Shown here one piece after another: positions 1 through 64,000 of a stretch of 64,000 bases of DNA (the first letter of the stretch is position 1; every line of letters starts with the position of its first letter). The stretch lies in assembly GCA_945881885.1 (NCBI GenBank), contig CAMCVI010000005.1:62001-126000 (forward strand), written 5' to 3'. Origin of the DNA: Chryseobacterium gleum. GTDB taxonomy: Bacteria > Bacteroidota > Bacteroidia > Flavobacteriales > Flavobacteriaceae. A model generated the notes under the pieces. That model was not told the DNA's origin. It saw nothing but the letters and a program-made list of their open reading frames with translations, and made no database searches. A program made the translations under genes and the position numbers.

Positions 1-438
1 ACTAAAATCAAAAGGCATAAATTCTTGTCCTAATAATTCGTAAACAGGTTGTTTTAAACCTGCCATTTTTAAACCAATAATAGTTTCTTTTTTTTGGCCT
101 TTTTCGATAGAAATTGTGGCTACTTTTTCGGTTTGATAAATGTGTTGTTTGGCAATAATTTTCTTAAATTTATAACTAGAAGAATCTATAATAAATTTCG
201 TTTTTTGCTTGTTTTTAAAAACCGTATCTATTGACGCAGAAATAGAATCTGGATAAGCTGAAACAATTGATTTCTCGTAAAAAGTATAACTAAAATCAGG
301 AGTTTTAAATTGGTTATTTGTTAAAACACCAATAACATTGCGAACTAATTTTTCTGAGTTTTCATTCTGTTTTACAGCAAACTTTTGAGCATGCGCTCCA
401 AAAGAAAGTAAAAAAATAATCCACAACAGTATTCTCAT
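1..438 (-). CDS. DUF5686-family outer-membrane protein, N-terminal part (runs off the window)
   Basis: This is the start of a minus-strand gene whose 3' part lies outside the window, and it is missing from the ORF track. The translation begins MRILLWIIFLLSFGAHAQ, a signal peptide. Later come PDSISASIDTVFK, SSYKFKKIIAKQHIYQTEKV and GLKMAGLKQPVYELLGQEF, which match my memory of the DUF5686 family of Bacteroidota. These are large beta-barrel-like outer-membrane proteins of unknown function. Most members carry a carboxypeptidase-like (CarboxypepD_reg) domain between the signal peptide and this region. Here the DUF5686 part follows the signal peptide after about 20 residues, so that domain is absent. 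The family call rests on remembered motifs from about 146 residues. Confidence 0.72.
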   Translation of the reverse strand, partial: MRILLWIIFLLSFGAHAQKFAVKQNENSEKLVRNVIGVLTNNQFKTPDFSYTFYEKSIVSAYPDSISASIDTVFKNKQKTKFIIDSSSYKFKKIIAKQHIYQTEKVATISIEKGQKKETIIGLKMAGLKQPVYELLGQEFMPFDFS

Positions 439-473
439 TTAGAATAAATTAAAAGCAAATATACAGATAATAA

Positions 474-503
474 AAAAGCGTCCAATTACTTGCACGCTTT
501 TAT
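474..503 (-). terminator. Rho-independent terminator of the superoxide dismutase gene
   Basis: Read on the minus strand, AAAAGCGT and ACGCTTTT pair around a 12-nt loop and are followed by a T-rich run. The hairpin lies about 18 bases past the stop codon of the sod gene and before the DUF5686 gene, so it should separate the two transcripts. Confidence 0.7.
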
Positions 504-520
504 TTTATTTTTGAGAAAAT

Positions 521-1129
521 TTATTTCGATTCGTTAAAACGTTTAGTTACCTCGTCCCAGTTTATTACATTAAAAAAAGCTTCAATATAATCAGGTCTTC
601 TGTTTTGGTAGTTTAAATAATAGGCGTGTTCCCAAACGTCTAATCCTAAAATAGGTGTTCCGCCACAACCAATACCTGGCATTAAAGGATTATCTTGATT
701 TGGTGAAGAACAAACTTCAACTTTTCCGCCTTTTTGCACACAAAGCCAAGCCCATCCAGAACCAAAACGAGTAGCTGCAGCTTTAGCAAATTCTGCTTTA
801 AAAGCATCAAATGAACCATAAGCTGTGTCAATTGCAGCTGCTAATTCGCCTGTTGGTAAACCACCACCATTTGGTGACATAACGGTCCAAAATAAATTAT
901 GATTGTAAAAACCACCACCGTTATTTCTAACAGGCATATTATTCATATCCAAATTGGCCATAATGGCTTCAATAGATTTTCCTTCTAAATCTGTTCCTGC
1001 AATAGCAGCATTTAAATTTGTTGTGTAAGCATTATGATGTTTTGTATGGTGAATTTCCATAGTTCTTGCATCAACATGTGGTTCTAATGCATCATATGCA
1101 TATGGTAATTGCGGGAGTTCAAAAGCCAT
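521..1129 (-). CDS. sodB: Superoxide dismutase (Fe/Mn family)
   Basis: Cytosolic enzyme that converts superoxide to hydrogen peroxide and oxygen. The 202-residue product is full length for the Fe/Mn family. The metal ligands are visible: the first His in [12 protein letters not shown] (about residue 27), the second in YNHNLFW (about 77), and Asp and His in [19 protein letters not shown] (about 164-168). The stretch [15 protein letters not shown] followed by [10 protein letters not shown] is, as I recall, typical of the Bacteroidota subgroup. Sequence alone does not safely separate Fe from Mn or cambialistic use, so the symbol is provisional. It is transcribed divergently from the addA-like gene and has its own terminator. 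Confidence 0.95.
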
Positions 1130-1163
1130 AATTTACTATTTTTAATTGATTAATTATTTTTTT

Positions 1164-1171
1164 CAAATTTA
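1164..1171 (-). promoter_or_regulatory. Candidate -7 promoter element of sod
   Basis: On the minus strand this reads TAAATTTG, matching the Bacteroidota -7 consensus TAnnTTTG. It lies 34 bases upstream of the sod start. No clear -33 TTTG is visible at the usual spacing. Confidence 0.4.
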
Positions 1172-1234
1172 TAACTTTAACTTTGAAAATAAAATTTTTC
1201 GGTCTTAATACTTTCTTAAAAGTTTATTTATAAT

Positions 1235-4200
1235 ATGGCATTTCAACTATATAACGCTTCAGCTGGTTCTGGCAAAACTTATACCTTAACAAAAGAGTAT
1301 TTAAAAATTTTATTGGTAGCTCCTGCCAACGATACTTATAAAAAAATTCTAGCCATTACTTTTACCAATAAAGCGGTTGAAGAAATGAAGAGCCGTATTA
1401 TTGATAGTTTAATTGCGTTTACAAAAAATGAAGTTACTGAAAAAACCGCTAATTTTATGCAAGAAATTGCTACTGAAATAAAATTAGATGTGCCTACAAT
1501 CCAACAAAAATCCAGAAAAATTTTAAAGAATTTAATTCATAATTACGCGGCGTTTGATATTTCAACTATTGATAAATTCACACACAGAATAATTAGAACA
1601 TTTACGCACGATTTAAATTTACCTACTAATTTTGATGTTACTTTAGATACAGATGAACTATTAAAAAACGCCATTGATGTAGTGGTTGCCAAAGCAGGCG
1701 AAGACGAAGAATTGACTCAAATATTAATCGATTTTGCAAAGAGCAAAACAGATAATGATAAAAGTTGGGATGTAACATTAGATTTATATGAAGTTTCAAG
1801 ATTAATATTAAACGAAGAGCATTTTTTCAATTTTGGAAAATTAAGTGATAAATCAGTTGATGATTTTTCTAAAATTGCTGAAAAAATTAAGTTAAAAGTT
1901 GAAGCGAATACCAAAAAAATAAAGGAAAACGCGAAATTAATTTTAGAGGATTTTACCTCAAATAATTTAACAGATGCTGATTTTGACCGCAAAACATTTT
2001 ACAATCACGTTGTCAATTTGTTTCACGAAAAAGCAACCGATTACGATTTTGTAAATGAAAAAGAAATATTGGTTCCTAAAAAATCTAATAATTTAGAAGT
2101 TATTACACGTTTTTTACCTTCTTGGAAATTAAAATTGACTACAATCTACAAAGCAAAAAACGAAAATGCATTATTTGATTTGGTTCTTAAAAATATGATT
2201 CCGTTGTCGCTAATCAATGTAATTTACAAAGAATACAAGCAATTACAAGAAGACCAAAATGTATTGTCTATTTCCGATTTTAATACGATAATTCACAACG
2301 AAATTAAAGACCAACCCGCTCCTTTTATCTATGAGAGATTAGGCGATAGATATCGTCATTATTTTATAGATGAGTTTCAGGACACTTCACAGTTACAATG
2401 GGAAAATTTTATACCGCTTATTGATAATGCCTTGGCAAGTGAAGATTTAGACGGCACAAAAGGGTCGTTAATGATTGTAGGAGACCCAAAACAATCTATT
2501 TACCGATGGCGTGGCGGAAAAGCAGAACAATTTATCGATTTAAGTACGAATGCAAATCCGTTTTCCAATAAAGAAAAATCTGTAAAAAATTTACCAAAAA
2601 ATTACAGAAGTTATTCGGAAGTTATCGATTTTAATAATCAATTTTTTCAATTCCTTTCGGAAGAATTTACCAATGAAGCGTATCAAAAATTATATAAGGA
2701 AACCGCTGGTCAGGAAACAAATGAAAAAACAGGCGGTTTTGTATCGGTTACTTTTTTAGATGATACCATTGAAATTAACGAGGAAATTTCCGATGATGAA
2801 ACCATTACCGAAAAAGACAAACAATATTTGTCTAAAACTTTAGAAATTATTCAGCAATCTCTTGCAAATGGATTTGACTATTCAGACATTGTTTTATTAA
2901 CTCGAAAAACTAAAAATGGCGTTTTATTGGCTAATTTTTTAACCGAAAATAATATTCCAATTATTTCATCGGAAACATTGCTAATTCAAAATGCTTCGGA
3001 AGTAAAATTTATTATCAATTTTTTAGAATATTTGGATAGTGCCAACAATCAAGAATCAAAAATAAATTGGTTGTATTTTGTAGCAACTACAAAGGTTGAT
3101 AAAGATAAAATTCATGACTTCATAGTAGGCGCAAAAGACTTATCGGAAGCGGATTTGCAAAAATATTTAGCGTCATTTAATTGTGAAATATCCTTTGAAA
3201 ATTGTAGAAAAAAATCACTTTACGAAGCTGTTGAAAATATTGTAAATGTGTTTTTAAAAGAAAAAACTACCATTTCCTATGTGCAGTATTTTTTAGATTT
3301 AGTTTTAGAACGAAACGTAAAATACCAAACCAGTATTGCTGATTTTTTAGAATATTGGAAAAAATCAGGATTCAAGCAAAGCATTCCCTCGCCAGAAGGA
3401 GAAAAAGCCATCCGAATTATGACCATTCATAAATCGAAAGGATTAGAATTTCCGGTGGTAATTTATCCGTTTGCCGATGACAGTTTGAATCCAAGAAGCA
3501 ATAATATTTGGATTCCAATGGAAGTCGAAAGTGTAGATATGCCACAAGCTTTGGTGAAAAACAATAAGATTTTAGAGAAATATAGTGGTCAAACTAAAGA
3601 AATTTATCAAACCAAATCGCAAGAAGAAATTTTAGACACCATAAATGTTTTATATGTTGCTTTAACGCGAGCGGAAGAACAATTACATATTATTAGTAGT
3701 TATAAAACAACCACAAAAGGCGAAATTTCAACTTCCAAAACGTTGGCTTCTTATTTCATAAATTTTTTGTCGCAAAAAGCAAATTTTTCAGTCGAACAAA
3801 AAGAATATACTTTCGGCAATCCAAAAAGACAATCGCAACCGAAATTATTTGACAAAAATAAAGCAGAAATTCAGGCTGTAAACAATGCATTAGATTTTTC
3901 TTCGATAAAAATAGCAAAAAAAGAGGCTTTAATGTGGGGCACTTTACAGCAAGATGCTATTGAGTTCGGAAATATAATTCATCAAATTTTATCTTATATT
4001 ACAACGAAAAATGATTTGCAACCTGCATTAATAAAAAGCTTAGATGAAGGTTTAATTCAACAATCGCAAAAAAGCATTTTTGAAGATAAAATAACACAAA
4101 TAATGAATCATCCAGAATTAGAAGCTTTTTTTAATCCTAATTACACCGTTTTTACAGAGCACAATATTATTTCGCCAAACGAAATCAATTTAAAACCAGA

Positions 4201-4378
4201 CAGGTTAGTAATTCACAATTCGGAAGCTTTTCTTATTGATTACAAAACAGGTGCGCAAGATGAAAAACACAAAATACAAGTAGAAAATTACGCCCGCGTT
4301 ATTGAAAAAATGAATTTAAAAGTTACTAAAAAAGTGTTACTATATATAGGAGATGAATTAAAAATTATACATTTGTAG
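1235..4378 (+). CDS. addA: AddA-like UvrD/Rep-type helicase-nuclease for double-strand break repair
   Basis: A superfamily 1 helicase with a C-terminal RecB-type nuclease, the expected large subunit of an AddAB-type break-processing enzyme. Helicase motifs appear in order: Walker A ASAGSGKT (about 9-16), Walker B FIDEFQDTSQLQW (about 378), VGDPKQSIYRWRGG (about 415), LPKNYRS, TIHKSKGLEFPVV (about 730) and NVLYVALTRAEEQL (about 807). The nuclease part has the conserved His in GNIIHQIL, the Asp in LKPDRLVI and DYKTG (about 1002), then QVENYARV. All catalytic residues look intact. At 1047 aa it is somewhat shorter than Firmicutes AddA. Its likely partner lies 2.8 kb downstream at 7213, beyond kbl and an OmpA gene. 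Automated annotation often calls it only UvrD-helicase domain protein. Confidence 0.85.
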   Translation: MAFQLYNASAGSGKTYTLTKEYLKILLVAPANDTYKKILAITFTNKAVEEMKSRIIDSLIAFTKNEVTEKTANFMQEIATEIKLDVPTIQQKSRKILKNLIHNYAAFDISTIDKFTHRIIRTFTHDLNLPTNFDVTLDTDELLKNAIDVVVAKAGEDEELTQILIDFAKSKTDNDKSWDVTLDLYEVSRLILNEEHFFNFGKLSDKSVDDFSKIAEKIKLKVEANTKKIKENAKLILEDFTSNNLTDADFDRKTFYNHVVNLFHEKATDYDFVNEKEILVPKKSNNLEVITRFLPSWKLKLTTIYKAKNENALFDLVLKNMIPLSLINVIYKEYKQLQEDQNVLSISDFNTIIHNEIKDQPAPFIYERLGDRYRHYFIDEFQDTSQLQWENFIPLIDNALASEDLDGTKGSLMIVGDPKQSIYRWRGGKAEQFIDLSTNANPFSNKEKSVKNLPKNYRSYSEVIDFNNQFFQFLSEEFTNEAYQKLYKETAGQETNEKTGGFVSVTFLDDTIEINEEISDDETITEKDKQYLSKTLEIIQQSLANGFDYSDIVLLTRKTKNGVLLANFLTENNIPIISSETLLIQNASEVKFIINFLEYLDSANNQESKINWLYFVATTKVDKDKIHDFIVGAKDLSEADLQKYLASFNCEISFENCRKKSLYEAVENIVNVFLKEKTTISYVQYFLDLVLERNVKYQTSIADFLEYWKKSGFKQSIPSPEGEKAIRIMTIHKSKGLEFPVVIYPFADDSLNPRSNNIWIPMEVESVDMPQALVKNNKILEKYSGQTKEIYQTKSQEEILDTINVLYVALTRAEEQLHIISSYKTTTKGEISTSKTLASYFINFLSQKANFSVEQKEYTFGNPKRQSQPKLFDKNKAEIQAVNNALDFSSIKIAKKEALMWGTLQQDAIEFGNIIHQILSYITTKNDLQPALIKSLDEGLIQQSQKSIFEDKITQIMNHPELEAFFNPNYTVFTEHNIISPNEINLKPDRLVIHNSEAFLIDYKTGAQDEKHKIQVENYARVIEKMNLKVTKKVLLYIGDELKIIHL

Positions 4379-4407
4379 AAAATTAAACAACCAACAATAT
4401 TAAAAAA

Positions 4408-5601
4408 ATGTACGGAAAAATTCAAGCACACTTACAAAATGAATTAAATACAATTCAAGAAAACGGGTTGTATAAAAAAGAACGCATTATCACTTCGCCT
4501 CAAGGTGCAGAAATAGTTGTAAATGGTGAAACCGTTTTAAATTTTTGTTCCAATAATTATTTAGGATTGTCTTCTCATCCAGAAGTAGTTCAAGCTGCAA
4601 AAGACGCTTTAGATTCTCACGGCTTTGGTATGTCATCTGTTCGTTTTATTTGTGGTACGCAAGATATTCATAAACAATTAGAAGCAGCAATAGCGGATTT
4701 TTATGGAACCGAGGATACCATTTTATATGCAGCCGCTTTCGATGCAAATGGCGGTGTTTTCGAACCTTTGTTAGGAGAAGAAGATTGTATTATTTCTGAT
4801 AGTTTAAATCACGCTTCAATTATTGATGGCGTGCGTTTGTGTAAAGCAGCACGTTATCGTTATGAAAATTCTAATATGCAGGATTTAGAAGCACAATTAA
4901 TAAAAGCCACAGAAGCAGGTCATCGTTTTAAGTTAATTGTAACAGATGGCGTTTTCTCAATGGATGGGCTAGTAGCACCTTTGGATAAAATTTGCGATTT
5001 AGCCGATAAATATGATGCATTAGTAATGGTAGACGAATGTCACGCCGCTGGATTTATTGGCGCAACTGGTATTGGAACTATAGAAGCAAAAAATGTTTTG
5101 GGCCGTGTAGATATTATTACTGGAACTTTAGGAAAAGCTTTAGGTGGCGCTATGGGTGGTTATACTACTGCAAAAAAAGAAGTAATTGAAATATTACGCC
5201 AACGTTCACGTCCTTATTTATTTTCAAATTCATTAGCACCATCAATTGTTGGAGCTTCTTTAAAAGTTTTTGAAATATTAAAAAAAGACACTTCATTAAG
5301 AGATCAATTAGAATGGAATACCAATTATTTTAAAGAAGGCATTAAAAAAGCAGGTTTAGATTTTATAGATGGCGATTCAGCAATTGTACCAATTATGTTA
5401 TACGATGCAAAATTATCTCAAGAAATGGCAGATGAATTGCTAAAACTAGGCATATATGTGATTGGATTTTTCTACCCTGTGGTTCCAAAAGACAAAGCCA
5501 GAATCAGGGTGCAATTATCTGCAGCTCACACAAAAGAACATTTAGACAAAGCCATTTCAGCTTTTACAAATGTGGGAAAAAAGTTAAACATTATTCAATA
5601 A
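4408..5601 (+). CDS. kbl: Glycine C-acetyltransferase (2-amino-3-ketobutyrate CoA ligase)
   Basis: PLP enzyme that cleaves 2-amino-3-oxobutyrate with CoA into glycine and acetyl-CoA, the second step of threonine breakdown through threonine dehydrogenase. The 397 residues agree with the usual family length. Visible motifs are [58 protein letters not shown] with the cofactor-binding Asp and His, and [14 protein letters not shown], where the Lys forms the Schiff base. The related AONS/KAPA synthase (BioF) is the main alternative, but length and overall wording fit Kbl better. It starts 29 bases after the addA-like stop and may share its transcript. No threonine dehydrogenase gene is in the window. 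Confidence 0.92.
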
Positions 5602-5645
5602 ACATAATTTGTTTAACATTTAATTATGAAAAAACAAACAAAAGT

Positions 5646-5676
5646 TTTGTGAATTACAAAAAACATATTACTTTTG
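5646..5676 (+). promoter_or_regulatory. Bacteroidota-type promoter of the OmpA gene
   Basis: TTTG at 5646-5649 and TACTTTTG at 5669-5676 are separated by exactly 19 bases, the textbook -33/-7 arrangement of Bacteroidota sigma-A promoters. A 5' leader of roughly 40 bases would follow before the ATG at 5720. This is one of the best promoter matches in the window and agrees with high expression expected for an OmpA-type protein. Confidence 0.7.
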
Positions 5677-5719
5677 CTCTTAAATATATAATGAATTGTA
5701 ATTAAATTAAATAAAAAGT

Positions 5720-7147
5720 ATGAAACATTTTAACAAATTATTTGCTACTACTTTGCTGTTTGTTGGACTAGCGTCTCAAGCACAAGATAATGTTAATCCT
5801 TGGGCGGTGTCTTTTGGAGCAAATGCAGTAGACACTAGAGTAAGTGCTAGTAGAGGTGGATTAGGATTTTTTGAAAAAACCTTTTCTCAAGGATTGGATA
5901 TGAAAGATAATTGGAACTTAGTTCCTGCAGTATCTTACTTAAGCGTATCTAAATATGTTGGAGATGGTTTTTCTTTCGGAATGACAGGATCTTTCAACAA
6001 AATTACCAAATTTGTTGACTTTAAACCAACTGTTAAAGGTGCAGATGGAAGAGGAATGGTTGTTAGTAACCCAGGTGATTTAAACTATTATGGTTTAGAT
6101 GCTGCAGTTTCTTACAGCTTTAAAACTTTATTAAAATCTAAATGGTTTGATCCATCTTTAAATTTAGGTGGAGGTTATGTTTTTATGGGTGATGCTTCAG
6201 CAGGTACAGTTAACTTCGGTTGGGGATTAAACTTATGGTTTGCTAAAAATGTAGCTTTTACAATAGCTTCAACATACAAATCTAGTTTTGATGACAATAG
6301 AGCGCCTAACGCTGATATTCCAAAGCATTTCTTTCACCAAGCAGGTTTAAGATTCCAATTTGGTGCTAAAGATAGAGACGATGATGGAGTTATTGATTCT
6401 GAAGATACTTGTCCAGACGTTAAAGGATTAGAAGCTTTCCAAGGTTGTCCTGATACTGATGGAGATGGAATCCAAGATTCAACTGATGCTTGTCCAGAAG
6501 AAGCAGGTACTCCAGAAATGAATGGATGTCCTGACCAAGATGGTGATACTGTTGCTGATAAAGATGATGCTTGTATTGATGTAGCTGGTTTACCAGTTTT
6601 AAAAGGTTGTCCAGATGCTGATGGCGATGGAATTGCTGATCAAAATGACAAATGTCCTACTGTAAAAGGTGATAAAGCTAACGGTGGATGCCCATGGCCT
6701 GATACTGATGGTGATAAAGTTTTAGATAAAGATGACAAATGTCCTACTGTAGCAGGAACTGTTGCAAACAATGGATGTCCAGAAGTATCTGAAGACACAA
6801 TGAAAAAATTAAATGATTATGCAAAAACAATCTTATTTGATTCTGCAAAATCATCTTTCCAAGCACAAACATTACCTGTATTGCAAGCAATTGTTGCTAT
6901 CTTAAAAGAATATCCAACTGCTAAATTTGCTTTAGAAGGACATACTGATTCAGATGGAAAAGATGCAGCTAACTTAATGTTATCTCAAAATAGAGCTGCC
7001 GCTGTAAAATCATTCTTAATTGAAAACGGTGTTACTGCAGACAGATTAACTTCTGAAGGTTTTGGAGAAGCTAAACCAGTTGCTACAAATGCAACGAAAG
7101 CTGGAAAAGCGCAAAACAGAAGAGTAGAAGTTAAATTAATTAAATAA
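5720..7147 (+). CDS. OmpA-family outer-membrane protein with thrombospondin type 3 repeats
   Basis: An outer-membrane protein that probably ties the outer membrane to peptidoglycan. The 475 residues begin with a signal peptide ([21 protein letters not shown]), followed by a beta-barrel-like region to about residue 215. Next come five calcium-binding TSP3-type units of the form DTDGDGIxDxxDxCP (about 217-355). The C-terminal OmpA/MotB domain has [31 protein letters not shown] and [10 protein letters not shown]. Its strong promoter and terminator make it an independent unit, even though it sits between the two Add-like genes. Its codon choice appears to use more regular GGT, GCT and CCA codons than its neighbours, as expected for a highly expressed gene; this was judged by eye only. 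Confidence 0.93.
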
Positions 7148-7167
7148 TTTTTCTCTCATAATATTTT

Positions 7168-7200
7168 AAAAAGGTCTCAATTTATTGAGACCTTTTTTTT
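7168..7200 (+). terminator. Rho-independent terminator after the OmpA gene
   Basis: AAAGGTCTCAA and TTGAGACCTTT form a perfect stem around a short loop, ending in a run of eight T. It lies 20 bases past the ompA stop and immediately before the addB-like gene. Confidence 0.9.
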
Positions 7201-7212
7201 ATCTTTATTGCC

Positions 7213-9999
7213 ATGGATGCATCATTTTTATCTAAATTGGCAAAAGAATTATTAATTAATAATTCTTCTTTACCAAAAACTATCATTGTTTTACCAAACA
7301 AAAGAGCCAAAATTTTTTTAATCGAAGCATTAAAAAAACAATCAACTAGTACTTTTTTAGCACCTAAAATAATAAGTATTGAAATGCTTATTGAGGAAAT
7401 TGCTCAGTTAAGATCTTTGGATAATATCGAACTTTTGTTTGAGTTTTATATGGTATATATAGATAATACTGAAAAGTCCAAACAACAAGATTTTGAAAAA
7501 TTTTCTGGTTGGGCGGTTACGCTAATTCAAGATTTTAATGAAATTGACAGGTATCTAATCAATCAGAATGAAATTTTTTCTTATTTATTAGATATTGAAC
7601 GCATCAAACATTGGACTCCAAATGTAAATAATCAATCTAAGTTAATTGAAAACCATTTAGAGTTTTGGAAATTAATGCCATTGTACTATCAAAAATTTAC
7701 CGAACATTTAATAAGTAAAAAAGTAGGCTATCAAGGTTTGTTATACAGAAGAGCAGCCGAAAATTGTGTTGCTTTTGCAAAAAAAACAGCCGACAATACT
7801 TTTGTATTTGCAGGTTTTAACGCCCTAAATGCTTCAGAAGAATCAATAATTAAATGTTTGTTAGAACATAATATTGCAACTGTGTTTTGGGATATTGACG
7901 GTGTTTTTTTAAAAGACGAATTCCACGATGCCGGTTTGTTTTTGCGTCGAATAAAAAAATCTTGGAAACATTTTGAAACGCATCCTTTTAATTGGATTAC
8001 AGACAGTTTTTCAAATGACAAAAATATTCAAGTAATTGGAACCCCGAAGTCTATTGGCCAGGCAAAAATTGCTGGAAAAATCATTGAAAAAATTGCAGCG
8101 GAAAACAATTCTTTAGAAAATACAGCAATTGTTTTAAGCGAAGAAAACATCTTACTTCCCATTTTAAATGCTTTGCCTGTTGAGGTTGAAAATTTGAATA
8201 TTACGATGGGATATTCTAGTAAAAATAATCCAGCACAAATTTTAATTTTTAAGATATTTCAGCTGCATTTAAACGCGCAAAATAGAAACAAAAAACAAAG
8301 TGTTTTTTATTATAAAGAACTATTAGAAATTTTAAATAACCCATTAATAGTTTCATGTATCAATGCGAATGAAGTAGTAAAAATCATCAAAAATTCTAAT
8401 TTAACTTTTATAACAAGCAATCGACTTGGCGAATTATACTCAAAATACGATTTATTAAATAATGAATTAGTTGCTCACTTGTTTTTCAATTGGAATGTAT
8501 CGGTGCCTGAAATTTTAGAGAAGTTAAAAGCTATTCTTATTTATATTAAAACACATTTAAGTAATCAAAATGAACAAGATAAAGTTACTAAAGCGTTTGT
8601 TTTTTCAATCTATAATGTGGTTTTAAAAATTACAAATTATTATGAAACCTATCAAAATATTGCAAATTTAGAAGTATTATTTTCTATTTATAAGCAGGTA
8701 ATAAATCAAGCGCAAGTTTCCTTTGAAGGCGAACCGCTAAAAGGCTTGCAAATAATGGGAATTTTGGAAAGTAGGGTTTTAGATTTTGAAAACGTAATTA
8801 TTACTTCTCTTAACGAAGGCAAATTACCAGGTGGAAAATCGAACTCTTCCTTTATTCCATACGATGTAAAATTAGAAAAAGGCTTACCAACTTACAAAGA
8901 GCGCGATGCCATTTTTACCTATCACTTTTATCGTTTGTTGCAACGTGCGAAGAACATTTATTTATTGTACAACACCCATTCAGAAGGCATTGATGCTGGC
9001 GAAAAAAGTCGTTTTATAACTCAGTTGGAAATAGAACATTTGCCAAATCACAACTTCAAAAAAGTGTTTTATAATGCCATAAAACCAGATACAATTTATC
9101 AACCAATTGAGATTATAAAAACGCAACCAATTTTAGATAGATTAAAAGAAATTGCAACAATTAAAGGGTTTTCTCCTTCGGCTTTGACCAATTATTTACG
9201 TAATCCGATTCAGTTTTATTACCAACGTATTTTAGGTGTTCGTGAAAATGAAGAAGTAGAAGAAAACGTCGCGGCCAATACTTTAGGAACTATAATTCAT
9301 GAAGTATTAGAAAAAATGTACCAACCTTTTGAAGCCAAAAATATTCAAATTAAATCTTCAGATATCGATGTAATGATTCAGAATATTGAAACATTTACTC
9401 TAGAAAAATTTGTAGAAGTGTACAAAGAAGGCGACATTAAAAAAGGCAAAAATTTGATAGCTTTTGAAGTGGCCAAACGCAATATTTATAACTTCTTAGT
9501 GCAAGAAAAACTAAATATTGAAAGCGGTGACCAACTGTTTATTTTGTCTCTAGAAAAACCACATGAAACCATAATTGAACACTTAAATATACCATTTCCA
9601 ATAAAAATTGCTGGAAAAGTAGATAGAATTGAGTTGCGAAATAACACCATCAGAATCATCGATTATAAAACCGGAAAAGTAGAAGCAAACAAGCTTAAAA
9701 TAACAGCTTTTGATGGTTTGACTTTAGATGTTGCTAATGATAAAATTATTCAATTGTTGTGTTATGCCTTGATGTTTCAAAATAATCCATCTAAAGGAAA
9801 CTACAATATGGAAGTTGGGATTTTTTCTTTTAAAAACATGAAAGCTGGATTTTTACCTTTTACATTTGGCAAAGGAAGAGGCGTTATTGGCGAAACAATT
9901 ATTACAACAGAATTTTTGAATCAATTTACGGAAGAATTGGTGATTTTAATTCAAGAAATTTTAAATCCAGAAATTTCTTTTAAAGAAGTGATTAAATAA
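7213..9999 (+). CDS. AddB-like PD-(D/E)XK nuclease subunit
   Basis: Likely second subunit of the AddAB-type break-repair enzyme. The 928 residues end in a RecB-family nuclease domain: FSPSALTNYLRNPIQFYYQ, GTIIHEVLEKMY, IAGKVDRIEL, IIDYKTGKVEANKL and QLLCYALMF. The catalytic His, Asp and DYK are all present. The N-terminal two thirds resemble a degenerate UvrD fold: TIIVLPNKRAKIFL stands where a Walker A would be, with no GxxGxGKT. The Cys residues that hold the 4Fe-4S cluster in Firmicutes AddB are missing (NPIQFYY replaces the usual CPFxyF, and the C-terminus has no Cys triad). It begins 13 bases after a strong terminator, so it must have its own promoter. Automated annotation usually says PD-(D/E)XK nuclease family protein. 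Confidence 0.82.
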   Translation: MDASFLSKLAKELLINNSSLPKTIIVLPNKRAKIFLIEALKKQSTSTFLAPKIISIEMLIEEIAQLRSLDNIELLFEFYMVYIDNTEKSKQQDFEKFSGWAVTLIQDFNEIDRYLINQNEIFSYLLDIERIKHWTPNVNNQSKLIENHLEFWKLMPLYYQKFTEHLISKKVGYQGLLYRRAAENCVAFAKKTADNTFVFAGFNALNASEESIIKCLLEHNIATVFWDIDGVFLKDEFHDAGLFLRRIKKSWKHFETHPFNWITDSFSNDKNIQVIGTPKSIGQAKIAGKIIEKIAAENNSLENTAIVLSEENILLPILNALPVEVENLNITMGYSSKNNPAQILIFKIFQLHLNAQNRNKKQSVFYYKELLEILNNPLIVSCINANEVVKIIKNSNLTFITSNRLGELYSKYDLLNNELVAHLFFNWNVSVPEILEKLKAILIYIKTHLSNQNEQDKVTKAFVFSIYNVVLKITNYYETYQNIANLEVLFSIYKQVINQAQVSFEGEPLKGLQIMGILESRVLDFENVIITSLNEGKLPGGKSNSSFIPYDVKLEKGLPTYKERDAIFTYHFYRLLQRAKNIYLLYNTHSEGIDAGEKSRFITQLEIEHLPNHNFKKVFYNAIKPDTIYQPIEIIKTQPILDRLKEIATIKGFSPSALTNYLRNPIQFYYQRILGVRENEEVEENVAANTLGTIIHEVLEKMYQPFEAKNIQIKSSDIDVMIQNIETFTLEKFVEVYKEGDIKKGKNLIAFEVAKRNIYNFLVQEKLNIESGDQLFILSLEKPHETIIEHLNIPFPIKIAGKVDRIELRNNTIRIIDYKTGKVEANKLKITAFDGLTLDVANDKIIQLLCYALMFQNNPSKGNYNMEVGIFSFKNMKAGFLPFTFGKGRGVIGETIITTEFLNQFTEELVILIQEILNPEISFKEVIK

Positions 10000-10004
10000 A
10001 TTTT

Positions 10005-10077
10005 AGCCACGAATTCTCGAATTTCCAATTTTGTTAGTTGTGATTCGTATCGTCTTTGTCGATAATTATTCGAATAA
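10005..10077. repeat. Dispersed intergenic repeat, copy A
   Basis: Starts CCACGAATTCTCGAATT and ends GTCGATAATTATTCGAAT. A second copy with the same two ends and about the same length is at 56641-56708. Both copies sit between convergent genes. The ends are related in opposite orientation (ACGAATT/AATTCGA words), so the element can fold into a hairpin. Confidence 0.6.
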
Positions 10078-10140
10078 AAATTATTAAGTTTTAAGGTTCA
10101 TTCGGCAATTCGAGGCAAAATATAAAAACAATATAATTTG

Positions 10141-10173
10141 CGAGCTTTGCGAAAACCATTGCGTCCCTTACGG
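10141..10173. repeat. CTTTGCG-word repeat at the 3' end of the hydrolase gene
   Basis: The stretch CTTTGCGAAAACCATTGCG and its continuation end at the stop codon of the hydrolase gene. A related word array lies in inverted orientation just upstream of the same gene at 10975-11022, so the gene is bracketed by inverted copies. Confidence 0.5.
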
Positions 10174-10953
10174 TTAGGTTTTCAAAAACCCAACTATAAC
10201 TTTTTCCAATTCCGCTTGGTTTTCAAGATGACTCATATGTCCGTCGTTGAAAGTAACTAATTTGACATCTGTGCCTTCAATTTGTCCTACATTTTCTTCG
10301 TAATTTAAAACAGGATCTTTTTTCCCTAATATCAATAAAATTGGATAGGTTGCAAAATGTAAAATTACCTCTCGGTCTTTTCTGAGTTTCATGCCTTCTT
10401 GAGCTGCAATAATTCCTTGTAAAGGTGTTTGCAGTGCTTCTTCCCGAACCCATTCAATTTGTGCAATCAATTTTTCTCTATTTTCTTCTGAAAATAAATT
10501 GGAAATACTCATCCTAACAGCAGCCACATAATTTTGTTTTACGGCTTTTATGGCACGCGTTCTATTTGCAATTCTTTCCTCGCTATCAGCCCGCGAAGTG
10601 GAATTTAATAATACCATACCTTTCATCATTTCAGGATATAATGCTGCAAAAGCTAAAGCCACATAACCACCCATAGAATGACCTACTATTATTGCTTTTC
10701 TGATTTTTAATTCGGAGATAACATGATGAACGGCATCCGCCATGTCTTCCATACTGTGAATATATCCTAAACAATCGGTTTGCCCGTGACCCAATAAATC
10801 TATACAAATCACTCGGTTTTTTTGAGTAATAACTGGCGCCAAATACTTCCACATCGTACTATTTTCCAAAAAACCGTGTAATAAAATAACCGCATTGCCT
10901 TTTCCTTGGTCGGTATAACTGATTTTAGTATTTTTGAAGTGGGTGGTTTTCAT
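10174..10953 (-). CDS. Alpha/beta hydrolase
   Basis: A soluble alpha/beta-fold hydrolase of unknown substrate. After re-choosing the start it has 259 residues. Motifs are VILLHGFLENSTMW (oxyanion region), the nucleophile elbow IVGHSMGGYVALAFA with the catalytic Ser (about 90), GKKDPVLNYEE for the acid, and NDGHMSHLENQ for the His. The ORF track begins 18 residues earlier (MLCEKTLRSLRLNSTFVF), but that extension is a translation of CTTTGCG repeat words. The start MKTTHFKNTKI fits the family, and a TACATTTG box sits just before it. It resembles menaquinone-pathway MenH and many esterases equally, so no specific activity is claimed. Confidence 0.85.
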   Translation of the reverse strand: MKTTHFKNTKISYTDQGKGNAVILLHGFLENSTMWKYLAPVITQKNRVICIDLLGHGQTDCLGYIHSMEDMADAVHHVISELKIRKAIIVGHSMGGYVALAFAALYPEMMKGMVLLNSTSRADSEERIANRTRAIKAVKQNYVAAVRMSISNLFSEENREKLIAQIEWVREEALQTPLQGIIAAQEGMKLRKDREVILHFATYPILLILGKKDPVLNYEENVGQIEGTDVKLVTFNDGHMSHLENQAELEKVIVGFLKT

Positions 10954-10958
10954 AAATA

Positions 10959-10990
10959 CAAATGTAGAATTTAAACGCAAAGAGCGCAAA
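10959..10990 (-). promoter_or_regulatory. Candidate promoter of the hydrolase gene, partly made of repeat sequence
   Basis: On the minus strand TTTG (10987-10990) and TACATTTG (10959-10966) are 20 bases apart. The -33 TTTG belongs to a CTTTGCG repeat word. The -7 box ends only five bases before the ATG, so the mRNA would have little or no leader. Confidence 0.5.
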
Positions 10991-11022
10991 GTTTTTTCGC
11001 AAAGCACACAAAGTTTTTTGTG
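10975..11022. repeat. CGCAAAG word array upstream of the hydrolase gene
   Basis: The words CGCAAAG, GCGCAAAG, CGCAAAG and CACAAAG recur at short intervals with T-runs between. It is the inverted counterpart of the words at 10141-10173. Confidence 0.6.
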
Positions 11023-11054
11023 TTCAAAAAAAACGGCTCACTTTCGTAAACCGT

Positions 11055-11100
11055 CTATATTCTATTTTCTTTTCTCTATTTTCTTTTCTCTATTTTCTTA
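11055..11100. repeat. Short tandem repeat of about 13 bases
   Basis: CTATTTTCTTTTCT is repeated about three times in a row, filling the spacer upstream of the hydrolase repeat and next to the pepP stop. A related word (GAATATAGAATATAGAAAA) fills the spacer after frr at 39930-39958. Confidence 0.6.
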
Positions 11101-11102
11101 AA

Positions 11103-12395
11103 CTAAGAATTCATTATCGATTCAATTTCATCTGCTTCAATAGGAATATTTTTCATTAAATTAAATGGCTCTCCATTTGGTTGAATGACTACATCGTCTT
11201 CTAAACGAATTCCAAAACCTTCAGCTGGAATATAAATTCCTGGTTCTACGGTAAAAACCATGTTGGCTTGCATTGGCTCGTGAAGTAAACCATAATCGTG
11301 CGTATCTAAACCTAAATGGTGTGACGTGCCATGCATGAAATATTTTTTGTACGCAGGCCATTCTGGATTTTCATTCTGAACTTCAGTTTTAGTAATTAAA
11401 CCCAAACCTAGTAATTCTGAGGTCATAATTTTTCCAACTTCTACATGATATTGTTTCCATAAAGTACCAGGTAACAACATTTTTGTAGCTTCGTTTTTTA
11501 CATTTAAAACGGCGTTGTAAACCTCTTTTTGTCTGTCTGTAAAACGACCTGAAACAGGAATGACACGAGTTAAATCTGAAGAATAATTGGCATATTCTGC
11601 ACCAACATCTAACAATATTAAATCGCCGGCATTACAAACTTGGTTGTTTTCTATATAATGTAATACATTGGCATTATTTCCAGATGCAATAATTGGCGTG
11701 TAAGCAAATCCTTTCGAACGATTACGTAAAAATTCGTGCGCCAATTCGGCTTCAATTTCATATTCAGTTACGCCAGGTTTTACGAAGTTAAATACTCTTC
11801 GCACTCCTTTTTCTGTAATATTACATGCATTTTGAATTACATCCAACTCAATTTGGTCTTTCACTGAACGCAAGCGTTGTAAAATTGGATTTGATTTTTC
11901 TACTTTATGTGCAGGATATTCGTTTTTCCACCATTTTATAAAACGGGCTTCACGTGTTTCTGTTTCTACTGTTGCTCTGTAATGTTCGTTGGTGTTGATG
12001 TACATCGTATCGGCATACATCATCACTTCTTTTAACACTTTATGAAAATCTTGTAACCAATATACGGATTTGATTCCTGCAACTTCAAATGCCCGTTCTT
12101 TAGTAAGTTTTTCGCCTTCCCAAATGGCGATGTGCTCGTTGGTTTCTTTTAAAAATAAAACTTCTTTTAAATGTTCGTATGGTGCGCCAGGAAACAACAA
12201 TAAAATGCTTTCCTCTTGATCTACACCTGACAAGTAAAAAATATCACGATGTTGTGCAAATGGTAACGTACTGTCTGCAGAAACAGGATATATATCGTTC
12301 GAATTAAAAACAGCTACTCCATTTGGCTGCATTTGCGCCATAAAGTTTTTACGATTTTTAATAAAAAGCTCGCGATTTATTGGTAAATATTTCAT
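11103..12395 (-). CDS. pepP: Aminopeptidase P family protein (Xaa-Pro aminopeptidase)
   Basis: A cytosolic dimetal peptidase of family M24B that removes the N-terminal residue before proline. The 430 residues include the N-terminal creatinase-like domain (about 1-170) and the pita-bread domain. Metal ligands are visible in ILLDVGAEYANYSSDLTRV (two Asp, about 255-266), GTSHHLGLDTHDYG (His), FTVEPGIYIP (Glu) and IRLEDDVVI (Glu). Substrate-side residues such as HGTSHHLG agree with aminopeptidase P rather than methionine aminopeptidase or prolidase. It stands alone and is transcribed divergently from the BNR-repeat gene. Confidence 0.93.
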   Translation of the reverse strand: MKYLPINRELFIKNRKNFMAQMQPNGVAVFNSNDIYPVSADSTLPFAQHRDIFYLSGVDQEESILLLFPGAPYEHLKEVLFLKETNEHIAIWEGEKLTKERAFEVAGIKSVYWLQDFHKVLKEVMMYADTMYINTNEHYRATVETETREARFIKWWKNEYPAHKVEKSNPILQRLRSVKDQIELDVIQNACNITEKGVRRVFNFVKPGVTEYEIEAELAHEFLRNRSKGFAYTPIIASGNNANVLHYIENNQVCNAGDLILLDVGAEYANYSSDLTRVIPVSGRFTDRQKEVYNAVLNVKNEATKMLLPGTLWKQYHVEVGKIMTSELLGLGLITKTEVQNENPEWPAYKKYFMHGTSHHLGLDTHDYGLLHEPMQANMVFTVEPGIYIPAEGFGIRLEDDVVIQPNGEPFNLMKNIPIEADEIESIMNS

Positions 12396-12494
12396 TTTTT
12401 AAAAATGTTAGTAAAGTTTCCAAAAATAATAACTTTCAAACAAATAGTTGTCAAATAATTCTTTTAATTTTGAAACAAATCAAATTATATCAAA

Positions 12495-15113
12495 ATGAAA
12501 AATATCGTTTTCTTAGTTTCGCTTTTTAGCTCTTTATTTTCAATAGCTCAGGATTCTAATTTCCAAGCTGTTGCCTTTCAAAATATTGGACCAACAATTA
12601 TGAGTGGTAGGGTCGTAGATTTGGCAGTAAACAATCAAAACCCTTCAGAATTTTATGCTGCATACGCGTCTGGTGGTTTATGGTATACCAATAATAACGG
12701 AACAAGTTTTGAACCCGTAATGGATACCGCGCCAACTCAAAATATTGGTTGTGTTGCAGTCGACTGGAATTCAGGATTAATTTTGGTTGGAACTGGAGAA
12801 GTAAATTCTTCGCGATCTTCTTATGCTGGAATTGGCGTGCTAAAATCTACAGATAAAGGAAAAACTTGGACCAACATTGGCTTGCCAGACAGCCATCATA
12901 TTTCTAAAATTTGGATAAATCCTACTGATAATAATGAAATTGTAGTTGGTGTTTTAGGGCATTTATATTCAAAAAATGAAGAACGTGGCGTTTTTAAAAC
13001 CACAAACGGTGGAAAATCATGGACAAAAACATTATACATTAATGATGAAACAGGAATTGTAGACATTAGTTTTGCGCCAAATAACCCAAAAATTATGTTT
13101 GCATCAGCTTGGGAACGAGAACGTAAAGCAAATAATTTTAAGGGAAACGGAATCCATTCTGGTATTTATAAAAGTGAAGATGCGGGAACTACTTGGGCAA
13201 AAATCAAAGCCAATTCGGGTTTTCCATCTAATATTGGAATTGGTAGAATTGGTGTAACTTCTTTTAATGAAAATATTACTTATGCAATTGTTGACAATCA
13301 GAATTTACGCCCAAATGCCTCTAACGAAAAGCCGAAAGTTGCCAATGCGGCTTTATTTGAAGTAGAAGTAATAGGTGCAGAAATTTACAAAACTACAGAT
13401 TCTGGAAAAACATGGAAAAAAACCAATGATACGTTTATTGATGATGCCTTTTATTCTTATGGATATTATTTTGCAGATATTACTGTTGATGAATCCAATG
13501 AAAATCGACTGTATATTTCTGCCGTTCCGTTACTGTTTTCTAATGATGGAGGAATATCTTTCGAATCAATTAGCAAAGATAATGTTCATGCTGATCATCA
13601 CGTTTGTTGGGTGAATCCAAAAAATTCAAATCACATTATAAATGGAAACGATGGCGGCGTAAATATCACTTTTGATAACGGAAAACATTGGGTAAAATGC
13701 AACAACCAAGCTGTCGGACAATTTTATAGTGTAAATGTAGATGATAAAGAAAATTACGAAGTATATGGCGGATTGCAAGACAACGGCGTTTGGGCTGGAC
13801 CAAATAATTATGAACCTAGTGTAGAATGGTTACAAGACGGAAAATATCCGTACGAATTTTTAAGCGGTGGCGATGGCATGCAAGTTCAGATAGATACTAG
13901 AACAAATAATTTGGTTTACACTGGATATCAGTTTGGAAATTATACTAAAATTAATAGAATTTCAGGAGAAAGAAGTTACATTACGCCTCAAGCAGATAAA
14001 AAAGAAGCGCCTTACAGATTCAACTGGCAAACGCCTATTTTATTGTCATCGCACAACCAAGATGTTGTTTATTTTGCCGGACAATATGTGTTTCGATCAA
14101 TGAATCAGGGAAAAAATTGGGAAAAAATTTCTATCGATTTAACCAATGGAAAAGCGGAAGGAAATGTGCCTTTTGGAACCATAACTTCCATAGCAGAAAG
14201 TAAGTTTAAATTCGGAAAATTAGTTGTTGGAACAGATGATGGAAATGTTTATATAACTAAAGATAGCGGCGAAAATTGGGTAAAGATTTCAAGTAGTTTG
14301 CCTCAAAATTTATGGGTTTCTCGTGTGCGATTTTCAACGTTCAAATCCGATAGAATTTATATTACGTTAAACGGATATAGAAATGACAATTTCACTACTT
14401 ATGCCTACGTGTCCGAAGATTTAGGTGCAAATTGGAAATTGTTAACCGCAAATCTTAATCAGAATGCAGCGAATGTAATTTTAGAAGATTCAGAAAACGA
14501 AAATATTTTATATTTAGGAACAGATAATGGTTTGTACATTTCGTTGGATAAAGGAATGAATTGGCAAGATTTTTCAAGTGAAATTCCTAATGTTGCGGTA
14601 CACGATTTGGTTATCCAAAAAAGAGAAAAAGATTTAATTGTAGCCACTCACGGGCGCTCTTTATACAAGTTAAATGTAGCGAATATTCAGCAAATTAATG
14701 AAAAAACAATTGCTAATGGTGTGGCTTTATTCCCAACTAAAAACATTCCATTTTCTAAAAATTGGGGCAATAAGCGTTCTGCTTGGGGAACTGAAAGCAC
14801 ACCAAATGTGTCAATTTGGTATTATGCGAAAGAGCTTTCAACATCGGTTTTAACTATAAAAAATAAAGATGGAATTGTAGTTTTCACCCGTCAAAATAAA
14901 GCAGAAAAAGGAATGCACAAAATTGAGTTTGATTTAAGTCTTGATGAAAAAATTAAAACAGCACTAGAAAAGAAAGATAGCAAAATAAAAATCAACCAAT
15001 CTGCTAATAAAAAATACTATTTACCTTCAGGAAAATATACAATTGAATTAGAAATTAACGGAAAAAAAGAAACGCAATCTTTAGTGGTAACTGAAAAAAA
15101 CCAAATGAGATAA
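12495..15113 (+). CDS. Secreted BNR/WD40-YVTN-like repeat protein (annotated in relatives as glycosyl hydrolase)
   Basis: A large exported beta-propeller protein of unknown activity. It starts with a signal peptide (MKNIVFLVSLFSSLFSIAQ) and then carries at least ten BNR/Asp-box units, for example STDKGKTW, TTNGGKSW, SEDAGTTW, TTDSGKTW, SNDGGISF, SMNQGKNW, TKDSGENW and SLDKGMNW. The fold is that of sialidase or Vps10/sortilin-type propellers. The family is common in Bacteroidota and is often labelled glycosyl hydrolase without evidence of catalysis. The last 150 residues form a separate domain. There is no type IX sorting domain at the C-terminus. It stands alone between pepP and sdhC. Confidence 0.82.
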   Translation: MKNIVFLVSLFSSLFSIAQDSNFQAVAFQNIGPTIMSGRVVDLAVNNQNPSEFYAAYASGGLWYTNNNGTSFEPVMDTAPTQNIGCVAVDWNSGLILVGTGEVNSSRSSYAGIGVLKSTDKGKTWTNIGLPDSHHISKIWINPTDNNEIVVGVLGHLYSKNEERGVFKTTNGGKSWTKTLYINDETGIVDISFAPNNPKIMFASAWERERKANNFKGNGIHSGIYKSEDAGTTWAKIKANSGFPSNIGIGRIGVTSFNENITYAIVDNQNLRPNASNEKPKVANAALFEVEVIGAEIYKTTDSGKTWKKTNDTFIDDAFYSYGYYFADITVDESNENRLYISAVPLLFSNDGGISFESISKDNVHADHHVCWVNPKNSNHIINGNDGGVNITFDNGKHWVKCNNQAVGQFYSVNVDDKENYEVYGGLQDNGVWAGPNNYEPSVEWLQDGKYPYEFLSGGDGMQVQIDTRTNNLVYTGYQFGNYTKINRISGERSYITPQADKKEAPYRFNWQTPILLSSHNQDVVYFAGQYVFRSMNQGKNWEKISIDLTNGKAEGNVPFGTITSIAESKFKFGKLVVGTDDGNVYITKDSGENWVKISSSLPQNLWVSRVRFSTFKSDRIYITLNGYRNDNFTTYAYVSEDLGANWKLLTANLNQNAANVILEDSENENILYLGTDNGLYISLDKGMNWQDFSSEIPNVAVHDLVIQKREKDLIVATHGRSLYKLNVANIQQINEKTIANGVALFPTKNIPFSKNWGNKRSAWGTESTPNVSIWYYAKELSTSVLTIKNKDGIVVFTRQNKAEKGMHKIEFDLSLDEKIKTALEKKDSKIKINQSANKKYYLPSGKYTIELEINGKKETQSLVVTEKNQMR

Positions 15114-15195
15114 GATTTGAGGGAAAAATCCATTCTTAAGATGTTGATATTCAACAAATGTTAAACTCATTTAAAATGATTATAAATTAACTTTT

Positions 15196-15231
15196 AAAGG
15201 TTGTAAGTCTTACTTATAACCTTTATTTTTG
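15196..15231 (+). promoter_or_regulatory. Dyad and -7 box upstream of sdhCAB
   Basis: AAAGGTTGTAAG and CTTATAACCTTT pair perfectly (one G-T) around TCTTA. The dyad runs straight into TATTTTTG (15224-15231), a match to the TAnnTTTG -7 element, 38 bases before the sdhC ATG. It can be read either as the terminator of the BNR-repeat gene, since T-rich sequence follows, or as an operator inside the sdh promoter. Confidence 0.5.
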
Positions 15232-15269
15232 CTTACATTAAAATATTCAAATTAACATTAACTATAATT

Positions 15270-15935
15270 ATGGCAAAATCTTCTGTTTTGAGTTCGTCTA
15301 TTGCAAAAAAAGTCGCCATGGCACTTTCTGGACTATTCTTAATTTCTTTCTTATCGCTTCACTTTGGTATAAATTTAACCTCTGTATTTAGCGAAGAAAT
15401 TTTTAATGCTTGTTCACACTTTATGGGATATAATCCTCTAATTCAGTATGTAATGCAACCTGTATTGGTTGCGGGCGTTGTTTTTCATTTTATCATGGGA
15501 TTTGTTTTAAATTTTAAAAATAGAGCGGCAAGACCAATATCTTATGCCAAAAACAATGACGCAGCAAACGCATCATGGGCATCTAGAAACATGATTATTT
15601 CTGGCGCAGTGGTTTTGGCCTTTTTAGGTCTTCATTTTTATGATTTTTGGTTTCCAGAAATGGTTTATAAATATGTTGAATCAAACCCTGAAGCGCCAAC
15701 AAGATATTATGACGAATTAGCACACAAATTTGAAAGCCCAATAAGAACTGGAATTTATTGTGTTTCTTTTTTATTATTGTCTTTACACTTGTGGCACGGC
15801 TTTAACTCTTCCTTTCAATCTGTTGGATTTAACAACAAGTTTTCGAAAGCACTACATAAATTAGGATATGCATTTGCAATTATAGTCCCTTTCGGATTTA
15901 TTTTTATTGCATTGTTTCATCATTTTAATCATTAA
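15270..15935 (+). CDS. sdhC: Succinate dehydrogenase cytochrome b558 subunit
   Basis: Membrane anchor and heme-carrying subunit of succinate:quinone oxidoreductase (complex II), which passes electrons from succinate to menaquinone. The 221 residues contain five predicted transmembrane segments with likely heme ligands: FLSLHFGINL, GVVFHFIMGFVLNF, FLGLHFYDFW and LSLHLWHGFNSS. This matches the single-subunit b-type anchor of the B. subtilis/Wolinella class, so there is no separate sdhD. It is first in an sdhC-sdhA-sdhB operon with gaps of 13 and 6 bases. Confidence 0.93.
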   Translation: MAKSSVLSSSIAKKVAMALSGLFLISFLSLHFGINLTSVFSEEIFNACSHFMGYNPLIQYVMQPVLVAGVVFHFIMGFVLNFKNRAARPISYAKNNDAANASWASRNMIISGAVVLAFLGLHFYDFWFPEMVYKYVESNPEAPTRYYDELAHKFESPIRTGIYCVSFLLLSLHLWHGFNSSFQSVGFNNKFSKALHKLGYAFAIIVPFGFIFIALFHHFNH

Positions 15936-15948
15936 TTTCACTTTATAA

Positions 15949-17958
15949 ATGAAACTAGATTCTAAAATTCCTCAAGGTCATATTTCAGAAAAATGGACCA
16001 ACCATAAGAACAATCTTAAACTGGTGGCTCCAAACAATAGACCAAAAATCGATGTAATCGTTGTAGGAACTGGTTTAGCAGGTGCTTCGGCTGCTGCTTC
16101 ATTTGGAGAAATGGGGTACAACGTAAAAGCATTTTGTTTTCAAGATTCACCACGTAGAGCACACTCAATTGCTGCTCAAGGTGGTATAAACGCTGCAAAA
16201 AACTATCAAAATGATGGCGACAGTACGTACAGATTATTTTATGATACGATTAAAGGTGGTGACTACCGTGCGCGTGAAGCAAACGTACACCGTTTAGCAG
16301 AAGTATCTTCAAATATTATCGACCAATGTGTGGCGCAAGGGGTGCCTTTCGCTAGAGATTATGGTGGATTATTAGACAACCGCTCATTTGGTGGTACGCA
16401 AGTACAACGTACTTTTTATGCCGCCGGACAAACGGGACAACAATTATTATTAGGTGCTTATTCTGCATTGTCTAGACAAATTGGTTTAGGTAATGTAAAA
16501 ATGTTTAGCCGTCATGAAATGCTTGACATTGTTAAAGTAGATGGTAAAGCCCGAGGAATTATAGCTCGTAACTCAATTACTGGCGAATTAGAACGCCATT
16601 CCGCTCATGCGGTAATTATTGCTTCTGGTGGTTATGGAAATGTATATTTCTTATCTACAAACGCAATGGGAAGTAACGTTACTGCTTCTTGGAAAGTGCA
16701 CAAAAAAGGAGCGCATTTTGCCAATCCTTGTTTTGTACAAATTCATCCAACTTGTATTCCAGTTCATGGAACTAACCAAGCTAAATTGACTTTGATGTCA
16801 GAATCGCTTCGTAATTCAGGTCGTATTTGGGTGCCTGCAAAAAAAGAAGACGCCGAAGCCATTCGTGTTGGAAAATTAAAAGCTACTAATCTAAAAGAAG
16901 AAGATAGAGATTATTACTTAGAACGAAAATATCCTTCTTATGGAAATCTTGCTCCTCGAGATATTTCTTCAAGAGCAGCAAAAGAAGTATGTGATGCTGG
17001 CCATGGTATTGAATCAAATGACACCAATGAAGGTGTGTATTTAGATTTTTCTTCTGAAATACAAACAAAAGGAAAACAGTCTGCTTATGCCAAAGGAAAT
17101 CACAATCCAACTCAGGAAGAAATAACGGAATTAGGAAAACAATGGTTGGAAGAAAAATATGGAAATCTTTTCACGATGTATGAAAAAATTACAGATGAAA
17201 ACCCATATGAAACGCCAATGAAAATTTATCCAGCGGTGCATTATACTATGGGTGGCGTTTGGGTTGATTATAACTTAATGTCGTCTATTCCTGGATGTTT
17301 CGTTGCTGGAGAAGCCAATTTCTCAGATCACGGAGCCAACCGATTAGGTGCTTCCGCTTTAATGCAAGGTTTGGCAGATGGTTATTTCGTATTACCTTAC
17401 ACGGTTTCCAATTATTTAGCTGACGAAATTAGAACAGGTAAAATCGCTACTGATACACCAGAATTTTTAGAAGCTGAGAATGCAGTGCGTCAATCTATCG
17501 AGCAATTAATTGATAATAACGGTACAAAATCTGTTGACTATTTCCACAAAAAATTAGGATTAATTATGTGGAATAAAGTTGGAATGTCAAGAAATGAAAA
17601 AGGTTTAAAAGAAGCCATTGAAGAAATTAGACAATTAAGAGAAGATTTCTACGCAGATGTTAGCGTTCCTGGCGCTGCCAACGAATTAAACCAAGAATTA
17701 GAAAAGGCACTTCGTGTAGCAGATTTTATTGAATTGGGACAATTAATGGCAAAAGATGCTTTAGATCGTGAAGAATCATGTGGTGGGCATTTCCGTGAAG
17801 AATACCAAGATGCTGAAGGCGAAACGCTTCGTGATGATGAAAAATTTGGGTATGTTGCCGCTTGGGAATATAACGGAAGCGATGCAAGTAAATCGGTACT
17901 TCATAAAGAAGAATTGAAATATGAGTTTATCAAAATTGCAGCTAGAAACTATAAATAA
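15949..17958 (+). CDS. sdhA: Succinate dehydrogenase / fumarate reductase flavoprotein subunit
   Basis: Catalytic FAD subunit of complex II, facing the cytoplasm and oxidising succinate to fumarate in the TCA cycle. The 669 residues are usual for the Bacteroidota form. The FAD-binding start is [23 protein letters not shown], and the covalent FAD site is [18 protein letters not shown] (His about 67). Other family motifs are [28 protein letters not shown] and [22 protein letters not shown]. It lies between the membrane anchor and the iron-sulfur subunit in the same operon. Confidence 0.96.
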
Positions 17959-17964
17959 GATATC

Positions 17965-18726
17965 ATGAGTGCTAAAAAAAATATAAATATCAACCTTAAA
18001 ATCTGGCGTCAAAAAAATGCTGGTGCAAAAGGTAAAATGGAAACATATAAATTAGATAATGTTTCTACAGACAGTTCTTTCTTAGAAATGTTAGACCAAT
18101 TAAACGAGCAATTAATCAATACAAAAAACGAACCAGTGGCTTTTGATCACGACTGTCGTGAAGGTATTTGCGGAATGTGTTCGTTGTATATCAATGGTCG
18201 CGCACATGGCCCAGATACAGGCACAACAACTTGTCAGCTGCATATGCGTAAATTTAAAGATGGAGAAACAATTTTTATTGAACCATGGAGAAGTAAAGCT
18301 TTCCCAGTTGTAAAAGACTTAATGGTAGATAGAAGTGCTTTTGACAGAATCCAACAAGCTGGCGGATTTGTATCTGTAAATACTTCTGGTAGAACTATAG
18401 ATGCCAACGCAACTCCAATTAACAAACAAGATGCAGATAAAGCGTTTATGGCAGCCGCATGTATTGGTTGTGGCGCTTGTGTGGCGACTTGTAAAAACGG
18501 TTCGGCTATGTTATTTGTTGGCGCAAAAGTATCTCAATATGCTTTGTTGCCTCAAGGAAAAGTAGAAGCTACAGAAAGAGTATTAAACATGGTGCGTCAA
18601 ATGGACGAAGAAGGTTTCGGAAATTGTACCAATACAGGCGCATGTGAAGTGGAATGTCCGAAAGGAATTTCTTTAGAAAACATCGCTCGTATGAATAGAG
18701 AATATTTAAAAGCAAGTGTACTTTAA
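17965..18726 (+). CDS. sdhB: Succinate dehydrogenase / fumarate reductase iron-sulfur subunit
   Basis: Electron-transfer subunit of complex II. The 253 residues carry the [2Fe-2S] Cys set in [17 protein letters not shown] plus the later Cys of TGTTTCQLH, then two ferredoxin-like sets, [14 protein letters not shown] and [15 protein letters not shown], for the [4Fe-4S] and [3Fe-4S] clusters. All ligands expected are present. It is the last gene of the sdhCAB operon and is followed by a strong terminator shared with the convergent lipoprotein gene. Confidence 0.96.
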
Positions 18727-18747
18727 TTAGAACACAACTTTATTAAA

Positions 18748-18787
18748 ATAAAAAACGCATTCAGTAATTGAATGCGTTTTTTATTTT
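18748..18787. terminator. Bidirectional terminator between sdhB and the Ig-like lipoprotein gene
   Basis: AAAAACGCATTCA and TGAATGCGTTTTT form a 13-bp stem with a 5-base loop, with A-rich and T-rich flanks, so it can end transcription from both sides. Confidence 0.9.
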
Positions 18788-20388
18788 TAAAGTTTTAACT
18801 CCAATTCCTGATCTACATCCCAATTGGCTCTTACGTCAATTAGTACTGGAAAATATATCATTTCTTCGGGTTGCAATTTGGCTTTAAAGTTTCCAGAATC
18901 CCAAATTTTATTTTGGTTATCATCATAAAATAAACGCACTTGGTAGTTGCTTGGCTGAATGGCCTCAAAATACATTTCGGTTTCTTTTGAGCAATATTTT
19001 TCGCTAACAATATCTCCTGAAGTATTTAAAATTTGAACGACATAAGGAAATCTATTGATGTTTTTCATACGTAATTTTAAATTTCCGAAGTCACTTATGG
19101 CACCTTTATCAAAAGCAAATTTTAAACTATCAGATTTTGAATTGTATGCATCCTCTATAGCGCCGGGCAATAATTGAAGTTCGTATTTTTCGTTTTCTTC
19201 TTGCTTAAAATCAAATGAAATTAGCTGCTCAAAATCATTAATTTCGGTTGTAAAAGAAACTAAAGTACTGTCTTTTTTTCTCAAAAATATTTTCTCAGCA
19301 TTGATTTTTTTAATTGGCGTTGCGGTTTCTAAATATAGTTTTTCGTTAAATTGGAATTTTTTACTAGCAAAAAGGGTTATTTTCAAGGAATCTGCTTCTT
19401 TAAGTTTTTTCAATTTCACCATATAATTTTTCAAATAGTTTTCAGATTTTACAACCATTTGTATGGAATCTTTGGCTTCTTTAGGCATAAAAACCTGTAA
19501 AGTATCTGATTTTTTATTCGCTGATTTTGCAAAGCGTAAAGGCGTTTCAATGTTGTTCTTTTTATAAAATAATTTCACATTACTAGCATTGCCTTCGTAC
19601 CCTAAAAATAATTTATTATTACTTTCAAGTGTAGGCGAATAGGTTTTGATTTCGTTTTTTTCTGCAAATAATTTTAAGGTAAAACTACTGTCTGTAGGAA
19701 TTTTTATTTTTTCTTTCTTAAAGGCAATTTTTTCTGTTTTAGCTTGAAAATTGTAATTGTTGTTTTTGTCTTTTAAAGCCACTAAATAATAGTTGCCTTC
19801 TTTTATGTTTTCAATGGTAAACTTTGTATTTTTTTCTAAAGTATTAGTAATATAAACGGGTTTGTTTTTATAAACCAATGAATCATTATAAGTTTCGGCA
19901 TCATACAACATTACCGTTACAAATTCATCTGTTTCTTTTTCAAATGCGTCTTCAATTTCACCAGAAACTTTTAAAGAATCAACAAATGCACCCGTTGAAA
20001 ATACATATTTAAATTGCGAATACGGAATACCTTCATTATAATCTGTAATACTTTGTCCAAAATTAAAACTGTAAGTTGTATTAGGTTTTAAATCTTCATT
20101 TAAAGTGATCGAAATAAATTTACTGGCACTTCCTTGCGGCACAATTGTTGGGGTTTTAGCCATAGGTGGCGAAATTATCAATTGTTTGTTAATGTCTTTT
20201 ACTTTTATGTATTCGCTAAAATCAATTTTGATTGTTTTTCCAGAAAAATTAGTCTCGTAATTTTTTGGAATACTTTTAACAATAACAGGCGCAATACTGT
20301 CTTTTGGACCACCAGAAATCATGCCTCTTTTGGCACAACTGATAGAAAAAGCAACAACTAGGGAAAGTATAAATAGGATTTTTTTCAT
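18787..20388 (-). CDS. Lipoprotein with N-terminal bacterial Ig-like domain
   Basis: A probable surface or periplasmic lipoprotein of unknown role. The 533 residues begin with a lipoprotein signal (MKKILFILSLVVAFSISCAKRG, lipobox Cys at 18). The segment SGGPKDSIAPVIVKSIPKNYETNFSGKTIKIDFSEYIKVKD is typical of the Ig-like domain found in many Bacteroidota lipoproteins (Big_5/SbsA type). The remainder is beta-rich with a repeated pattern of short charged strands; the end contains FYDDNQNKIWDSGNF, a calcium-loop-like segment. It lies upstream of nothing obvious: the comF gene precedes it in the same direction with a 70-base gap. Confidence 0.75.
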   Translation of the reverse strand: MKKILFILSLVVAFSISCAKRGMISGGPKDSIAPVIVKSIPKNYETNFSGKTIKIDFSEYIKVKDINKQLIISPPMAKTPTIVPQGSASKFISITLNEDLKPNTTYSFNFGQSITDYNEGIPYSQFKYVFSTGAFVDSLKVSGEIEDAFEKETDEFVTVMLYDAETYNDSLVYKNKPVYITNTLEKNTKFTIENIKEGNYYLVALKDKNNNYNFQAKTEKIAFKKEKIKIPTDSSFTLKLFAEKNEIKTYSPTLESNNKLFLGYEGNASNVKLFYKKNNIETPLRFAKSANKKSDTLQVFMPKEAKDSIQMVVKSENYLKNYMVKLKKLKEADSLKITLFASKKFQFNEKLYLETATPIKKINAEKIFLRKKDSTLVSFTTEINDFEQLISFDFKQEENEKYELQLLPGAIEDAYNSKSDSLKFAFDKGAISDFGNLKLRMKNINRFPYVVQILNTSGDIVSEKYCSKETEMYFEAIQPSNYQVRLFYDDNQNKIWDSGNFKAKLQPEEMIYFPVLIDVRANWDVDQELELKL

Positions 20389-20458
20389 TAATTTTTTTGC
20401 TATTTAGTCACGCAAAGTAACAATTATATTCACTTGCATCATAATATTTAAATAAATT

Positions 20459-21163
20459 TTATGATTGTGTGTACGCCATGGTTAGGATACTAATTTTAGT
20501 GTTCTTTATTTTTAATATTTCTTTTGCACAAGTCTCAATAGTTGCGCCCGTTGTAAAAATATCGTCAACAAGTAATAGGTGTTTTCCTTCAATTTTGTAC
20601 GCGTTTTCAATTGTAAACACATTTTTTATAGTTTCTAATCTAGTAGCTTTAGATTTTTGAATTTGAGATTTTAGATCAACCGATTTTACTAAAACATCAT
20701 CGATTATAGGAATAACTAAGTTTTTTTCAAGAGATTCGCAAAAAGTTGTTACTTGGTTGTAACCTCTTTCATGTAATCTTTTTTTGTGTAATGGTACGGG
20801 TATTATTCCGTCAATGTCTTTAAAAATTGATAATTCTAATAGATTTTTAGAAAAATAATCACCTAAAAAAGTTCCTATTTCTTGCTGATTTTTGTATTTT
20901 AAATTGTGCATCAATTGTTGTGCAATTCCTTTTTTTCTGAAATATAACAACGAGGCCGCAAATTCAAAAGGGACCAATCCATAAAAAATTTTATGAATTT
21001 CTGTCTCATTTGAAAGATGGTGATGGGTAAGCGGTAAATCATGAATACAAGCGGTGCAAATTGTTTTTTCGTTTCTCAGAAGTACATTCGAACAACCATT
21101 ACAAAACGCAGGAAACACCACGTTTAACAGATTTTTATGTATTTTGTCGAAAAACTTTATCAT
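20459..21163 (-). CDS. comF: ComF-family phosphoribosyltransferase-like protein
   Basis: A homologue of ComF, a cytosolic protein needed for natural DNA uptake in several bacteria. The N-terminus has a four-Cys zinc-binding pattern, CNGCSNVLLRNEKTICTAC. The middle has PVPLHKKRLHERGYNQ, a signature of this family, and the C-terminal part has the PRPP-binding loop LLVDDIFTTGATIETC. At 234 residues it is full length. Other competence genes are not in this window, so involvement in uptake is inferred from the family only. Confidence 0.9.
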   Translation of the reverse strand: MIKFFDKIHKNLLNVVFPAFCNGCSNVLLRNEKTICTACIHDLPLTHHHLSNETEIHKIFYGLVPFEFAASLLYFRKKGIAQQLMHNLKYKNQQEIGTFLGDYFSKNLLELSIFKDIDGIIPVPLHKKRLHERGYNQVTTFCESLEKNLVIPIIDDVLVKSVDLKSQIQKSKATRLETIKNVFTIENAYKIEGKHLLLVDDIFTTGATIETCAKEILKIKNTKISILTMAYTQS

Positions 21164-21201
21164 ATTAAAACATTAGTTTTACTTTAGTAAAAATATTTAA
21201 A

Positions 21202-22017
21202 ATGTCTTCAAAAAGAAACAATAACTATAAGATTGCTATACTTCTATTATCATTTTTTTTAGTGATAGTATTATTTAAAAGTTATAAAGATAATAAATCC
21301 GCCAAAGAACTACAAGATACTTTGAAACAAGAAACTTTGATTACTCAAAATCAATTATCTGAAATTCTATCTAAATATGATTCCGTTTCAAATTTATATA
21401 ATAATTTTGATGAAAATTTTCAAGATTTATCTTTAAAAGTAACCGATTTAAAAGATCCAAAAAAGAATATTAAATTCAAGAATTTAGCAGAATTGAATAA
21501 AGAAATTGACCAAATAAAAGATTCCATAAAAATATTAAAAGAGAAATTAAAGCAAATTGAAAAACTTAAAACTTTAATTAAACCAGAAGTAAAAGCACCA
21601 AAAATTACTGAAAACACAATTTTAAAAGATGCTAAATTTGAAGTAACTAATTTACAAGTAAAAGGGGTTAAGTTTCTTACAGATAATAAAACGCCAAATA
21701 AAGTAAAACCAATTGAACAAATTAGAGTATGCTTTACAGTTGATAAAAATAAATCCATTTCTTCTGGTGAAAAAGAAATTTTTGTTCAAATTGTTAATCC
21801 TAAAAACGACATTGTTTCAGTAGATCAACTAACTTTTGAAAACGATAATATTACTTTAAAATATAGTAAATTAGTAAACTTTGAATACCAACAACAAGTA
21901 ACGGATGTTTGCAGTTATGTAGATTTAGAAAAGAACAAAACTGTAAAAGGAAGGTATATTGTAAACTTATATTCAGGCACTAAAAAAATTAGTTCAACCA
22001 TTTTCAATTATAATTAA
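21202..22017 (+). CDS. Membrane-anchored coiled-coil protein of unknown function
   Basis: Not recognised as a named family. The 271 residues begin with a short positive stretch and one transmembrane segment (YKIAILLLSFFLVIVLF). A long charged region rich in Lys, Glu and Leu follows (about 35-130), with heptad-like spacing that suggests a coiled coil. The C-terminal half (about 145-271) looks like a beta-sandwich, for example IRVCFTVDKNKSISSGEKE, EIFVQIVNPKND and VKGRYIVNLYSG. Topology suggests a cytoplasmic N-terminus and a periplasmic domain. It is transcribed divergently from comF and 42 bases before glyS. Similar proteins in flavobacteria are sometimes mislabelled as chromosome partitioning proteins. 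Confidence 0.6.
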   Translation: MSSKRNNNYKIAILLLSFFLVIVLFKSYKDNKSAKELQDTLKQETLITQNQLSEILSKYDSVSNLYNNFDENFQDLSLKVTDLKDPKKNIKFKNLAELNKEIDQIKDSIKILKEKLKQIEKLKTLIKPEVKAPKITENTILKDAKFEVTNLQVKGVKFLTDNKTPNKVKPIEQIRVCFTVDKNKSISSGEKEIFVQIVNPKNDIVSVDQLTFENDNITLKYSKLVNFEYQQQVTDVCSYVDLEKNKTVKGRYIVNLYSGTKKISSTIFNYN

Positions 22018-22047
22018 AAATTCCTTTTTTAATTCCTTTCCTATTTT

Positions 22048-22055
22048 TACTTTTG
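22048..22055 (+). promoter_or_regulatory. Candidate -7 element of glyS
   Basis: TACTTTTG fits TAnnTTTG and ends only four bases before the glyS ATG, predicting a leaderless or nearly leaderless mRNA. No clear -33 TTTG is seen. Confidence 0.45.
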
Positions 22056-22059
22056 CAAC

Positions 22060-23601
22060 ATGGCAAAACAAGAAGACTTATTTAAGAATGTAGTTTCGCA
22101 TGCAAAAGAATACGGATTTATTTTCCCTTCTAGCGAAATATACGATGGTTTAAGTGCAGTATATGACTACGCACAAAACGGAGTAGAATTAAAGAAAAAC
22201 ATAAGAGAATATTGGTGGAAATCCATGGTGCAAATGCATGAAAATATTGTTGGTTTAGACGCTGCAATATTAATGCATCCAACTACCTGGAAGGCTTCCG
22301 GACATGTTGATGCGTTTAACGACCCATTAATTGACAACAAAGACTCTAAAAAAAGATACCGTGCAGATGTTTTAATTGAAGATTATGCCGAAAAATTAAA
22401 CATCAAAGCACAAAAAGAAATTGAAAAAGCAAAAGAACGTTTTGGCGCTGCTTTTAACGAACAAGAATTTATTACAACCAATCCAAGAGTTGTAGAATAC
22501 CTATCTAAAAAGAACGAAATTTTAGCCAGAATGGCAAAAAGTTTAGATGCTGGAGATTTAGACGATGTAAAACTTTTAATTGAAGAATTAGAAATCGCTT
22601 GCCCGGATTCAGGATCTCGTAATTGGACAGAAGTACGCCAGTTCAACTTAATGTTTGGTACAAAATTAGGCGCTTCGGCTGACACGGCTATGGATTTGTA
22701 CTTGCGTCCAGAAACGGCTCAAGGTATTTTTGTAAACTTTTTAAATGTTCAAAAAACAGGCCGAATGAAAATTCCTTTCGGAATTGCACAAACCGGGAAA
22801 GCCTTTAGAAATGAAATTGTTGCCAGACAGTTTATTTTCCGCATGCGCGAATTTGAACAAATGGAAATGCAATTTTTCGTAAAACCAGGTGAAGAAATGA
22901 AATGGTACGAATATTGGAAAATTACGCGATTAAACTGGCACAAATCATTAGGTTTAGGCGTTGAAAATTACCGTTTTCACGACCATGAAAAATTAGCACA
23001 CTATGCAAATGCTGCGGCTGATATTGAATTTAATTTCCCTTTCGGATTTAAAGAATTAGAAGGCATTCACTCTCGTACAGATTTTGATTTAAAAGCACAC
23101 GAACAATTTTCTGGCAAAAAATTACAATATTTTGACACCGAAGAAAATAAAAACTACGTGCCTTATGTAGTAGAAACCTCTGTTGGTTTAGACAGAATGT
23201 TTTTAGCCGTATTTTCAAAAGCATTACAAGAAGAAACATTAGAAGATGGTTCTACTAGAACCGTGTTGCGATTGCCCTCTGTTTTGGCACCTACAAAAGC
23301 AGCGGTTTTACCTTTGGTTAAAAAAGATGGATTGCCAGAAATTGCCAAAGAAATTATGGAAGAATTAAAATGGGATTTTAATATGGCATACGATGAAAAA
23401 GATGCTGTTGGCCGTCGATACAGACGCCAAGATGCTTTGGGAACGCCATTTTGTATTACTGTTGACCACCAAACTGTGGAAGACAAAACGGTTACAATAC
23501 GTTACAGAGACACCATGCTTCAAGAACGTGTAGCCATTACAGATTTAAAAAACATCATTGACAAAGAAGTTTCCGTAAGGAATTGGTTAATGAAAATGTA
23601 A
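22060..23601 (+). CDS. glyS: Glycyl-tRNA synthetase (homodimeric, class II)
   Basis: Charges tRNA-Gly in the cytosol. The 513-residue single-chain protein is of the homodimeric type found in eukaryotes, Firmicutes-like mollicutes, Actinobacteria and Bacteroidota, not the alpha/beta tetramer of E. coli. Class II signatures are visible: YDYAQNGVELKKNI near the start, RPETAQGIFVNF, motif 2 FRNEIVARQFIFRMREFEQMEMQFF split here as FRNEIVARQ then EFEQMEMQFF, and motif 3 SVGLDRMFLAV. The anticodon-binding domain occupies about the last 110 residues. The start MAKQEDLFKNVV is what I expect for this family and fixes the ATG. Confidence 0.96.
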   Translation: MAKQEDLFKNVVSHAKEYGFIFPSSEIYDGLSAVYDYAQNGVELKKNIREYWWKSMVQMHENIVGLDAAILMHPTTWKASGHVDAFNDPLIDNKDSKKRYRADVLIEDYAEKLNIKAQKEIEKAKERFGAAFNEQEFITTNPRVVEYLSKKNEILARMAKSLDAGDLDDVKLLIEELEIACPDSGSRNWTEVRQFNLMFGTKLGASADTAMDLYLRPETAQGIFVNFLNVQKTGRMKIPFGIAQTGKAFRNEIVARQFIFRMREFEQMEMQFFVKPGEEMKWYEYWKITRLNWHKSLGLGVENYRFHDHEKLAHYANAAADIEFNFPFGFKELEGIHSRTDFDLKAHEQFSGKKLQYFDTEENKNYVPYVVETSVGLDRMFLAVFSKALQEETLEDGSTRTVLRLPSVLAPTKAAVLPLVKKDGLPEIAKEIMEELKWDFNMAYDEKDAVGRRYRRQDALGTPFCITVDHQTVEDKTVTIRYRDTMLQERVAITDLKNIIDKEVSVRNWLMKM

Positions 23602-23616
23602 TACGTTCAGCACAAA

Positions 23617-23657
23617 TAAAAAAAACGCCAAATTCATTTGAATTTGGCGTTTTTTTA
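23617..23657. terminator. Bidirectional terminator between glyS and the DUF4296 gene
   Basis: AACGCCAAATTCA and TGAATTTGGCGTT form a perfect 13-bp stem with a tiny loop, flanked by A- and T-runs, so it serves both convergent genes. Confidence 0.9.
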
Positions 23658-23984
23658 TTTTTTAGGATTTTGGTTTTTTTCAAGTCGTGCTAAAATGCGT
23701 TTTTGCATTTCTTTATACTTGTTAACATCTGCAGCATAGTATCTGTTGTTTTGGCGGTAGGTAGTGCTGTCTATTTTGTACTTTTTGTAAATGTAGTTTT
23801 TGGCATCAATTTTATTGGCTTGTAAAATATCTGGCGAATTTATTTTTACTGCTTGTAAAATGGCAGCATCGTACAAAATATTTTCCATTGTGGCTTCGTC
23901 CAAAAGTTTTTTTGGTGGTTTCACAGGATTTTCGTTACACGCAAATAATCCAAAAAAAACAGTTAAAAAAAATATTTTTTTCAT
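23655..23984 (-). CDS. DUF4296-family lipoprotein
   Basis: Small lipoprotein of 109 residues with a signal peptide and lipobox (MKKIFFLTVFFGLFACNE, Cys at 16). The body, with PPKKLLDEATMENILYDAA, YIYKKYKIDSTTYRQNNRYY and YKEMQKRILARLE, is that of DUF4296, a family of unknown function confined to Bacteroidota. It follows pyrC by 5 bases in the same direction, so it is likely the last gene of the mannosyltransferase-pyrC operon. Confidence 0.85.
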   Translation of the reverse strand: MKKIFFLTVFFGLFACNENPVKPPKKLLDEATMENILYDAAILQAVKINSPDILQANKIDAKNYIYKKYKIDSTTYRQNNRYYAADVNKYKEMQKRILARLEKNQNPKK

Positions 23985-23989
23985 CGTTA

Positions 23990-25330
23990 TTATCTATCAA
24001 AAGTTAGTCTTTCTCCTGCAATAATATCTTTTACTTTTCCATTGGCATAAACCAATTTTCCATTCACAAAAGTATGCGTTACTCTCGATTTAAAACTGAC
24101 ACCTTCAAATGGCGACCAGCCGCATTTTGCAATGATATTCTCCTTTTTTACACTCCAAGGCATGTGTGGATTCACCAAAACCAAATCGGCAAAATAACCT
24201 TCTTTAATAAATCCACGATTTTCAATTTTGAAAATTTTTGCCGGATTATGACACATTTTTTCAACAATTTTTTCCATGGAAATTTTATCTTTATTATAGG
24301 CTTCCATCATGGCTACTAAAGCGTGCTGCACTAGCGGCCCACCTGAAGGACAAGTAGTATATGGATTTGATTTTTCTTCTAAAGTATGCGGCGCATGATC
24401 TGTGGCAATAACGTCTATTCTATCATCTAAAAGGGCTTTCCAAAGCGCGTCTTTATCTTCTTGCGATTTAACTGCCGGATTCCATTTAATCAAAGAACCC
24501 TTAGTTTCATAATCTGCATCAGTGAACCATAAGTGATGGATGCAAACTTCAGCAGTAATTTGTTTTTTTTCAAGCGGCATTTTATTGGTGAACAAGTCTA
24601 ATTCTTTAGCCGTTGAAATATGAAAAACATGCAGTCGAGCACCAGTTTTTTTCGCTAAAGCAATTACTCTAACTGTAGATTCATAACAAGCAGCTACGCT
24701 TCTAATTTCTGGGTGTTTCGTTACTGGAATGTCGTCACCGTAAATTTCTTTGTATTTCGCTAAATTATTTTTTACAATGGTTTCGTCTTCGCTGTGCACG
24801 GCAATCAAAAGCTTCGTACTTGAAAATATTTTTTCTAACGATTCAGAACTGTCAACTAACATATTCCCCGTAGAGGAGCCTAAAAACAGTTTTAAACCGG
24901 CTACATTTTTAGGATTGGTTTTTAATATTTCTTCTAAATTATCATTGGTACCACCCATCATAAAAGAATAGTTGGCGTAAGATGTTTTGGAAGCAATTTG
25001 ATATTTTTCTTCTAAAAGTTCCTGCGTTACCGCATTTGGAACCGTGTTAGGTTGTTCGATGTAAGAGGTAATTCCACCGGCAACAGCAGCTTTACTTTCT
25101 GATGCAATGTCGCCTTTATGAGTAAGTCCTGGCTCTCTAAAATGAACTTGATCATCAATAACACCAGGTATTAAAAAATTGCCTTCCGCATCAATAATTA
25201 CACTTTCCGAAGATTTCGCACTAATACTTTCTGCAATTTGACGGATTATATTATTTTCAATTAATACATCTCCTTCAAAGATGCTCCCTTCATTAACAAT
25301 TTTTGCATTTTTAATTAAAAATGTACTCAT
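23990..25330 (-). CDS. pyrC: Dihydroorotase
   Basis: Zinc amidohydrolase of pyrimidine synthesis that cyclises carbamoyl-aspartate to dihydroorotate. The 446 residues fit the long class I type. Metal and active-site motifs are DDQVHFREPGLTHKGDI (HxR, about 60), AVHSEDE, ARLHVFHIST, CIHHLWF and ATDHAPHTLEEK (about 308-319). The Lys normally carboxylated in this class would be the Lys of AGLKLFLGSSTGN. Its ATG follows the TAA of the mannosyltransferase gene with no base between, a strong sign of coupling. A hydantoinase-like paralogue is less likely given DHAPH and RxPG. Confidence 0.93.
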   Translation of the reverse strand: MSTFLIKNAKIVNEGSIFEGDVLIENNIIRQIAESISAKSSESVIIDAEGNFLIPGVIDDQVHFREPGLTHKGDIASESKAAVAGGITSYIEQPNTVPNAVTQELLEEKYQIASKTSYANYSFMMGGTNDNLEEILKTNPKNVAGLKLFLGSSTGNMLVDSSESLEKIFSSTKLLIAVHSEDETIVKNNLAKYKEIYGDDIPVTKHPEIRSVAACYESTVRVIALAKKTGARLHVFHISTAKELDLFTNKMPLEKKQITAEVCIHHLWFTDADYETKGSLIKWNPAVKSQEDKDALWKALLDDRIDVIATDHAPHTLEEKSNPYTTCPSGGPLVQHALVAMMEAYNKDKISMEKIVEKMCHNPAKIFKIENRGFIKEGYFADLVLVNPHMPWSVKKENIIAKCGWSPFEGVSFKSRVTHTFVNGKLVYANGKVKDIIAGERLTFDR

Positions 25331-26053
25331 TTATAGTTTTTTAAATATTTTTCTAATTCGTAACATGATAACGCCAAGAACTGCTTCGCGAATAATTGCG
25401 CCACTCATTTTGGATTCGCCCAAAGTTCTGTCAGTAAAAATAATGGGCACTTCTTCAATTTTAAATTTATGTACATAGGCACGGTATTTCATTTCTATTT
25501 GAAATGCGTAACCCACAAATTTAATTTTGTCAACATTTATGGTTTCTAAAACCTTTCTTTTGTAACAAATAAAGCCTGCAGTGGCATCATGAATTTGCAT
25601 TCCTGTAATAAATTTCACATAAACGGAAGCAAAATAGGACATTAAAACCCGGCTTAAAGGCCAGTTAACCACGTTTACGCCTTTCGAATATCTTGAACCA
25701 ATTGCCACATCGGCACCGTTTTGACAAGCTAAATATAATTTTTCTAAATCGTTGGGATTATGAGAAAAATCGGCATCCATTTCATAAATAAATGGATAAT
25801 TATGAGTCAACGCCCATTTGAAACCGTGCACGTAAGCAGTTCCTAAACCTGATTTTTTATTTCTAACTTCTAAAAATAATTTTCCAGCATATTGTTGTTG
25901 TAATTCGGTAACTTTTTGAAAAGTTCCATCTGGCGAATTGTCATCTACAATTAAAACGTGAAATTGGGAAGGCAACTGAAAAACAGCGTGGATAATACGC
26001 TCTATATTTTCAATTTCGTTATATGTAGGTATAATTACTATTCCTGCTGACAT
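25331..26053 (-). CDS. Polyprenol monophosphomannose synthase (GT2)
   Basis: A family 2 glycosyltransferase that probably moves mannose from GDP-mannose to polyprenyl phosphate on the inner face of the cytoplasmic membrane. The 240 residues have the GT2 start GIVIIPTYNEIENIERII, the nucleotide-binding LIVDDNSPDGT, the metal motif YEMDADFSHNP and AIGSRYSKGVNVVNWPLSRV, all typical of dolichyl/polyprenol-phosphate mannosyltransferases without C-terminal membrane segments. First gene of the operon with pyrC and DUF4296, and divergent from the DUF4271 gene. Confidence 0.88.
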   Translation of the reverse strand: MSAGIVIIPTYNEIENIERIIHAVFQLPSQFHVLIVDDNSPDGTFQKVTELQQQYAGKLFLEVRNKKSGLGTAYVHGFKWALTHNYPFIYEMDADFSHNPNDLEKLYLACQNGADVAIGSRYSKGVNVVNWPLSRVLMSYFASVYVKFITGMQIHDATAGFICYKRKVLETINVDKIKFVGYAFQIEMKYRAYVHKFKIEEVPIIFTDRTLGESKMSGAIIREAVLGVIMLRIRKIFKKL

Positions 26054-26138
26054 GTGATTTTATTTTCTTTACAAAAATAAGTTATTTTTATATTTATTAT
26101 CTTAATAATTTTATAATTAATTGAGTTATTTTTTTTGT

Positions 26139-26146
26139 TACTTTTG
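26139..26146 (+). promoter_or_regulatory. Candidate -7 element of the DUF4271 gene
   Basis: TACTTTTG fits TAnnTTTG and ends four bases before the chosen ATG at 26151. It lies inside the ORF-track extension, which argues against the upstream TTG start. Confidence 0.45.
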
Positions 26147-26150
26147 TGTT

Positions 26151-26816
26151 ATGAAAATCATACTACTATCTGAGCGAATTTTAGTTAACAAAGATTGGGC
26201 AACCTTACTATTTGTATTAGCAATTGCTATTGTGGCACTCAATAAAACAATTTTTTCAGTAAGATTTAATGAATTTATTAAATTAGGTTATTCAGAAAAG
26301 TACAATAAAATTTATAAAGACACCAATAATATATTGAGTTGGTTTTCCATTTCAATGTTTGTCATTCAATTAATTTCCTTTTCCTTTTTTATTTTATTGT
26401 TTTTAAGTTATTTTAATTATTCAAAAACAGAAAATTATATAGCATACATACAAATCATAACATTTTTATTTGTTTTTATTTTATCTAAGTTTTTGATAGA
26501 AAAAATTATAGCGACAGTTATAAATTCTGAAAGTTTAGTGGATAAGTTTAATCTTATAAAATTGAATTATCGCGCTTTTATTGGTTTTGTTTTACTGCCT
26601 ATAAATATTGTTTTGTACTATAATTCTTGGCCTGTTAAAGAGGTTTTTTACATTATATTAACAATTTTTTTACTGTTTAATGTTTTCACTTATTATTTTT
26701 TAGTAAAAAACTATCAAAAGACAATATTAAGCAAATTATTTTATTTTATTTTGTATCTTTGCACCCTTGAAATAGCACCGTATTATTTCATGTATTATTG
26801 GGTAACGAAAAATTAG
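26151..26816 (+). CDS. DUF4271-family membrane protein
   Basis: Integral membrane protein of 221 residues with about six hydrophobic segments. The N-terminal wording (DWATLLFVLAIAIVALNK and FSVRFNEFIKLG) fits DUF4271, a Bacteroidota family of unknown function. The ORF track starts at a TTG ten residues earlier, but the ATG at 26151 directly after a -7 box is preferred. It is followed after only a few bases by hemD; as I recall the two genes are neighbours in many flavobacteria, which hints at a shared but unknown role. Confidence 0.8.
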   Translation: MKIILLSERILVNKDWATLLFVLAIAIVALNKTIFSVRFNEFIKLGYSEKYNKIYKDTNNILSWFSISMFVIQLISFSFFILLFLSYFNYSKTENYIAYIQIITFLFVFILSKFLIEKIIATVINSESLVDKFNLIKLNYRAFIGFVLLPINIVLYYNSWPVKEVFYIILTIFLLFNVFTYYFLVKNYQKTILSKLFYFILYLCTLEIAPYYFMYYWVTKN

Positions 26817-26829
26817 GAATTTGTTAGAT

Positions 26830-27588
26830 ATGTCAAATTTGAAAGTAAAAACGATTTTGGTTTCTCAACCAGAACCAAAAGTGGATAATTCTCCATATCA
26901 CGATTTGCAAAATAAATTTAAGGTAAAAATTGATTTTAGACCTTTTATTCATGTTGAGGGTGTTTCAGCTAAGGAAGTAAGAGCGCAAAAAATTGATTTA
27001 AACAATTTTACGGCTATAATTTTCACTAGTAAAAACGCTATTGACCACTTTTTTAGAGTTGCAGAAGAAATGAGATACAAAATCCCAGAGGATTTAAAAT
27101 ATTTTTGTCAATCGGAAGCTGTTGCATTTTATTTACAAAAATATGTGGTGTACAGAAAGCGAAAAATTTATGTAGGTCAGAAAGATTTTTCGGATTTAAC
27201 GGCACTTATAAAAAAGTACAAAGACGAGAAATTTTTATTACCAAATACAGACCAATTAAATCATGATGTTCCTCAAACACTTGATGGTTTAAAAGTAGAT
27301 TGGAAACAAGGTATTTTCTATAAAACAGTAATGAGCGATTTGTCTGATTTAAAAGATGTTTATTACGATGTGTTGGCCTTTTTTAGTCCAACAGGAATTA
27401 AATCGTTATTTATGAATTTCCCAAATTTTGAGCAAAATAACACAAGAATTGCCGTATTTGGACCAACGACTCAAAAAGAAGCTTTAGATCACGGATTACG
27501 AGTTGATATTTTAGCCCCTACACCAGGAACACCATCCATGACAGGTGCTTTGGAAAAATATGTTGCAGAAGCAAATAAAGGAAAATAA
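26830..27588 (+). CDS. hemD: Uroporphyrinogen-III synthase
   Basis: Closes the linear hydroxymethylbilane to uroporphyrinogen III in heme synthesis. HemD is poorly conserved, but VKTILVSQPEP, TAIIFTSKNAIDHFF, YDVLAFFSPTGIKSLF, RIAVFGPTTQKEALDHG and the C-terminal PTPGTPSMTGALEKYV together are typical of the two-domain fold and of the Bacteroidota type. The ATG at 26830 (MSNLKVKTI) is chosen over the TTG three codons earlier in the ORF track. Followed by a strong terminator. No other hem gene is nearby. Confidence 0.88.
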   Translation: MSNLKVKTILVSQPEPKVDNSPYHDLQNKFKVKIDFRPFIHVEGVSAKEVRAQKIDLNNFTAIIFTSKNAIDHFFRVAEEMRYKIPEDLKYFCQSEAVAFYLQKYVVYRKRKIYVGQKDFSDLTALIKKYKDEKFLLPNTDQLNHDVPQTLDGLKVDWKQGIFYKTVMSDLSDLKDVYYDVLAFFSPTGIKSLFMNFPNFEQNNTRIAVFGPTTQKEALDHGLRVDILAPTPGTPSMTGALEKYVAEANKGK

Positions 27589-27601
27589 TTTTTTTATAAA
27601 T

Positions 27602-27635
27602 TAAAAAAAGCGTTCAGAAATGAACGCTTTTTTTG
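27602..27635 (+). terminator. Terminator of hemD
   Basis: AAAAGCGTTCA and TGAACGCTTTT form a perfect stem with a 4-base loop and a following T-run, 14 bases after the hemD stop. Confidence 0.9.
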
Positions 27636-27636
27636 T

Positions 27637-27668
27637 GCAAAAAAAACGCCTTGATTTTCAAGACGTTT
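27637..27668 (-). terminator. Terminator of pckA
   Basis: On the minus strand AACGTCTTGA and TCAAGGCGTT pair (one G-T) around a short loop and are followed by eight T. It is back to back with the hemD terminator. Confidence 0.85.
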
Positions 27669-27695
27669 TAGATGTAAGTTTTAATTTGTTAAGTT

Positions 27696-29321
27696 TTATA
27701 ATTTTGGACCCGCTTTTACTAAAGCAGCGCCTTCTTCATTATCAGTATATTGTACAAAGTTTTTAATAAAACGAGCTGCTAAATCTGCAGCTTTTGTGTC
27801 CCACTCTGAAGCATCCGCATAAGTATTTCTTGGATCCAAAATAGTATCATCAACATCATGTAATGAGGTAGGGACTTCAAAATTAAAAACCGGTACAATT
27901 GTAGTAGCTGCTTTTTCAATTGAACCATCTAAAATAGCATCAATTATAGCTCTTGTGTTTTTTATTGATATTCTTTTTCCAGTGCCATTCCAACCGGTGT
28001 TTACCATGTATGCGGTAGCTTGATGTTCTTCCATTTTTTTCACTAACTCTTCCCCATATTTTGTTGGATGTAAAGTTAAAAAAGCTTTTCCAAAACACGC
28101 CGAAAACGTTGGCTCTGGTTGTGTAACACCTCTTTCAGTTCCAGCTAATTTAGCCGTAAATCCTGATAAAAAATAATATTTTGTTTGTTCAGGAGTTAAT
28201 TTAGAAACTGGTGGCATCACCCCAAAAGCATCCGCAGTTAAAAAGATAACTTTATTAGCATGACCTGCCTTAGAAATAGGTTTTACAATATTGTCAATAT
28301 GATAAATAGGGTAGGAAACACGAGTATTTTGAGTAACCGAACCATCTTTAAAATCTATTTTGCCATTTGCGTCAACGGTAACATTTTCTAATAAGGCATC
28401 TTTTCGGATGGCTTTAAAAATATCTGGTTCGTTCTCGGCACTTAAATCAATAGTTTTTGCATAGCAACCACCTTCAAAATTAAATACACCGTCATTGTCC
28501 CAACCATGTTCGTCATCACCAATTAATTCGCGTTTTGGATCTGTTGATAAAGTTGTTTTTCCGGTTCCAGAAAGACCAAAGAAAACGGCTACATCACCAT
28601 TTGATCCTTTATTTGCTGAACAATGCATCGATGAAATTCCTTGTAAAGGCAAGTAATAATTCATTAAGGCAAAAAGACCTTTTTTCATTTCGCCACCATA
28701 CCAAGTACCACCAATTAACTGAATTTTTTCTGTTAAGTTAAAGGCAACATACACTTCCGAATTTAATCCGTGAGCAGCGTAATCTTTAAATGATGTTTTA
28801 GAACCGTTCATCACCACAAAATCTGGTTCGCCAAAGTTGGCTAATTCTTCTTTTGTTGGTCTGATAAACATATTTGTCACAAAATGTGCTTGCCAGGCCA
28901 CTTCCATAATAAATCGCACTTTTAATCGTGTATTTTCGTTGGCACCACAAAATGCATCTATTACAAAAAGTCTTTTTCCAGATAATTCGGAAGCTGTAGT
29001 TTCTTTTAATGCATTCCAAGTTTCGGTTGAAATGGGTTTGTTATCGTTAACCGCTTTTTCAGAATTCCACCAAATGGTATTTTCTGTGGTACTGTCTTTT
29101 ACAATATATTTGTCTTTAGGAGAGCGACCTGTAAATTCACCTGTCATCACATTAACAGCACCAAGCTCTGTTAATTGTCCTTTTTCATAACCTTGTAAGT
29201 TGTCATTTAATTCTTCGTTGTAAAGTAAATCGTATGAGGGGTTATATACGATTTCTGAAACATCTTTAATTCCATATTTTTCTAACGAAATCGATTTCGT
29301 AAATTGAGCGTAGGTATCCAT
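27696..29321 (-). CDS. pckA: Phosphoenolpyruvate carboxykinase (ATP)
   Basis: Gluconeogenic enzyme that converts oxaloacetate and ATP to phosphoenolpyruvate, CO2 and ADP. The 541 residues match the ATP-dependent family. Motifs: [15 protein letters not shown] near the start, [14 protein letters not shown] for metal binding, the kinase P-loop [13 protein letters not shown] (about 249), IGDDEHGWD and [10 protein letters not shown]. It has its own terminator and a possible TAATTTTG box upstream (29356-29363, minus strand). It is transcribed on its own. Confidence 0.96.
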
Positions 29322-29390
29322 AAAATTATTAGTTATGTTGCTTTTATTTAAAGTGCAAAATTAAACAATAATTTGACAAATAAACGTTTT

Positions 29391-29777
29391 CTAATATTTT
29401 TTCGTCAAAATTGCGTAAAATAAATATCCCCAAGAGAGTATAAGAAGTAGTCCGCCTATTGGTGTTATAGGGCCAATTAGTTTTGATTTAATACCTGTTA
29501 AACCATTAGTTGTTAACGCGTAAATGGAACCTGAAAACATTAATACACCCGTTAAAGTCAAATAAAATACGACCGTTTTTTCTTTTAGTGTAATGATTTG
29601 TGTTGCTCCAATAAATAATAAAAATAACGCATGATACATTTGATATTTTACGCCTGTTTCAAAAGAATTTAATTGTTCAACAGTAAGCGTTTTTTTTAAT
29701 GCATGCGCTCCAAAAGCTCCAAATATAATAGCCAAAAAGCCTAAAGTACATGCAACAAGTAGTATTTTCTTTTCCAT
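29391..29777 (-). CDS. DUF423-family small membrane protein
   Basis: A 128-residue membrane protein with four hydrophobic segments. The pattern LAIIFGAFGAHALKKTL, FETGVKYQMYHALFLLFIG and PIGGLLLILSWGYLFY matches DUF423 (E. coli YgdD/YwdK group), whose function is not known. It stands between pckA and the saccharopine dehydrogenase-like gene, the latter running the other way. Confidence 0.88.
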   Translation of the reverse strand: MEKKILLVACTLGFLAIIFGAFGAHALKKTLTVEQLNSFETGVKYQMYHALFLLFIGATQIITLKEKTVVFYLTLTGVLMFSGSIYALTTNGLTGIKSKLIGPITPIGGLLLILSWGYLFYAILTKKY

Positions 29778-29898
29778 GGATTATTTTTAATTTCAATACA
29801 AAGATATTAAACTTCAATTCAAGTTTTTTTATAAATGCTGGTTTTTATTTTTTAGAAATATAACATTTCATTACCTTCGTGTGATATTTTAGTAAAAA

Positions 29899-31260
29899 AT
29901 GAGAAAGATTTTAATTATAGGAGCAGGTCGATCTGCCTCTTCACTTATAAAATATTTATTAGATAAATCAGATGCCGAAAAATTATTGGTTACCATTGCC
30001 GATTTATCTGAAGATTTGGCCCAAAAGAAAACTGGAAATCATAAAAATGCTCGTGCCATTTCTTTTGATGTGTGTAATGACGAACAACGTAAACATGAAA
30101 TTCAACAAGCTGATATTGTAATTTCAATGTTGCCTGCTCATCTTCATATAGAAGTTGCTAAAGATTGTATTATTTATAAAAAAAACATGATAACCGCATC
30201 GTACATTAGTGAAGAAATGAAAAGTTTGGATTTTCAAGCTAAAGAAAGTCAAATTGTATTGATGAACGAGATTGGTTTAGATCCGGGAATAGACCACATG
30301 AGTGCCATGAAAATTATGGACGAAATTAAAAGTAATGGCGGAAAAATTATTCTTTTTGAATCTTTTTGCGGCGGATTGGTTGCGCCTGAAAGCGATACCA
30401 ATTTATGGAATTATAAATTTACATGGAATCCAAGAAACGTAGTATTAGCAGGTCAAGGCGGAGCAGCAAAATTCATACAAGAAGGCACTTATAAGTACAT
30501 TCCTTATCATAAATTATTTAGAAGAACCGAATTTTTAGAAGTAGAAGGATTTGGACGATTTGAAGCCTACGCCAACAGAGATTCATTAAAATACAGAGAA
30601 ATTTATGGGTTACAAAATGTAGACACTTGTTATCGAGGCACCATAAGAAGAGTAGGTTTTTCAAAGGCTTGGGACGTTTTTGTGCAATTAGGCATGACAG
30701 ACGACACCTATATTATTGATGATTCCGAACACATGAGTAACCGCGATTTTGTGAATTTATTTTTACCTTATCATCCAACAGACTCTGTAGAAATTAAATT
30801 CAGACATCAATTAAAAATCGATCAAGACGATGTAATTTGGGACAAACTTTTGGAATTAGATTTATTTAATAAATCGGTAGTTACGGGTTTAAAGAATGCG
30901 ACTCCAGCTCAAATGTTAGAAAAAATATTGTCGCACAATTGGACCTTACAACCTGAAGATAAAGACATGATTGTGATGTATCATAAAATTGGTTATGAAA
31001 TAAATGGAGAACAAAAACAAATTGATTCCACAATGGTTTGTTTAGGAGACGATCAGACTTTTACTGCGATGTCAAAAACTGTGGGATTACCAGTAGCCAT
31101 TGCCACTTTGAAAATATTAAACGGAGAAATATCAACTACTGGCGTACAATTACCAACCGCAAAAGAAGTATATCTGCCAATTTTAGAAGAATTAGAAAAG
31201 TATGGTGTAGTTTTTAAAGAATTTGATGTGCCGTATTTTGGATATAATTATTACGTTTAA
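29899..31260 (+). CDS. Saccharopine dehydrogenase family protein
   Basis: A soluble NAD(P)-dependent oxidoreductase of the saccharopine dehydrogenase/LYS9 type. The 453 residues begin with a Rossmann motif, KILIIGAGRSASSLIKYLL, followed by DIVISMLPAHLHIEVAKDC and NEIGLDPGIDHMSAMKI, all characteristic of the glutamate-forming saccharopine reductase family. The C-terminal catalytic part includes LESFCGGLVAPESDTN-like wording (FESFCGGLVAPESDTNLWNY). Bacteria use relatives in lysine breakdown or carboxyspermidine synthesis, and the window offers no context gene to decide, so the substrate remains open. Confidence 0.85.
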   Translation: MRKILIIGAGRSASSLIKYLLDKSDAEKLLVTIADLSEDLAQKKTGNHKNARAISFDVCNDEQRKHEIQQADIVISMLPAHLHIEVAKDCIIYKKNMITASYISEEMKSLDFQAKESQIVLMNEIGLDPGIDHMSAMKIMDEIKSNGGKIILFESFCGGLVAPESDTNLWNYKFTWNPRNVVLAGQGGAAKFIQEGTYKYIPYHKLFRRTEFLEVEGFGRFEAYANRDSLKYREIYGLQNVDTCYRGTIRRVGFSKAWDVFVQLGMTDDTYIIDDSEHMSNRDFVNLFLPYHPTDSVEIKFRHQLKIDQDDVIWDKLLELDLFNKSVVTGLKNATPAQMLEKILSHNWTLQPEDKDMIVMYHKIGYEINGEQKQIDSTMVCLGDDQTFTAMSKTVGLPVAIATLKILNGEISTTGVQLPTAKEVYLPILEELEKYGVVFKEFDVPYFGYNYYV

Positions 31261-31262
31261 AT

Positions 31263-31308
31263 AAAAAATCCAAATTCCGAAATAAACTTTTAGAATTTGG
31301 ATTTTATA
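31263..31308. terminator. Likely bidirectional terminator
   Basis: AAAATCCAAATTC and GAATTTGGATTTT form a 13-bp stem with a 15-base loop between the saccharopine dehydrogenase-like gene and the zinc peptidase gene, which converge here. Confidence 0.65.
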
Positions 31309-31325
31309 TTTTGGAATTTTAAGAA

Positions 31326-32015
31326 TTAATCTCTTGTTGCGCCCATGTAACGCATTATATAATATAATAACGTTGCTATTGACCCTAAAGCAGCAACTAA
31401 ATAAGTTCTGGCAGCCCATTTTAATGAATCTTCGGCGCCAGCATATTCTTCTTGACCTAACATATTTTTGTTTTTCAACCAAGCCAAAGCACGATTACTT
31501 GCATCGTATTCTACGGGTAATGTAATTATTGAAAAAACAGTAGTGGCTGCAAATAAAATAATTCCGACTAATAATAAAGAAGGGAATGTGTTAATCATTA
31601 AAATACCAGCTAACAACACCCATTGCATGTAATTTGAAGCAATTTCAACAACAGGAACTAGTTTAGAACGCATCGTTAGCCATTCGTAAGCCTGTGCATG
31701 TTGTACCGCGTGTCCGCATTCATGAGCGGCTACCGCTGCTGCTGCTGCATTTCTTTGGTTATATACGGCTTCTGATAAATTTACAGTTTTATCTGCAGGA
31801 TTGTAATGGTCTGTTAATCTTCCGGGTGTAGAAATGACTTTTACATCACTTATGCCATTATCGGCAAGCATTTTTTCTGCAATTTCAGCACCAGACATGC
31901 CGTTTCTTAAAGTAAGTTTTGAGTAATGTTCAAATTTTGATTTTAATCTATTTGAAACCAACCAGCTAAATAGCATTATTACTCCTCCAATTATCATTGA
32001 ACCTGTATCAAACAT
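31326..32015 (-). CDS. YugP-type zinc metallopeptidase
   Basis: Membrane-bound peptidase-like protein of 229 residues with the zinc motif AAHECGHAVQHAQ (HEXXH, about 116-120) and three or four hydrophobic segments. The surrounding words NGMSGAEIAEKMLADNGI, DHYNPADKTVNLSEAVY and LPVEYDASNRALAWL are signatures of the neutral zinc metallopeptidase family related to B. subtilis YugP. The biological substrate is unknown. It lies between leuS (upstream, same strand, 100-base gap) and a convergent gene. Confidence 0.88.
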   Translation of the reverse strand: MFDTGSMIIGGVIMLFSWLVSNRLKSKFEHYSKLTLRNGMSGAEIAEKMLADNGISDVKVISTPGRLTDHYNPADKTVNLSEAVYNQRNAAAAAVAAHECGHAVQHAQAYEWLTMRSKLVPVVEIASNYMQWVLLAGILMINTFPSLLLVGIILFAATTVFSIITLPVEYDASNRALAWLKNKNMLGQEEYAGAEDSLKWAARTYLVAALGSIATLLYYIMRYMGATRD

Positions 32016-32115
32016 AATATTTAATTTTAAAATTTAAAGTTACAAATTTATTATCAAATTTTGAGCCAAATTTTAAAAATGACAGTTTGACATTATTAAA
32101 AAAAACACACAAAAT

Positions 32116-35016
32116 CTATCCCACCAAATTAATAATTTTACCCGGAACGATAATCACTTTATTTGGCGTTCTTCCTTGCAATTGTGCTTGTGTGCGCTCA
32201 TCTGCCATTACGATTTCTTCAATTTGAGCAGCAGTTAAATCTAAAGGTAATTTAATCGTAAAACGCATTTTACCATTGAATGAAACCGGATATTCTTTTT
32301 CAGACTCTACCAAATATTTTGCTTCAAATTTTGGAAAAGGTTGTTTTGAAATTCCTTCATAATCATTCAATTTTTCAATTTTTAAATCTTTCAATCCCAA
32401 CCATAATTCTTCCGCAATATGCGGCGCATAAGGCGAAACCAAAATAGCTAAAGGTTCTAAAATAGCTCTGTGATTGCATTTTAATTGTTGCAATTCGTTC
32501 ACGCAAATCATAAATTGAGAAACCGAGGTATTAAATGAAAAATTCTCAATGTCTTCCGTAACTTTTTTGATGCTTTTATGTAACGATTTGTACATTTCTG
32601 CAGTTGGTTCATCATTTACGATAACCGAACCATTATCATCAAAATACAAACGCCATAATTTTTTCAAGAAACCAGAAACACCTGTAATTCCTGCCGTATT
32701 CCAAGGTTTAGATTGCTCTAATGGGCCTAAAAACATTTCATACAAACGCAGCGTATCGGCTCCGTATTCTTCACAAATATCATCTGGTGAAACCACATTG
32801 TACTTTGATTTAGACATTTTTTCGACTTCGCGCCCCACAATGTATTTGCCATTTTCTAAAATAAAATCAGCATTGGCATAATCAACATATAATGGATGTG
32901 CCTTGAATTTTTCAATATCTAATTCATTTGTAATATCATTGATACAAGATAAATCAACGTGGATTGATTGAACATTTTTATCTTTTATCAAACCTTTTGA
33001 ATATAAAGTTTTTGAATCTTCACTTCTATACACAAAAGCACTCATTCCCAAAATCATTCCCTGATTGATCAGTTTTTTGAAAGGTTCTTCGGTGGGTGCG
33101 TAGCCTCTGTCTTTTAAGAATTTATTCCAAAAACGAGCATACAATAAATGTCCTGTAGCGTGTTCGCTTCCACCAATATATAAATCTACACTTTCCCAGT
33201 ATTTTAAGGCGTCTTCGCTTGCAAATTCGTTTATATTTTGCGCATCCATATAACGCATCCAATACCAAGAAGAACCTGCCCAACCTGGCATGGTGTTCAA
33301 TTCTAACTGAAAAACATTCACGTTATCAATCAACTGATTACTAACCACTGAACACTGAACACTATCCCAAGCCCAAACTGTTGCATTTCCCAAAGGTGGT
33401 TGCCCGTCTTCGGTTGGTAAGTATTTTTCTACTTCTGGCAACACAATTGGCAAGTGTTTTTTGTCAATCATTTGTGGCAAGCCATTCACATAATATACTG
33501 GGAAAGGTTCACCCCAATATCTTTGGCGAGAGAAAACGGCATCACGTAAACGATAATTTACTTTGGCATTTCCTGCACCAATTTTTTCTAAAGCTTCGAT
33601 GGCTTTTTTCGTTCCATTTTTGTAATCTAATCCGTTTAAGAAATCAGAATGTACCAATTCGTATCCGCCTTTTTCCCCAAAAGCCGTTTCAGAAATATCT
33701 TGATTGAAAATATTTTTTATTTCTGGCATTCCGTGCGTTCCTTTGAAGAAATTCGCGAAAGCATAATCACGTTCATCGCCACAAGGAACAGCCATAACTG
33801 CACCTGTTCCATAACCCGCCAACACATAATCGCCAATCCAAATCGGAATGGGAGCACCCGTGAAAGGATGTTCTGCATAAGCTCCAGTAAACACACCTGA
33901 AATGGTTTTTATATCTGCCATACGCTCTCTTTCAGAACGTTTTGCTGTGGCTTCTACATAAGCTTCCACCGCTGCTTTTTGGTCTGGAGTGGTAATTTTT
34001 GCCACCAATTCGTGCTCGGGTGCCAATGTCATAAAGGTAACACCAAAAATCGTATCAGGTCTGGTCGTAAAAACTTCAACTTGAAACTTGGAACCTGAAA
34101 CTTGAAACTTAACTGTAGCTCCGACTGATTTTCCAATCCAATTTCGTTGCGATTCTTTGATAGATTCACTCCAATCGATATCGTTCAAACCTTGTAATAA
34201 TCGTTCCGCGAAAGCTGAAATTCGCATACTCCATTGTGTCATTTTCTTACGAACTACTGGATGTCCGCCACGCTCTGAAACGCCGTTTACAATTTCGTCA
34301 TTCGCTAACACAGTTCCTAAAGCGGCACACCAATTGACTTCGGTTTCCGCTAAATAAGTTAATCTATATTGTAAAAGTATTTTTTGTTGTTGTTCTGATG
34401 AAAAAGCATTCCATTCAGCTGCAGAAAACGGCACAATATTTTCATCAGAAACAGCATTAACATTTGTATTTCCGTTTTTTTCAAATTCTTGCATTAAGGT
34501 GCAAATGCTTTCTGCTTTATCGGTCGTTTTATTGTACCAAGATTCAAATAGTTGGATGAAAATCCATTGCGTATGTTTGTAATAATCTGGGTTTGATGTG
34601 CGAACTTCTCTGCTCCAATCGAAAGAAAATCCAATTCTGTCCAATTGATTTCTGTATCCTTGAATTGTATTTCCTGATTTATCAATGCCACCTTCAATAT
34701 TCATGCGTGTGGTGTCTGCAGGATGCTGCCCCGTTTGAATAGCATATTGTTCAGCCGGCAGACCAAATGAATCGTACCCTTGCGGATGCAACACATTAAA
34801 ACCTTGATGTCTTTTATAACGTGCCACAATATCAGAAGCAATGTAACCCAGCGGATGTCCCACGTGTAACCCAGCTCCAGAAGGATAAGGAAACATGTCT
34901 AATACATAGTATTTAGGCAAAGGGTTTTGTGCATTTGGTTCTTGGGCTTTAAATGTTTCGTTTTTTGCCCAATAGTGTTGCCATTTGGCTTCTATTTTTT
35001 CGTGGAAATATTTCAT
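32116..35016 (-). CDS. leuS: Leucyl-tRNA synthetase
   Basis: Class I synthetase that charges tRNA-Leu. The HIGH motif is in YPSGAGLHVGHPLGYI and KMSKS in EKMSKSKYNVV; the editing domain has FTTRPDTIFGVTF, and MPGWAGSSWYWMRYM is conserved. The product is 966 residues when started at MKYFHEKIEAKW. The ORF track's extra 19 residues (MHLIFRLKPIIEI...) are a translation of an AATTGAAAATTGAAA spacer word and are rejected. Two internal stretches, KFQVSGSKFQVE (about residue 304-315) and VQCSVVSNQ (about 552-560), are in-frame translations of dispersed DNA words; see findings. Catalytic motifs are intact, so it should be functional. Confidence 0.95.
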   Translation of the reverse strand: MKYFHEKIEAKWQHYWAKNETFKAQEPNAQNPLPKYYVLDMFPYPSGAGLHVGHPLGYIASDIVARYKRHQGFNVLHPQGYDSFGLPAEQYAIQTGQHPADTTRMNIEGGIDKSGNTIQGYRNQLDRIGFSFDWSREVRTSNPDYYKHTQWIFIQLFESWYNKTTDKAESICTLMQEFEKNGNTNVNAVSDENIVPFSAAEWNAFSSEQQQKILLQYRLTYLAETEVNWCAALGTVLANDEIVNGVSERGGHPVVRKKMTQWSMRISAFAERLLQGLNDIDWSESIKESQRNWIGKSVGATVKFQVSGSKFQVEVFTTRPDTIFGVTFMTLAPEHELVAKITTPDQKAAVEAYVEATAKRSERERMADIKTISGVFTGAYAEHPFTGAPIPIWIGDYVLAGYGTGAVMAVPCGDERDYAFANFFKGTHGMPEIKNIFNQDISETAFGEKGGYELVHSDFLNGLDYKNGTKKAIEALEKIGAGNAKVNYRLRDAVFSRQRYWGEPFPVYYVNGLPQMIDKKHLPIVLPEVEKYLPTEDGQPPLGNATVWAWDSVQCSVVSNQLIDNVNVFQLELNTMPGWAGSSWYWMRYMDAQNINEFASEDALKYWESVDLYIGGSEHATGHLLYARFWNKFLKDRGYAPTEEPFKKLINQGMILGMSAFVYRSEDSKTLYSKGLIKDKNVQSIHVDLSCINDITNELDIEKFKAHPLYVDYANADFILENGKYIVGREVEKMSKSKYNVVSPDDICEEYGADTLRLYEMFLGPLEQSKPWNTAGITGVSGFLKKLWRLYFDDNGSVIVNDEPTAEMYKSLHKSIKKVTEDIENFSFNTSVSQFMICVNELQQLKCNHRAILEPLAILVSPYAPHIAEELWLGLKDLKIEKLNDYEGISKQPFPKFEAKYLVESEKEYPVSFNGKMRFTIKLPLDLTAAQIEEIVMADERTQAQLQGRTPNKVIIVPGKIINLVG
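33331..33364. repeat. In-frame word repeat inside leuS (CAGTGTTCAGTGG type)
   Basis: On the minus strand the sequence contains GTGTTCAGTGTTCAGTGG and then TTAGTAATCAGTTG. The first part is a direct duplication of GTGTTCA, encoding VQCSVVSNQL in leuS. Confidence 0.5.
34079..34110. repeat. In-frame word repeat inside leuS (AAGTTTCAAGTTTC type)
   Basis: On the minus strand AAGTTTCAAGTT occurs twice, separated by TCAGGTTCC, and encodes KFQVSGSKFQV just before the editing-domain motif TTRPDTIFG. Confidence 0.65.
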
Positions 35017-35167
35017 TTCAATTTTCAATTTTCTGATTTCAATTATCGGTTTTAACCGAAAAATCAAGTGCAAATTTACATTTTTATATACTAATGTTAA
35101 AACTTTGTTGTTATATTCTGTGTAAACAAAATTTCTTTACTATTTTTACAGCATAATTAGTAAACTT

Positions 35168-36043
35168 ATGGCACAATCATTTGAGCAATATCAGCGCAGA
35201 AGATTAATTTCTTCCTATTTTTCAGTAGTTTTCAGTATTTTTTTAGTGCTTTTTTTATTAGGCGCTTTAGGATTATTTGTAATTAATTCTGAAAAAATTT
35301 CTAACGACTTTAAAGAAAACATTCCTATGAGTGTTTATTTTAAAGATGAAGCGAATGATACGATTCTAAATGCTTTTGATACAGAATTGAAAAATTCAAA
35401 ATTTATTAAATCTTATGATTTTGTTACAAAAGCTGAAGCGGCTAAAAACAACCCAGATATTGTAGGTAAAGATTTTATGGAGTTTTTAGGATTCAATCCG
35501 TTACAAAATTCTTTTGATATTCATTTAAAAAGTGAATATGTAACCAAAGAAGAAATAAAAAAAATTGAAAATAATTTTAAAAGAAACAGCGATATTTCTG
35601 ACATTATTTACGATAAAGAATTGGTAGAATTAGTAAATGAAAATGTTTCTGAAATTAGTTTTTGGATTTTAATTATAAGTACGGTTTTAACTTTTGTTGC
35701 CATGTTGTTAATTAATGGTTCTATTCGTTTGTCGGTTTACTCACATCGATTTACTATTAAAACCATGCAAATGGTTGGCGCTACAAAAACATTTATTAGA
35801 AAGCCATTTATTAAAACAAGTATTTTGTTGGGAATAATTGGTGCTGTTTTGGCCATTATTGGTTTAGTGTTTTTAGCGTTTTATATTGATGGATTATTCC
35901 CAACTTTAGGCATTGCTAAAGATTATGCGTCCATCGCCATCGTTGCTTTTGGTGTATTGTTAATTGGGATTATTATTACTTGGTTAAGCACCTATTTTGC
36001 AACCACTCGTTTCTTAAATTTAAGAACTGACGATTTGTATTAG
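35168..36043 (+). CDS. ftsX: Cell division protein FtsX (ABC transporter permease)
   Basis: Inner-membrane partner of the FtsE ATPase in the divisome, which activates cell-wall hydrolysis. The 291 residues have one N-terminal membrane segment (FSVVFSIFLVLFLLGALGLFVI), an extracytoplasmic domain with KENIPMSVYFKDEAND, then three membrane segments in the C-terminal half with HRFTIKTMQMVGATKTFIRKPF, a conserved FtsX loop. Length and topology (four segments) are normal. ftsE is not in this window. It heads the unit ftsX-DUF3098-uppP-truB, an arrangement I recall as common in Bacteroidota. Confidence 0.93.
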   Translation: MAQSFEQYQRRRLISSYFSVVFSIFLVLFLLGALGLFVINSEKISNDFKENIPMSVYFKDEANDTILNAFDTELKNSKFIKSYDFVTKAEAAKNNPDIVGKDFMEFLGFNPLQNSFDIHLKSEYVTKEEIKKIENNFKRNSDISDIIYDKELVELVNENVSEISFWILIISTVLTFVAMLLINGSIRLSVYSHRFTIKTMQMVGATKTFIRKPFIKTSILLGIIGAVLAIIGLVFLAFYIDGLFPTLGIAKDYASIAIVAFGVLLIGIIITWLSTYFATTRFLNLRTDDLY

Positions 36044-36094
36044 TCTAGTGAAAAGTGAATGGTAATTAGTGAATAGCATTTTTATAAAAAAATT

Positions 36095-36334
36095 ATGAAA
36101 GAAAATACAAAAAAGTTAGAATTTTTATTCGGAGCTACCAATTATAAAATATTAATTATCGGATTAGTTGTGATTGCTTTAGGATTCATTTTAATGAGCG
36201 GTGGTGCAAACGAAAATCCAAATGTTTTCAATGAAGATGTATATAGTTTCAGAAGAATAAGATTGGCGCCAACTGTTGTTTTAATCGGTTTCGGAATTAC
36301 AATTTATTCGATTTTAGTAAAGAGTAAAAAGTAA
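36095..36334 (+). CDS. DUF3098-family small membrane protein
   Basis: A 79-residue protein with two transmembrane segments. Words such as FLFGATNYKILIIGLVVIALGFILMSGG, NPNVFNEDVYSFRRIRLAPTVVLIGF are characteristic of DUF3098, here quoted in parts: FLFGATNYKILIIGL and FRRIRLAPTVVLIGFG. The function is unknown, but its fixed position between ftsX and uppP suggests a link to cell envelope growth. Confidence 0.9.
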   Translation: MKENTKKLEFLFGATNYKILIIGLVVIALGFILMSGGANENPNVFNEDVYSFRRIRLAPTVVLIGFGITIYSILVKSKK

Positions 36335-36357
36335 TTATCTTACAAATCATTAAATAA

Positions 36358-37167
36358 ATGGATTTACTACAAGCTATTATTATTGCTATAATTGAAGGCA
36401 TAACAGAATATTTACCGGTTTCTTCTACAGGACATATGATTTTTGCCAGTTCTTATTTCGGTATTGAAAAAGAAGAATTTGTAAAATTATTTCAAGTTTC
36501 TATACAATTTGGAGCCATTTTGGCAGTCGTAGTTTTGTATTGGAAAAAGTTTTTCGATTTCTCGAAGCTGCAGTTCTTCATCAAATTGGCTTGTGCAGTT
36601 GTTCCTGCTTTAATTTTGGGAAAATTGTTTGATGATAAAATCGAAGCTGTTTTAGAACATCCTACACCTATTGCGATTGTATTAATTATTGGAGGAATAA
36701 TTTTACTATTCGTTGATAGATTTTTCAAAAATCCAACTATTTATAAAGAAGAAGATATTACCATTAAAAAAGCGCTTGCAATTGGTTTTTGGCAATGTTT
36801 GGCCATGATGCCTGGCACAAGTAGAAGTGCAGCAAGTATTATTGGAGGCATGCAACAAGGCTTAACTAGACAAGCAGCAGCTGAATTTTCTTTCTTTTTA
36901 GCCGTGCCAACAATGTTAGCGGTTACTTGTTATTCGGTGTTTTTGAAAACATACGATAAAAGTGGTTTAAAAGGTTTCGAATTAATTATGAAAACTGAAG
37001 ACAATACTAAAATGTTTATCATTGGAAATTTAGTTGCGTTTGTGGTAGCGGTTTTAGCCATTAAATTTTTCATTGAAATCATTAAAAAATACGGATTTAA
37101 ACCTTGGGGTTGGTACAGAATTATTGCTGGAATGCTATTGTTAGCGTACTTTAATTTTTACAAATAA
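36358..37167 (+). CDS. uppP: Undecaprenyl-diphosphate phosphatase
   Basis: Integral membrane enzyme that dephosphorylates undecaprenyl diphosphate so the lipid carrier can be reused in peptidoglycan and surface polysaccharide synthesis; it also gives bacitracin tolerance. The 269 residues carry the two signature motifs EGITEYLPVSSTGHM (about 14-28) and MMPGTSRSAASIIGGM (about 149-164) and seven or eight membrane segments. Its stop codon overlaps the truB start (TAATG), so translation of the two is likely coupled. Confidence 0.95.
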   Translation: MDLLQAIIIAIIEGITEYLPVSSTGHMIFASSYFGIEKEEFVKLFQVSIQFGAILAVVVLYWKKFFDFSKLQFFIKLACAVVPALILGKLFDDKIEAVLEHPTPIAIVLIIGGIILLFVDRFFKNPTIYKEEDITIKKALAIGFWQCLAMMPGTSRSAASIIGGMQQGLTRQAAAEFSFFLAVPTMLAVTCYSVFLKTYDKSGLKGFELIMKTEDNTKMFIIGNLVAFVVAVLAIKFFIEIIKKYGFKPWGWYRIIAGMLLLAYFNFYK

Positions 37168-37871
37168 TGAAAGCAGAAGACTACCAAGAAGGACAAATTT
37201 TACTAATTGATAAACCACTAAAATGGTCGTCTTTTCAAGCTGTAAATAAATTAAAATTCGGGCTAATTAAGGAATTAAAATTACCTAAAAAATTCAAAAT
37301 TGGTCACGCCGGCACATTAGATCCCTTAGCATCTGGTTTATTACTGATTTGTACCGGAAAATTCACCAAAAGAATTGAAGAATTACAAGGTCAAGCTAAA
37401 GAATATACTGGAACAATTACAGTTGGCGCCACAACGCCGTCATACGATTTAGAAACAGAAATCAACGAAAGATTTCCAACAGAACATATTTTAGAAGCTT
37501 TAATTTACGAAACTTTACCGCAATTTATTGGTGAAATTGACCAAAAACCACCTGTTTTTTCAGCCATCAAAAAAGATGGAAAACGATTGTACGAATCGGC
37601 TCGTGCAGGTATTGAAGTGGAAATAAAAACCAGAAAAGTAACAGTTTTCGAATTTGAAATTACCAGAATAGCCTTACCCGAAATAGATTTCAGAATTGTA
37701 TGCAGCAAAGGAACGTACATTCGCTCCATCGCTTACGATTTTGGTTTGGCATTAAATTCAGGGGGACATTTAACCGCGCTTCGTAGAACAAAAATCGGTG
37801 ATTATTCAGTAGAAAATGCTTTAGAACCTGAAGCTTTTATTGAAGGGTTGCAACAATTTCCTTCATTGTAG
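37167..37871 (+). CDS. truB: tRNA pseudouridine(55) synthase
   Basis: Converts uridine 55 of the T-loop of most tRNAs to pseudouridine. The 234 residues have the catalytic Asp motif KIGHAGTLDPLASGLL (Asp about 51), TKRIEELQGQAKEYTG, QKPPVFSAIKKDGKRLYE with the active-site Tyr region, and SKGTYIRSIAYDFG. It is at the short end for the family because the C-terminal PUA extension is absent, as in many Bacteroidota. It overlaps uppP by one base and, at its 3' end, the convergent thioredoxin-like gene by 35 bases. Confidence 0.94.
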   Translation: MKAEDYQEGQILLIDKPLKWSSFQAVNKLKFGLIKELKLPKKFKIGHAGTLDPLASGLLLICTGKFTKRIEELQGQAKEYTGTITVGATTPSYDLETEINERFPTEHILEALIYETLPQFIGEIDQKPPVFSAIKKDGKRLYESARAGIEVEIKTRKVTVFEFEITRIALPEIDFRIVCSKGTYIRSIAYDFGLALNSGGHLTALRRTKIGDYSVENALEPEAFIEGLQQFPSL

Positions 37872-38427
37872 CAATTCCTTTATCTTCTAAATACCATTTT
37901 TGTAGAGCAATTTTTGCTGTTTCATCTACAATTCCATTTTTAGCTTTGTAATCTAAAATTAGGTTTTTTGCAGCTTCTGGCCGCGGCCCCCAATGATTGA
38001 TTAGATTTAAGTTTTCATCTAAAATCAGTAATTTTGGAATGGATTTTGCACCATTGGTTAAAAACTGGTTCATCAAGACTTCGTTTTCATCACGTAAAAC
38101 TATTTTCAAGTCAATTTTTTCAGATGCATCTGACATTAATTTGATAATTGGTAAAATCTGAGCAGCATCGCCACACCAACCTTCTGAAATTATTAACCAA
38201 GTCTGTTTTGATGCAATATTTTGTAATGTTTTTTCTACTTCGGCATCTAATTTAAGCGTTTTTTCTAAACGTTTCATTCGTATTTCATTCAATTCCGAAT
38301 AGTGTAATAGATCCGCGCTTTGTTCATTTCCTGTCGATTTTCCTTCGCTAATTAATTTCGAAACTAAGGACAGATATTCATAGTAATAAAGACTTTTTTG
38401 TAAGGCAGATTGAATGAGAGTTGACAT
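37837..38427 (-). CDS. Thioredoxin-family protein with a single active-site Cys
   Basis: A 196-residue cytosolic protein of the thioredoxin fold. The active-site region reads LIISEGWCGDAAQILPII, so the classic CxxC is reduced to one Cys followed by GDA. The cis-Pro motif is present in AKSIPKLLILD. As I recall, this WCGDA form is a recognised subgroup in Bacteroidota and Firmicutes, and the function is not known. No signal peptide is seen. The 3' end overlaps truB on the opposite strand by 35 bases, so the two messages are complementary at their ends. Confidence 0.82.
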   Translation of the reverse strand: MSTLIQSALQKSLYYYEYLSLVSKLISEGKSTGNEQSADLLHYSELNEIRMKRLEKTLKLDAEVEKTLQNIASKQTWLIISEGWCGDAAQILPIIKLMSDASEKIDLKIVLRDENEVLMNQFLTNGAKSIPKLLILDENLNLINHWGPRPEAAKNLILDYKAKNGIVDETAKIALQKWYLEDKGIATMKEIVATLQ

Positions 38428-38538
38428 AACTTAAAAATTTTTACAAATTTAAAAATAAATAATGACCAATTGTAAACTAAAAGTTAAATAGAAATGATGT
38501 TTCTAAATTAATTTGTTTTTTTGATAGCAGATAATAAT

Positions 38539-38546
38539 TATATTTG
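38539..38546 (+). promoter_or_regulatory. Candidate -7 element of pyrH
   Basis: TATATTTG followed by C, a good TAnnTTTG match, 19 bases before the chosen pyrH ATG. TTTG occurs upstream at two places (38512 and 38520), neither at the ideal spacing. Confidence 0.55.
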
Positions 38547-38565
38547 CAACACTAAAAACATCACC

Positions 38566-39273
38566 ATGAGTTACAAAAGAATCCTTCTTAAATTAAGCGG
38601 AGAAGCCTTAATGGGCGAAAGACAGTACGGAATTGATCCGAAAACTTTAGCAGATTACGCTTTAGAAATCAAACAAATTCACGACCAAGGTGTTGAAATT
38701 GCCATAGTAATTGGCGGTGGAAATATTTTTAGAGGTGTTTCTGGAGCAAGCAACGGTATGGATAGAGTGCAAGGAGATTATATGGGAATGTTAGCCACGG
38801 TAATTAACGGAATGGCGCTTCAAGGCGCACTAGAAGATGCGGGAATGCAAACGCGTTTGCAAACGGCATTAAAAATTGAAGCTATTGCAGAACCATATAT
38901 AAAAAGAAGAGCTACAAGACACTTAGAAAAAGGAAGAATTGTAATTTTTGGTGCTGGAACAGGGAATCCGTATTTTACAACAGATACCGCAGCAGTTTTA
39001 AGAGGAATTGAAGTAGGTTGTGATGTGATTTTAAAAGGAACACGTGTAGATGGAGTATATTCAGCAGATCCTGAAAAAGATGCTAGTGCTGTAAAATACA
39101 ACACCATTACTTTTGATGATGTTTTAGCCAAAGGATTAAATGTAATGGATACTACAGCTTTTACTTTAAGCCAGGAAAATAAATTGCCGATTATTGTTTT
39201 CGATATGAACAAAAAAGGAAATTTACTTAAAATTTGTAACGGAGATACAGTAGGAACAACAGTAACGATATAA
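38566..39273 (+). CDS. pyrH: UMP kinase
   Basis: Phosphorylates UMP to UDP with ATP; a hexameric enzyme of the amino acid kinase fold. The 235 residues start with [17 protein letters not shown], as in most bacteria, so the ORF-track extension of 15 residues is rejected; the extension also contains the -7 box. Other motifs: [30 protein letters not shown] and [17 protein letters not shown]. It is followed by frr after 80 bases, the conserved pyrH-frr pairing. Confidence 0.95.
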
Positions 39274-39353
39274 TTAGATTATTAGAATTTTAGACTATTA
39301 GAATACATTTTAGTCTAACAATCTTTAATCTAACCATCTAAAAATCATAAAAA

Positions 39354-39917
39354 ATGACAGAAGAAATTAATTTTATTATCGACAGTGCGAAAGAATCTAT
39401 GAATGGTTCAGTAGCGCATTTAGAAAAAGAATTTTTAAACATTAGAGCAGGAAAAGCCTCTCCGCAAATGTTAGGAAGTGTTTTTGTAGATTATTATGGT
39501 GCACAAACTGCCTTGTCGCAAGTGGCTAATGTTGTAGCTGCAGACGCAAGAACTTTAACAGTTACGCCTTGGGAAAAAGCCATGTTGCAACCTATTGAAA
39601 AAGCGATAATGATTGCTAATTTAGGGTTAAACCCGATGAATAATGGCGATAATATTATCATTAGTATTCCTGCTTTAACAGAAGATAGAAGACGCGAATT
39701 GGTAAAACAAGCTAAAGCAGAAGCTGAAGATGCCAAAGTTGGTATAAGAAACGCCAGAAAAGACGCCAATAGCGACATAAAAAAAGAAGAAAAAGACGGA
39801 ACATCTGAAGATATTTGTAAAATTGCGGAAGATTCCGTACAAAAATTAACGGATGCTTTTATTAAGAAAATTGATGAGGTTTTTACAGCAAAAGAAGCTG
39901 AAATTATGAAAGTTTAA
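39354..39917 (+). CDS. frr: Ribosome recycling factor
   Basis: Releases ribosomes from mRNA after termination together with EF-G. The 187-residue protein has the three-helix bundle and hinge domain of the family, with LEKEFLNIRAGKASPQML, VTPWEKAMLQPIEKAI, ANLGLNPMNNGDNIIISIP and LTEDRRRELVKQAK. Full length and intact. Follows pyrH and is closed by its own terminator. Confidence 0.97.
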   Translation: MTEEINFIIDSAKESMNGSVAHLEKEFLNIRAGKASPQMLGSVFVDYYGAQTALSQVANVVAADARTLTVTPWEKAMLQPIEKAIMIANLGLNPMNNGDNIIISIPALTEDRRRELVKQAKAEAEDAKVGIRNARKDANSDIKKEEKDGTSEDICKIAEDSVQKLTDAFIKKIDEVFTAKEAEIMKV

Positions 39918-39956
39918 GTTTTTTTAGAAAACAGAGAATAGAATATAGAATATAGA

Positions 39957-39991
39957 AAACCCTGCAAATAGTATTTTTGCAGGTTTTTTTG
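39957..39991 (+). terminator. Terminator of frr
   Basis: CCTGCAAA and TTTGCAGG pair around seven bases and are followed by seven T. It directly precedes a pair of inverted TTCTGAAACAAGTTCAGAA repeats. Confidence 0.85.
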
Positions 39992-39999
39992 TGTTTTAT

Positions 40000-40065
40000 C
40001 ATTCTGAACTTGTTTCAGAATCTTATTGTTTTGAAATTTAGGAATCTGAAACAAGTTCAGATTGA
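40000..40065. repeat. Two inverted copies of a palindromic dispersed repeat
   Basis: ATTCTGAACTTGTTTCAGAA and its near reverse complement GAATCTGAAACAAGTTCAGA are 20 bases apart in the frr-SDR spacer. Each unit is itself a partial palindrome (TTCTGAA/TTCAGAA). Further copies are at 40322-40345, inside the SDR gene, and at 49739-49759. Confidence 0.75.
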
Positions 40066-40088
40066 CAAATTTAATGAGATTTTTTAAG

Positions 40089-41102
40089 TTACATTTTTCC
40101 AACTAAAGTTTTCAAATACACCTTCATATCTAAAAACTCAAAATCAATGGCGTTTTTAATTTTAATTGTATCATGTGTTTCCAAATTATATAACGCGTTT
40201 ATGTTAGCTTTTGTAAGCATTCTTTTTCTGAAAAACAGGGTTGCGAAAATAAATTCAAAGATTCTAATTATTTGCAATTGCCACTTCTTTATTTCAAATT
40301 TTGGGGTTTTTACTTTTTTGCCATTCTGAACTTGTTTCAGAATCTCTGCAATGCTATCAAATAATTCTTTGTAAGTTACATCTTCGGCAACTAAAATAAA
40401 ACGTTCGCCTGAAATGTTGCTTTTCATCAGAGTTGTCATCGCTTTTATGACATCTTCTACAGCCACAATTCCTAGTTTGCCAATTGTATAAAATAATTGT
40501 CCGTCTTTGATATTTTTGATGAGTAAAGAACTGCCTTCTGTTGGAAATCCATTCCCGAAAATTACACCCGGATTGACAATTACAACATCCAATCCTTCGT
40601 GAAAACCACGCCAAACTTCCATTTCTGCGCCAAACTTTGAAATAGAATAATCGCTTCTTACGGTTTCGTTGTTTCTTACTGTTTCTTCATTAATAATTAA
40701 ATTTTGTTCTGTTCCGTTTCCTAATGCTGAAATAGAACTCACATAGCATAGTTTTTTTACATCAGAAGTTAAACTGCAATTTACCACATTTGCTGTTCCA
40801 ACAATATTATTTTGGTATAGTTTGCCCTCATCTTTTGGATTAAATGAAACTAATGCGGCACAATGATATACATTAGAAACGTTTGTAAAAGCAGTTTCAA
40901 GAGCAGGAATATCTAAAATATCGGCATTAACCCAATCGATTTTTTCAAATTGAGGAAGCTTGTTTTCTTTTTCAAATAAATTTTTAATGTGTTGTAGTTT
41001 TTTCTCCGATCTATATATTGCACGAATGGCATTCTCTTCTTGTGAAAGTTGCAATAATAAATGAAAACCAACTAAACCTGTTCCGCCTGTAACTAATATC
41101 AT
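40089..41102 (-). CDS. NAD-dependent epimerase/dehydratase (extended SDR)
   Basis: A soluble oxidoreductase of the extended short-chain dehydrogenase family. The 337 residues begin with the NAD(P)-binding motif MILVTGGTGLVGFHLLLQL. Asp-rich WVNADILDIPAL, CAALVSFNP, and the catalytic Tyr-Lys pair in DYSISKFGAEMEV follow, and VVIVNPGVIFGNG is typical of the dihydroflavonol reductase-like branch. Around residue 252-260 the sequence EILKQVQNGKK is the translation of a dispersed palindromic repeat that also occurs in neighbouring non-coding DNA. The active site is not touched, so the gene is probably functional. The substrate is unknown. Confidence 0.87.
   Translation of the reverse strand: MILVTGGTGLVGFHLLLQLSQEENAIRAIYRSEKKLQHIKNLFEKENKLPQFEKIDWVNADILDIPALETAFTNVSNVYHCAALVSFNPKDEGKLYQNNIVGTANVVNCSLTSDVKKLCYVSSISALGNGTEQNLIINEETVRNNETVRSDYSISKFGAEMEVWRGFHEGLDVVIVNPGVIFGNGFPTEGSSLLIKNIKDGQLFYTIGKLGIVAVEDVIKAMTTLMKSNISGERFILVAEDVTYKELFDSIAEILKQVQNGKKVKTPKFEIKKWQLQIIRIFEFIFATLFFRKRMLTKANINALYNLETHDTIKIKNAIDFEFLDMKVYLKTLVGKM
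40322..40345. repeat. Palindromic dispersed repeat inside the SDR gene
   Basis: ATTCTGAACTTGTTTCAGAA again, here in frame on the coding strand of the SDR gene and encoding ILKQVQNG. Confidence 0.75.
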
Positions 41103-41206
41103 TTTGTAAAATTAGTGAAAAATTGAAAAAATAAGTAGCTTCTAATAAAGAAAAAACCAGTATAAATAATCTAAAATTCGCATTTCTAAAACTCAAAAAT
41201 TCGCAC

Positions 41207-41214
41207 TATATTTG
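41207..41214 (+). promoter_or_regulatory. Candidate -7 element of asnS
   Basis: TATATTTG followed by C fits the consensus; it lies 27 bases upstream of the asnS ATG. Confidence 0.5.
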
Positions 41215-41241
41215 CAGTATAAATGAATTTTACGAAAAATT

Positions 41242-42690
41242 ATGAAGCACATCAGAATTATAGATTTATTAGAAAACACAAAAACGTTACAAGAAGTCAA
41301 CGCAAAAGGTTGGGTAAGAACTTTTAGAAACAATCAGTTTGTTGCGTTAAATGATGGTTCAACACTTAATAATATTCAGTGTGTGGTTGATTTTGAAAAC
41401 ACACCTGAAGAAACGCTAAAAAGGATTACTACTGGCGCAGCTATTTCTGTGACTGGAACTTTAGTAGAAAGTCAAGGTGCTGGACAAAAAGTTGAAATTC
41501 AAGTAACTAAACTAGAAATTCTAGGGGATTCTGATGCTGAAAAATTCCCAATACAACCCAAAAATAAACCAAGTTTAGACTTTTTAAGAGAAAATGCCCA
41601 CTTGCGTACCAGAACTAATATGTTTGGTGCCATTATGCGAGTGCGTTCTACATTGTCTTTTGCAGTGCATAAATATTTTCAAGAAAAAGGTTTTGTGTAT
41701 GTAAACACACCAATTATTACAGGTTCTGATGCGGAAGGTGCTGGAGAAATGTTTCAAGTTTCGGCTTTGCCTTTTGATAATACGCCAAGAACAGAAGACG
41801 GAAAAGTAAACTATAAAGAAGATTTTTTCGGTAAACAAACCAATCTTACGGTTTCTGGGCAATTAGAAGCAGAAACGTATGCGATGTCTTTAGGTCAAGT
41901 GTATACTTTCGGACCTACTTTTCGTGCGGAGAATTCAAACACATCTCGTCATTTGGCAGAATTTTGGATGATTGAGCCAGAAGTAGCTTTTAATGAATTG
42001 GCTGCGAATATGGATTTAGCGGAAGATTTTATTCAAAATGTAATAAAATATACGTTAGATAAATGTCCTGAAGATTTAAAATTCTTAGAAAATCGTTTAT
42101 TAGAAGAAGAAAAGAACAAACCACAAGCGGAACGTAGTGAAATGGCTTTGTTGGAAAAATTAAATTTCGTTTTAGAAAACAATTTCAAACGTGTTTCATA
42201 TACCGAAGCTATTGATATTCTTAAAAATTCGAAACCAAATAAAAATAAAAAATTCCAATATTTAATAGACGAGTGGGGTGCCGATTTACAATCAGAACAC
42301 GAACGTTTCTTGGTAGAAAAACATTTCAAATGTCCAGTAATTTTGTTTGATTATCCAGCCAAAATTAAAGCATTTTATATGCGATTAAATGACGGAACCG
42401 AACCAGGAAAAGAAACTGTACGTGCTATGGATATTTTATTTCCAGGAATTGGAGAAATTGTTGGAGGTTCGCAACGTGAAGAGCGTTTAGATGTTTTAAT
42501 CGAAAAAATGAAAGCATTAGGTATTGATGAAGAAGAATTATGGTGGTATTTAGATACCAGAAGATTCGGTTCAGCCGTGCATTCAGGTTTCGGATTAGGT
42601 TTTGAAAGATTGGTATTGTTTGTTACGGGGATGACTAACATTCGCGATGTAATTCCGTTCCCAAGAACACCAGATAATGCAGAGTTTTAG
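41242..42690 (+). CDS. asnS: Asparaginyl-tRNA synthetase
   Basis: Class IIb synthetase that charges tRNA-Asn directly. The 482 residues begin with an OB-fold anticodon domain ([18 protein letters not shown]) and continue with [21 protein letters not shown], motif 2 [21 protein letters not shown] (given here as [15 protein letters not shown]) and motif 3 [21 protein letters not shown] ([10 protein letters not shown]). The presence of the Asn-type residues in motif 2 and the ending DVIPFPRTP separate it from AspRS. It precedes rpoN in the same direction. Confidence 0.96.
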
Positions 42691-42784
42691 AAAGTAGGTT
42701 CGATGTTTAGTTGTTTATTTGTTTAGCAGTTTTTTTCAACGACTTAACAAATAAAAGATTAAACACATAAACCAAAAAGACAAT

Positions 42785-44257
42785 ATGCTTAAACACAGTT
42801 TAAATTTCAAATTATCACAAAAATTATCGCCTCAACAAATACAGTTGATGAAGTTGATTCAATTGCCTACGCAAGCTTTTGAGCAACGTTTGCAAGAGGA
42901 AATGGTTGATAATCCTGCTTTAGAAGGAAGTTTAGACGACAATACAGAATCTTTAGAGGATTATAATGACACTTCAAATGATGAAGACAGTTATGACGAT
43001 TACGACAACGACCAAATTGATACTGGCGACATTAATATTGATGAATATTTAAGCAATGACGATACGCCAGATTATAAATATCAAAGTAATAATTATAGCG
43101 ATGACGATGAAGACCGAACGCTGCCTATGGCTGCACAAATTAGTTTTCATCAAGATTTAATAAACCAATTAAACACTTTTATTCTTTCAGAAAACGACAG
43201 AGAAATTGCTGAATTTTTGGTTGGAAGTATTGAAGATTCTGGTTATATCAGAAGAACCATTCAGGATATAGTTGATGATATGGCTTTTACGCAAGGCGTT
43301 TACACCGATGAAAAAACGGTTGAAAAAGTCTTGCACATTGTACAACAACTAGAACCTTCTGGGGTAGGCGCTAGAGATTTACAAGAATGTTTATTGATTC
43401 AATTAAAACACAAAACCCCAACGGAATCGGTTAATTTAGCAATTACATTAATCGACAAACAATTTGATGCGTTTACCAAAAAACATTACGATAAATTACT
43501 ACAAAAATTTGATTGTTCCAAAGAACAATTAAAAAAAGCCATTGAAGAAATTGAAAAATTAAATCCAAAACCGGGTGGAAGTTATGATAGCAATAGTAGA
43601 ATTGTGGAACATGTAGTGCCAGATTTTACCATTCGTATTGTAAATGGCGAATTAGAATTACTTTTGAACGGCAGAAACGCACCAGAATTACATGTGTCAA
43701 AAGACTATCAAGAAATGTTACAAACGTATAAAGTTTCAAACGATAAATCTAATTCACAGAAAGATGCAGTGCAATTTATCAAACAAAAATTAGATTCTGC
43801 CAAATGGTTCATTGATGCCATCAAACAGCGTCAAGAAACCTTGTTTGTTACCATGAACGCCATAATGTATTTTCAACAAGAATATTTTTTAGAAGGCGAA
43901 GAATCAAAACTAAAACCAATGATTCTAAAGGATATTGCTGAAATGATTGGTTTAGATATTTCAACTATTTCTCGAGTTGCGAATAGTAAATATGTTGATA
44001 CACCATACGGAACAAAATTAATTAAAGAATTCTTTTCTGAAGCAATGAAAAACGATCAAGGAGAAGACGTTTCTACCATTGAAATCAAAAATATTTTAGA
44101 ACGCGTTATTGCAGAAGAAGACAAAAGCAAGCCATTGCCAGATGAGGATTTAGCAGCTATTTTAAAAGAAAAAGGATTTCCTATTGCAAGAAGGACTATT
44201 GCCAAATACCGAGAACAATTAGATATTCCGGTAGCCAGATTGAGAAAAAAAATGTAA
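42785..44257 (+). CDS. rpoN: RNA polymerase sigma-54 factor
   Basis: Alternative sigma factor that recognises -24/-12 promoters and needs an ATP-driven activator. The 490 residues have region I (FKLSQKLSPQQIQLMKLIQLP, given as LSQKLSPQQIQLMKL), a very acidic region II rich in Asp, Glu and Asn (about 50-115), the core-binding domain with VGSIEDSGYI and LEPSGVGARDLQECL, the HTH segment IGLDISTISRVANSKYV and the RpoN box ARRTIAKYREQL near the C-terminus. All are intact. No sigma-54 activator gene is in the window. Confidence 0.96.
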   Translation: MLKHSLNFKLSQKLSPQQIQLMKLIQLPTQAFEQRLQEEMVDNPALEGSLDDNTESLEDYNDTSNDEDSYDDYDNDQIDTGDINIDEYLSNDDTPDYKYQSNNYSDDDEDRTLPMAAQISFHQDLINQLNTFILSENDREIAEFLVGSIEDSGYIRRTIQDIVDDMAFTQGVYTDEKTVEKVLHIVQQLEPSGVGARDLQECLLIQLKHKTPTESVNLAITLIDKQFDAFTKKHYDKLLQKFDCSKEQLKKAIEEIEKLNPKPGGSYDSNSRIVEHVVPDFTIRIVNGELELLLNGRNAPELHVSKDYQEMLQTYKVSNDKSNSQKDAVQFIKQKLDSAKWFIDAIKQRQETLFVTMNAIMYFQQEYFLEGEESKLKPMILKDIAEMIGLDISTISRVANSKYVDTPYGTKLIKEFFSEAMKNDQGEDVSTIEIKNILERVIAEEDKSKPLPDEDLAAILKEKGFPIARRTIAKYREQLDIPVARLRKKM

Positions 44258-44286
44258 CTTTTTCAAAACTATTAAATCTGTTTCAA

Positions 44287-44898
44287 TTGTTTGTAAAACA
44301 TCTTTTAAAACCGTTTTCTTATATTTTTCATCCGATATTTATATCAATTTACGGAGCAATATTGTATTTTTTGTTTACAGCAAACACCAATTATTTGTCC
44401 GAAATATATTTGTCGTGTATTCAAATTTTTATTCTTACCGTTCTTTTGCCCTTAAGTTTTTATTCGTTATTAAAAGTTTTTAAAAAAATACAATCATTTA
44501 CAGAAGCCACTCTTGAAGAAAGAAGATTACCAATTTTTATTCAATTAGTATTGGTGTATTTATTATTAAAATTCACGCTTTTAGAAACGCATTTCCCAGA
44601 ATTATTTAAGTTTTTTCAGGCTGGATTTATAAGTGCTTTTTTAGTTTTTATTTCTGTAATGTTAAGGTTTAAAGCTAGTTTGCATATGATAGGTTGTACT
44701 TCATTGGCTGTTTTTGTGTTGATGTTTACTAGTTATTTAGCAATACCAGCACTTAATACTGTAGCTTATTTAATACTTTGTATGGGTTTTGTAGCCTCCT
44801 CAAGATTATATATGAAGGCTCATACACCGATAGAGTTGATTGTAGGAATAGTTATAGGAGGTTTGCCACAAATTTTGGTTTGGTTTTACAATATATAA
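44287..44898 (+). CDS. PAP2-like integral membrane protein
   Basis: A 203-residue protein with about six membrane segments. Near the end, KASLHMIGCTSLAV and ASSRLYMKAHTPIELIVG recall the PAP2 phosphatase motifs (SGH and SRxxxxxHxxxD), but the first motif has SLHMIG and the last acidic residue is Glu. It may therefore be an altered PAP2 relative, and activity is uncertain. The start shown is a TTG 29 bases after rpoN; no nearby ATG gives a better start, so the 5' end is uncertain. It overlaps the convergent barrel gene by 13 bases. Confidence 0.65.
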   Translation: MFVKHLLKPFSYIFHPIFISIYGAILYFLFTANTNYLSEIYLSCIQIFILTVLLPLSFYSLLKVFKKIQSFTEATLEERRLPIFIQLVLVYLLLKFTLLETHFPELFKFFQAGFISAFLVFISVMLRFKASLHMIGCTSLAVFVLMFTSYLAIPALNTVAYLILCMGFVASSRLYMKAHTPIELIVGIVIGGLPQILVWFYNI

Positions 44899-45524
44899 AA
44901 GATAAAACCAACATTAAAATTACTCATTTTAGAACCTTCTTTAAAAATTGGATTTATACCATAATAAATGTATGGGTTCCAGGTATTAAAACCAACAGAA
45001 ATATAGGCGCCGTATTGCAAACGATTTATTTCATCTAAAATAGATTCTTTTGTATTTTCTGTTGTGGATTCTAATTTTGAATTAAACACATAACTTGTTT
45101 TAAATCCAGTGTAAATTCTCCAAAAACTGTGACTATTTGGGGTAGCATTTCGCCATCTGATTTCTAAAGGAAAATCAATAGTGTGCGATGAAATTATAGT
45201 TCGGATGTTATCAGTCGTATTGTTTTCAGTAGCGCTAACAATTTCTACAGAATTTATAAACTGTTTGATATTATTGTACGAATAGCCAATACCTGGAGCA
45301 ATTGCCCAATGCCTGTTTTTAGAAATGGGAAAATCTCTCAAAAAGCCAAAAGTAATTCCTGGAGAAAATGAAAATTGCTTAAAGCCATCTGGCCGATTTT
45401 GTATTAAATTATAACTTAAAGAGGCATAAAATTGATCTTCTCTGTAAAGCGAATCAATTTCAATTGGTTTTATTTCTTGTGAGAAACAAAAAAAGGGAAT
45501 CCATAAAAAAAATAATATTTTCAT
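44886..45524 (-). CDS. Outer-membrane beta-barrel protein, PorT-like
   Basis: A 212-residue exported protein: signal peptide MKILFFLWIPFFCFSQE, then alternating amphipathic strands, for example FYASLSYNLIQNRPDG, FSPGITFGFLRDFPI, WAIAPGIGYSYNNIKQF and INSVEIVS, ending with the aromatic FNVGFIFYIL. The pattern fits a small porin-like or PorT-family barrel. PorT/SprT itself belongs to the type IX secretion machinery, but several paralogues exist and I cannot tell which this is. No partner gene nearby supports a secretion role. Confidence 0.72.
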   Translation of the reverse strand: MKILFFLWIPFFCFSQEIKPIEIDSLYREDQFYASLSYNLIQNRPDGFKQFSFSPGITFGFLRDFPISKNRHWAIAPGIGYSYNNIKQFINSVEIVSATENNTTDNIRTIISSHTIDFPLEIRWRNATPNSHSFWRIYTGFKTSYVFNSKLESTTENTKESILDEINRLQYGAYISVGFNTWNPYIYYGINPIFKEGSKMSNFNVGFIFYIL

Positions 45525-45571
45525 GTGTAAAAGTAATTGTTCTTTAAGTTTCTAAAACCACAATAGTTTAG

Positions 45572-45656
45572 CAGAGAGGAAGGGATTCGAACCCTCGATA
45601 TGTTGCCATATACACGCTTTCCAAGCGTGCGCCTTCAGCCACTCGGCCACCTCTCT
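45572..45656 (-). tRNA. tRNA-Ser (GGA anticodon)
   Basis: An 85-base cloverleaf with acceptor AGAGAGG/CCTCTCT, D-arm beginning GTGGCCGAGTGG, anticodon stem CACGC/GCGTG with loop TTGGAAA (anticodon GGA), the long variable arm TATATGGCAACATAT and T-loop GGTTCGAATCC. The long variable arm and anticodon both say serine. The 3' CCA is not encoded (GCTA follows the acceptor). Its 5' end is only four bases after the ansA stop codon on the same strand. Confidence 0.97.
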
Positions 45657-45660
45657 AGTT

Positions 45661-46698
45661 TTAATCGTTCATCTCGCCTCGTAAAGGTGTTTCAAAAATA
45701 GTCTTAAAAACCGAGTTAGCCACGTTTTGTCCTAACAAATACATTAATTTTGTTATTGCTGCTTCAGTTGTGATATTTTTTCCAGAAATTAAACCAATTT
45801 CTTTTAATCTTGTGCTGGTTTCATAGGCACCCATTAAAACATTTCCGCCGCTACATTGTGTTACATTTACAATGTGAACACCACGTTTTATAGCATTTTC
45901 TATTTCATCAATAAACCAATTTTCCATTGGAGCATTTCCCGATCCGTAAGTTTCTAATACAACGCCTTTTAATTTTGGCGTGTGCAAAATTGCATGCAAA
46001 ATGTTTATGTTTATGCCTGGGAATAATTTTAAAATTAAAACATTGTTATCAAAATTAGTATTGACTTTTAATTTATTGGATTTTTTTTGTTTTAATAAAA
46101 CTTCGTTATTTATGTTTAAATGCACGCCAGACTCTACCAGTTCTGGAAAATTTGGTGAAGCAAAGGCGTTAAAATGTTCGGCGCTTATTTTTGTAGTTCG
46201 GTTTCCTCTATATAATTTATACTCGAAATATAGTGAGACTTCCTGAATAACAGGTTGCCCTTTTTCTTGCAAAGAAGCAATTTGAATGGCAGTTATAAGA
46301 TTTTCTTTTGCATCTGTACGCAAATCGCCTATTGGTAATTGCGAGCCAGTAAATACTATTGGTTTATGTAAATTTTCAAACATAAAACTTAATGCTGATG
46401 CGCTGTAAGACATAGTATCCGAACCGTGAAGCACAACAAAACCATCAAATTTTTCGTAATTTTCTTCAATAATTGTAGCGGTCTTTTGCCAATCTGAAAT
46501 TTGCATATTGGACGAATCAATTGGTTTTTCAAATGAAACAGTTTCAATATTGCAATCTAATAATTTAAGTTCTGGAATGCCGTTTAATAATTTTTTGAAA
46601 TCGAAAGCCTTTAGTACTCCAGAATCAGCGTCTTTAATCATACCGATTGTGCCACCAGTATAAATTAATAGGATATTTGCCTTTTGATTTGGTTTCAA
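45661..46698 (-). CDS. ansA: Type I L-asparaginase
   Basis: Hydrolyses asparagine to aspartate and ammonia. The 345 residues lack a signal peptide, so this is a cytosolic type I enzyme. The catalytic Thr motifs are LLIYTGGTIGMIKD near the N-terminus and VLHGSDTMSYSASAL (about 90-100), and PIVFTGSQLPIG is conserved. The C-terminal domain includes VLETYGSGNAP, typical of the family. It lies one base downstream of the acyltransferase gene and four bases upstream of tRNA-Ser, so the three are probably one transcript. Confidence 0.94.
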   Translation of the reverse strand: MKPNQKANILLIYTGGTIGMIKDADSGVLKAFDFKKLLNGIPELKLLDCNIETVSFEKPIDSSNMQISDWQKTATIIEENYEKFDGFVVLHGSDTMSYSASALSFMFENLHKPIVFTGSQLPIGDLRTDAKENLITAIQIASLQEKGQPVIQEVSLYFEYKLYRGNRTTKISAEHFNAFASPNFPELVESGVHLNINNEVLLKQKKSNKLKVNTNFDNNVLILKLFPGININILHAILHTPKLKGVVLETYGSGNAPMENWFIDEIENAIKRGVHIVNVTQCSGGNVLMGAYETSTRLKEIGLISGKNITTEAAITKLMYLLGQNVANSVFKTIFETPLRGEMND

Positions 46699-46699
46699 T

Positions 46700-47827
46700 T
46701 TATTTGTAATTTAATTTATTAATTACTGGATTAGCATACATGGCTAAAAAACTTTCTTTCATTTTATTGTCATCTGCATTTATTCTTAACTCTAATCTAC
46801 GCTCAAATAGTTGCTTTTCTTTTTCTGTATAATTATCTGCATACTTAATTGTTTCATGAAGTAAATCGTATGCAATATAATTTGTAGGCCAAAGTTTGTA
46901 GGACTGCAAAATAGAATCGTCAATAACTTGTGCTAAAGCTGACATTTGCTTGTTTGTATTAGTTGTTTCTTGAGAAATCAAATCTAATTCTTGATCTAAA
47001 ACATCACCAATATGAATATGAATGTGTTTTTTTTGTCCTATAATTCCGCTTAAAAGGGTAATAAAATCTTCATTTTTTTCCTTGGTATAAATTTCGTCGT
47101 TAGCTTCAGCCATTAACTGAGGAATTTTTAAAGCATCAGTTGGGTCATATTCGTAGGAAATAGATACAGGAACAATCTTTATTTTTTTAAAGAAATCCAT
47201 GTTGTTTTTTTCATCGGAAGCCATGGCAATCATTTTTAAAACACCAGAATGTGTGGCGTCATTTCCATCCTTAGTTCTGCCTTCACGATGCGCAATCCAT
47301 ACCGAACGATTTTCTTTCGACACCAAACGATACATGTATTCTGATAGTAATTTAGAGCTTTCTAATAATTCTCGTGGAGATAGATTTCTTTGCACTAAAA
47401 AATTTCTATTCAGTTTGGAAAGCATCAGTAAAAAATCTTTTTTAACTAAATTATCTCCAATAGCAGAGGCAGTCATTACCAAGCCATGTTCGTGTAAGCA
47501 TACGTTTAACAAACAGGTGTCTAAAATAATATCTCTATGGTTTGATATAAAAAAATAAGATGTATTTGGCTCCAATTTTTCAAATCCAGATGTGGTTAGT
47601 CCGTCAGAACTTTTTTCTAATATTTTTTTTATGGCGTGGTACGCAAAATTAATTTGAAAATCTCTTATAGAATGTGTACGAAGCAATTGCTCTTTCCAAA
47701 CGGATTCCTCAGTATTTGGATACGCAAAATCCACCAATGCTTTCATCATAGGATGATGCAGAGAAGCACGAATGGCATCATTTACTTCTGCATCATAATA
47801 AGGACGTATTTTATCAAATTTCGACAT
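46700..47827 (-). CDS. 1-acylglycerol-3-phosphate acyltransferase-like protein
   Basis: A glycerolipid acyltransferase of the PlsB/PlsC superfamily. The 375 residues contain the catalytic FISNHRDIILDTCLL (HX4D, about 93-98) and WIAHREGRTKDGND, corresponding to the phosphate-binding EGTR block with Arg-Glu-Gly-Arg. The length is longer than PlsC and the wording is typical of a Bacteroidota group without membrane segments. The acyl acceptor is not known. It heads the unit with ansA and tRNA-Ser. Confidence 0.82.
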   Translation of the reverse strand: MSKFDKIRPYYDAEVNDAIRASLHHPMMKALVDFAYPNTEESVWKEQLLRTHSIRDFQINFAYHAIKKILEKSSDGLTTSGFEKLEPNTSYFFISNHRDIILDTCLLNVCLHEHGLVMTASAIGDNLVKKDFLLMLSKLNRNFLVQRNLSPRELLESSKLLSEYMYRLVSKENRSVWIAHREGRTKDGNDATHSGVLKMIAMASDEKNNMDFFKKIKIVPVSISYEYDPTDALKIPQLMAEANDEIYTKEKNEDFITLLSGIIGQKKHIHIHIGDVLDQELDLISQETTNTNKQMSALAQVIDDSILQSYKLWPTNYIAYDLLHETIKYADNYTEKEKQLFERRLELRINADDNKMKESFLAMYANPVINKLNYK

Positions 47828-47883
47828 ACTTTATTTTAAGCTACAAAAAAACGAAAAAAATAGGAATTATACGTTATCAAATT

Positions 47884-48651
47884 TTAAAAACCGAAGACAT
47901 CTTTACTGTTTTGTGTGGTAATTGCCGCTATATCTTCAATTGGCAACTCATAAATTTCTGATAATTTTTCAGCTATTACTTTAATATAACTACTTTCATT
48001 GCGTTTTCCTCTATACGGCACGGGTGCTAAATAGGGCGCATCGGTTTCTAAAACAATATTTTTGAGGTCGATTTCTTTTAAAAATTGATCTATTTTTCCG
48101 TTTTTAAATGTTGCCACACCGCCAATTCCTAATTTCATCCCGCAAGAAATGGCTTGCTTAGCTTGGTTGAAATCGCCAGTAAAACAATGGAAAATTCCCC
48201 ATAATTCTGCCGACTTTTCTTGTTCTAAAATTTCGAATACTTCATCAAAAGCGTCTCTGCAATGAATATTTATGGGTAATTTGTATTGTTTGGCGAGTTG
48301 AATTTGCTTTACAAAAACGTCTTGTTGTTGTTTTAAAAACGATTTTTCCCAAAACAAATCGATGCCAATTTCGCCAATTGCTGCAAATTTTCTTTTTGCC
48401 AATTCGGTGATTACATGCGCCAGTTCCTCTTCGTAATTTTCTTTTACATAACAAGGATGTATTCCCATCATTAAAAACACATTTTCTGGATATTGAGTTT
48501 CTAAACCATACATTTTCTGAGTATAACTACTATCTATTGATGGCACAAAAAGTCTAGAAACGCCTAAATCAATAGCACTTTGAATCATTTTTTCTCTGTC
48601 TTCATCAAATTCTTCAGAATATAAATGAGTATGTGTATCTGTTAAAATCAT
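47884..48651 (-). CDS. tatD: TatD-family metal-dependent hydrolase
   Basis: A TIM-barrel hydrolase, related to deoxyribonucleases that act on DNA ends or D-aminoacyl-tRNA. The 255 residues show TDTHTHLYSEEFDED with the first His pair, AIGEIGIDLFWE with the metal Glu, INIHCRDAFDEV, GIFHCFTGDFNQAK and LETDAPYLAPVPYRGKRNE. All metal ligands are intact and length is usual. It lies downstream of the LuxE-like gene in the same direction with a nine-base gap. The symbol is at family level (TatD/YcfH/YabD). Confidence 0.92.
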   Translation of the reverse strand: MILTDTHTHLYSEEFDEDREKMIQSAIDLGVSRLFVPSIDSSYTQKMYGLETQYPENVFLMMGIHPCYVKENYEEELAHVITELAKRKFAAIGEIGIDLFWEKSFLKQQQDVFVKQIQLAKQYKLPINIHCRDAFDEVFEILEQEKSAELWGIFHCFTGDFNQAKQAISCGMKLGIGGVATFKNGKIDQFLKEIDLKNIVLETDAPYLAPVPYRGKRNESSYIKVIAEKLSEIYELPIEDIAAITTQNSKDVFGF

Positions 48652-48660
48652 TTTATTTAT

Positions 48661-49641
48661 TTAATAAACCATTAAATTACAACCTCTTATGTCAGAATTG
48701 TCAAATCTTCCTAATACTTCAAAAGTCATATTGTGTTGTTTTTTCCCTAAATCTTGTGTAGCGATAAACGAACAAGAATTAATATTCGCCAAATCAATTA
48801 CATTGATGCCACCTGTTTTTCCGTTTTCAACATATTGTAACGCGTCTTCCGTATCTCTTATCAGTACATCCATCCATAAAGGACATTCAAAAATCCCTTT
48901 TCCTAAAGAGTAAGCTTGCGATAAAAGTTCGGTCATTCCGTATTCTGAATGTATGGTGTTTACTCCAAATCCTTCGCAAAGTGTTTGGTGTAGTTCTTCT
49001 CGAATGATTTCTTTTCGTTTGCCTTTCATGCCACCAGTTTCCATTATGATGGTGTTTTTTAAATTGAATTTTTTGTATTCAATTAGGTCTAATAAAGCAT
49101 AAGTAACCCCAATTAATAACACATTTTGACCTTCATTTTCAAGTTCAATAATTTTATTAGCAAGTTGTTCCAGATTATTTAAATAAAATCCACTGTCTTT
49201 ATGATTACATTTAGTAATCAAATCGTTAACCATATAAATTAAAGAAGAACCGTTTCTTTCTAAATAGGATGGAAGTAACGCTAAAACACAATATTCTTGA
49301 ATATTCCCGTAAAATTGAGCGAAAGCTAAGGTATAGCTATTTTCGTATAAAGAAATATCTGTAACAAAATGTTGGCTAGTAGTTGCTCCAGAAGTTCCGC
49401 TACTAGTAAAAATAGCTTGAGCTTGTTCAAAATTTGAGACAATTGTTTCAGATTTAAAAAATTGTATCGGTAAAAACGGAATGGCATTTATTTGCTTGAC
49501 ATTACTTGTATTTTTCCCTAAATGATTACAAAATGCTTGATACACTTTGTTGTTTTCGTATTGGTAACGAAAAACCTTTAAAGTAATTTTTTCAAATTCT
49601 TTTTTAGAGGAAATAGCAAAAATATCTTCTTGTGAAATCAT
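48661..49641 (-). CDS. LuxE-like acyl-protein synthetase (acyl transferase)
   Basis: An adenylate-forming enzyme fold of 326 residues from the ATG giving MISQEDIFAISS; the ORF-track extension of 11 residues is rejected as hydrophobic spacer. The P-loop-like FTSSGTSGATTSQH (about 86-99), FYLNNLEQLANKII, METGGMKGKRKEII and EYGMTELLSQAYSLGKG are typical of the LuxE/acyl-protein synthetase family. In luminous bacteria LuxE activates fatty acids, but no luxCD or luciferase gene is here, and in Bacteroidota these genes are usually of unknown role or lie near surface-polysaccharide genes. It is followed by tatD. Confidence 0.8.
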   Translation of the reverse strand: MISQEDIFAISSKKEFEKITLKVFRYQYENNKVYQAFCNHLGKNTSNVKQINAIPFLPIQFFKSETIVSNFEQAQAIFTSSGTSGATTSQHFVTDISLYENSYTLAFAQFYGNIQEYCVLALLPSYLERNGSSLIYMVNDLITKCNHKDSGFYLNNLEQLANKIIELENEGQNVLLIGVTYALLDLIEYKKFNLKNTIIMETGGMKGKRKEIIREELHQTLCEGFGVNTIHSEYGMTELLSQAYSLGKGIFECPLWMDVLIRDTEDALQYVENGKTGGINVIDLANINSCSFIATQDLGKKQHNMTFEVLGRFDNSDIRGCNLMVY

Positions 49642-49698
49642 GATACAAAAGTAGAAAAAGAATATTAGTTGCAAGTATCTTTTCTGATTTTAGGGTAT

Positions 49699-49730
49699 AA
49701 AAAAAGCACCAATATTGATTGGTGCTTTAC
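49699..49730 (-). terminator. Terminator downstream of the longer T9SS cargo gene
   Basis: On the minus strand AAAGCACCAAT and ATTGGTGCTTT pair around a 4-base loop and are followed by seven T. It separates the secreted protein gene from the LuxE-like gene. Confidence 0.9.
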
Positions 49731-49738
49731 TTATTTGT

Positions 49739-49759
49739 CATTCTGAACTTGTTTCAGAA
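49739..49759. repeat. Palindromic dispersed repeat, another copy
   Basis: CATTCTGAACTTGTTTCAGAA lies between the cargo gene stop and its terminator, so it is in the 3' UTR of that message. Confidence 0.75.
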
Positions 49760-49763
49760 AATA

Positions 49764-50573
49764 TTATTCGATAATTAATTTTTTAGTAGAAGTTTTTCCT
49801 TCTTCAGTAATTTTTACAATATACATACCTGGCGTTAAACCAGAAATATTTACAGCATTATTACTTACTTTTGTATTGATTACTTCTTTTCCTAAAACAT
49901 CGATTATTGATACATTGATATCACTAGTCAAAGCCGTTTCAATAAATAAATTATTTTTCGCTGGATTTGGATACATTTTCAATCCGTCAATTTGTGAGAA
50001 TGAATCAGATCCTAATACTGAAGCCCCAGGACTACTAAAAGAAATATTATCAAAACTAACTGTAGCACCGTTGTAAGCTCTTAGTTGTAATTGAAAAACA
50101 GTTGCTCCAACAGGAACAGTAGAAGAAACAGTTATTTGAGTCCAAGTTGGTGCTTGAGCAAGATATCCATTATTATTTCTTAACGGATCATCACTTGAAC
50201 TTGTTGTTCCAGGAGGATTTATAGGAGTTGTAGGTGTAGCACTAGTTGGGTCAGAAAATACACTCCAAATTCTAGCAGTATTACCTGTTGTTGCTCCGTC
50301 TGTTCTGGCTGCTTTGTACCAAAAAGATACATTTACTGTAGCTCCAGGAACAACACTAAATTTTTGATCCAACCCAGTTGTAGCAGTTGCAATATATTTA
50401 ACAGAAAAGCTGTCATCTTGACCTTCGGTTGTTATGTGTGTTGGTAAAGCATAACCTGTTCCTGTTGACGACCATCCAGTTAATACAGTTGCGAAAGTAG
50501 GATTAACAACTAAATTTTGCGCAATACTTAATGTTGTAAATGCAATTAATAATAAAGAGTAAATTTTTTTCAT
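49764..50573 (-). CDS. Secreted protein with a carbohydrate-binding-like domain and type IX sorting domain
   Basis: A 269-residue protein exported through the Sec system and then the type IX secretion system. The signal peptide MKKIYSLLLIAFTTLSIAQ is followed by LVVNPTFATVLTGWSSTGTG and a jelly-roll-like domain with strands rich in Thr, Ser and Gly (about 20-190), which resembles a CBM-type module. The C-terminus has the T9SS type A pattern KMYPNPAKNNLFIE, IIDVLGKEV, ISGLTPGMYIVKI, ending TSTKKLIIE. The ligand is unknown. It lies upstream of the LuxE-like gene and next to a CTD-only cargo gene. Confidence 0.85.
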   Translation of the reverse strand: MKKIYSLLLIAFTTLSIAQNLVVNPTFATVLTGWSSTGTGYALPTHITTEGQDDSFSVKYIATATTGLDQKFSVVPGATVNVSFWYKAARTDGATTGNTARIWSVFSDPTSATPTTPINPPGTTSSSDDPLRNNNGYLAQAPTWTQITVSSTVPVGATVFQLQLRAYNGATVSFDNISFSSPGASVLGSDSFSQIDGLKMYPNPAKNNLFIETALTSDINVSIIDVLGKEVINTKVSNNAVNISGLTPGMYIVKITEEGKTSTKKLIIE

Positions 50574-50675
50574 ATTTTTAGGGATTAAGTTGAATACAAA
50601 TATACATACAAAATTAATTTTAGGACTTATTGGTCACATAAAATTAATGTAAATTTAATAAAGATAAACTATTAA

Positions 50676-51014
50676 CTAATTAATAATCAGTTTTCTAGTA
50701 GCGGAAGCTTCGCCTTCTCTGATTTTAATGATGTATACACCTGGGTTCAAATTAGAGATGTTTAATTCTTTGGTATACAAAACTGTATCTATAACTTTTT
50801 TTCCTAACACGTCAAAAATTTCAACTTTTTTGTCCAAATTTAATTTGGATGTAATATAAACTTTTCCGGTATTGTTTGGGTTTGGATACAAACTTAATCC
50901 TTCAATAATAGGCTCTTGCGATCTAGAAGAGTTGCTGTTTTTGCTTTCTTGAGCCACAGCACCCATACTAAATGATAAGAATAATAGGGTAATATAAATG
51001 TAATTTTTTGCCAT
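50676..51014 (-). CDS. Small secreted protein made of little more than a T9SS sorting domain
   Basis: A 112-residue protein: signal peptide MAKNYIYITLLFLSFSMGAVAQ, a short Ser/Asn-rich linker of about 18 residues (ESKNSNSSRSQEPIIEG), then the T9SS type A sorting domain LSLYPNPNNTGKVYI, IFDVLGKKVID, ISNLNPGVYIIKI and SATRKLIIN. There is no room for a separate functional domain. The upstream spacer to gdhA is 276 bases, AT-rich. Its neighbour also carries a T9SS domain, but the two share only the sorting-domain pattern. Confidence 0.85.
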   Translation of the reverse strand: MAKNYIYITLLFLSFSMGAVAQESKNSNSSRSQEPIIEGLSLYPNPNNTGKVYITSKLNLDKKVEIFDVLGKKVIDTVLYTKELNISNLNPGVYIIKIREGEASATRKLIIN

Positions 51015-52634
<1,620 letters not shown>

Positions 52635-52652
52635 TCTTACTTACTATTATAA

Positions 52653-52690
52653 ATAAAAAAGCAGTTTTCATTTTTGAAAACTGTTTTTTT
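52653..52690. terminator. Terminator of gdhA, possibly bidirectional
   Basis: AGCAGTTTTCA and TGAAAACTGTT pair around a 5-base loop with A and T runs on either side. The HD-domain gene converges on it from the right. Confidence 0.85.
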
Positions 52691-52715
52691 TATACTTATA
52701 ACTGAATATTACTTA

Positions 52716-53360
52716 CTAAATAATTCCGTTCCATTCATTATAAAATTGCTCTAAATACGATTCCATAAATTCATGTCTTTTTTGGGCGATTTTTTTACCT
52801 GTTTCCGTATTCATTTTGTCTTTTAAAAGCAACAATTTTTCGTAAAAATGATTAATTGTAGGTGCAGTAGAATTTTTATAAGCTTCCTTTGACATGGATA
52901 AATTTGGCAAAATTTCAGGGTTGTAAATTTCTCTATTTTTAAATCCACCGTAATTAAAGGTTCGAGCAATTCCTATAGCTCCGATGGCATCCAATCTGTC
53001 CGCGTCTTGCACAATTTCTAACTCTTTTGAATGAAAGTTTTGTTCAAAATTTCCTCCTTTAAAAGAAATATTTTCAATTATTGACACTACATGAGAAATG
53101 ATTTCTTCAGCAACATTTTCTTTTGTTAAAAAATCACGCGCTACTTTCGGCCCAATAGTTTCATCACCATCATGAAATTTACTGTCAGCAATATCGTGTA
53201 ATAATGCGGCCAATTGAACTACTTCTAAATTACAAATTTCTTCTTTAGCAATAAGCAAAGCATTTTTATAAACACGCTCTATATGAAACCAGTCATGACC
53301 ACTTTCTGCATTTTTTAGTTGCTTTTTTACGAAGTTTTGTGTGTTTTCTATTACTGACAT
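52716..53360 (-). CDS. HD-domain phosphohydrolase
   Basis: A 214-residue cytosolic HD-superfamily phosphohydrolase from the ATG giving MSVIENTQNFV; the track's eight extra residues are not needed. Metal-binding residues are visible in GHDWFHIERVYKNAL (His), ALLHDIADSKFHDGD (His-Asp) and IVQDADRLDAIGAIGIARTF (Asp). This arrangement is typical of the YedJ/YpgQ type, which acts on nucleoside phosphates, but the substrate of this one is unknown. A strong terminator separates it from the desaturase gene upstream. Confidence 0.88.
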   Translation of the reverse strand: MSVIENTQNFVKKQLKNAESGHDWFHIERVYKNALLIAKEEICNLEVVQLAALLHDIADSKFHDGDETIGPKVARDFLTKENVAEEIISHVVSIIENISFKGGNFEQNFHSKELEIVQDADRLDAIGAIGIARTFNYGGFKNREIYNPEILPNLSMSKEAYKNSTAPTINHFYEKLLLLKDKMNTETGKKIAQKRHEFMESYLEQFYNEWNGII

Positions 53361-53371
53361 TTTAGTTTTGA

Positions 53372-53398
53372 TAAAAAATTCCAAACTCTTTTGGAATT
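53372..53398 (-). terminator. Terminator of the acyl-ACP desaturase gene
   Basis: On the minus strand AATTCCAAA and TTTGGAATT pair perfectly around AGAG and are followed by T-run. A TTTGGAATT word is repeated just beside it. Confidence 0.8.
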
Positions 53399-53427
53399 TG
53401 GAATTTTATTTTTGGAAATTTAAAAAA

Positions 53428-54417
53428 TTATCTGATTAAAGCAGGTTCTACCCATTTAAAAATGTGCCCTTCTTCTGGAATAATTAATCTTTCTGAAATT
53501 TTTCTCATTCTTTCTGGTAATTTCATCAAATAGTCTCTAGCTTTTTCAGCTTCAGCTGTCAAACCATTGATATTTCCAATGTCCCATTTTTCATTTAATT
53601 TCTGTAAAATATCTACATAATCAGATGCGGTATATACGCCAATTCTTTGTGCAGAATCTGAAAACGCCTCAAAAGCACTTCCAATTTTATCACCAGATTC
53701 ACGTAAGAAAAGTGCTGGCATCGTAATTTTTTGCTTCATCATATACTGAAAAGCCAACATCATTTCACTTGGATCTACTTTAAAAATCTGATTTACAAAC
53801 TCGCTGTAAGCCAAGTGATGACGCATTTCATCACCAGCAATAAGGTTGCACATTTTAAATAACTTTTTTTCTCCATATTTTTTGGCAATTAACGCAACTC
53901 TGTTATGAGACACAAATGTGGCTAATTCTTGAAAACTGGTATAAACGAAGTTTTTGTAGGGATCTCTTCCTGTTCCAATATCGAAACCATCGTTAATTAA
54001 ATGTTGCGAAGTTTGTTCAACCTCTCTCATATTTACGCGTCCTGACAAGTATAAATATTTGTTTAAAACATCTCCGTGACGGTTTTCTTCACCTGTCCAA
54101 TGACGTACCCATTTGCTCCATCCATTTCTTTCCACGTTATCAACACCTTCCACATCCATTAACCAAGATTCGTAAGTTGGCAAGGCTTCTTCTGTTATAG
54201 TGTCTCCAACTAATGTTACCCAAAAATCATAAGGTAAGTCTTTTGAAATTTCTCTTAATTCTTTAACTTCTTCTAAAAAGTTTTCATGATTAGAATCAGG
54301 TAATAAATCGGTTGGTTGCCATATTTTTTCTACTGGAATTAAAAATTCTTCCATAAAAGAATCAATTTTCTTTTCCAATAATTGCATGACTTCAAGTCGT
54401 ATGTTTTGTATAGACAT
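53428..54417 (-). CDS. Acyl-ACP desaturase (di-iron, soluble)
   Basis: A soluble di-iron desaturase of the stearoyl-ACP desaturase family that puts a double bond into acyl chains bound to acyl carrier protein. The 329 residues have both iron-binding blocks: WTGEENRHGDVLNKYL (EExRH) and IAGDEMRHHLAYSEF (DExRH). There is no transit peptide, as expected for a bacterium. It is preceded five bases upstream by a PlsC-like acyltransferase gene, which suggests a link between chain desaturation and phospholipid synthesis. Confidence 0.93.
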   Translation of the reverse strand: MSIQNIRLEVMQLLEKKIDSFMEEFLIPVEKIWQPTDLLPDSNHENFLEEVKELREISKDLPYDFWVTLVGDTITEEALPTYESWLMDVEGVDNVERNGWSKWVRHWTGEENRHGDVLNKYLYLSGRVNMREVEQTSQHLINDGFDIGTGRDPYKNFVYTSFQELATFVSHNRVALIAKKYGEKKLFKMCNLIAGDEMRHHLAYSEFVNQIFKVDPSEMMLAFQYMMKQKITMPALFLRESGDKIGSAFEAFSDSAQRIGVYTASDYVDILQKLNEKWDIGNINGLTAEAEKARDYLMKLPERMRKISERLIIPEEGHIFKWVEPALIR

Positions 54418-54422
54418 GTTTT

Positions 54423-55154
54423 TTATTTTATATGTTTTTTTATAATTTTTTCTGTTTTTTCAAAAATTTCATCAAACGAATAATCAGAAATTTTCAAAGG
54501 TTTATGTATTTGAAACGTTATTTTTGTTCCTAATCCTAAAGGAAATTGTCCAAATTTATTCATTTTCCACGAATTGTTTATACTTATTGGAACAAAATAG
54601 GCATCGGGAGCATATTTGTACAACATTTTCAATCCATTTGCAGCAAATTCTTTCGGCACACCTGTTTTGCTTCTAGTTCCTTCAGGAAAAATAACCATTG
54701 TACGATTCATGCTATTAATATATTCTGCTCCTTTTTTAATTTCCACTAAAGCTTGTTTCCCATCTTTTCTATCAATTAATATAGAACCTCCAATTCTTAA
54801 ATTCAAAGAAACACTAGGAATGCCTTTTCCAAGCTCTTTTTTACTGATAAATTTCGGATGCACTTTTCTTGAAAACCAAATTATTGGAATAATATCGTGC
54901 ATGCTTTGATGGTTACAAACTAAAATTAAAGGTTTGTTTTCTGGTAAATTTTCTCTGCCTGTTAAGTTGTATGTTGTGCCCAGAATATGAGAAGTTCTTA
55001 ATAGAAAAAAATTTAAAACCGCTACAGACATTCTATGCGCATTGTACCCAAATAAATGGTAACAAACCAATTGAACAGGGTGAAAGATAAGTAACCAAAA
55101 TAAAAAAACTATCGCATAAAGCACCGATAATGGATACGATATAATTTTTTGCAT
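54423..55154 (-). CDS. plsC: 1-acyl-sn-glycerol-3-phosphate acyltransferase (PlsC-like)
   Basis: Membrane-bound acyltransferase that adds the second acyl chain in phosphatidic acid synthesis. The 243 residues begin with membrane segment(s) (PLSVLYAIVFLFWLLIF) and carry LVCNHQSMHDIIPII (HX4D, about 82-87) and VIFPEGTRSKTG (about 154-163), the two catalytic blocks. It is five bases upstream of the acyl-ACP desaturase gene and probably in one operon with it. The symbol is at family level because a second acyltransferase gene lies at 46700. Confidence 0.88.
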   Translation of the reverse strand: MQKIISYPLSVLYAIVFLFWLLIFHPVQLVCYHLFGYNAHRMSVAVLNFFLLRTSHILGTTYNLTGRENLPENKPLILVCNHQSMHDIIPIIWFSRKVHPKFISKKELGKGIPSVSLNLRIGGSILIDRKDGKQALVEIKKGAEYINSMNRTMVIFPEGTRSKTGVPKEFAANGLKMLYKYAPDAYFVPISINNSWKMNKFGQFPLGLGTKITFQIHKPLKISDYSFDEIFEKTEKIIKKHIK

Positions 55155-55194
55155 ACCTTTTTTATAAACTTTTTACAAATGTACGTGTTAAAAA

Positions 55195-55224
55195 CAAAAA
55201 AAACCACCAATAAGGTGGTTTTTA
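55195..55224 (-). terminator. Terminator of the bacilliredoxin gene
   Basis: On the minus strand AAACCACC and GGTGGTTT pair around a 4-5 base loop and are followed by a long T-rich run. Confidence 0.85.
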
Positions 55225-55243
55225 TAGTATGCTTGCATAGTAG

Positions 55244-55654
55244 TTAGCAATATTCGTTAAACGCGTCTTGTAAGTTTTCTGCAATTAATTCTGCTGGACG
55301 GCCTTCAATGTGATGGCGCTCTAACATGTGAACCAACTCGCCATCTTTAAACAATGCCATGCAAGGCGAAGATGGTGGAAAAGGAAACATGTGTTCTCTG
55401 GCTTTGTCAACCGCTTCTTTGTCAACTCCGGCAAAAACTGTTACCAAATTACTTGGTTTTTTAATGTTTTCCAAACTCATTTTTGCTCCCGGACGTGCAT
55501 TTCTGGCGGCACAACCGCAAACTGAATTGACAACCACTAAAGTTGTTCCTGTTTTACTGATAGCTTGTTCAACAGCTTCAGCTGAATATAAATCTTGAAA
55601 ACCTGCATCAGATAATTCTGCACGCATGGGTTTTACCATTTCTTCTGGATACAT
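55244..55654 (-). CDS. Bacilliredoxin (BrxA/BrxB, YphP family)
   Basis: A 136-residue thioredoxin-like protein that removes bacillithiol from mixed disulfides in species that make that thiol. It has the family start [19 protein letters not shown], the active-site [11 protein letters not shown] (CGC at about 53-55) and [19 protein letters not shown]. It is intact, with the terminal DAFNEYC. Whether this organism makes bacillithiol cannot be told from the window. It stands alone, with its own terminator. Confidence 0.93.
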
Positions 55655-55780
55655 ATTTTGTTTTTTTTAAATTGCATTTATCATTTACAAATTTACAAAG
55701 TTTTTGGTTCTACACATAAAAACTTTTCATAAAGATTTGTTATCGTTTGTAAATTTAAGCTTATCTTTAAAATAGTATCT

Positions 55781-55788
55781 TATATTTG
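55781..55788 (+). promoter_or_regulatory. Candidate -7 element of the unknown secreted protein gene
   Basis: TATATTTG, a clean TAnnTTTG match, 17 bases before the ATG at 55806. Confidence 0.5.
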
Positions 55789-55805
55789 TAGTAATCAATT
55801 AAATT

Positions 55806-56633
55806 ATGCGATTTTATATTTTACTTTTATTAAGTGTTACCACATTTAGTTTTGCACAAGAAATAAACGATGCAGAAATTGAACTGGTTAATATTAAAAG
55901 CAAACCAAAAATCGCAACTATTTTAAAAAGATTGAACAAGCAATTGTTAAAAACAACTGATACTACAAGTTTTGAATTCGACTTGCGTCAAATAAATTTA
56001 AAAAATTTTGATACTTTAATTAATAGAAAAGAAGCACAAATTATTAAAATTACTAATTTCAGTAATACTTTTTCAAAAAAAAATTTGATTGAAAATAAAG
56101 ACAATTGGTTTTCAAATTTTAAAGAGATTTTTAAAGCATATAGTTCTGAAGAATCTCCAATTGGATGGCTTTCTGGTTTTCCAATTCGTAAAAATTTAAC
56201 AACTGCCGAATTAGATTTTTTTATTCATCCAAACGGATACGAATTTACCAGAGAATGGTTAGATGATGATGAATTATTGGTAACTTTTGAATCGAAAGGG
56301 TTTTATAAAGGCAATTTTATTGTGGATAAAAATTACAATTTATTGCAATTAAATTATGAAACACAACAACCTTATCCGTTTTTTTATACAAGTGAAGGGA
56401 GTATAGGGAAAAACCATAAATTCACATCAAATTGGATATATCAAAGAGAAAAAGTAGCTATGAATTTTGAAATTGTCAAAAACAAAATGGTTTTAAAATC
56501 CTTAAGTATTGAAGAAAAATTACGCGATTTTACGTTTAAACGATTTGATGAAAAAGGCGTTACTTTCACAGATATCAATCAGTTTTATACGAATATAAAA
56601 TTGGTGAATAAGAAGCTTTCAGAAGAGTATTAA
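55806..56633 (+). CDS. Secreted protein of unknown function
   Basis: Not recognised. The 275 residues begin with a signal peptide (MRFYILLLLSVTTFSFAQ). The rest is soluble and beta-rich, with charged stretches (IEHK-type repeats absent). Distinctive words are DTTSFEFDLRQINLKNFD, PIGWLSGFPIRKNLTTAELD, FIHPNGYEFTREWLDDDELL and SNWIYQREKVAMNFEIVKNK. The segment VTFESKGFYKGNFIVDKNYNLLQLNYE resembles the periplasmic lipid-binding type folds (shell of curved strands), but that is only an impression. It is a single-gene unit, and no family name comes to mind. Confidence 0.55.
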   Translation: MRFYILLLLSVTTFSFAQEINDAEIELVNIKSKPKIATILKRLNKQLLKTTDTTSFEFDLRQINLKNFDTLINRKEAQIIKITNFSNTFSKKNLIENKDNWFSNFKEIFKAYSSEESPIGWLSGFPIRKNLTTAELDFFIHPNGYEFTREWLDDDELLVTFESKGFYKGNFIVDKNYNLLQLNYETQQPYPFFYTSEGSIGKNHKFTSNWIYQREKVAMNFEIVKNKMVLKSLSIEEKLRDFTFKRFDEKGVTFTDINQFYTNIKLVNKKLSEEY

Positions 56634-56640
56634 AAAGCTA

Positions 56641-56708
56641 ACCACGAATTCTCGAATTAAACGCATTTTTGAAAAATTTGTATCGACCAAGTCGATAATT
56701 AATTCGAA
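56641..56708. repeat. Dispersed intergenic repeat, copy B
   Basis: Starts CCACGAATTCTCGAATT and ends GTCGATAATTAATTCGAAT, matching copy A at 10005-10077 in its outer parts. An AGTGGC word follows at 56731, inverted to the opening word. It contains the dyad ATCGACCAAGTCGAT. It lies between convergent genes. Confidence 0.65.
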
Positions 56709-56745
56709 TTTACTTTTTTATTTTTTAATTAGTGGCAATAAAAAA

Positions 56746-57882
56746 TTAAAAAATTCTTTTTATTAACGCTTTAAGAAACAAGCGTTGTGGACACATCCAT
56801 ATGACTTGTAAATCTTCCCAAAAAGTAGTTTCTTCATCTAAAAATTTTAAAATCAATGGTGCTTTTCCGGTTTTAAACATACTTGAAAAAATAGCACTTC
56901 CGTATTGATTTGTTTTAAATAAAATGTCTATCAATAATAAATCGTAAAACCAAAATTTGTTGATTTTATGAAATTTTGTAAAATCATTTTCTGTTCGTAA
57001 AAAAGCTACCAATTTCTTCGATTTTTTTGCCGAATTTTTAAATGTATAGCCTGTACTGGCTTTGCTCCATCCGCCTGCAGAACCAATATTTATAATGTTT
57101 TTGCTGTTGCTTTTCCAGAAAGGAAAACAGGTCATTGGAATATTGCCTTGTTCTTTTTCTACGATTTCATATTCGGTTATGCCTAATTTTTGAATGTAGT
57201 TTTCAATTTCCGTTTCGTAAGCTTCTTTTGAAAGTAAATCTTTTGAAAACAAAGTATATTCTAACAAAGCTTCAGTTGAAGAAGTTGGTAAAATATACAT
57301 AAATCGCGTATTTCCTTTTTGTGCTATTGAAAAATCCATAAAAGTTGGGCAATCTTCAGTAAAAACGGCTTCTTTACTTTTGATAAACCAACCGATAAAA
57401 TGTTGCTGCACCAGCGGAAATTTAGTTTGCGCGTTTACGAGTTCAGACGAGTAAATGCTGTTGAAAACTTGATTGCAAGTAAACAATTTGGTTTTTGTTT
57501 TTACTAAACAATGGTCGGCTAATTCTTTATAATTGAGAACCTCATCTTGAAAAATTTCAATGTTGGATTGTTGGCTTATTTTATCTAAAATTAATTTATA
57601 AAAATCCGCACTTTTTATCATTTTATAGGAGTACGGAAACAATTCTAGTTGATTTGTGAAATTATCGTTTTTAAACCAAGCTTGTTGCCAATTTTTGGTT
57701 GTAATTTCGTCAAATAAATTTTCGGAATCCCAAAAACACCACGTTCTGTCGTTTTTGTTTTTCGCATCTGAATCTATCAACAGTATTTTTTTATCTGAAA
57801 ATCGACCAGATTGAATCATTTCAAAAAGGGTCAATAATGCCGATAAACCGTTTCCGGTAAATATGTAATGATAGTGTTTCAT
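56746..57882 (-). CDS. crtY: Lycopene beta-cyclase
   Basis: FAD-dependent enzyme that closes the rings of lycopene in the cytoplasmic membrane to form beta-carotene, leading to zeaxanthin-type yellow pigments. The 378 residues begin with a dinucleotide-binding segment (YHYIFTGNGLSALLTLFEM, then LLIDSD) and have DRTWCFWDSEN, a hallmark of lycopene cyclases, together with FIGWFIKSKEAVF, PTFMDFSIAQKGNTRFMYILPTSS and INIGSAGGWSKASTGYTF (partially quoted here). No other carotenoid gene is in the window. It lies three bases after the outer-membrane protein gene in the same direction. Confidence 0.92.
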   Translation of the reverse strand: MKHYHYIFTGNGLSALLTLFEMIQSGRFSDKKILLIDSDAKNKNDRTWCFWDSENLFDEITTKNWQQAWFKNDNFTNQLELFPYSYKMIKSADFYKLILDKISQQSNIEIFQDEVLNYKELADHCLVKTKTKLFTCNQVFNSIYSSELVNAQTKFPLVQQHFIGWFIKSKEAVFTEDCPTFMDFSIAQKGNTRFMYILPTSSTEALLEYTLFSKDLLSKEAYETEIENYIQKLGITEYEIVEKEQGNIPMTCFPFWKSNSKNIINIGSAGGWSKASTGYTFKNSAKKSKKLVAFLRTENDFTKFHKINKFWFYDLLLIDILFKTNQYGSAIFSSMFKTGKAPLILKFLDEETTFWEDLQVIWMCPQRLFLKALIKRIF

Positions 57883-57885
57883 GTG

Positions 57886-58626
57886 TTACATTCTGATAGA
57901 AAAACCAAAAGCAGCGTAATAGCTTGGTGCATTTTTAGTAACTCCGAATCCTGATGACAAATCTAACATAAAATTATCATTAATCAAATAGGTTATTCCT
58001 CCATCAATAGAATGATTTGCAGTTGCATTTTCAGGCAAAAATCCAAAAACTTCAATATAACTTCCTATTCTTTCTGACATAGAATAACTTGTTGCAATGG
58101 TATAAATAAATGTCGCTTCGGGCGAGTTTCCGTTCCATTCGCTACCTAAATTATAACTAAACGACATTTTTTCTGAAAGGGTGTGTTGCATTACAAAACG
58201 AAATTCGGCCGCTGTAAATTCATTTTTATATTTTGAAGACGCAAAATTTGGTAATCCGATGTGTCCTATAAATGAAGTTTTAGGGAAAATTCCCTTTTCT
58301 TCAGCAATTTTAATTTTACAACCTACAAGCACCGGGTTTAATCCTGAAATTTCAGAATCAAAATTTTTCTCAATTGAAAATTCAGTGATTAATCGCAATT
58401 CAAAATTTTCGTTGACGCCATATTTCCATAAACTAGATGGCAAAGTTATGGTGTTACTGTTAGCATAGTTTTTTTGAAAACTGAATCCGTTTTCTACTTG
58501 AAACATTTTTTTTGGAACTAAATAAGGTGTTTCTGTTTGGTCAGGTCTATCCGTTTGTATGGATTCATTTTCTTGACTGAAACCAAAAAATGGCAACCAA
58601 ATTATAAATGGTATGATTTTTTTCAT
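57886..58626 (-). CDS. Outer-membrane protein, transporter-like (MetA-pathway type)
   Basis: A 246-residue exported protein with signal peptide MKKIIPFIIWLPFFGFSQE and the typical opening SIQTDRPDQTETPYLVPKK of the family called transporter (phenol degradation MetA-like barrel). Strands such as FQVENGFSFQKNYAN, FELRLITEFSIEK, TSFIGHIGLPNF and YYAAFGFSIRM agree with a 12-strand or similar barrel. The cargo is unknown. It is the first gene of a two-gene unit with crtY, and its -7 box lies inside an 8+8 bp dyad. Confidence 0.8.
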   Translation of the reverse strand: MKKIIPFIIWLPFFGFSQENESIQTDRPDQTETPYLVPKKMFQVENGFSFQKNYANSNTITLPSSLWKYGVNENFELRLITEFSIEKNFDSEISGLNPVLVGCKIKIAEEKGIFPKTSFIGHIGLPNFASSKYKNEFTAAEFRFVMQHTLSEKMSFSYNLGSEWNGNSPEATFIYTIATSYSMSERIGSYIEVFGFLPENATANHSIDGGITYLINDNFMLDLSSGFGVTKNAPSYYAAFGFSIRM

Positions 58627-58634
58627 ATATATAA

Positions 58635-58654
58635 TTTTTAGACAAATCTAAAAA
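58635..58654 (-). promoter_or_regulatory. Putative DtxR-family operator overlapping a -7 box
   Basis: TTTTTAGACAAATCTAAAAA is a perfect inverted repeat with 8-base arms and a 4-base centre. On the minus strand it contains TAGATTTG, a match to the -7 element TAnnTTTG, of the outer-membrane protein/crtY operon, so a bound repressor would block it. It sits in the divergent spacer next to the dtxR-type gene. Confidence 0.7.
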
Positions 58655-58681
58655 TATTTTTTTAAATCCGTAAATTTATTT

Positions 58682-58689
58682 TACATTTG
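58682..58689 (+). promoter_or_regulatory. Candidate -7 element of the dtxR-type gene
   Basis: TACATTTG followed by C, 17 bases before the ATG at 58707. It lies 28 bases from the dyad, so the same protein could influence both divergent genes. Confidence 0.5.
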
Positions 58690-58706
58690 CTTTTCAAATA
58701 TACAAA

Positions 58707-59354
58707 ATGACCACTTCTGAAGAAAATTATTTAAAAGTTATTTATCATTTGTCAAACCTATCACCAAAGGGCGTGAATACAAATGCTATTGCGGCTATGT
58801 TAGATACAAAAGCTTCGTCAGTAACAGATATGTTAAAAAAATTATCAGAAAAAGAATGTGTAAATTATCAAAAATACCAAGGTGTTTCATTAACGGAGAA
58901 AGGGAAATTAAATGCCAAAATAATTGTTAGAAAACATCGTTTGTGGGAAGTTTTTTTAGTTGAAAAGCTAGGTTTCGCCTGGGACGAAGTGCATGAAGTT
59001 GCGGAAGAATTAGAGCACATACAATCCGAAAAATTAATCAATCAATTGGATCAGTTTTTAAATTTTCCGAGTTTTGATCCTCATGGCGATCCTATTCCGA
59101 ATGCAAAAGGCGAAATAAAAAAAATAGATAAGCAATTGGTTTCTGAAATTGAAATTGGTAAAACCTTTACTTGTGTGGGTGTAAAAGATACTTCAGTTGA
59201 TTTTTTACAATATTTAAACAAACAAAGCATTTCATTAGGTACAAAAATGAAAGTATTAGAAAAAGAACCTTTCGATGGAACACTTAAAATTGAAATTAAC
59301 AATAGCGTTTTGGTCATATCGGATAAAATAGCAAATAATTTATTTGTAAAATAA
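58707..59354 (+). CDS. DtxR/MntR-family metal-dependent transcriptional regulator
   Basis: A 215-residue cytosolic repressor that senses Fe(II) or Mn(II). It has the winged helix region YLKVIYHLSNLSPKGV, NAIAAMLDTKASSVTDMLKKLSEK, then LTEKGKLNAKIIVRKHRLWEVFLVEKLGF, HEVAEELEHIQSEKLINQLD with the metal-binding His and Glu, and a C-terminal FeoA-like SH3 domain (about 145-215, ETGK-type words). Length is normal for the three-domain form. Whether iron or manganese is the effector cannot be read directly; the neighbouring ZIP gene and the FeoB region suggest iron or manganese. Confidence 0.92.
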   Translation: MTTSEENYLKVIYHLSNLSPKGVNTNAIAAMLDTKASSVTDMLKKLSEKECVNYQKYQGVSLTEKGKLNAKIIVRKHRLWEVFLVEKLGFAWDEVHEVAEELEHIQSEKLINQLDQFLNFPSFDPHGDPIPNAKGEIKKIDKQLVSEIEIGKTFTCVGVKDTSVDFLQYLNKQSISLGTKMKVLEKEPFDGTLKIEINNSVLVISDKIANNLFVK

Positions 59355-59362
59355 TAAAAATA

Positions 59363-59405
59363 CAGGTTTTAGGAATTTTAATGATTTCTAAAATCTGTGT
59401 TTTAA
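59363..59405 (+). terminator. Hairpin between the dtxR-type gene and the ZIP transporter gene
   Basis: CAGGTTTTAGGAA and TTTCTAAAATCTG pair over 13 positions (two G-U) around nine bases, followed by TGTTTT. It may end the regulator message or reduce read-through into the ZIP gene, which begins 14 bases later. Confidence 0.5.
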
Positions 59406-59418
59406 AAATTAAAATTAA

Positions 59419-60237
59419 ATGTACAACGATTTAATAAAATATTTAGAGGGAATTGACCCTATTTTAGCAGCTCTTTACGCTACTACGTTTACTTGGTTAG
59501 TTACTGCCGCTGGTTCATCTTTAGTTTTCTTTTTTAAAACTATGAGCCGTGCTGTTTTAGACGGAATGTTAGGTTTTACTGGCGGTGTGATGGTAGCGGC
59601 AAGTTACTGGAGTTTATTAGCACCAGCTATAGAAATGAGCGAAGGCGAGGGATTTACAAAAGTAATTCCAGCTGCCTCTGGGTTTTTAATGGGTGCTTTG
59701 TTTTTATTTGCTTTAGATAAAACATTACCACATTTGCATATTAATTTTAAAGAAACAGAAGGCATTAAGTCGCCTTGGCAACGAACTACTTTATTAGTGT
59801 TGGCAATTACTTTACACAATATTCCAGAAGGTTTGGCAGTTGGTGTATTGTTTGGGGGTGTAGCAGCTGGTATTCCTGAAGCATCTATTGCTGGTGCGGT
59901 AACTTTAGCGATAGGTATTGGAATTCAAAATTTTCCTGAAGGAATTGCAGTTTCTATGCCTTTACGACGAATGGGAATGAGTCGTAGAAAAAGTTTTATG
60001 TACGGACAATCGTCTGCCATTGTGGAACCTATTGCGGGCGTTTTTGGCGCGCTTGCTGTAACGTTTTTCACACCAATTTTACCTTATGCCTTAGCTTTTG
60101 CAGCTGGTGCCATGATTTTTGTTGTTGTAGAAGAAGTAATCCCGGAAACGCAACAAGATAAAAATACCGATATTGCGACTTTAGGATTTATTGCAGGATT
60201 TATTGTAATGATGAGTTTGGATGTGGCTTTGGGATAA
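59419..60237 (+). CDS. ZIP-family metal transporter
   Basis: Integral membrane protein of 272 residues with eight predicted segments that probably brings divalent metal (Zn, Fe or Mn) into the cytosol. The metal-site motifs are LHNIPEGLAVG in segment IV and QNFPEGIAVS in segment V, and VVVEEVIPE in the final part. It resembles the GufA/ZupT subgroup of prokaryotic ZIP proteins. It follows the DtxR-type regulator in the same direction, which suggests metal-dependent control, but a hairpin lies between. Confidence 0.93.
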   Translation: MYNDLIKYLEGIDPILAALYATTFTWLVTAAGSSLVFFFKTMSRAVLDGMLGFTGGVMVAASYWSLLAPAIEMSEGEGFTKVIPAASGFLMGALFLFALDKTLPHLHINFKETEGIKSPWQRTTLLVLAITLHNIPEGLAVGVLFGGVAAGIPEASIAGAVTLAIGIGIQNFPEGIAVSMPLRRMGMSRRKSFMYGQSSAIVEPIAGVFGALAVTFFTPILPYALAFAAGAMIFVVVEEVIPETQQDKNTDIATLGFIAGFIVMMSLDVALG

Positions 60238-60273
60238 TATTGACCACAATCTTTTATTTCAAAACTAGCTAAG

Positions 60274-60290
60274 TTTAGAAAAAATCTAAA
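60274..60290. repeat. TTTAGA/TCTAAA inverted repeat between convergent genes
   Basis: TTTAGAAAAAATCTAAA, with the same arms as the operator at 58635-58654 but a five-base centre. It lies between the ZIP gene and the TonB receptor gene, both ending here, so it may instead be a weak terminator. Confidence 0.4.
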
Positions 60291-60298
60291 TAAAATAG

Positions 60299-62530
60299 TT
60301 ACAGTTTTAAACCTAAAGAGACATAAAAACTTCGTCCTTCTCCCGGAAGAATTCCTGGTCCCGGATATCCCCCTGCTCTTCTTGTAGCGTAGTTTTTATC
60401 CAAAAGATTGTTTACTCCAACTCTAACATTGTAATGTTTTAAGAATTTATATTCTGAGGAAAAATCCATTACTTGGTATTGCTCTAATTGTCCTGTTAAT
60501 CCATTAGAAGACGCTGCAACTGTATTGTTTGCATCAGTAAAAATTTTACCAGACATTCTGTATTGTAATGTAGAAGAAAAATTATTGTTTCCCCAAGAAA
60601 GACCAAAATTATGTATGTATCTAGGGGCATTTTCAACTCTATTTCCCGTAAGATTGGTTTCTTTAATTATTACATTTGGAGCCGTGCCAGTAGCGCTAAA
60701 AACACTAAAATCAGTATAGCGGCTATCAATGAAACTGATGGATGCAAAAAGATCTAGGTTACCATATGGTTTTTCTATTTGGAAGAAACGTGTAATATTC
60801 AAATTAAAAAAGCCTTCAATTCCTTTATTAATGGTTTCTCCTAAATTTGTTCTGAATAAGAAAGTTCCTTGAGTGGGATCATTATTAATAAATTGTCTAA
60901 CACCACCTATTCTATTATTGTAACTTAAATAAAATAAACTAAAATCAAAATTTAAATAGTTTTTATATGTTCCTCTAAAACCCAAATCCGCATTAAAACC
61001 GCTTGCATCTTTTAAGTTAAGGTCAACTACATCAGTAACTGCTGGCGGGGTAAAATCTGAAAATAATACAGGTCTAAATGCTTGAGTAATATTGGCATAA
61101 ATATTAGTAGATATAAATTTATATTCTAATCCTAATCCAAATAAAGGTTGGTTTCTTGCTATAGATTTAACCGGCATGGCAATGTCGTTACCATTGTTAA
61201 TGCCAAATCTTCCTTCTCCAGTATTTTTAATGTATTCATAACGAACTCCCGGAGTAACACTGAATTTTTCAGACACTTTAAACTGATTTTCTGCAAAAAC
61301 AGCTACATTTTCTGTCGTAAAATCTAAATCTCTTGCATATCTTCCTTCAATTGATAAATTAAAATCAGCACCAGTTGTTCCTTTTCCGTCTTGAACTCGT
61401 TGCGTATTGGCTTTATAAAGTCTGGCTCCGAAAGCAAGATTATTATCTATTTTACCTAGTTTGTATTTATAAATATTTCGATTTTCAATACCGAAATTTT
61501 TATAATAATCACGGTCAACACGTCTATTTGCAAAATCATTAGTAGCAGGGTTAATTACATCTTCAATATTGGGAGTAGCAGTAAATCCTGTGCTATTACG
61601 CTCACCTATTAGTCCAAAAAGTTTGTTATTAGATGAAAAACGGTCGTTGACTTTAGTGTCAAAATTGACAGCAAATACATTCCAAGGTGTACCAAACCAA
61701 TTTCTTTCTCTATTTGATTGTTGTGGGTTATTTTCAAATTGATTATCGGTTAGTCCACCAGCTTGTTCCATTTTGTAGTCCATGTTTGTATATTCTGCTG
61801 TAAGTTTGGTTTTTTCTGTAAAATGGTAAGCTATGAAAGCATGTGTATTTCTGACTGAATAATCACTGTTTTCTCTCCAGCCGTCACCACTTCTCGAATG
61901 ATTGTAAATATAGTATGAAAACCGCTTGTGTTTGCCGCCAATGGCATTATAGCTACTCATTAATCCATAGCTACCCGCCGTATTTTGTGTTTCAAATGAA
62001 AACGGTTTTTTGGTTTCTCTTTTGATTACGTAATTTAACATCCCGCCAAATTGTGGTCCAAATTGAAGTGCTGATCCGCCACGTACTAATTCTATTGTTT
62101 CAACGGCCTCTAAAGGTGGATTATAATATGCTTCAGGATACCCAAAAACATCTGAAGAAATATCGTATCCATTTTGTCGGGTATTCAATTCCCAACTTCT
62201 ATTAGGACTTAAACCACGAACACCTACATTAATTTGTATACCAGAACCCTCATTTTCCCAAATAGTAACTCCAGGAATTCTTGAAAAAATTTCTCTAGCG
62301 TTATTAGTTGTGAAATTTCCATTAATATTAGAAAGTCTTAAAACTTCATTTTTTTTACCCGAAAAAAGAACATTTTCTTTTATTTCTGGCATTCTTTCAG
62401 GACTTTGTTGTTTTGCTTTAATGATAACAGGTTCTATTTTGTAGATGGTATCGGTGCTTGTAACTTTTTGGTTTTGGCTTATTGAAACAACACTAATTAA
62501 TGTGGTTAAGATAATTATTATTTTTTTCAT
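60299..62530 (-). CDS. FecA-like TonB-dependent outer-membrane receptor
   Basis: A 743-residue outer-membrane receptor for iron complexes. From MKKIIIILTTLISVVSIS (the nine-residue track extension is rejected) it has a signal peptide, then a plug domain with REIFSRIPGVTIWENEGSG, VGVRGLSPNRSWELNTRQNG and ETIELVRGGSALQFGPQFGG, which is typical of the ferric dicitrate receptor FecA. The barrel ends with ARRAGGYPGPGILPGEGRSF and a final FYVSLGLKL. No FecI/FecR pair is in the window. It lies downstream of feoB and the FeoB-associated gene. Confidence 0.9.
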   Translation of the reverse strand: MKKIIIILTTLISVVSISQNQKVTSTDTIYKIEPVIIKAKQQSPERMPEIKENVLFSGKKNEVLRLSNINGNFTTNNAREIFSRIPGVTIWENEGSGIQINVGVRGLSPNRSWELNTRQNGYDISSDVFGYPEAYYNPPLEAVETIELVRGGSALQFGPQFGGMLNYVIKRETKKPFSFETQNTAGSYGLMSSYNAIGGKHKRFSYYIYNHSRSGDGWRENSDYSVRNTHAFIAYHFTEKTKLTAEYTNMDYKMEQAGGLTDNQFENNPQQSNRERNWFGTPWNVFAVNFDTKVNDRFSSNNKLFGLIGERNSTGFTATPNIEDVINPATNDFANRRVDRDYYKNFGIENRNIYKYKLGKIDNNLAFGARLYKANTQRVQDGKGTTGADFNLSIEGRYARDLDFTTENVAVFAENQFKVSEKFSVTPGVRYEYIKNTGEGRFGINNGNDIAMPVKSIARNQPLFGLGLEYKFISTNIYANITQAFRPVLFSDFTPPAVTDVVDLNLKDASGFNADLGFRGTYKNYLNFDFSLFYLSYNNRIGGVRQFINNDPTQGTFLFRTNLGETINKGIEGFFNLNITRFFQIEKPYGNLDLFASISFIDSRYTDFSVFSATGTAPNVIIKETNLTGNRVENAPRYIHNFGLSWGNNNFSSTLQYRMSGKIFTDANNTVAASSNGLTGQLEQYQVMDFSSEYKFLKHYNVRVGVNNLLDKNYATRRAGGYPGPGILPGEGRSFYVSLGLKL

Positions 62531-62554
62531 TTTATTTAGATTAATTCTACACAA

Positions 62555-62587
62555 CAAAATTAATTACTTAATCTTATTTAGACAAAT
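62555..62587 (-). promoter_or_regulatory. Candidate promoter of the TonB receptor with a DtxR-like half site
   Basis: On the minus strand TTTG (62583-62586) and TAATTTTG (62555-62562) are 20 bases apart. The plus strand here reads TTTAGACAAAT (62577-62587), the same 11 bases as in the dyad at 58635-58654, although its second arm is imperfect. A further TTTAGATTAATTCTA is at 62535. Confidence 0.5.
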
Positions 62588-62761
62588 TAAAAATAAACTT
62601 TTTTTAAAGATTTTAAACTTTTAAATATTATTAAATATTTGAGGTAAATTGTAGTATAAAATTAAATTTAATTGTTAATATTTATCCAATTAAATTTAAT
62701 TAAGAACACTTTTTTGAATATTAAAAATGTTGCAAATCTTTTTTTTTTTGAATTAAAGCTA

Positions 62762-62896
62762 TCAATGACAATTACAGTCATCACCGCAACCTTTTTTATT
62801 TGCTTTTTTCTTCCAAAAGAATTTTCTAATCAAAAAAACAATAGCTAAAGTTAGACAGGCGTAGGTTAAAATATCTTGTAAACTCATAAATTCCAT
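62762..62896 (-). CDS. FeoB-associated Cys-rich membrane protein
   Basis: A 44-residue protein not present in the ORF track. It begins MEFMSLQDILTYACLTLA, has one transmembrane segment (LTYACLTLAIVFLI), a basic stretch RKFFWKKKANKKG and ends in CGDDCNCH. This matches the small FeoB-associated Cys-rich proteins that follow feoB in many Bacteroidota and Firmicutes. It lies 30 bases after feoB on the same strand. Whether it takes part in ferrous iron uptake is inferred from position. Confidence 0.85.
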   Translation of the reverse strand: MEFMSLQDILTYACLTLAIVFLIRKFFWKKKANKKGCGDDCNCH

Positions 62897-62926
62897 TTTT
62901 AAATTTTAAAATCGGTGTTTAAATAA

Positions 62927-64000
62927 CTATTTCAAACTTTGATACGCAATTAACGCCATAAGATAAGCAAATCCAGTCATAAAAACCAATTGAATAATAG
63001 GCCACTTCCAGGAGTTGGTTTCTTTTTTAACTATGGCAAGCGTACTAACACATTGCATGGCAAAAGTATAAAATAAAAGCAACGAAATACCTGTAGCAAA
63101 ATTGAAAATTTTATTACCATTTGCATCAACATCTTCAGCCATTTTCATTTTTATAGTAGCTTCTTCATCATTCTGATTTCCTACACTATAGATGGTGGCA
63201 AGTGTACCAACAAAAACTTCTCTTACTGCGAAAGAACTTAAAACTGCAATTCCAATTTTCCAATCGTATCCTATAGGTTTGATGACAGGTTCGATTGTTT
63301 TACCCATTATCCCAATATAAGAATTTTCTAATTTGTAAGCAGAAACATGATTTTTTAGTACCGATGGATTTATTTTTTGTTGGCTAGAAAACACCTTTTT
63401 TTCAACTATTTCTTGTGCTTTTTCAAAATTTTGTCCAGGGCCATGGGATCCTAAAAACCATAAAACTACAGAAAAAGCTAAAATTATTTTTCCAGCTCCG
63501 GTTACAAACGCTTTGGTTTTTTCTAAAACATTTAGTGTAACGTTTCTAAATTGAGGCACTTTATAACTTGGCATTTCTACTACAAAATACGATTTACATT
63601 TTAATTTTAGTGCTTTATTTAATATATATGCTGACCCAATTGCCACAAAAAACGCCATTAAATACAAGGCCATTAAAGTTAAACCTTGTAAACTGAAACC
63701 TAAAATTCGTTTTTCTGGAATTATTAATGAAATTATAATAGCATAAACTGGTAATCGAGCGGAACAAGTAATAAAAGGTGTAATTAAAATAGTTATTAAT
63801 CGTTCTTTCCAGTTTTCAATATTTCGGGCGCTCATAATAGCAGGAATAGCACACGCCGTTCCAGAAATTAAGGGCACAATACTTTTTCCTGACAATCCGA
63901 ATTTTCGCATGATTTTATCCATCAAAAACACAACACGACTCATATATCCGCTTTCTTCTAAAACAGAAATAAATAAGAACAAAAAGGCAATTTGTGGAAT
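62927..64000 (-). CDS. feoB: Ferrous iron transport protein B, C-terminal part (continues past the window)
   Basis: GTP-dependent ferrous iron transporter of the cytoplasmic membrane. Only the C-terminal half, about 357 residues, is in the window; the frame stays open to base 64000 and the in-track start at 63982 is not a true start. The membrane domain has ESGYMSRVVFLMDKIMRKFGLSGKS (given here as ESGYMSRVVFLMDKI), VPLISGTACAIPAIMSAR with the Gate/Core motifs, LITILITPFITCSARLPVY with the conserved Cys, and AVLSSFAVREVFVGTLATIY. The G domain is outside the window. Confidence 0.95.
   Translation of the reverse strand: MPQIAFLFLFISVLEESGYMSRVVFLMDKIMRKFGLSGKSIVPLISGTACAIPAIMSARNIENWKERLITILITPFITCSARLPVYAIIISLIIPEKRILGFSLQGLTLMALYLMAFFVAIGSAYILNKALKLKCKSYFVVEMPSYKVPQFRNVTLNVLEKTKAFVTGAGKIILAFSVVLWFLGSHGPGQNFEKAQEIVEKKVFSSQQKINPSVLKNHVSAYKLENSYIGIMGKTIEPVIKPIGYDWKIGIAVLSSFAVREVFVGTLATIYSVGNQNDEEATIKMKMAEDVDANGNKIFNFATGISLLLFYTFAMQCVSTLAIVKKETNSWKWPIIQLVFMTGFAYLMALIAYQSLK

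Follow-up and report, generated by a model that had tools for sequence, protein, structure and literature searches.

We conclude that the small gene described here encodes a T9SS sorting domain without cargo, that this gene is retained in many genera of the Flavobacteriaceae with its sorting domain under strong purifying selection, and that it is preceded by a conserved, putatively sigma-54-like element of its own. T9SS sorting domains are usually treated as disposable address labels. That a conserved gene should encode the label only, behind a putative promoter of its own and with residues conserved in its lineage in particular, implies some activity of the sorting domain alone. Our tentative preference, held with limited confidence, is that the passenger-free type A sorting domain is itself the product and would work at the secretion machine as a client or ligand. 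The gene lies within the 64,000-nucleotide stretch of DNA that was analysed as a whole (the window), and its features and neighbours are collected in Table 1.

Table 1. Coordinates of the cargo-less sorting-domain gene, its putative promoter and other features of the window.
Feature	Coordinates	Strand	Details
CDS, cargo-less T9SS sorting-domain protein, 112 aa	50676..51014	-	ATG start, frame intact
Sec signal peptide (putative), residues 1-21	50952..51014	-	A21^Q22 cleavage inferred by eye
Linker, residues 22-40	50895..50951	-	disordered; sequence and length variable; terminal E-G-L conserved
Type A sorting domain (CTD), residues 41-112 and stop	50676..50894	-	Ig-like beta-sandwich
Own promoter (putative), sigma-54-like	51037..51066	-	TGGAAT (51065-51060) - N5 - TTG (51054-51052)
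"Slot" T9SS cargo gene, 269 aa	49764..50573	-	weak CBM_4_9 match (below Pfam cut-off) and type A CTD
LuxE-like acyl-protein synthetase (PF04443), usual downstream boundary of locus	48661..49641	-	
rpoN (sigma-54)	42785..44257	+	

The sequence-only reading had described a secreted protein that is almost only a T9SS sorting domain, and this description held: a signal-peptide-like N-terminus and about 19 linker residues precede a full type A CTD. The N-terminal sequence is typical of signal peptides, is helical from residue 3 to 17 in the AF2 model, and has a near-invariant AQ at its end, where we placed the boundary by eye (h-region, AVA^Q). In a domain-family search of the 112-aa protein nothing beyond sorting-domain families matched, namely TIGR04183 (57.5 bits, cut-off 23) and PF18962 (55.6 bits, cut-off 27), the whole of each profile being covered by CTD residues 42-112. 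Between Q22 and the YPNP motif there are only some 19-20 residues, and in the 31 orthologues with an assignable mature start the distance from that start to two residues before YPNP was 12-21 (median 18). A passenger (cargo) domain is absent, its place being taken by about 19 disordered residues, both here and in all 36 sequences of the genus.

In the AF2 model, which was built with 36 orthologues, the signal peptide is helical, the linker is disordered (pLDDT 43) and the remainder is a confidently predicted beta-sandwich (pLDDT 94-97); the best PDB matches by Foldseek include the translocon-bound CTDs of NucA, RemA and FspA of F. johnsoniae (8glk_D, 8gl6_D and 8glj_D; TM 0.86 by target length for 8glk_D). 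With these type A substrates the protein shares the CTD fold and the near-invariant Lys near the C-terminus (K108, 98% conserved), the role of which has been described (PMC10994853), and like them it probably has a signal peptide. Unlike them it has no passenger, carries additional lineage-specific residues and has its own putative sigma-54-like promoter. K62, E100 and R107 are conserved at 98-100% in the cargo-less lineage, compared with 26-48% in the CTDs of the slot proteins and 0-5% in 20 other CTDs of the genome, and Y53 and E83 likewise differ between the cargo-less lineage and other CTDs. Residues so specific to the lineage suggest selection beyond that for being sorted, and the near-invariance of K62, E100 and R107 in particular suggests a function beyond mere sorting. 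The same genome encodes the PorU sortase and the PorV shuttle as well as 34 further sorting-domain matches; five such matches outside the gene lie in short open frames of 163-188 aa (G000 C2:100292, C14:32928, C32:1111, C34:1563 and C3:151251), some of them near contig ends, and are possibly further T9SS proteins with small cargo.

A full-length orthologue of 104-116 aa is present in 35 of the 36 genomes of the same genus; in the remaining one (G021) the contig ends at the site. None of these orthologues has an N-terminal extension or a larger N-terminal domain, the finding that the sequence-only reading had named as the one that would speak for a deletion here. Pooled pN/pS over eight close sequences was 0.42 for the signal peptide, 0.29 for the linker and 0.08 for the sorting domain; the ratios are uncorrected counts and synonymous sites were saturated in some pairs, so 0.08 is, if anything, an overestimate for the sorting domain, on which purifying selection is strong. 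The constant length and these ratios rule out a recent deletion or a pseudogene, in agreement with the earlier judgement, made from the absence of a frame break, that the gene is intact.

Beyond the genus, roughly 135 of 301 sampled genomes of the family had a match at E <= 1e-26 (hand count), and among the family matches listed nearly all open frames were shorter than 185 aa (mostly about 102-185 aa). Outside the family there was no comparable full-length short match except for a weak 139-aa frame (G479, 56 bits). Thirty family genomes, picked for their weak matches, were examined for loss or replacement of the gene: two carry a short but diverged version (L223, L237), in some phoB and LuxE are direct neighbors, and in many the position is occupied by a cargo-bearing T9SS protein of 320-795 aa. 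Several genomes of the family lack the gene and yet have type A substrates, so that the cargo-less gene is not universal and the T9SS does not require it. In several other genera (L166-L170, L174, L180) two cargo-less copies of about 102 and 107 aa stand in tandem; these mostly split into two separate clades, and in G091 an in-frame TGA is seen in the second of them.

Was the cargo lost, and if so, when? A CTD tree, which rests on 75 columns, gathers the cargo-less proteins, from Flavobacterium as well as from other genera, into a single lineage (support 83/96) that holds 58 of the 59 core members and the long-branch short row L223, which had stood among the slot proteins in a first tree. Four short rows on long branches lie outside the lineage or shift position. 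An AU test neither rejected nor proved the cargo-less clade (p = 0.19). The lineage is related to the CTDs of cargo-bearing proteins encoded at the same locus, and it branches among them when the tree is rooted; in some other genera a cargo-bearing T9SS protein is all that is found at that place. We read this pattern as descent from a cargo-bearing protein of the phoB-luxE locus: the cargo would have disappeared in a single ancient event, and the gene would have been retained for long afterwards. We also considered whether the CTD arose by fission from the upstream FII lipoprotein, but the nearest relatives are the CTDs of same-locus cargo proteins, and FII is an optional insertion between phoB and the gene.

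The earlier suggestion that the gene is a remnant of a larger one thus survives in an ancient sense, given one old lineage close to cargo-bearing CTDs, and fails in the sense of decay, since the gene has been kept without cargo under purifying selection. A remnant with no present function is the explanation to which we give least credence: the grouping with cargo-bearing proteins of the same locus, and the genera that have only such proteins there, would suit it, but it is already contradicted by the tests of selection and conservation, that is, by retention at constant length throughout the genus and more widely, by the low pN/pS and by a dedicated, conserved promoter.

The linker bears on a different proposal, also raised from the sequence in the first instance, in which the protein would be a carrier for a short peptide: PorU would cut off the CTD and free the linker of about 15-19 residues as the active product. 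Sorting domains are normally removed by PorU, which is present, and there is some regularity at the two ends of the linker, its mature N-terminus often being Q[ED]xK and its end EGL. Against this, the linker varies in both sequence and length (12-21 residues) and is under roughly fourfold weaker constraint than the CTD, in which the lineage-specific conservation also sits. Because the linker is so weakly constrained, a role as peptide carrier is unlikely and we disfavor it.

The neighborhood of the gene has a conserved order that recurs across genera of the Flavobacteriaceae: divergent phoR-phoB, an optional TonB receptor (TBDT) and FII lipoprotein, the cargo-less gene, none to two T9SS cargo genes, a LuxE-like gene and TyrRS. 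The cargo-less gene stays where TBDT/FII have been lost (L038, L042, L044, L049) and where LuxE has been lost (L037, L056), and as it is retained where each neighbor is missing it is independent of any of them. Where present, the receptor and FII genes occur in both orders (L161, L171, L172, L180 and L240 versus L158 and L168). In the clade of the window the phoB neighbor has been lost (phoRB has moved, L182), and the divergent gene upstream is one for a gdhA-like glutamate dehydrogenase (51249-52634). Loci of the Flavobacterium type were also found in MAG records whose titles look wrong (L077, L096, L109, L110, L116 and L132, titled Chryseobacterium gleum, Rhizobium, Chitinophaga pinensis, Klebsiella pneumoniae and Bdellovibrio).

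The slot cargo genes downstream, in contrast, seem to change rapidly. Relative to the cargo-less protein, the cargo-bearing proteins of the phoB-luxE locus are its closest CTD relatives and are encoded by adjacent genes, but they carry a fast-changing passenger of 200-700 aa and lack the special promoter. The slot proteins of the window and of L077 (9376, 647 aa) have CTDs that are 97% identical and remainders that are 28% identical, which suggests that passengers are swapped while the sorting domain is kept and that turnover in the slot is fast. Such turnover could be taken to favor a purely genomic role, in which the gene would serve as a cassette of CTD and promoter from which new slot cargo genes are made by recombination. 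We regard this as quite improbable, because the slot CTDs group apart and resemble the cargo-less gene of their own genome no more than those of other genomes, so that they have not been re-derived from it, and because evolutionary usefulness alone leaves the purifying selection unexplained. Nor does the same comparison of identities support gene conversion with the cargo-less gene as template for the slot CTDs.

Upstream of the gene lies an element that is largely confined to it. The pattern TGGYRY-N5-TTG occurs in 83 of 109 upstream regions of the gene and in about 0% of 564 controls, these being the upstream regions of seven other gene types at the same loci; the stricter TGGYAY-N5-TTG occurs in 77 of the 109 compared with 2 of the 564, and in none of the shuffled sequences. 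The copy in the window, TGGAAT, has one mismatch to this stricter family core. Spacing is rigid at N5, with N4 in two cases and N3 or N6 in none. In six relatives the extended pattern has a single genomic match each, always at the cargo-less gene. A looser pattern gave 46 matches in 61 genomes, of which 17 are placed at the cargo-less gene by known coordinates and several more probably are, leaving at most 29 to be set against about 23 for a reversed control. Beyond the cargo-less gene, then, the extended element occurs at about the background rate.

The sigma-54 consensus is TGGCAC-N5-7-TTGCT (PMC12316311), and the element has the GG/TTG core and the rigid -24/-12 spacing of sigma-54 promoters. 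The base after TTG, which is C in the -12 GC of the consensus, is usually A (A in 50 of 83 copies, C in 13; TTGA in the window), and for this reason we call the element only sigma-54-like. We infer that it is a sigma-54 promoter; rpoN, whose product such a promoter would need, was present in all 40 genomes searched and also lies in the window. A box TAnnTTT is mostly found 10-17 nt after TTG. The two elements of an ordinary Bacteroidetes -33/-7 promoter keep a usual spacing, which this distance does not fit, and we rejected that assignment, although the box could be a second, overlapping promoter. In many genomes an intrinsic-terminator-like hairpin closes the FII gene and the conserved element lies after it, an arrangement by which the gene, as predicted from these signals, is set apart from the TBDT/FII unit. 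The location suggested regulation by phosphate through PhoB, which we tentatively set aside: a terminator closes the upstream genes, and the gene has an element of its own.

What might such a protein do? We suggest, with the reserve stated at the outset, that it would be exported by Sec to the periplasm, fold into the CTD sandwich and, as a minimal type A client with nothing attached, enter the SprA pore and bind PorV; there it would serve as a regulated ligand that acts on the machine, be it as an occupancy or priming factor, a competitor or a reporter of status, and the linker would not be carried as a product. A passenger-free CTD is plausible as a ligand of the machine, given that a CTD occupies the SprA pore and contacts PorV through a very large interface (PMC10994853). 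The protein may also be the decoy, loading the secretion machinery, that was proposed from the sequence alone. PMC12618676 infers an excess or recycling of PorV, which speaks against simple titration; simple competition would then need high expression. Length and architecture that are constant in 35 of 36 genomes, and occurrence at the same locus in other genera, count for this reading, as do persistence where neighbors are lost, the low CTD pN/pS, the fold match to translocon CTDs, K108, the lineage-specific K62, E100 and R107, the gene-specific element, the single lineage and the presence of PorU and PorV; absence from several family genomes that have type A substrates counts against it. The more specific proposal, that a free type A sorting domain under sigma-54 control occupies or probes the SprA-PorV translocon and thereby sets or reports the capacity of the T9SS, is more doubtful. 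If the protein does act on the translocon, a single gene would give access to the way in which T9SS activity is gauged or limited, and its product would be a natural minimal ligand for use in structural and binding studies. The link between sigma-54 and the T9SS that is predicted here is one of which we found no description in the literature searched.

The protein already has an entry in the literature. Fjoh_0547 of F. johnsoniae, a small CTD protein of 112 aa, has been reported in supernatants even of sprA and porV mutants (PMC7712824); it equals the window protein in length and, by its locus number, in place, following the TBDT Fjoh_0545 and the FII lipoprotein Fjoh_0546, which belong to the PhoBR cluster (PMC8115612), and we consider it the orthologue by synteny and length. 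PMC7712824 mentions Fjoh_0547 briefly, without going into its conservation, its promoter or the lack of cargo throughout its lineage, and PMC8115612 does not name it in the main text. As far as we searched, neither the cargo-less lineage nor its locus nor its dedicated promoter has been described.

The supernatant result leads to the main rival of the machine-ligand reading, one that stands close behind it even if we think it, too, may well be wrong: the sorting domain could have been recruited as a small stand-alone, secreted or surface Ig-like protein for which the T9SS is at most the exit route. Its role, on an equally guarded view, might be in matrix, adhesion, vesicles or nutrient acquisition, perhaps together with the phoB-linked TonB receptor and lipoprotein. 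Release of the presumed orthologue without SprA or PorV agrees with this, as do the charged residues conserved in a lineage-specific manner and the frequent position beside TBDT/FII genes that are Pi-regulated (PMC8115612). On the other hand, every fold and sorting feature of a type A CTD has been kept, the Lys included, and the gene is separated from TBDT/FII by its promoter and the upstream terminator and stays when they leave.

For action at the secretion machine there is a possible functional analogue in PorA of Porphyromonas gingivalis, a small CTD protein that acts on PorXY-SigP, is found on the surface even without the T9SS, and has been proposed in its CTD-bearing form to signal T9SS status (PMC7712824). 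PorA is no orthologue of the window protein: by the BLAST searches of that study it is restricted to Porphyromonas, and it has a FimH-like domain where the window protein has no N-terminal domain.
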